Shown here piece after piece: positions 1 through 20,076 of a DNA stretch of 20,076 bases. The notes under the pieces were generated by a model, which worked only from the letters and a program-made list of their open reading frames with translations, was not told the origin of the DNA and did not search any database. The first letter of the stretch is position 1; each line of letters begins with the position of its first letter. The DNA comes from Prasinococcaceae sp. CCMP 1430 (taxonomy: Eukaryota > Prasinodermophyta > Palmophyllophyceae > Prasinococcales > Prasinococcaceae): contig RQSC01001371.1 in the NCBI GenBank assembly GCA_013416795.1, forward strand, positions 47,746 through 67,821, in the 5' to 3' direction. The position numbers and the translations under genes were made by a program.

Positions 1-501
1 GGCGGCGCGCTCGCGGGCGCCACGCGCGAGAGGTGGGGCGCCGCGGCGTACGCGCTGCTGGCCGCGCTCGGGTCGCTCGCCATGCGGCAGCACTGCGCGG
101 TCGCGATCGCGCAGGCGCGCCTCGACGCGGCGGTCTCGCAGGCGAGCTACGACAAGCTCATAGACGCCAACAAGGTACAGTGTACAGTCGTCGCGTCCGC
201 TCGCCGCCGCCGCTCGCGGCGGGCGTCCCGCCCCCCCTCTCCCGCGCGCGCTGACTCGCGCGCGCCGCAGGGGACGCTGCTCCACCTGCTGCACGCCGCG
301 CGCGAGCAGGACGTCAAGGAGACGCTGCTGTGCTACGCGGTGGTGTGCCGCGCGCGCGCGGCGGGCGAGGGCGCGCTCGGCGCGGCGGAGGTGCGCGCGC
401 GCGCCGAGGCCGCGCTCGAGGGCGACTTCGGGCTGCGCCACTCGGCGTTCGACGTCGAGGACGCCCTGGTCAAGTGCGAGGCAATCCTCGGGCGCGCGTG
501 A
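1..501 (+). CDS. DUF3754 (TMEM143-like) protein, 3' end only
   Basis: This is the last part of a gene entering from the left edge. Exon 1 (1-174) reads in frame 1 and contains a short hydrophobic stretch (YALLAALGSLA) followed by SYDKLIDANK. A GT-AG intron (175-270, 96 bases) with a good branch-point-like CTGAC at about 251-255 is spliced in phase 0 to GTLLHLLHAAREQDVKETLL. The stop is TGA at 499-501. The pattern YDK-L-D--(K)GTLLHL---A--Q-VKE-LL-Y, followed by a small winged-helix-like tail, is what I know from the C-terminus of DUF3754 proteins, membrane proteins of plastids or mitochondria with no firm biochemical function. The intron length is a multiple of three and has no stop, so an unspliced reading is also open. 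The family call rests on recalled motif similarity. Confidence 0.62.
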   Translation, partial: GGALAGATRERWGAAAYALLAALGSLAMRQHCAVAIAQARLDAAVSQASYDKLIDANKVQCTVVASARRRRSRRASRPPSPARADSRAPQGTLLHLLHAAREQDVKETLLCYAVVCRARAAGEGALGAAEVRARAEAALEGDFGLRHSAFDVEDALVKCEAILGRA

Positions 502-745
502 CCGACCGCGGCGTCCTGCTGTCTCGTTGTCGCCTATTTTAATCGTAGAAATACACACTGCTGCCGCCGCGCCACGCTCGCGTCGGGCGGGAGCGTCTGA
601 GACCGTCCTGGCGGTGGTCTTGGGGGGGGTGGGGGGAGATGTTTTTCTCGGCGCCGCGTCGCGCCCCCTCCTCGTCCGTCCGCGCCCGCCCGCCCGCGAG
701 CGCGACTCGCCGCTCGCGCGGCGCGCCGAGAAAAAAACGCGCCTC

Positions 746-2284
746 CTACTTGGCGAGCCCCCAGATGCCCTTCATCGCGAAGAGGTCGTCGTCCAGCTCG
801 CGCATGACCTTCTTCTGGCCCTCGAGCAGCGGCTTGACGGAGTCGCGCTGGTCGCCCATGGTGGTGATGTACATGAGGATGAGGTCGATCGAGCTGAGCA
901 TGGCGATCTGGCCCACGATGCGCCCGGGGTGGGGGATCTTCAGCTTGCGCACCTGCTCCCAGAAGAAGAGCGCGCCGGGGATGTACTGGTAGAAGAAGTA
1001 GGGGTCCGAGCCCAGGTAGCGGCGGTAGGTCGAGGTCATGAGGGACGCCGAGGCGGCGAAGCCCGTGATCGCCGCCGCGCGCGGGATGCGGCGCGCCTGG
1101 TACCAGCCCAGCGCGCGCTCCACGCCGTCGGGGCCCACCTTGGCGAGCTCGTCCGCCAGCGCCGCGGCGTCCTCGATCGCCTGGCAGCCGCCCTGGCCCA
1201 TGTTGGGCTGCATGGCGTGCGCCGCGTCGCCGAGCAGCGCCACCCGCCCCTTGCACCACTGCAGCGTGGGCGGCCTGTCGTAGATGTCGCGGCGCTCCAC
1301 CTCCTCGCTCACCACCGCCTCCAGCCGCTCCCTGACCGCCGGGCACCAGTCCGCGAACGCCTCGAGCAGCGCCGCCTTGCGGTCGGCGCCCTCGTCGTCC
1401 ATGCCGGCGTCCTGCTTCACGAAGGCGTACCACTGCTGCTGCCCGCCGCCCACGTCCGACGACACGAAGTACTGGCCCGCCCCCAGGAACACCATGTAGC
1501 CCACCGTGTCGACGTCCGCGGGGGTCATCCGCGAGATGGCGGCGTAGCACGTGTAGCCCGAGTAGGTGGGCGCGTCGGGCGCGTCGCCCACCATCTTGTC
1601 GAGGTTCTTCTCGAGCGGGGGCGCGTCCATCATCTGCGAGCGGCAGCGGCTGCGGATGCCGTCGGCGGCGACCAGCACGTCGCACTCGTCGGTGGCGCCG
1701 TCGGAGAGGTGCACGCGCACGCGGCCGCCCGGCAGCTCCTCGTACCGCATGACCTCCACGCCCTGGCGCAGCGCGCCGGGGGCGACGCGCGCCGTCATCT
1801 TCTCGATGACGTCGTAGCGGTTCATCACCACGGTCAGCGGCAGGCCGCTCTCCAGCGCGGGCTTGCGGCAGTCGAAGCGCACGAACCAGTCGCCGTCCTT
1901 GCCGTCGAGGAGGCCGTTGAGGCGGTCGCCGGTCACCGTGCCGTCGCCGACGATCGCCGCGGCGGCCGACGGGTCGCAGATGTCCAGCGCGGCCATCGCG
2001 TTGCCCGCCATCTGGATGGGGCCGCCCCAGGGCTTGTACTCGCGCACGCGCTCGTAGCACGTCACGTCGAGGTTCTTCGTCTGGCACGCGAGCGTGGTCG
2101 CCAGCCCGGCGATGCCGCCGCCGGCGACGATGACCTTGGGCGTGGAGGTTGTGGCGGCCGAGGCCTGCATGCGCGCGGCCGAGGCGCGGCGGGGGGCGAG
2201 GCGGCGGGCCGTCGACGAGCTCCGGGAGGAGGCGGCCGTCGGGGAAGAGGACAAGGCGGCGGGGCGCGCGCGCTCCATCATCAT
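746..2284 (-). CDS. ZEP: Zeaxanthin-epoxidase-like FAD monooxygenase
   Basis: Single-exon gene of 512 residues from the first of three consecutive ATGs (2284, 2281, 2278) to TAG at 746-748. The first ~45 residues are rich in Ser, Ala and Arg, as in organelle transit peptides, but there is no obvious hydrophobic signal peptide. Residues 51-60 (VIVAGGGIAG) are the dinucleotide-binding fold. The stretch GPIQMAGNAMAAL (88-100), then VTGDRLNGLLDG (117-128), closely follows the zeaxanthin epoxidase pattern. The DG motif is at about 203-212 and the GD motif (LLGDAAHAMQPNMGQGG) at 350-366. ZEP inserts oxygen into the zeaxanthin ring to give antheraxanthin and violaxanthin in the plastid. Plant enzymes carry a C-terminal FHA domain; this protein lacks one and ends in a hydrophobic tail. 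Algal genomes carry several ZEP paralogues, so the exact substrate is uncertain. The N at 2390 lies 106 bases upstream, so an upstream exon encoding a signal peptide could be missing. Confidence 0.85.
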   Translation of the reverse strand: MMMERARPAALSSSPTAASSRSSSTARRLAPRRASAARMQASAATTSTPKVIVAGGGIAGLATTLACQTKNLDVTCYERVREYKPWGGPIQMAGNAMAALDICDPSAAAAIVGDGTVTGDRLNGLLDGKDGDWFVRFDCRKPALESGLPLTVVMNRYDVIEKMTARVAPGALRQGVEVMRYEELPGGRVRVHLSDGATDECDVLVAADGIRSRCRSQMMDAPPLEKNLDKMVGDAPDAPTYSGYTCYAAISRMTPADVDTVGYMVFLGAGQYFVSSDVGGGQQQWYAFVKQDAGMDDEGADRKAALLEAFADWCPAVRERLEAVVSEEVERRDIYDRPPTLQWCKGRVALLGDAAHAMQPNMGQGGCQAIEDAAALADELAKVGPDGVERALGWYQARRIPRAAAITGFAASASLMTSTYRRYLGSDPYFFYQYIPGALFFWEQVRKLKIPHPGRIVGQIAMLSSIDLILMYITTMGDQRDSVKPLLEGQKKVMRELDDDLFAMKGIWGLAK

Positions 2285-2775
2285 GGCGTTGTTTGTCGTC
2301 TTTCTTCCGACGACCGAGGAGGGGGACGGGCGGAGCGCGCCGTGCGCCCTCTCGCCGCGCGCGCTGTGGCGGGCGAGAGGGCGGCGCGGNGACCCGCCCG
2401 CCACGAGCTAATGACGCTGTCCTGTAATAATAAGCGCGCCCCGGCGACGCCTGTGCGAGCACCCGCGCGGGCTCGCGCGCCCCTCAGGCCTGCGCACCGA
2501 CGACGGGGCTCCGTCGCATGCGCGCATGCAGTCGCGATGATCTCATACATGTTCGTATTACGCGCCCTCCGCAAGCGCAAGGGCGTAGCAGTAGTAGTGT
2601 GGTAACGCGAGTGCGGGGGTTGCTCTGCACGCGCTGCGCTGCTGCGTGACGGCGGGCTGGAGAGGCGCGCGTGGTTGCGGTTTCGTTTTGATTTTTTGGG
2701 GAGAGCCGGTGTGTGCTTGGTAGGGTTCGTGGAAAGGGCGTCGGATCCGGGCGCGAGGACGTGCGCATGTGATTT
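2285..2775. other. Upstream region of the ZEP-like gene with an assembly N
   Basis: No gene is visible. It holds the presumed 5' region of the ZEP-like gene, an N at 2390 directly after a GC-rich stretch, and to the right of the N a somewhat less GC-rich sequence with short AT-rich patches (for example GTAATAATAAG near 2423-2433 and TTTTGATTTTTTGG near 2685-2698). Several overlapping frames are open on both strands, but none has a credible protein composition. Confidence 0.5.
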
Positions 2776-2834
2776 GATATGCGTGTTTTGGAAGGCTCCT
2801 CGCGGTGAGCTTTTCGGGCGTTTCGCATATGATT
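2776..2834 (+). repeat. Left arm of repeat unit A
   Basis: About 59 bases starting GATATGCGTGTTTTGGAAGG closely match 5238-5296, with a few substitutions. The central stretch from GGCTCCTCGCGG to TTTTCGGGCG is identical and can fold as a small hairpin (GCTC/GAGC). With the right arm at 3300-3639 it brackets repeat unit A (2776-3639, 864 bases). A 15-base piece just before it (CGCATGTGATTTGAT, 2765-2779) recurs at about 13311-13325. Confidence 0.75.
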
Positions 2835-3299
2835 GATCGCCTTTCGGCCCACACCGCGTCGGGGCCAAGTGAGTCGATTCCTACGGCCGTCCATTCGAAC
2901 ACGTCGAAGAGCGCGCTGTCGCCCGGCGCACCGCCGGCGCCCGCCATGACGGGGGATGATGCAAAAATCTGCACGGACACTGGCAGGGACTGATCTCGGA
3001 TCGGATGGGACAAACCCATAAAATGATTGATATGGCGGGCACGACGCTTATCTTTGCTGTCCGGGGCCGTCTTGTGGCCGTTGTCGCTTTACGAGTTGCA
3101 CGACTGCACGACTCTGTACCGGCACGGCGCGGTCGCCAACCAACGCTTCATGCGCACGCTCGAACGAGGCCGCTGGCTTGGCCAAGGAGTTGTCCGCAAC
3201 TTGGTAGTGAAAGCGGCGGGGCAAGCCGGACAAGAAGCAGTAGTTCATGGAGGGAGTCTGCGCGCACGTGAAGAGGTCGGGCGTTCCGCGAGTCACCAC
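2835..3299. other. Unmatched interior of repeat unit A
   Basis: No recognisable gene. The sequence is less GC-rich than its surroundings and several frames are open on both strands over 200-350 bases. One + strand reading has a plausible amino-acid mix (LYELHDCTTLYRHGAVANQR, near 3080-3140) but I recognise no family. It does not align with the interior of unit B, either directly or by complement, so the two units share only their arms. Confidence 0.4.
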
Positions 3300-3374
3300 T
3301 TGCGTCGTCACCTCCGCGGCGCCGACATCTTACGCATGCTTGATTGCCACCATGATTTTTGGAGGTTAACTGAT

Positions 3375-3429
3375 CACGAGCGCCGGCGCTAGACCGGCGC
3401 CGCCGCGCACTCTCCGCCCAGTAGCCTCA
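3375..3429. repeat. Hairpin segment whose partner copy is its plain complement
   Basis: The segment starts CACGAGCGCC and ends GTAGCCTCA. It contains a strong hairpin (GCGCCGG at about 3380-3386 with CCGGCGC at 3394-3400). All 55 bases are replaced in the other unit (5772-5826) by their Watson-Crick complement in the same left-to-right order. Flanks on both sides align at the same offset without gaps. Because complementing preserves pairing, the hairpin is kept in both copies. Confidence 0.95.
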
Positions 3430-3473
3430 TCACAGTAATGTAATCTCCAGATTTGGCCTGGACGCGACATTCT

Positions 3474-3635
3474 CTCTCCATAGCTCAGTTGGCCAGACTT
3501 GTCGGCAGACCCGTTTCGACATAGAGCGGATCCGGCAATCTTACAAAAGATTGCTCAGCTCACAGGATTGTAGTTTGATCTGAATTTCCTTAGGCCCTCG
3601 GTTCGAATTCAATTTCGAAAATCCGGGTGGGGAGA
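3474..3635 (+). tRNA. tRNA-like gene with apparent insertions in several arms, copy A
   Basis: Seen: an acceptor stem pairs 3474-3480 with 3628-3634 (7 bp, one G-U). D stem GCTC (3483-3486) pairs with GAGC (3524-3527), and T stem CTCGG (3597-3601) with CCGGG (3623-3627, one G-U). A perfect A-box-like TAGCTCAGTTGG (3481-3492) and a 10/11 B box GGTTCGAATTC (3600-3610) are present. An anticodon stem GATCC (3529-3533)/GGATT (3565-3569) can form. Removing insertions of about 28 (D loop), 24 (anticodon loop), 22 (variable loop) and 14 bases (T loop) leaves 74 nt, a normal tRNA length. The anticodon insertion holds a 7-bp hairpin (3536-3542/3547-3553). The anticodon is unresolved: this stem gives no U33, while an alternative stem CAATC/GATTG gives loop CTCACAG with CAC (Val). 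Known: tRNA genes with several ectopic introns exist in red algae, prasinophytes and nucleomorphs. Alternative: a tRNA-derived SINE. No T-run terminator follows this copy. Confidence 0.48.
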
Positions 3636-3639
3636 GTTG

Positions 3640-4108
3640 TTTAAGTAAAAAACGACGTCTTAACTCTACGTAAGACTGGTTCTGCGCTCTTAAATACGGA
3701 GTTGAAAAGCACCACCGAGCATGTCACCACCCATTCATTTTCTTCCGCTGTATGCGCCCACCACCCTTTCCCCCTTTTTCTCCCCTTTTTCTCCTTTTTT
3801 GGCCAACCCACGCACATCCAGCGCACACCAGGTGGTGAAAGGAAAGGCGCTGGTGCGCCATCGCAGTGCAGCGCGTGCGCGCGCGCGCCCCCTCATGGCT
3901 CGTGCTGCGCGCCGCCCCCCCCCCGGGTGGGCGGCGGCGCTGAACTCGGCAGCCGAGGCGAGAGCGCGCCGCGGCGGCGCGCACCCTTACAAGTCACCCT
4001 CGCACTCCAATCCCCCCTCACCCATCGCAACACACCCCCCACGTCCCGCGCAGCCAGCCAGCCAGCAAGCGACGTACGCGGAGCGAGTTCACAGATTTGT
4101 TACGCGCG
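3640..4108. other. Intergenic, no gene seen
   Basis: No gene is supported. About 3740-3810 is a pyrimidine-rich tract (runs of T and C) followed by GC-rich sequence with alternating CG. It lies between repeat unit A and the homopolymer block at 4109-4157 and downstream of the minus-strand phosphotransferase fragment, so part could be its 3' untranslated region. Confidence 0.4.
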
Positions 4109-4139
<31 letters not shown>

Positions 4140-4157
4140 GGGGGGGGGGGGGGGGGG
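4109..4157. repeat. C29-G20 homopolymer palindrome
   Basis: Twenty-nine consecutive C (4109-4137) are followed directly by twenty G (4138-4157), making a self-complementary block with no spacer. It could form a cruciform, i-motif or G-quadruplex, and is equally typical of an assembly join between two reads ending in homopolymers. Confidence 0.9.
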
Positions 4158-4214
4158 TTGCATCCGCCGCTCCTCCTCCGCTCCTCCATCCCACCCGTCC
4201 TCGGCAGGCCATCG

Positions 4215-4767
4215 TCACCGGACCTTCTTCTTCGCCTCGCCGTTCACCCGCCCGTTCGGCGCTCCCCTCCGCCCCTTCCCCTCCTTCCTCCTCCCCTTCT
4301 CCTTCCCCCCTTTGTCCTCGATGGTGAAGAACCGCACCCCCAGCGCGTCCGCAATCCTGCTGGCGGTGTTCCACGTGCGCCGCGCGTACATGGCCACCGA
4401 CAGCGCGCACATGGCCTCGTGCACGCGCGTGACCGCCACCGCCCCGTACCCCGCCGCGCCCAGCGCGGCGGGGGCGGCCGCGAACGCCGCCAGCATGAGC
4501 AGCGCCCAGTGCAGCGACGGGTACGGGATGTACCCCACGCGCGTGACCATCAGCCGGTTGAGCACGTCGCCGAAGGTCACGTGCGCCAGCACGTACAGCG
4601 CGATGAGCGAGTTGCGCGCGAGTCCCACCTCGCGCGCGGGCTCGACCGCGCCCCCGAACGCGCCCCCCATCGCGCGCCGCAGCGCCGCGCCCACCCCGCC
4701 CAGGCCGCCGCCGGACGGGGCGCGTGTGCCGCGCGCGGGCGCGCGCGTGCGGCGCCGGCGACGACGC
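4215..4767 (-). CDS. CDP-alcohol phosphotransferase, C-terminal half
   Basis: An open frame of about 183 codons ends at TGA (4217-4215) with no ATG at its head. It probably starts at a splice acceptor CAG at 4770-4768. The product has hydrophobic stretches, then FGDVLNRLMVTRVG and, near the end, a pattern MYARRTWNTASRIADALGVR followed by FFTI. This order resembles the C-terminus of eukaryotic choline/ethanolamine phosphotransferases (hydrophobic helices, F-KV-NKLVVAH-like segment, then V--QI---L-I--F-I), followed here by a Lys/Gly/Arg-rich tail. The catalytic CDP-alcohol motif is absent from this piece and no upstream exon is visible to the right. The missing half matches what is at 8968-9764 on the other strand. 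It could alternatively be a paralogue fragment. Confidence 0.6.
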
Positions 4768-4784
4768 CTGGCTGTGATCGATCG

Positions 4785-4814
4785 ACGGATCGATCGGAAA
4801 GTCGATCGATCCGT
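4785..4814. repeat. 12-bp perfect inverted repeat built on GATCGATC
   Basis: ACGGATCGATCG (4785-4796) and its reverse complement (4803-4814) are separated by a 6-base loop GAAAGT. Further GATCGATC and GATCGAGATCGAT copies flank it (4776-4784 and about 4838-4851). It lies just upstream of the phosphotransferase fragment's proposed splice acceptor. Confidence 0.85.
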
Positions 4815-5237
4815 GATGATGATGGTGATGGGTCGGTGGATCGAGATCGATACGGAGTGGTGTGCAGCTCAACCGACCGGCCGCCCAATTTGCGCGGCGC
4901 GCGGCGGGCCGCTGTTGGTGGGTGGTCTGTCAGGCCTCGGTCAGATCCGGGATCTGCCGACCGAAGTGCCGAACCGAATGAACAAAAGTCACGCCGGCCT
5001 GCCTGGCATGGATGGACGTCCGTCCGTGCTTGCGCGCGCGCGCAGATTTTTCGCCGCGCAGCGGGAGGACGGGCGGCCGGCGCGGCGCCACACGCGCGGC
5101 GGGCGCGCGCGCCGGCCGAGGAGGTTTGGGCCGAGACCTCGGCCCGCACCGACGCGATCATTTGTCGCTGCTGCGACATTTCCATTTCCTCAAACTGCGT
5201 ATCAAATCGCAGGCGCCATGTCGTGTGGATGTTTTTT
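4815..5237. other. Intergenic, no gene seen
   Basis: No gene is supported. Open frames here are alternate readings of GC-rich sequence. An 8-bp inverted repeat (GGCCGAGG/CCTCGGCC) lies near 5115-5147. A less GC-rich stretch at about 5155-5237 leads into the left arm of repeat unit B. Confidence 0.4.
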
Positions 5238-5296
5238 GATACGCGTGTTTTCGAAGGCTCCTCGCGGTGAGCTTTTCGGGCGGTTCGGAATTGATT
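5238..5296 (+). repeat. Left arm of repeat unit B
   Basis: This is the second copy of the 59-base left arm (compare 2776-2834), beginning GATACGCGTGTTTTCGAAGG. The two left arms are offset by 2462 bases and the right arms by 2397, so the interiors differ by 65 bases in length (unit B is 5238-6036, 799 bases). Confidence 0.75.
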
Positions 5297-5298
5297 GA

Positions 5299-5696
5299 AT
5301 GCTGCGGGGTCGGCGCGCGGCATCCGCGCGCGCCTTGATTTCGCGGATCCGGTAACTGGTGGGGACGTCCAGCACCTTTTCCACTCCCGCTTGGAGCGGC
5401 GGGCGGGGCGCCTCCTCCTGGGTCATTTTGCCGCTCTCCTACGCTTGCTGTCCCTTGCCTTCCATCTCCTCGATGCCTTTCGTTGCTTTGCAGACCTCGT
5501 CCATCATGTCACCGTCGTATTTCAGGTCCGCATTCAGCCGGCGTTCGTCGTACCGCCTCGCCAAGCGCGGAGAGCTTGCTCCGTGCGTTGTTGACCATCT
5601 TGTTGAGGGCGCCGATGCCACGGCTTAAGGCTTTGCGATTGGTGTGGAGCGCCTTGTCCGTCGCACGCCATGTCTTCAACTTGTTGTACACCTCCG
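5299..5696 (-). pseudogene. Degenerate coding-like sequence inside repeat unit B
   Basis: Minus-strand pieces in different frames have a natural amino-acid mix, unlike the Arg/Ala/Pro-rich shadows elsewhere. They are TEVYNKLKTWRATDKALHTN and what follows (about 5695-5560), YDERRLNADLKYDGDMMDEV ending EGKGQQA-stop (about 5555-5439), and an ATG-initiated MTQEEAPRPPLQAGVEKVLD (5426 downward). Joining them needs at least two frame changes. The charged, helix-prone composition would suit a decayed protein of the repeat element, but I recognise no family, so function is unknown. Introns instead of frameshifts are possible. Confidence 0.32.
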
Positions 5697-5771
5697 TTGC
5701 GTCGTCACCTCCGCGGCGCCAACATCTTACGCATGCTTGATTGCCACCATGATTTTTGGAGGTTAACTGAC

Positions 5772-5826
5772 GTGCTCGCGGCCGCGATCTGGCCGCGGCG
5801 GCGCGTGAGAGGCGGGTCATCGGAGT
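5772..5826. repeat. Hairpin segment, complemented counterpart of 3375-3429
   Basis: The segment starts GTGCTCGCGG and ends CATCGGAGT. Read left to right, each base is the complement of the base 2397 positions to the left. The hairpin here is CGCGGCC (5777-5783) with GGCCGCG (5791-5797), at the same position and spacing as the GCGCCGG/CCGGCGC hairpin in copy A. Confidence 0.95.
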
Positions 5827-5870
5827 TCACAGTAATGTAATCTCCAGATTTGGCCTGGACGCGACATTCT

Positions 5871-6032
5871 CTCTCCATAGCTCAGTTGGCCAGACTTGTC
5901 GGCAGACCCGTTTCGACATAGAGCGGATCCGGCAATCTTACAAAAGATTGCTCAGCTCACAGGATTGTAGTTTGATCTGAATTTCCTTAGGCCCTCGGTT
6001 CGAATTCAATTTCGAAAATCCGGGTGGGGAGA
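5871..6032 (+). tRNA. tRNA-like gene with apparent insertions in several arms, copy B
   Basis: Every base of the 162-base structure is identical to 3474-3635, so all stems, A and B boxes and insertions described there apply. Unlike copy A, it is followed by a run of six T (6044-6049), 12 bases after the last paired region, which would serve as an RNA polymerase III terminator. Copy B is therefore the better candidate for an expressed gene. A tRNA-derived SINE or a decayed tRNA is the alternative. Confidence 0.5.
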
Positions 6033-6043
6033 GTTGAAATTCA

Positions 6044-6049
6044 TTTTTT
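6044..6049 (+). terminator. Candidate Pol III T6 terminator of tRNA-like copy B
   Basis: Six consecutive T lie 12 bases beyond the acceptor stem of copy B. RNA polymerase III stops at runs of four or more T. The position suits the gene, but short T runs are also common in this less GC-rich stretch. Confidence 0.4.
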
Positions 6050-6394
6050 GCTGCAGAATTGAGATGCATTCTGACCAAGACGCGAGAATTTACGTAATAG
6101 GTGCACCAGACTTGATCGGTATTTTACGGGATTTGAATTAAGTGCGTTCCAGAGAATGAGTCGAACCCACGCCCGGCTCTCCCGTGGGCAGGTCGCGCCC
6201 TTCTGTGCGCACCCCGCCGGAGTTAGGGTGCAGGATCTCGATGGCAGGGAGCACGGGTTTGCGGCAGGCGACGAACCCTCTTGCGGCGGGAACAGAAAAA
6301 TATACCCTTACTCGCGCCCGCCTGGCCGCACCCTCACTCGGCCGACCCCGCCGCCTCCCCCCCGGCCCAGCCCACACACACACAGCAGCCCGCT
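6050..6394. other. Gap between repeat unit B and the cytidylyltransferase gene
   Basis: No gene is supported. About 6050-6140 is AT-richer than the rest of the window. A B-box-like GGTTCGACTC occurs on the minus strand at about 6149-6158, but no matching A box or cloverleaf was found. The right part, with a (CA)n run near 6373-6382, is presumably the 3' untranslated region of the minus-strand gene that ends at 6395. Confidence 0.45.
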
Positions 6395-7780
6395 CTACGC
6401 CTCCTGCACGAAGGCCTTCTCGCCCTTCGCCTCGACGTACTCGGACTCCTTGGCGGCCTTCTTGGCGAACTTGGCCTCGAAGGCCTGCCGGTTGGCGACG
6501 ATGCGCGCGATGAGCGAGGTGAGCGTGAAGGGGCGCATCGCCCTCTCGGTCGCCGACAGCCCCTCGCCCTTGACCACCGCGCGCACGTTGATGTGCGCCG
6601 CCGAGTCCCCCCCCAGCCTGTGGCCGCTCATGTTTCTGTAGATCATCTTGTTGACCTGCTGGATGCCGTTGGCGACGTTGCCCGCGAAGGCGCCCAGGTT
6701 CTCCATGCTCTTGGACTTCGCGCGGCCCCGCGGGGGCCACCTCCGTCCCCTCCCCCCATCCTTGGCCTTGGCCTCCGCCTCCGCCCGCGCCGCGAGCGCG
6801 GTCGCCTCCGCCTCCGCCTCCCACGTGCTGCTCCGGTCCTGCAGCATGCCCATCTCGCGCGGCACGGCGTACGCCACGCGGTCCGACTCCTCGTCCAGCT
6901 CGTCCAGGTCGTCGCGCAGCACGAGGCTGATGTTGAAGGTGTTTATCAGGTCGGTGGTCATCACGCGCGGCGCGCCGATGACCACCTCGTCCACGTGGCA
7001 GCACGCGAGCACCGACAGCGCGCGCTCGTGCACGTTGAGGATGGGGAAGTGCGGCCCGCGCTCCGCCATCACCACCTCGTCGGGCCAGACGCCCACCAGC
7101 AGGAAGTCGCCGCGCGCCTTCGCCTCGCGGAGCAGCGTGATGTGGCCCGGGTGGAAGACGTCGAACGAGCCGTCCACGTAGACCACGCGCGAGTTGGGCC
7201 TGATCTTCTTGGACGAGGAGAACTGCACGATGCGGCGCGAGGTGGGCATGAAGCTCGACGCGCGCCCCTCCACCTTCTCGTCCTGCGTGAACTCGCGCTG
7301 CAGCGGCGACAGCTCGCCCATCTCGGCGTCGAGCGAGGCCTTCCGGAGGGACGGCTTGCGCTTGGTGCACATGAGCATGCGGCCCACGATGTCGGTGGTG
7401 GACACGCCCTCCGTGCGCTTGATCTCCTTGTACTTGCCGCGGCGCTTGGCGTTGGCGTAGGCGTCCTTGCCGTCGGCGGTGTAGCAGGGGTCGTCGCCGT
7501 GCACGATGTAGTCGATGCGGTGCTCGGTGAACAGGTGGTTCATCAGGTCGTCGGTGACGTCGTACGGCACGCCCATGATCACCTCGTCCACCCACTTGAC
7601 CGCCTCCACCGCCATGCGCCTCTCCCCCTCGTTGAACACCGGCGGGCCCTTGTGCACCTTGATCTCCTCGTCGGGCACCAGGCCGATGATGAGCTCGTCG
7701 CCGAGCGTCGCCGCCTGGCGCAGCGCGTTGGCGTGGCCGTAGTGCATCATGTCGAAGCAGCCGTCCATGTACACGCGGAT
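6395..7780 (-). CDS. PCYT2: Ethanolamine-phosphate cytidylyltransferase (main exon)
   Basis: The exon encodes 461 residues ending at TAG (6397-6395). It holds two cytidylyltransferase domains. The first starts VYMDGCFDMMHYGHANAL with an HxGH motif (HYGH) and carries RTEGVSTTDIVGRML. The second starts VVYVDGSFDVFHPGHITLL (HPGH). Tandem catalytic domains are diagnostic of the enzyme that makes CDP-ethanolamine from CTP and phosphoethanolamine, the rate-setting step of phosphatidylethanolamine synthesis; choline-type enzymes have one domain. After YAVPREMGM there is an unusual insert of roughly 90 residues rich in Ala, Glu and Lys before the conserved tail (LTSLIARIVANRQAFEAKF). The exon head fits a splice acceptor (CAAACAAACAAG before 7780), and no ATG lies just upstream in frame, so a short 5' exon is missing from the model. 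The insert could also hide an intron. Confidence 0.9.
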   Translation of the reverse strand: MRVYMDGCFDMMHYGHANALRQAATLGDELIIGLVPDEEIKVHKGPPVFNEGERRMAVEAVKWVDEVIMGVPYDVTDDLMNHLFTEHRIDYIVHGDDPCYTADGKDAYANAKRRGKYKEIKRTEGVSTTDIVGRMLMCTKRKPSLRKASLDAEMGELSPLQREFTQDEKVEGRASSFMPTSRRIVQFSSSKKIRPNSRVVYVDGSFDVFHPGHITLLREAKARGDFLLVGVWPDEVVMAERGPHFPILNVHERALSVLACCHVDEVVIGAPRVMTTDLINTFNISLVLRDDLDELDEESDRVAYAVPREMGMLQDRSSTWEAEAEATALAARAEAEAKAKDGGRGRRWPPRGRAKSKSMENLGAFAGNVANGIQQVNKMIYRNMSGHRLGGDSAAHINVRAVVKGEGLSATERAMRPFTLTSLIARIVANRQAFEAKFAKKAAKESEYVEAKGEKAFVQEA

Positions 7781-8126
7781 CTTGTTTGTTTGTGTGGGTG
7801 GGCAGGTGTGTGGGTGGGCGAGAGGGCGATGAAGGGTGCGAGCGTGCAAGAGGAATCCGATCGAGCGGGCGCAGTCAGTTGGTTGGGCGAGGGCAACTCG
7901 TTGGGCGGGCGCAGCGGCGGGGGCGCGGCGGCTCCAGTGCGGCTCCGCGCGCCGATCGGCGCAGCGCCACCGCGAGCGCGGGCGCGAGCGCGGGCGGAGG
8001 CAGCACCACCACCGCCGCGAGCACCGCCTGGCGACGAACGCGCCGTGTGTGCGCGTGTGAACGGCCGGCCTGTCAGCGCCGCGAGAGTGCCATCGCGTGT
8101 GTATGTGTGTGTGTGTGTGTGTGTGN
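7781..8126. other. Upstream of the cytidylyltransferase: intron end, possible 5' exon, GT microsatellite, N
   Basis: On the minus strand, 7781 to about 7880 looks like an intron 3' end (branch-like CTGAC near 7877-7881, then CA-rich sequence to AAG at 7783-7781). Farther upstream (about 7960-8045) one minus frame encodes a hydrophobic alanine/valine-rich stretch that could be an N-terminal membrane anchor, as some plant homologues have; I could not fix an ATG or donor, so no exon is called. A (GT)n run fills 8101-8125 and ends at the N at 8126. Confidence 0.4.
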
Positions 8127-8540
8127 GGGCACGGTGCCGTTTGGCATGGGCATCTCGGCGCTGGCCGCGCGCGTCATGTCTGGAGGGAGCGGCGCAGGCA
8201 CGCTGTACGTGTGGGGGGAAGGCATGGGAGTGGGATCGCTGACCCAGGTTGGCGTCGGTGCCGCCGAAGCTACGGGCGACGGGGACACTGGACTCTCGTG
8301 CGCGGCCTCGGCGGACACAAACGCGGAAGATGCGCTTTCGCCTGCGCTCGTGTTGGGCGCATTCGACCTTGACGTGTACGCTATTTCGTGCGGCAACAAG
8401 CACATGGCCGCTCTGTCGAACAACGGAGCAGTGTACACGTGGGGCGCAGCTGGTCAGGGTGCGCTGGGCCACGGCGAGCGCGCGATTCGGGCCCAACCAA
8501 ATCCCGGCCGGCCGAAGCGCATTCGTTTGCGCGCATGGGC
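8127..8540 (+). CDS. RCC1-repeat protein, fragment
   Basis: Open directly from the N at 8126, with an in-frame ATG at 8146. It encodes GTLYVWGEGMGVGSL, then VYAISCGNKHMAALSNNGAV and YTWGAAGQGALGHG, the signature of RCC1 beta-propeller repeats (xYxWGxGxxGxLG, xxCGxxHxxAL). RCC1-like domains act in Ran exchange or as scaffolds; one and a half blades do not tell which. A perfect donor GTAAGT at 8541 ends the exon, but no downstream RCC1 exon appears before the next gene at 8968. Third-position A/T is noticeably commoner than in the neighbouring phosphotransferase (7 of 25 codons in a stretch from about 8200 against 0 of 25 at 9040-9114). It is a fragment cut by the gap on the left and unexplained on the right. 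Confidence 0.7.
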
Positions 8541-8967
8541 GTAAGTGAGACCGGCGCGCGCGCGCGCGCGATCGGCAGTTCTGGATTCGATCCTGGGTTC
8601 GCGCGAACCCAGACGGCGCGCGCGGCGCGCCCCCTGCGTGGTACACGCCCCAGCGGCGGCGGATCGAATGCGACGCGAATGCGCGATCGAATTCGCGATG
8701 GAATTCGCTATCGAATTCAATTCGCGTTCCGTTCCCGGACTTTTTTGTGCTCGCGCGACAAGGCGGCGCCTGTTTGCAACAATTCCGAAAATTGCGCCTG
8801 GGCGAGCGCGTTTTTAAAAACCAAACCACCAGCGCAGGCGGCGCGCGGCGGCTGCGTCGTCCGTCGGTCTGTCGGGCGGCGCGGCACACGGCGCGCGGCG
8901 GCGCACGGCGCGCGGACGCCCGCGCAGAGGGCGGGCGGGAGGGTTTCGAGAAAGCCGGCCGGGCGCC
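8541..8967. other. Intergenic or intron: upstream of the phosphotransferase N-terminal exon
   Basis: No gene is visible. It begins with the donor of the RCC1 exon. It contains a 20-base perfect palindrome (8593-8612), a cluster of GAATTCGC-type repeats with alternating orientation (about 8685-8720), and TTTTTAAAAACC near 8811-8822. It would include the promoter of the + strand gene at 8968. Confidence 0.45.
8593..8612. repeat. 20-base perfect palindrome
   Basis: CTGGGTTCGC is followed immediately by its reverse complement GCGAACCCAG with no spacer. Its role is unknown; it lies 356 bases upstream of the phosphotransferase start. Confidence 0.85.
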
Positions 8968-9764
8968 ATGCGCTTCCTGGGCGGCAGCACGGCGGCGACC
9001 GAGGGCACGGAGGAGTTCGCCGCGGCGTGCCGCGCGTACAAGTACGTCGGGCCCAACCTGTCGCTGCTCGAGCGCAACGGCCTCGAGCGGCTGTGGGCGG
9101 CGCTGCCGGGCAACGTGTACCCGCCGTGGCTCGCGCCCAACGTGGTCTCGCTGATGGGCGGCGGCGCGATGATGGCGGCGACGACGCTCATGTGGCTGTA
9201 CTCGCCCGACCTCGACGGCGCGGCCCCCATCTGGGTGTACGTCGCGCAGGCGGCGCTCATCTTCGCGTACCAGACGCTCGACGGCTCCGACGGCAAGCAG
9301 GCGCGCGCGACGGGCTCGGGCTCGGGCCTCGGCGAGATGGTCGACCACGGCATCGACGCGCTGGTGACGGCGTCGGCGGCGTGCGTGGTGATGGACGCGG
9401 GCTCCTTCGGCCTCGCCAACATGCACACGTGGGCCATCCTCGGCGCGCTGCAGGTCGTCTTCTTCGTCTCCAACATGACGCTGCTGCACACGGGCAAGCA
9501 GCTCATCAACGACATCGACGTGATCGAGCTGCACTGGGCGGGCATCGCCACCCTGCTGGGCACCGCCTTCGTGCCCGGCGGCACCGCGGCGTGGCGGCGG
9601 CCCATGGCCCCCTTCCTGGCGGCGGAGCGCCTGCCCGCGTGGATGTCGGACACGCTGCCCTACATGGCGGAGGACGGCGGCGTGTCCACGCGGCTCTTCC
9701 TCGCGTGCGGCTGCTGCGTGGGCATCGTGGCCAACCTGGCCTTCTACATGTACACGGTGTACAG
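8968..9764 (+). CDS. EPT1: Choline/ethanolamine phosphotransferase, N-terminal catalytic half
   Basis: ATG at 8968 begins 265 codons that end at a donor (ACAG|GTGGGT, 9765) in phase 2. The CDP-alcohol phosphotransferase motif D-G-x2-A-R-x8-G-x3-D-x3-D is complete, from DGKQAR through G to DHGID (about residues 108-131). Hydrophobic helices precede and follow it, and GNVYPPWLAPNVVSL resembles the start of the family's first membrane segment. This integral ER/Golgi enzyme transfers phosphoethanolamine or phosphocholine from the CDP-alcohol to diacylglycerol; the nearby cytidylyltransferase favours ethanolamine, as inference. The family is about 390-430 residues long, so this is roughly the first 60%. 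The following intron runs into the N at 9903 just after a branch-like CTGACTGAC, and the next exon is absent. The C-terminal half at 4215-4767 (-) would complete it in phase. Gene symbol assigned by analogy. Confidence 0.82.
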
Positions 9765-9903
9765 GTGGGTGCGGTGCGACTGACTGTGTGTGTGTGCCCG
9801 CCCTCCCTCCCTCTGCGCGCGCGCGCGCCGAAGTCGCCGCCCGCCTCGGCCGACGGCGCGCTGACTGACGCGCGCGCGCCCGCCGCGCGCGCGCGCGCGC
9901 GCN
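9765..9903 (+). other. Truncated intron running into an assembly N
   Basis: The intron opens GTGGGTGCGG, carries pyrimidine-rich and (CG)n stretches, and shows a branch-like GCTGACTGAC at about 9861-9870. In the intact introns an AG acceptor follows soon after such a site. Here a (CG)n run leads straight to the N at 9903, so the acceptor and the next exon are lost. Confidence 0.6.
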
Positions 9904-11899
9904 CGACGATGCGTTGGATGATGGCAAGAAGGACAAAAGGCGGGGCGGCGGCGGGCGAGGCGGGGCGGGCGGCAGGGGGGGTGGCGGTGGTGGCGGTGGA
10001 GCGCCTCGGCCCGGTCGCACGCCGGAGGGAAGCGGGCGCCTACACGAGTATTCCGAGGGCGTGAAGGTTGCCGGTCATTTCTCGCAGTGGTCGGAGTTCA
10101 GCCAGATGCCCATGGCGACTGTGACCGCCGTGCTGGGGCGCGTGGGATCGCTCGAGGCGGAGACGGCGGCAATCTTGCACGAGTTCAACGTGCCGTCAAA
10201 TGAGTTTCCTCCGGAGGTCTTTGAGGACCTGCCGCAGGGCGAGGCGCTCACAAACGTTAACCTGAGTGCGCCCGGCGGCGCACTCGACGCGCCGCGCCGT
10301 GACCTGCGCGAGTGGCGCATCACTTCGATCGACCCGCCCACCGCGCGCGACCTCGACGACGCGTTGTCCATCCGCGAGCTGCCCAATGGCCGCACCGAGG
10401 TAGGTGTGCACATCGCCGACGTCACGCACTATGTTGTTCCCGGCACCTCGCTCGATGCGGAGGCCGCTGAGCGCTCGACCTCCACGTACCTCATCGACGG
10501 CGTCATTCCGATGCTGCCGCGCCCGCTCTGCGAGCATCTGTGCTCGCTGCAGCCGGGCGTGGACCGCCTGGCGTTCTCGATAACGTGGGAGTTCGACAAG
10601 CAGGGCAACATTCACAACGAGTGGGCCGGCCGCTCCATCATACGCTCGTGCGGCCAGCTCGCGTACCAGAATGCCTACAACCTCATGCAGGGGCTGCCGC
10701 CGGACGAGGGCGACATCAAGCTGCCGGAGCTTCACAACGGGGTCACGTGGAACGACGTGGCCCACGACGTCAAAGCGCTGTGGCGGATCGGCTCGCAGCT
10801 GCGCAGGAAGCGCTTCGCCGACGGCGCGCTCGCCCTCCATCGGGTGAAGTTCGGCTTCAAGCTTGACGAGACGGGCCAGCCCACGGCGGCACACCACTAC
10901 AAAACCAACGAGGCGAACCAGCTGGTGGAGGAGTTCATGCTGCTCGCAAATAGGTCCGTGGCGCGCATTATCGCGGAGGAGTTCCCCGACCGCGCGCTTC
11001 TGCGCCGCCACCCACCGCCCGACAAGAAGAAGCTCGGTGATCTGGCGTCCTTCGCGGCCAAGCACGGCCTTAGCGTCGATACGCGTACCTCAAAGTCGCT
11101 GCACGAGAGCTTGCAGAAGGCGCGGCAGACGTACCGTGACCAGGGGCTTGCGGACGTGCTCGTGCACTTCGCCACCAAGCCCATGCAGCTCGCGATGTAC
11201 TTCAGCTGTGGCATGGCCATCGAGGCGGACTGGCCACACTACGCGCTCGCCATGGAGCGCTACACGCACTTCACCAGTCCCATCCGGCGCTACGCGGATG
11301 TGGTTGTGCACAGGATGCTAGCCGCAGCACTCGACATTCGCGCGGGTGCTGTGGAGGACCACGAGGCCGCCATCGCTAAGTGGCAGCTCTATGAGTGCGA
11401 GGACGCCGACCGGCAAGCCTCGCGCTGCAACGAGCGCAAGGAGGCTGCCAAAATGGCGCAAGAGGCCTCCGAGCGCCTCTATCTGTGCCTGCTCTTGAAT
11501 GCCGGCAAGGAAGGCGACCCGCGCGTTGCGAGGGTCGGCGAGGGTGGCGTCAACCGCTACACCGACGGGCTGATCGTCTCTGTTGGCTCGAAGTTCATCT
11601 CCGTCTTCCTGCCGCACTACTCCATCGAGAGCAGGTGTTACCTGGATGACATCCACCCCGACCTGCAAGCTGCGCACGACCCTGACAAGTTCACGGTTAC
11701 GCTCACCGGAGGGCCGGCAGGCGGCGGGCGAACACTGCGCATTCTCGACCACTGTACCGTGGAGCTTCACGCGGTCTTTCCCAATCGCGGTCCGTGCCAG
11801 ATTCGCACCACGCTTCTCGTTGGGGAGGGGGAAGAGCCGCCCGACACGCGCCACCACTTGCCCGCGGTGGCAGCCGCGCACGCATCGGAGGACGTGTGA
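9904..11899 (+). CDS. DIS3L2: DIS3L2-like 3'-5' exoribonuclease, N-terminus missing
   Basis: The frame is open from the N at 9903 to TGA at 11897-11899, with no ATG near the head, so the N-terminus is lost in the gap. A Lys/Arg- and Gly-rich linker (about 9916-10010) is followed by a region matching the link between the second cold-shock domain and the RNB domain. The RNB active site reads IDPPTARDLDDAL (about 10330-10368) with the expected acidic residues, then VGVHIADVTHYVVPG. Later come MLPRPLCEHLCSL, NEANQLVEEFMLLANRSVA and YTHFTSPIRRYADVVVHR. A C-terminal S1-like part follows (GLIVSVGSKFISVFLPHY). The lack of a PIN domain sequence and the closeness of the RNB pattern point to DIS3L2, the cytoplasmic, exosome-independent enzyme that degrades uridylated RNA, rather than DIS3/RRP44; the missing N-terminus prevents proof. 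Codon use is less extreme than in the neighbouring phosphotransferase. Confidence 0.85.
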
Positions 11900-11998
11900 A
11901 TAGGCCACCTCTCAAGCGCGCAACGACCAGGACGGCCACCAGTGGTGTTTTAATGACTTCTCACTTTGCTAATACAGTACGTGTGGTCGCGTTTGGTC

Positions 11999-12020
11999 TC
12001 CTGGGGTGCGCGCACCCAGG
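11999..12020. repeat. Hairpin between convergent gene ends
   Basis: CCTGGGG and CCCAGG arms enclose the self-complementary TGCGCGCA, giving a stable stem with one unpaired G. It sits in the 154-base gap between the stop codons of the DIS3L2-like gene (+) and the NMT1-like gene (-), so it could mark or aid 3'-end formation on either strand. Confidence 0.7.
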
Positions 12021-12053
12021 TTGCTCTCATCTCACAGTGCGCAGCGCTACAGC

Positions 12054-13169
12054 TCACTCGAAGTACTCGTTGGTGAAGATCGCCTCCGCGCGCACTTGAT
12101 CTCTGGGGATGCGCTCGCCCACGTCGCCAGCTCGAAGCCCGTCCAGTGTCGCTGACTGGCCCTTGACCGGCTGCCGCGAGTTCGCGTACGTCGTGAGCAA
12201 GCCCTCTTTGTCCAGCCAGTCCAGGTACGCATTCCAGCGCTCGGGGGTCTGGCGCCCCCATTTGCCGTCGCCATCTAGGTACGCCGGCCCGAGCTTGCGC
12301 TGTGAGCGCACGCACATCTCGAGATCGAGATTGTCGTCGCCGCAGAGCTCCTTGGCGCCTTCCACGAGCTCGCGCGCTGCCTCCTCTGGATGCGCGGCCG
12401 CCCATTCGTAGCCCTCTGCAGTGGCCGCAAGGAAGGCGCGCACGTCGTCCGCGCGTGCAGTGAGCGTCTCGGGCGCCGCCACGAGGCAAGGCGCGTATGC
12501 GTACGGTATTCCGTAGTCTTCAAGCATGAAGTAGTTCAGCTTCTGATCGTCCCCACTCATCTCGGCCTGCACGCCCTCCCAGCACGTGAATACCCACGTG
12601 GCGTCGGCCTCGCCCTTGAGCACAGTGTTCCACAGGCCAAGCATGGGCTCCACACACTCCTCGTAGTCGCCTGTGCCGCCGTCGGCCTGGATGAGGCGCT
12701 GGATGATGCGTCCCTCGAAACGGGCGGCATAACTGGCGTAGCGTTTCCCGTCCAGCTCGCGCGGCCGGGTGATGTCCTTACGCGCGGCGACGGCCGAAGT
12801 GTTACGCTGGCACAGAGCGGCGACGGTAGTGAGCGTGCGCTCGCGCCGGCCGCTCGCGCCGCATGCAGGCAAGTTCCAGCCGACCACTCCCTCCGGCGAG
12901 TTCATGGCAAAGGTCACCTCTCCGGTGGATGCCAGGCCACACGGCGTGGCGTAGCCACCGCCGTCGCCGCCGCTCACGTAGCTGCCCTTGTAGCGCGCGT
13001 CTGCCGCGGAGAGCAGCTCCACGGTGAGCCCCCTCTTCGCGTACATCCCACGCCTCGCGGCGACGAAGAACCCGGTGTGGTTCGTGTTGGGCGTCCAGTC
13101 GAGCGCGACGACCACCGGCGCGCCGCCCCCTCCATCGCCGCCGCCGTTGCCGCCGCCCGCCGCGGCCAT
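12054..13169 (-). CDS. NMT1/THI5-like periplasmic-binding-fold protein
   Basis: ATG at 13169 to TGA at 12056-12054 encodes 371 residues. After a Gly-rich head the protein reads VALDWTPNTNHTGFFVAARRGMYAKRG, the hallmark opening of the NMT1/THI5 and ThiY family. It continues with FAMNSPEGVVGW, a segment like WVFTCWEGVQAE, and a C-terminal helical part. Yeast-type THI5 makes the thiamine pyrimidine moiety from its own histidine and PLP and needs a Cys-rich CCCFC motif; I see no such motif here, only FTCWEG at the comparable place. ThiY-type proteins bind a formylaminopyrimidine salvage product. I therefore favour pyrimidine binding or salvage over synthesis, as inference. There is no clear signal peptide. 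No TPP-riboswitch CTGAGA core was seen in the upstream 390 bases. Confidence 0.78.
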   Translation of the reverse strand: MAAAGGGNGGGDGGGGAPVVVALDWTPNTNHTGFFVAARRGMYAKRGLTVELLSAADARYKGSYVSGGDGGGYATPCGLASTGEVTFAMNSPEGVVGWNLPACGASGRRERTLTTVAALCQRNTSAVAARKDITRPRELDGKRYASYAARFEGRIIQRLIQADGGTGDYEECVEPMLGLWNTVLKGEADATWVFTCWEGVQAEMSGDDQKLNYFMLEDYGIPYAYAPCLVAAPETLTARADDVRAFLAATAEGYEWAAAHPEEAARELVEGAKELCGDDNLDLEMCVRSQRKLGPAYLDGDGKWGRQTPERWNAYLDWLDKEGLLTTYANSRQPVKGQSATLDGLRAGDVGERIPRDQVRAEAIFTNEYFE

Positions 13170-13564
13170 GATGGCACGCCCCGCACTCCGCGCCGCCGCC
13201 GCACGCGCGAGATGTGCCGCCCTCGGGGCCGCCGGCGTTGTGCGGGCGCGCCCTAGCTAGCCCTCAGACGAGTGTAACTGACGCAGTGGCCCGATCCGCT
13301 GTTAGAAAACCGCATGTGATTTGATTTGATGGGGAAAGTCTTGCAGAACTGTGGAGCACAGACGACCCAAAATCCGCAGGACGCCCTCAGCAGCATCTCG
13401 CCGCGTGGCCGCCGGCGCCAGGCGGCACCAGCAGCGACGGGTGCGTGGCCGCAGCGGCGCGGCAGGCAGCGCGTGGGAAGGCGTGGCAAGCAGTATGTAC
13501 GTATGTAACACTCTCGGAGGACGAGAAAAATGCCTAGACTAGCTAGAGCTCCGGCCGCACGCGC
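13170..13564. other. Intergenic between two minus-strand genes
   Basis: No gene is supported. It should contain the promoter of the NMT1-like gene and the 3' end of the desaturase. About 13300-13340 is less GC-rich and carries CGCATGTGATTTGAT, a 15-base match to 2765-2779 beside repeat unit A. No riboswitch core was recognised. Confidence 0.45.
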
Positions 13565-13921
13565 TTATGCCGCCGCCACGCGCTTCAGCGTGGCGAAATT
13601 GTCCGCGATGATCTTCGTGGACGGCGAGATGCGGTAGCCAGCACCGTTCTCCTTGGCCCACGCCTGCAGGATTGGACGCACCGTGTGGTAGTTGTACCTA
13701 GGCATCGTGGGGAACAGGTGGTGCTCGAGCTGCGTGTCCATGCCGCCCCACAGCCACGTTTCGATCGGACCGAACACAGTGTCCGCGTCACGCGTGCTGC
13801 GAAACTGCCCTTCGACAAAGTCCGGCTCATCGCCCTCCAGCATGATCTCCTCAGACTGGTGCGTCGCGGACACCAGCGCACCCACCAAGAAGCCCCCAAG
13901 GAAGATTGAGCCGATGGCCCC
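13565..13921 (-). CDS. Front-end fatty-acid desaturase, C-terminal fragment
   Basis: A minus-strand frame ending at TAA (13567-13565) gives about 118 residues: a hydrophobic segment (IFLGGFLVGALVSATHQSEE), then WLWGGMDTQLEHHLFPTMPR and a YRISPSTKI-type tail. QxxHH followed by LFPTMPR is the third histidine box of front-end (delta-4/5/6/8) desaturases that build long-chain polyunsaturated fatty acids in the ER. The first two His boxes and the cytochrome b5 domain, about three quarters of the protein, are missing. The frame remains open to the right of 13921 but its composition changes to C/G-run sequence that looks like the end of an intron of the + strand DENN gene, so the piece appears cut off. 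The substrate position cannot be told from this part. Confidence 0.78.
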   Translation of the reverse strand, partial: GAIGSIFLGGFLVGALVSATHQSEEIMLEGDEPDFVEGQFRSTRDADTVFGPIETWLWGGMDTQLEHHLFPTMPRYNYHTVRPILQAWAKENGAGYRISPSTKIIADNFATLKRVAAA

Positions 13922-13948
13922 CCCACAAAACACCCCCCCCACCACCAG

Positions 13949-16900
13949 GACGACGCCCCGTCCCCCGCCCCGTCGTCGTCCCCTCAAAGAAGAGGCCTCG
14001 GGGGCCTCAGCGCCGCGTCGGCCGAGGCGGCCCGCCGCCGCCGCCTCAAGACCTCCCTGCGCAACACCTTCACCAAGGGCGCCAAGAAGGCGGCCGCGCA
14101 CTACGACCCGTCGCAGCTCGCCGAGTCGAAGCGCCTGTGGCAGTCGCAGGCGCGCGCGAGGCGCGCGCACGAGCTGCGCTCGGGCGCGCTGCGCCCGCAC
14201 GCGCTGCTGGCGGGCTTCGCCGTGGTGGGCGTGCCGCCGCAGGCGGACGNAGCCCCAACGGGCGATTCGCGGAGGGCGCCGCAGCGATCGACGGAAAGGT
14301 GCTGGAGAGGGTCGAGGCCATCGGCAAGAACCTGCTCTACTTCTTCGGGGGCGATGGCCGCGGCGGGCGACGGCAAGCGGCAGGCCAAGGTGCGCTTTGT
14401 TTTCCCGCGCGCGCTCCCCGGGCGCTCCCTCCCCAGGCACTCGCTGACGCTCGCGCACCCACACACACACAAAAAAATTCCATCAAGAGCTACTACTACC
14501 GCGGCCAAACCGGCGGCCACGCGGTCGACCCCGAGGTGCTCCTGTGGTGGCCGCCCCCCTGTCCCGACCAATCATCCTCCCAAACAAGCAGCACCATCGC
14601 TACCCAGCTCTCCTCCCAGCTGCCCTCCTTCTGCTTCCCGCACGGCGTGCACGCGCGGCTCGTCGAGCGCACGCCCTCGCGCTCCGAGGTGGACCGCGTG
14701 CGCTTCGGCGCGGGCGGCGCGGGCGCGGCGGCGGCGTGGGCGCGCGATCGCTTCGTCTTCACGCTCAAGGTGGGCGACGGCGCCAACAACGAGCTGCTGT
14801 ACGGCTGCGTGGTGCTGGCCGAGGAGCTCGTGGGGCGCGCGCCGGCCGTGGCGCGGCAGGCGGCGCGCGCGGCCGCGGCCTCGGAGGACGGGCGGGCGAG
14901 CAGGTGCGCGCGCATGAGACTGGCCGCGCCCATGATGATGGTGGTGATGATGCGCGAAGGAATCTCCCCTCACCCCAGCGCTGACGCCCCCCCCCCCCGC
15001 ATCCTCTGCTTCCCACCCACCCACCCACGCAAAACAACGTCCAGCAGCAGCACCACCGCCGCCGCCTCGCTCCCTCGAGCAGGAGAACAACAACAACACC
15101 TACATCACCACCAACAAAAAACAAAGACCTACACAACAACAACAACACGCACCGAGCTTGTCGAAGGCCTCACCGCCGCCGCGCCGCGCGCGTACGTGGC
15201 GCTGTCCTACCTGCCGTGCTTCGAGTTCCACTTCGAGCTCATCGCGCGCGTGCTGGAGGCCGAGCACCTCGACCGCGTGACGCTCGCCGCCGAGGAGCTC
15301 GCGGCCGAGCTCGAGGCGGCCGCCTTGGGCGAGCAGCCCGCCTTGGGCGAGGAGCCCGCGGCGACCACGCGGCAGCACCCCGCGCCCTCCTTGTCGACCC
15401 CCGCCCCGTCGTCGGTCCAGGCGCCGGCGGCCGGCGGCGCCGGGCGCGCGTCCGACGAGGACGGGGCGCTCTCTCGCCAGGAGCGACGACGGCGACGCGG
15501 AGAGCGCCTCGTCGAGCCGCCGGCGTGGTGGCAGGAGGAGGGGAAGGGAAGGGCTCGTCGGCGGGTCGAGGCAGCAGCGGCAGCAGAAGAAGACGACGAC
15601 GACGACGAAGGGACCTCGGCAGGGGAGGGGGCTTGTTCGCCCCCGTCGAGCCCCCGCACGCCGCCGCCGCCGCCGGCATCGCAGCAGCAGCAGCAGCAGG
15701 AGCGGGAGGAAACGGATGCGGATGCGGAGACTGAGTCACCACCGCGCGCCCACCCCCACCCCCGTACCGACCAACACCACCCCAACTCAACCCCCTCGCC
15801 CTCCTCCCCACCAAAAAAGAAGCCCAACAAACGCTTCCCCTCCCCCTCCCCCCCAAACAACAACGTGCTCTCCCTGCTCTCCGACGCGTGCAGGCAGGCG
15901 GCGCCCGCGCCGGGCGAGCACGTCGCGCTGCGCTGCGGCGACGGCCCGCCGATCGGATCATGACGCATGCGACAGCGAAGGCAGCAGTACGAAAGAGGAG
16001 CGGGCTGCGCGCTGGCGGAGCGCACCATGGAGCGCGCGCGCGCCGCGTCGGCCGAGGCGGAGAACGGCGTCGCGGGCGAGCAGCACCAGCAGCAGCAGCA
16101 AGAGCAGCAGCAGCATCGCTCGTCCTCCCTCGAAGAAGAGGAAGAAGAAGACGAAGACGAAGATGGAGGAGCACAAAAACACCAACACCAACACCACCAA
16201 CCCTCCCCCCCCACACACAAAAAAAACATCTCAGCAGAGTCGTCCTCCCCCCCCCAAAAACTCCTCCATCGCGCCCTGCCCGGCGAGCACGCGCTCGAGG
16301 CGGCCGCGTGGGGCGCGAGCGCGCTGTGCGCGTGCCTGCCGCTCGACGGCGTGCTGAGCGTGCTGTGCGCGGCGCTGCTCGAGGCGCAGGTGCTCTTCGT
16401 GTGCCCCGCGCTGGGCACGCTCACCGCGTGCGTCATGGCGGTGCCCGCGCTCGTGCGCCCCCTCGAGTGGCAGTCGGTGCTGCTGCCCGTGCTGCCCGCC
16501 GCCATGGTGTCCTTCCTGGAGGCGCCCGTGCCCTTCGTGGTGGGCGTGCAGTACAAGACCGACGCGGTGCGCGAGGCGTCGCGCGAGTGCGTGCGCGTCA
16601 ACTGCTACAAGAGCAAGGTCTTCATGGGCGGCCTCTCGCACATCCGGCTGCCCTGCCAGGCGCAGCTGGCGGAGACGCTCGCGCCCTTCCACGCCGCGCT
16701 GGCGGAGGGCGCGGGCGCGGGCGCGGGCGGCCGGCTGGGCGTGACCGCGGCGCGCGCGGAGGCCGCGCTCGCCGTGGTGGCCAAGGTCAACCGGTACGTC
16801 GAGGCCGTGCTGTGCGGCGACCTCCACCAGCACGCCATCACCGACGTGTCGCAGGGCGAGAAGGTGTCGCTGCTGCTCAAGGACTCGTTCTGCGACAGCT

Positions 16901-17001
16901 TCGAGCGCGGCGCCGACCGCGCGTTCGCCAGGCTCTTCGCCGAGACGCAGATGTTCAGCGCGTACGCCGACCTCGCGCTGTCCAGCCTCGGCGGCGGCTG
17001 A
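13949..17001 (+). CDS. DENN-domain protein, multi-exon
   Basis: Exon pieces read as a tripartite DENN module, which acts as a Rab GTPase exchange factor in membrane traffic. Exon 1 (from an acceptor CAG at 13946-13948 to the N at 14250) ends ALRPHALLAGFAVVGVPP, an upstream-DENN start. A donor at 14390 and acceptor at 14487 lead to SYYYRGQTGG, then LPSFCFPHGV, RTPSRSE and FVFTLKVGD...LYGCVVLAEELV (to about 14900). A further intron (from GTGCGC near 14903) precedes YVALSYLPCFEFHFELIARV (about 15197). Core DENN follows at 16285-16560 (LPLDGVLSVLCAALLEAQVL, RPLEWQSVLLPVLPAAMVSF, LEAPVPFVVGVQ), and downstream DENN ends FARLFAETQMFSAYADLAL before TGA 16999-17001. Between 15300 and 16260 lie acidic, polyQ and CA-rich stretches and an in-frame TGA (15961), so unmarked introns are certain. 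The 5' end is missing. Confidence 0.78.
14251..14356 (+). pseudogene. Fpg/Nei-type DNA glycosylase fragment
   Basis: Immediately after the N at 14250, frame 1 reads SPNGRFAEGAAAIDGKVLER then VEAIGKNLLYFFGGDG. This fits the N-terminal domain of actinobacterial-style Nei/Fpg glycosylases (SPxGRFAxGAxxLDGxxLxxxEAxGKxLxxxF), which remove oxidised bases from DNA. Only ~35 codons are present; the initiating MPEG(H) start and the zinc finger are absent. It lies inside the DENN exon, whose own frame (2) also remains open across it. It has A/T third positions (CGA, GCA, GGA, GAT) that are rare in the DENN exons. It may be a leftover of another contig at the gap. The family call is from recalled motif only. 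Confidence 0.55.
15560..16260 (+). repeat. Low-complexity block in the DENN gene
   Basis: It contains GAC/GAA runs encoding poly-Asp/Glu (about 15590-15612), CAG runs encoding poly-Gln (about 15678-15700 and 16082-16115), GAA/GAG runs (about 16128-16165) and CAC/CAA/ACA-rich stretches (about 15745-15870 and 16168-16240). Some of it is coding linker between DENN subdomains and some is likely intron; the in-frame TGA at 15961-15963 shows that at least one intron lies here. Confidence 0.6.
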
Positions 17002-17227
17002 GCGACCGCGCCGGCAGGTGGGCGCGCCCCTCCCGCCGTGCGCCTGATAATGAGTGGATTGCGAACGCAGCGGCAGACGCGGCTGCGCGGCGCGGCGCCG
17101 CGCGCGGAGGCGTCGCCAGAGAGGAGGCGCCGCGCGCACCTTCTTCGCGGCCCCTCTTCCCTCCCACGCGCTCCGCCCACACACGCGTGTACACACGCAC
17201 ACACATACCTTTCTTACTGTTCTTCCT
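17002..17227. other. Gap between convergent genes
   Basis: The DENN gene (+) and the TPR gene (-) end 226 bases apart. A CA/TG-alternating stretch (about 17175-17206) and no clear poly-A signal were seen. Confidence 0.5.
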
Positions 17228-19697
17228 CTACTCTGCGCCACCGCACGCCCGCGCCGCCCGCAGCGCCTGCTCGGTGGCGCCGATTTTGCCGAGCGTCTCG
17301 GCCACATCCGGGTGGTCGTCGCCCAGCGCGGCGCGCTGGATGCGCAGCGCCTCCTCGAGCGGCTCGAGCGCCTCGGCGTGGCGACCCTGGATGAAGTACA
17401 CCATGCCCATGTCGCCGAGCGTCTCCGCCACATCCGGGTGGACGTCGCCAAGCTTGGCGCGCTGGATGCGCAGCGCCTCCTCGTACGCCTCGAGCGCCTC
17501 GGCGTAGCGGCCCTGGCTGTCGTACACACTGCCAATGTTGCCGAGCGTCGTCGCCACATCCAGGTGGTCGTCGCCAAGCTTGGCGCGCCTGATGCGCAGC
17601 GCCTCCTCGTACGCCTCGAGCGCCTTGGCGTAGCGTTCCTGCTTGAAGTACACCATGCCCTTGTGGTTGAGCGTCTTCGCCACATCCGGGTGATCGTCGC
17701 CCAGCTTGGCGCGCCTGATGCGCAGCGCCTCCTCGTGCGCCTCGAGCGCCTCGGCGTGGCGACCCTGGCATTGGTACACGCTGCCCATGTTGTCGAGCGT
17801 CGTCGCCACATCCGGGTGGTCGTCGCCCAGCTTGGCGCGCTGGATGCGCAGCGCCTCCTCGTGCGCCTCGAGCGCCTCGGCGTGGCGTCCCTGGCTGTTG
17901 TACACCACGCCCATGTTGTCGCGTGTCCGCGCCACATCCGGGTGGTCGTCGCCCAGCGCGGTGCGCTGGATGCGCAGCGCCTCTTCGAGCGCCTCGAGCG
18001 CCTCGGCGTAGCGACCCTGGTGGCTGCCGTACACGTTGCCCATGAGGCCGAGCGTCTCCGCCACATCCGGGTGGTCGTCGCCCAGCTTGGCGCGCCTGAT
18101 GCGCAGCGCCTCCTCGAGCGGCTCGAGCGCCTCGGCGTGGCGTCCCTGGCATTGGTACGCGGCGCCAACGTAGGTGAGCGTCATCGCCACATCCGGGTGG
18201 TCGTCGCCCAGCTTGGCGCGCCTGATGCGCAGCGCCTCCTCGTACGTCTCGAGCGCCTCGGCGTGGCGACCCTGGCATTGGTACGTGACGCCAACAGAGG
18301 TGAGCGTCGTCGCCTCATCCAGGTGGTCATCGCCCAGCTTGGCGCGCTGGATGCGCAGTGCTTCCTCGTACGTCTCGAGCGCCTCGGCGTGGCGACCCTG
18401 GCATTGGTACGCGCTGCCCATGTCGCCGAGCGTCGTCGCCACATCCAGGTGGTCGTCGCCAAGCTTGGCGCGCCTGATGCGCAGCGCCTCCTCGTACGCC
18501 TCGAGCGCCTTGGCGTACCGATCCTGCATGAAGTACACCATGCCCTTGTGGTTGAGCGTCCGCGCCACATCCGGGTGGTCGTTGCCCAGCTTGGCGCGCC
18601 TGATGCGCAGCGCCTCCTCGAGCGGCTCAAGCGCCTCGGCGTGGCGACCCTGGCATTGGTACGCGCTGCCAATGTTGCCGAGCGTCGTCGCCACATCCAG
18701 GTGGTCATCGCCCAGCTTGACGCGCCTGATGCGCAGCGCCTCCTCGTGCGCCTCGAGCGCCTCGGCGTGGCGTCCCTGGCTTTGGTACACGTTGCCCTTG
18801 TAGTTGAGCGTCGTCGCCACATCCGGGTGGTCGTCGCCCAGCTTGGCGCGCACTACGGGCAGCGCCTCTTCGAGCGCCTCGAGCGCCTCGGCGTAGCGGC
18901 CCTGGTTGGTATACACGTGGCCCATCATGGCGCGCGTCCGCGCCACATCCGGGTGGTCGTCGCCCAGCTTGGCGCGCCTGATGCGCAGCGCCTCCTCGTA
19001 CGCCTCGAGCGCCTCGGCGTAGCGGCCCTGGCTGCCGTACACGTTGCCCATGTCGTTGCGCGTCTTCGCCACATCCGGGTGGTCGTCGCCCAGCTTGGCG
19101 CGCCTGATGCGCAGCGCCTCCTCGTACGTCTCGAGCGCCTCAGCGTAGCGTCCCTGGTTGAAGTACACAATGCCCATGAGGCCGAGCGTCGCCGCGACAT
19201 CCGGGTGGTCGTCGCCAAGCTTGGCGCGCTCGATGCGCAGTGCTTCCTCGTACGTCTCGAGCGCCTTGGCGTAGCGTTCCTGCTTGAAGTACACCATGCC
19301 CTTGTGGTTGAGCGTCTCCGCCACATCCGGGTGGTCGTCGCCCAGCTTGGCGCGCCTGATGCGCAGCGCCTCCTCGTGCGCCTCCAGCGCCTCGGCGTGG
19401 CGACCCTGGCATTGGTACGAGCGTCGTCGCCACATCCAGGTGGTCATCGCCCAGCTTGACGCGCCTGATGCGCAGCGCCTCCTCGTGCGCCTCCAGCGCC
19501 TCGGCGTGGCGACCCTGGCATTGGTACGCGGCGCCAACGCAGGTGAGCATCATCGCCACATTCGGGTGGTCGTTGCCCAGCTTGGCGCGCATGAGGCGCA
19601 GCGCCTCCTTGTACGCCTCGAGCGCCTCAGCGTAACGCCTCTGGCTAAGATGCTCGTCGCCCGTGCGCACCGCCGCCAGCGCCGCCGCGCCGCTCAT
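17228..19697 (-). CDS. Tandem TPR (kinesin-light-chain-like) repeat protein, frameshifted
   Basis: From ATG at 19697 (MSGAAALAAVRTGDEHLSQR) to TAG at 17230-17228. The protein is almost entirely about nineteen 42-residue units of the form EALEAYEEALRIRRAKLGDD-HPDVATTLGNIGSVYxxQGRYA. These are the TPR_12/kinesin-light-chain type repeats, with the usual small residues and the ALG-DHP linker. Such solenoids bind protein partners; no catalytic domain is present, so the function is unknown. In the second unit a 17-base piece is missing at 19418/19419, which moves the frame: upstream and downstream repeats are intact but in different frames. Either the gene is broken (a usable start downstream would be needed) or this is an assembly slip between near-identical units. 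One unit (about 18000-18040) has one extra codon (SHQGRYA). The last unit runs into a short Ala-rich tail. Confidence 0.82.
17270..19650 (-). repeat. Array of ~19 units of 126 bases
   Basis: The DNA repeats with a period of 126 bases (42 codons). The linker words (YQCQGRHA, YFKQERYA, YGSQGRYA, YDSQGRYA) recur in non-adjacent units, so units appear shuffled by duplication or gene conversion. Because the period is a multiple of three and stops are rare, the opposite strand and other frames also stay open for hundreds of codons. Confidence 0.9.
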
Positions 19698-19781
19698 CTC
19701 GCGCCCCGCCCCTCCGAGTCCACGCGGGCGGCGCGCACAGAGTGCCACCGCCTTCCTCGCCACTCTCGCTCGCTCGCTGCA

Positions 19782-19804
19782 GCCCCCCCCCCCCCCCCAA
19801 GGGG
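19782..19804. repeat. C-run followed by AAGGGGG upstream of the TPR gene
   Basis: About 17 C are followed by AA and five G, giving a partly self-complementary homopolymer 85-107 bases upstream of the TPR start codon. It recalls the larger C/G block at 4109-4157. Confidence 0.7.
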
Positions 19805-19891
19805 GACCATCCGCCGCCGCGACGGAAAAAAGACCGCCCGCTCGCCCGGAAGCGCCGCCGCGCCGCGGTTCGTGCCGTCCGTGGTTCAGGG

Positions 19892-19897
19892 TTTATA
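19892..19897 (-). promoter_or_regulatory. Candidate TATA box of the TPR gene
   Basis: The minus strand reads TATAAA in an AT-rich island (GAATTATAAACCC) within GC-rich sequence, 195 bases upstream of the ATG at 19697. Position and isolation suit a core promoter element, but no transcript data support it. Confidence 0.35.
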
Positions 19898-19904
19898 ATT
19901 CAAA

Positions 19905-20076
19905 CCGAAATTGCGCGAAACAGGGCCGTTGGGACCCCCGGTTCTCGCGCCGGCGCGCCCCCGAGAACGCGAATCCGGAATCGGTTTCGGAAGGGCGCGA
20001 ACGAACAAACAGCAGCGCGCGCTCGCGCGCGTGCGCGCAGCGCCCGCACGCGCCCCGCAGCGCCCGCAGCGGTCGG
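19905..20076. other. Right edge, no gene seen
   Basis: GC-rich sequence without a supported gene. A 7-bp inverted repeat GTTCTCG...CGAGAAC (about 19940-19970) and an alternating CG stretch near 20015-20040 are the only structures noted. Confidence 0.4.

Follow-up and report, generated by a model that had tools for sequence, protein, structure and literature searches.

Sequence blocks complemented in place at the ends of repeat copies in an algal genome record: a probable assembly or finishing artefact

In the window, i.e., the whole analysed stretch of 20,076 nucleotides, which corresponds to positions 47746-67821 of contig C49 in a genome sequence of 24.5 Mb and 145 contigs, part of one repeat copy is the base-by-base complement of the other copy with the order of bases kept. 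This raises the question of whether this is a property of the organism or of its record. The genome is that of an alga, since genes matching the chlorophyll-binding family are present in it. Among the best 120 of 2782 matches, the nearest named protein belongs to Prasinoderma singulare (77%, covering 67% of one protein), by which the alga is placed only in the vicinity of this species. The published assembly of Prasinoderma coloniale, as described in the accessible part of its source, differs from the present one.

The duplicated stretch of the window

The duplicated stretch (3300-3695 and 5697-6092, Table 1) consists of 74 bases, one of which differs, a single mismatch, 55 complemented bases, 210 identical bases and 56 complemented bases. 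No further adjoining likeness was found beyond these limits at offset 2397. A weaker 87-base repeat (85%) is located some 400 bases upstream of each copy.

The first block was described in an earlier note, and rechecking by script led to the same result: all 55 bases of 3375-3429 are Watson-Crick complements of 5772-5826 in the same order. The ungapped alignment of 3300-3639 with 5697-6036 at offset 2397 was borne out, as were the only two differences outside this block, 3324/5721 (G/A) and 3374/5771 (T/C). Ordinary inversion, which had already been excluded, is ruled out, since the reverse complement of block 1 matches its partner at 21 of 55 positions only. The claim of a single block turned out to be wrong. 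Comparison of the window with its own unreversed complement, combined with alignment at offset 2397, revealed a second block (3640-3695 against 6037-6092), complemented in place at 56 of 56 positions. Block 1 is G+C-rich and contains an inverted repeat; block 2 is A+T-rich. Hairpin pairing is kept inside block 1, as had been pointed out; it follows necessarily when both arms are complemented and is uninformative as to function. The genome sequence of contig C49 carries identical letters at both window blocks, possibly coming from the same file and so not being independent.

Table 1. Features of the duplicated stretch (positions in the window)
Feature	Position	Strand	Remarks
Copy A, left part	3300..3373	+	As 5697-5770 save at 3324; plain repeat, uncomplemented
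Block 1, copy A	3375..3429	+	Complement of 5772-5826 (55/55); preceded by mismatch 3374/5771; probably the altered version
Core, copy A	3430..3639	+	Identical to 5827-6036 (210/210); holds the tRNA-Tyr-like gene
tRNA-Tyr(GUA)-like sequence with four insertions	3474..3636	+	ARAGORN on joined forms; acceptor ends set by eye
Block 2, copy A	3640..3695	+	Complement of 6037-6092 (56/56); last base may be chance
Copy B, left part	5697..5770	+	Counterpart of 3300..3373
Block 1, copy B	5772..5826	+	Probably the true version, judging from the presumed direction of change
Core, copy B	5827..6036	+	Identical to 3430-3639
Block 2, copy B	6037..6092	+	T6 at 6044-6049; probably the true version, with the same presumed direction

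The core contains a tRNA-Tyr-like gene, the second copy of which (5871-6033, +2397) has the same insertions. These are located in the D-loop (3493-3521, 29 nt), before the anticodon stem (3531-3564, 34 nt), after the anticodon (3574-3586, 12 or 13 nt) and in the T-loop (3609-3622, 14 nt). Among 18 joined forms, ARAGORN recognized tRNA-Tyr (gta) in 12, including the form obtained by plain removal, and tRNA-??? in six. It recognized no tRNA in the unspliced sequence and gave nothing useful on the raw window; the Rfam scan of 2600-6200 gave one match, far below its cut-off. One joined form, differing slightly from that of plain removal, gave no match in a genome search, a result that carries no weight. 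This sequence could possibly represent a highly interrupted nuclear tRNA gene. Its upstream edge is included in an exact 48-base match between 3431-3478 of the window and C55:40590-40637, where the sequence is otherwise unrelated.

Occurrence of the blocks in the genome record

A block can be recognized only if the segment has a second copy. The sample comprised about 148,000 readable bases (<1% of the genome): contig C49, parts of C55 and C1, and loci from C138, C76, C94, C59, C100, C72, C56, C82, C84, C79, C3, C58 and C68, several of them picked as likely repeats. In this sample, 10 exact complement blocks were found on contigs C49, C82 and C94, seven of 55 bases, two of 56 and one of 66. 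All 10 are 100% complementary and form five pairs, each bracketing a core common to both copies. The cores comprise 210 bases (identical), 629 (with some differences), 538 (identical) and about 1037 (with one difference), and the C94 core is present twice in tandem. An anomaly of fixed form therefore occurs at several unrelated places (five pairs, three contigs).

Six blocks (55, 56, 55, 56, 55 and 55 bases) belong to C49. Apart from the two in the window, four lie between tandem gene copies at offset 5016 (starts 15049, 15733, 15969 and 16562), and the block starting at 15049 also pairs with a third, partial gene copy at 14125. A blastn search of C49 against its own unreversed complement (E<=1e-3) gave only seven pairs, all of 100% and 55-56 bases, with no decayed block. 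Perfect in-place-complement matches of at least 30 nt were represented by 14 rows, i.e., seven pairs seen from both sides. Two blocks (66 and 55 bases) relate C82, near 667-668 kb, to C84. Two more of 55 bases relate the C94 histone cluster to C59, one of them being found against the second C94 copy as well. As recorded, the C94/C59 relation is plain reversal (two rows, both 55/55); since these copies are inverted, this is what a complement that is in place after alignment should give. A sixth, less exact pair is present in the H2A-like gene of C94 (named by eye within Histone family hits), which is complementary at 44 and 43 of 55 positions to a diverged C72 paralogue.

A complement run adjoins only 10 of the 87 exact matches of at least 40 nt, and no complement blocks were found in polyubiquitin, in the TPR array or in a 1.46 kb duplication of 99.5% identity. 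The array occupies 17150-19700 of the window (minus strand), consists of 126-base units with exact repeats and was named kinesin-light-chain-like by eye.

A truncated third copy of an EF-hand-like gene (C49:12720-14183) is 99.5% like 18660-20123 and ends 4 bases after the 55-mer which is complemented at 15049-15103; local gene order may be misassembled here. The C94 histone cluster near 75-77 kb, in which H2B pieces stand in tandem at a spacing of about 305 bases and a poly-G run is also present, is probably misassembled.

The exclusion of chance, asserted in the earlier note, was upheld by controls. When C49 letters were shuffled within 50-base windows, 20 shuffles produced no perfect in-place-complement match of at least 30 nt, and chance in G+C-rich sequence is thereby ruled out. 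No in-place-complement match was obtained for E. coli K-12 250-300 kb, a stretch of 50 kb carrying three IS1 copies. Two window genes located outside the repeats were compared with ENA proteins, and both are intact and free of blocks: ethanolamine-phosphate cytidylyltransferase (455 of 458 residues identical) and a DIS3L2-like exonuclease (100% over 661 aa). Reverse transcriptase, considered as a source of many repeat copies, was represented by one weak match below the cut-off, and searches of phage and viral collections yielded nothing useful.

Altered and unaltered copies

Conserved genes are destroyed in one of the copies, which is implausible biologically. The four coding blocks of C49 (15048-16617) correspond to 18 whole residues each and were compared with three homologues (P0001, P0002 and P0003; 92%, 90% and 62% identical). 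P0001 matches the unaltered copy (20065-21632) at 18, 18, 16 and 18 of 18 residues across the four blocks, and P0003 at 14, 5, 10 and 12, the value for block 2 being 5 of 18 for either copy and favouring neither. P0002, which begins inside block 2, agrees with the unaltered copy at 17 of 18 residues in block 3 and at all 18 in block 4. Block residues of the altered copy (15049-16616) match P0001-P0003 at 4-7 of 18 at most, anywhere.

Outside the blocks, where the two copies differ, P0001 has the residue of the altered copy at 15 of 19 sites in the segment from block 2 to block 3 and at 26 of 33 sites beyond block 4. Residues of the other copy are shared at 25 of 26 differing sites before block 1 and at four of four in the first core. 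Judged by these residues, P0001 is a mixed relative, but it shows that a relative of the C-terminal part of the altered copy exists elsewhere without complemented blocks. All four coding blocks keep an open frame, the chance of which is about 0.04. This weighs slightly against an artefact and is not regarded as a sign of function.

In the H2B of C94, the sequence ...LPGELAK is followed by unrelated residues, the change falling exactly at the block boundary. The best 60 of its 173 PDB alignments all end at residue 83 of 102, where the block starts, and the best 60 of 178 for C59 H2B reach residue 115 or 116 of 116. In the presumed first exon of the light-harvesting gene, block 1 of C82 introduces a stop, and the C84 counterpart is open. 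Both versions of the second C82 block end in a stop, and neither is preferable as the true one.

A Pol III terminator is expected shortly after a tRNA gene. In copy B of the window, the T-run at 6044-6049 (T6) follows the tRNA-like gene at a distance of ten bases and is plausible as such a terminator; the corresponding bases of copy A are A6 (3647-3652). Copy A (3300-3695) is probably the altered copy, because of this T-run in copy B and by analogy with C49 15048-16617.

Origin of the blocks

In all likelihood, the blocks are a computational artefact introduced into the genome record during assembly or finishing, a complement without reversal at the ends of repeat pieces. The pattern is truly present in the record, on a broader scale than first described, but very probably does not belong to the organism itself. 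Two readings had been left side by side, a record "altered or mishandled" and "something undescribed". The former is supported, because the recurring blocks are found on three contigs, have near-constant length, are paired around cores and destroy conserved protein, and because the two window genes are intact; the latter gained no support.

A piece common to two loci would have been written into a further locus during assembly or finishing, and about 55 bases at each end of this piece would have been complemented but left unreversed. The cause could be a reverse complement routine in which the reversal was lost, the fault acting on overlaps of about 55 bases. Such an overlap fault is suggested by the near-constant block length and by the place of the blocks at both ends of repeat pieces. 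The loss of reversal in a reverse complement is a well-known kind of programming bug, and a bug of this type in sequence code gives the same result, a base-by-base complement with the order kept. In the accessible parts of the sources, no paper or code was found which ties such a bug to the present assembly, and no description of a complement-without-reversal assembly bug was met among the best 10 of the many papers listed.

De Bruijn assembly, for which k = 55 is a common setting, shares with the present case repeat pieces bounded by fixed-length overlaps. Nine of the 10 exact blocks have 55 or 56 bases, and four C49 block edges directly adjoin a mismatch between copies. The present case differs in having one block of 66 bases and many exact repeats of more than 55 bases that are untouched. 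A strict rule, by which the last 55-mer of each exact repeat would be complemented, fails: the 66-base block of C82 lies 58 bases into an exact run, with 58 exact bases as its left neighbour; no blocks are attached to inner mismatches of the C49 core 15104-15732; and 77 of the 87 exact matches have no complement run. The "complement repeats" reported by REPuter in plastid genome papers represent the same formal relation of two stretches. Compared with these, as presented in the accessible parts of the papers, the blocks described here are 55-66 bases long, perfect, paired around a core and gene-destroying; in those parts, the best 8-10 of the many papers listed contain no description of the present pattern.

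Alternatively, the letters could have been changed after assembly, by later conversion or processing, or on purpose as a mark or test; the change would then be in the public record or in one copy only. Such an origin is consistent with the same blocks being shared by the window and the genome sequence, and the regular length and exactness would fit a scripted alteration. However, line-wise or random corruption would not know where repeat cores lie, and the blocks are paired around these cores on three contigs; the two window genes outside the repeats are intact. A later change is thus considered rather unlikely. Alteration of the window only is ruled out by the agreement of the genome sequence and by further blocks outside the window, and corruption everywhere is ruled out by the two intact genes. 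That the two middles are unrelated natural cassettes, an ordinary inversion or a G+C-rich chance likeness could be suggested by the composition and inverted repeat of block 1 and by gapped BLAST, which still aligns the two window copies at 91%. This possibility is negligible in view of the full in-place complementarity of both window blocks against the poor match given by inversion, the A+T-rich composition of block 2, and the presence of the relation at ten places and in none of the 20 shuffles.

A real biological process could be proposed by which duplicated segments have their ends rewritten as a parallel complement, since the pattern is systematic and is found only in duplicated segments (where alone it would be visible), and since the four C49 coding blocks stay in open frame. 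Nevertheless, no polymerase or recombinase is known to copy DNA in parallel orientation; no C49 block has decayed although the surrounding paralogues differ; conserved protein sequence, H2B included, is destroyed in the altered copies; and the E. coli control region, which has repeats, contains none. Such a process is highly improbable. Its fullest form, in which the alga would rewrite about 55 bases at both ends of recent duplications as a parallel complement, in coding as well as non-coding sequence and without change of base composition or local self-pairing, is still harder to credit. If true as biology, it would overturn how DNA copying is understood.

As an assembly or finishing artefact, the blocks are of importance to data quality. 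In duplicated genes, those of histones and light-harvesting proteins included, each block would stand for about 18 false residues, and gene prediction, family trees and the search for variable cassettes can be misled by them. Such a signature can easily be screened for by comparing an assembly with its own unreversed complement and selecting perfect matches of 50-70 bases.

In the window, positions 4109-4157 comprise 29 C followed directly by 20 G, a perfect palindrome at the centre, which may be another assembly fault. Of the single N bases at 2390, 8126, 9903 and 14250, which look like collapsed gaps, two follow immediately on simple GT or GC repeats.
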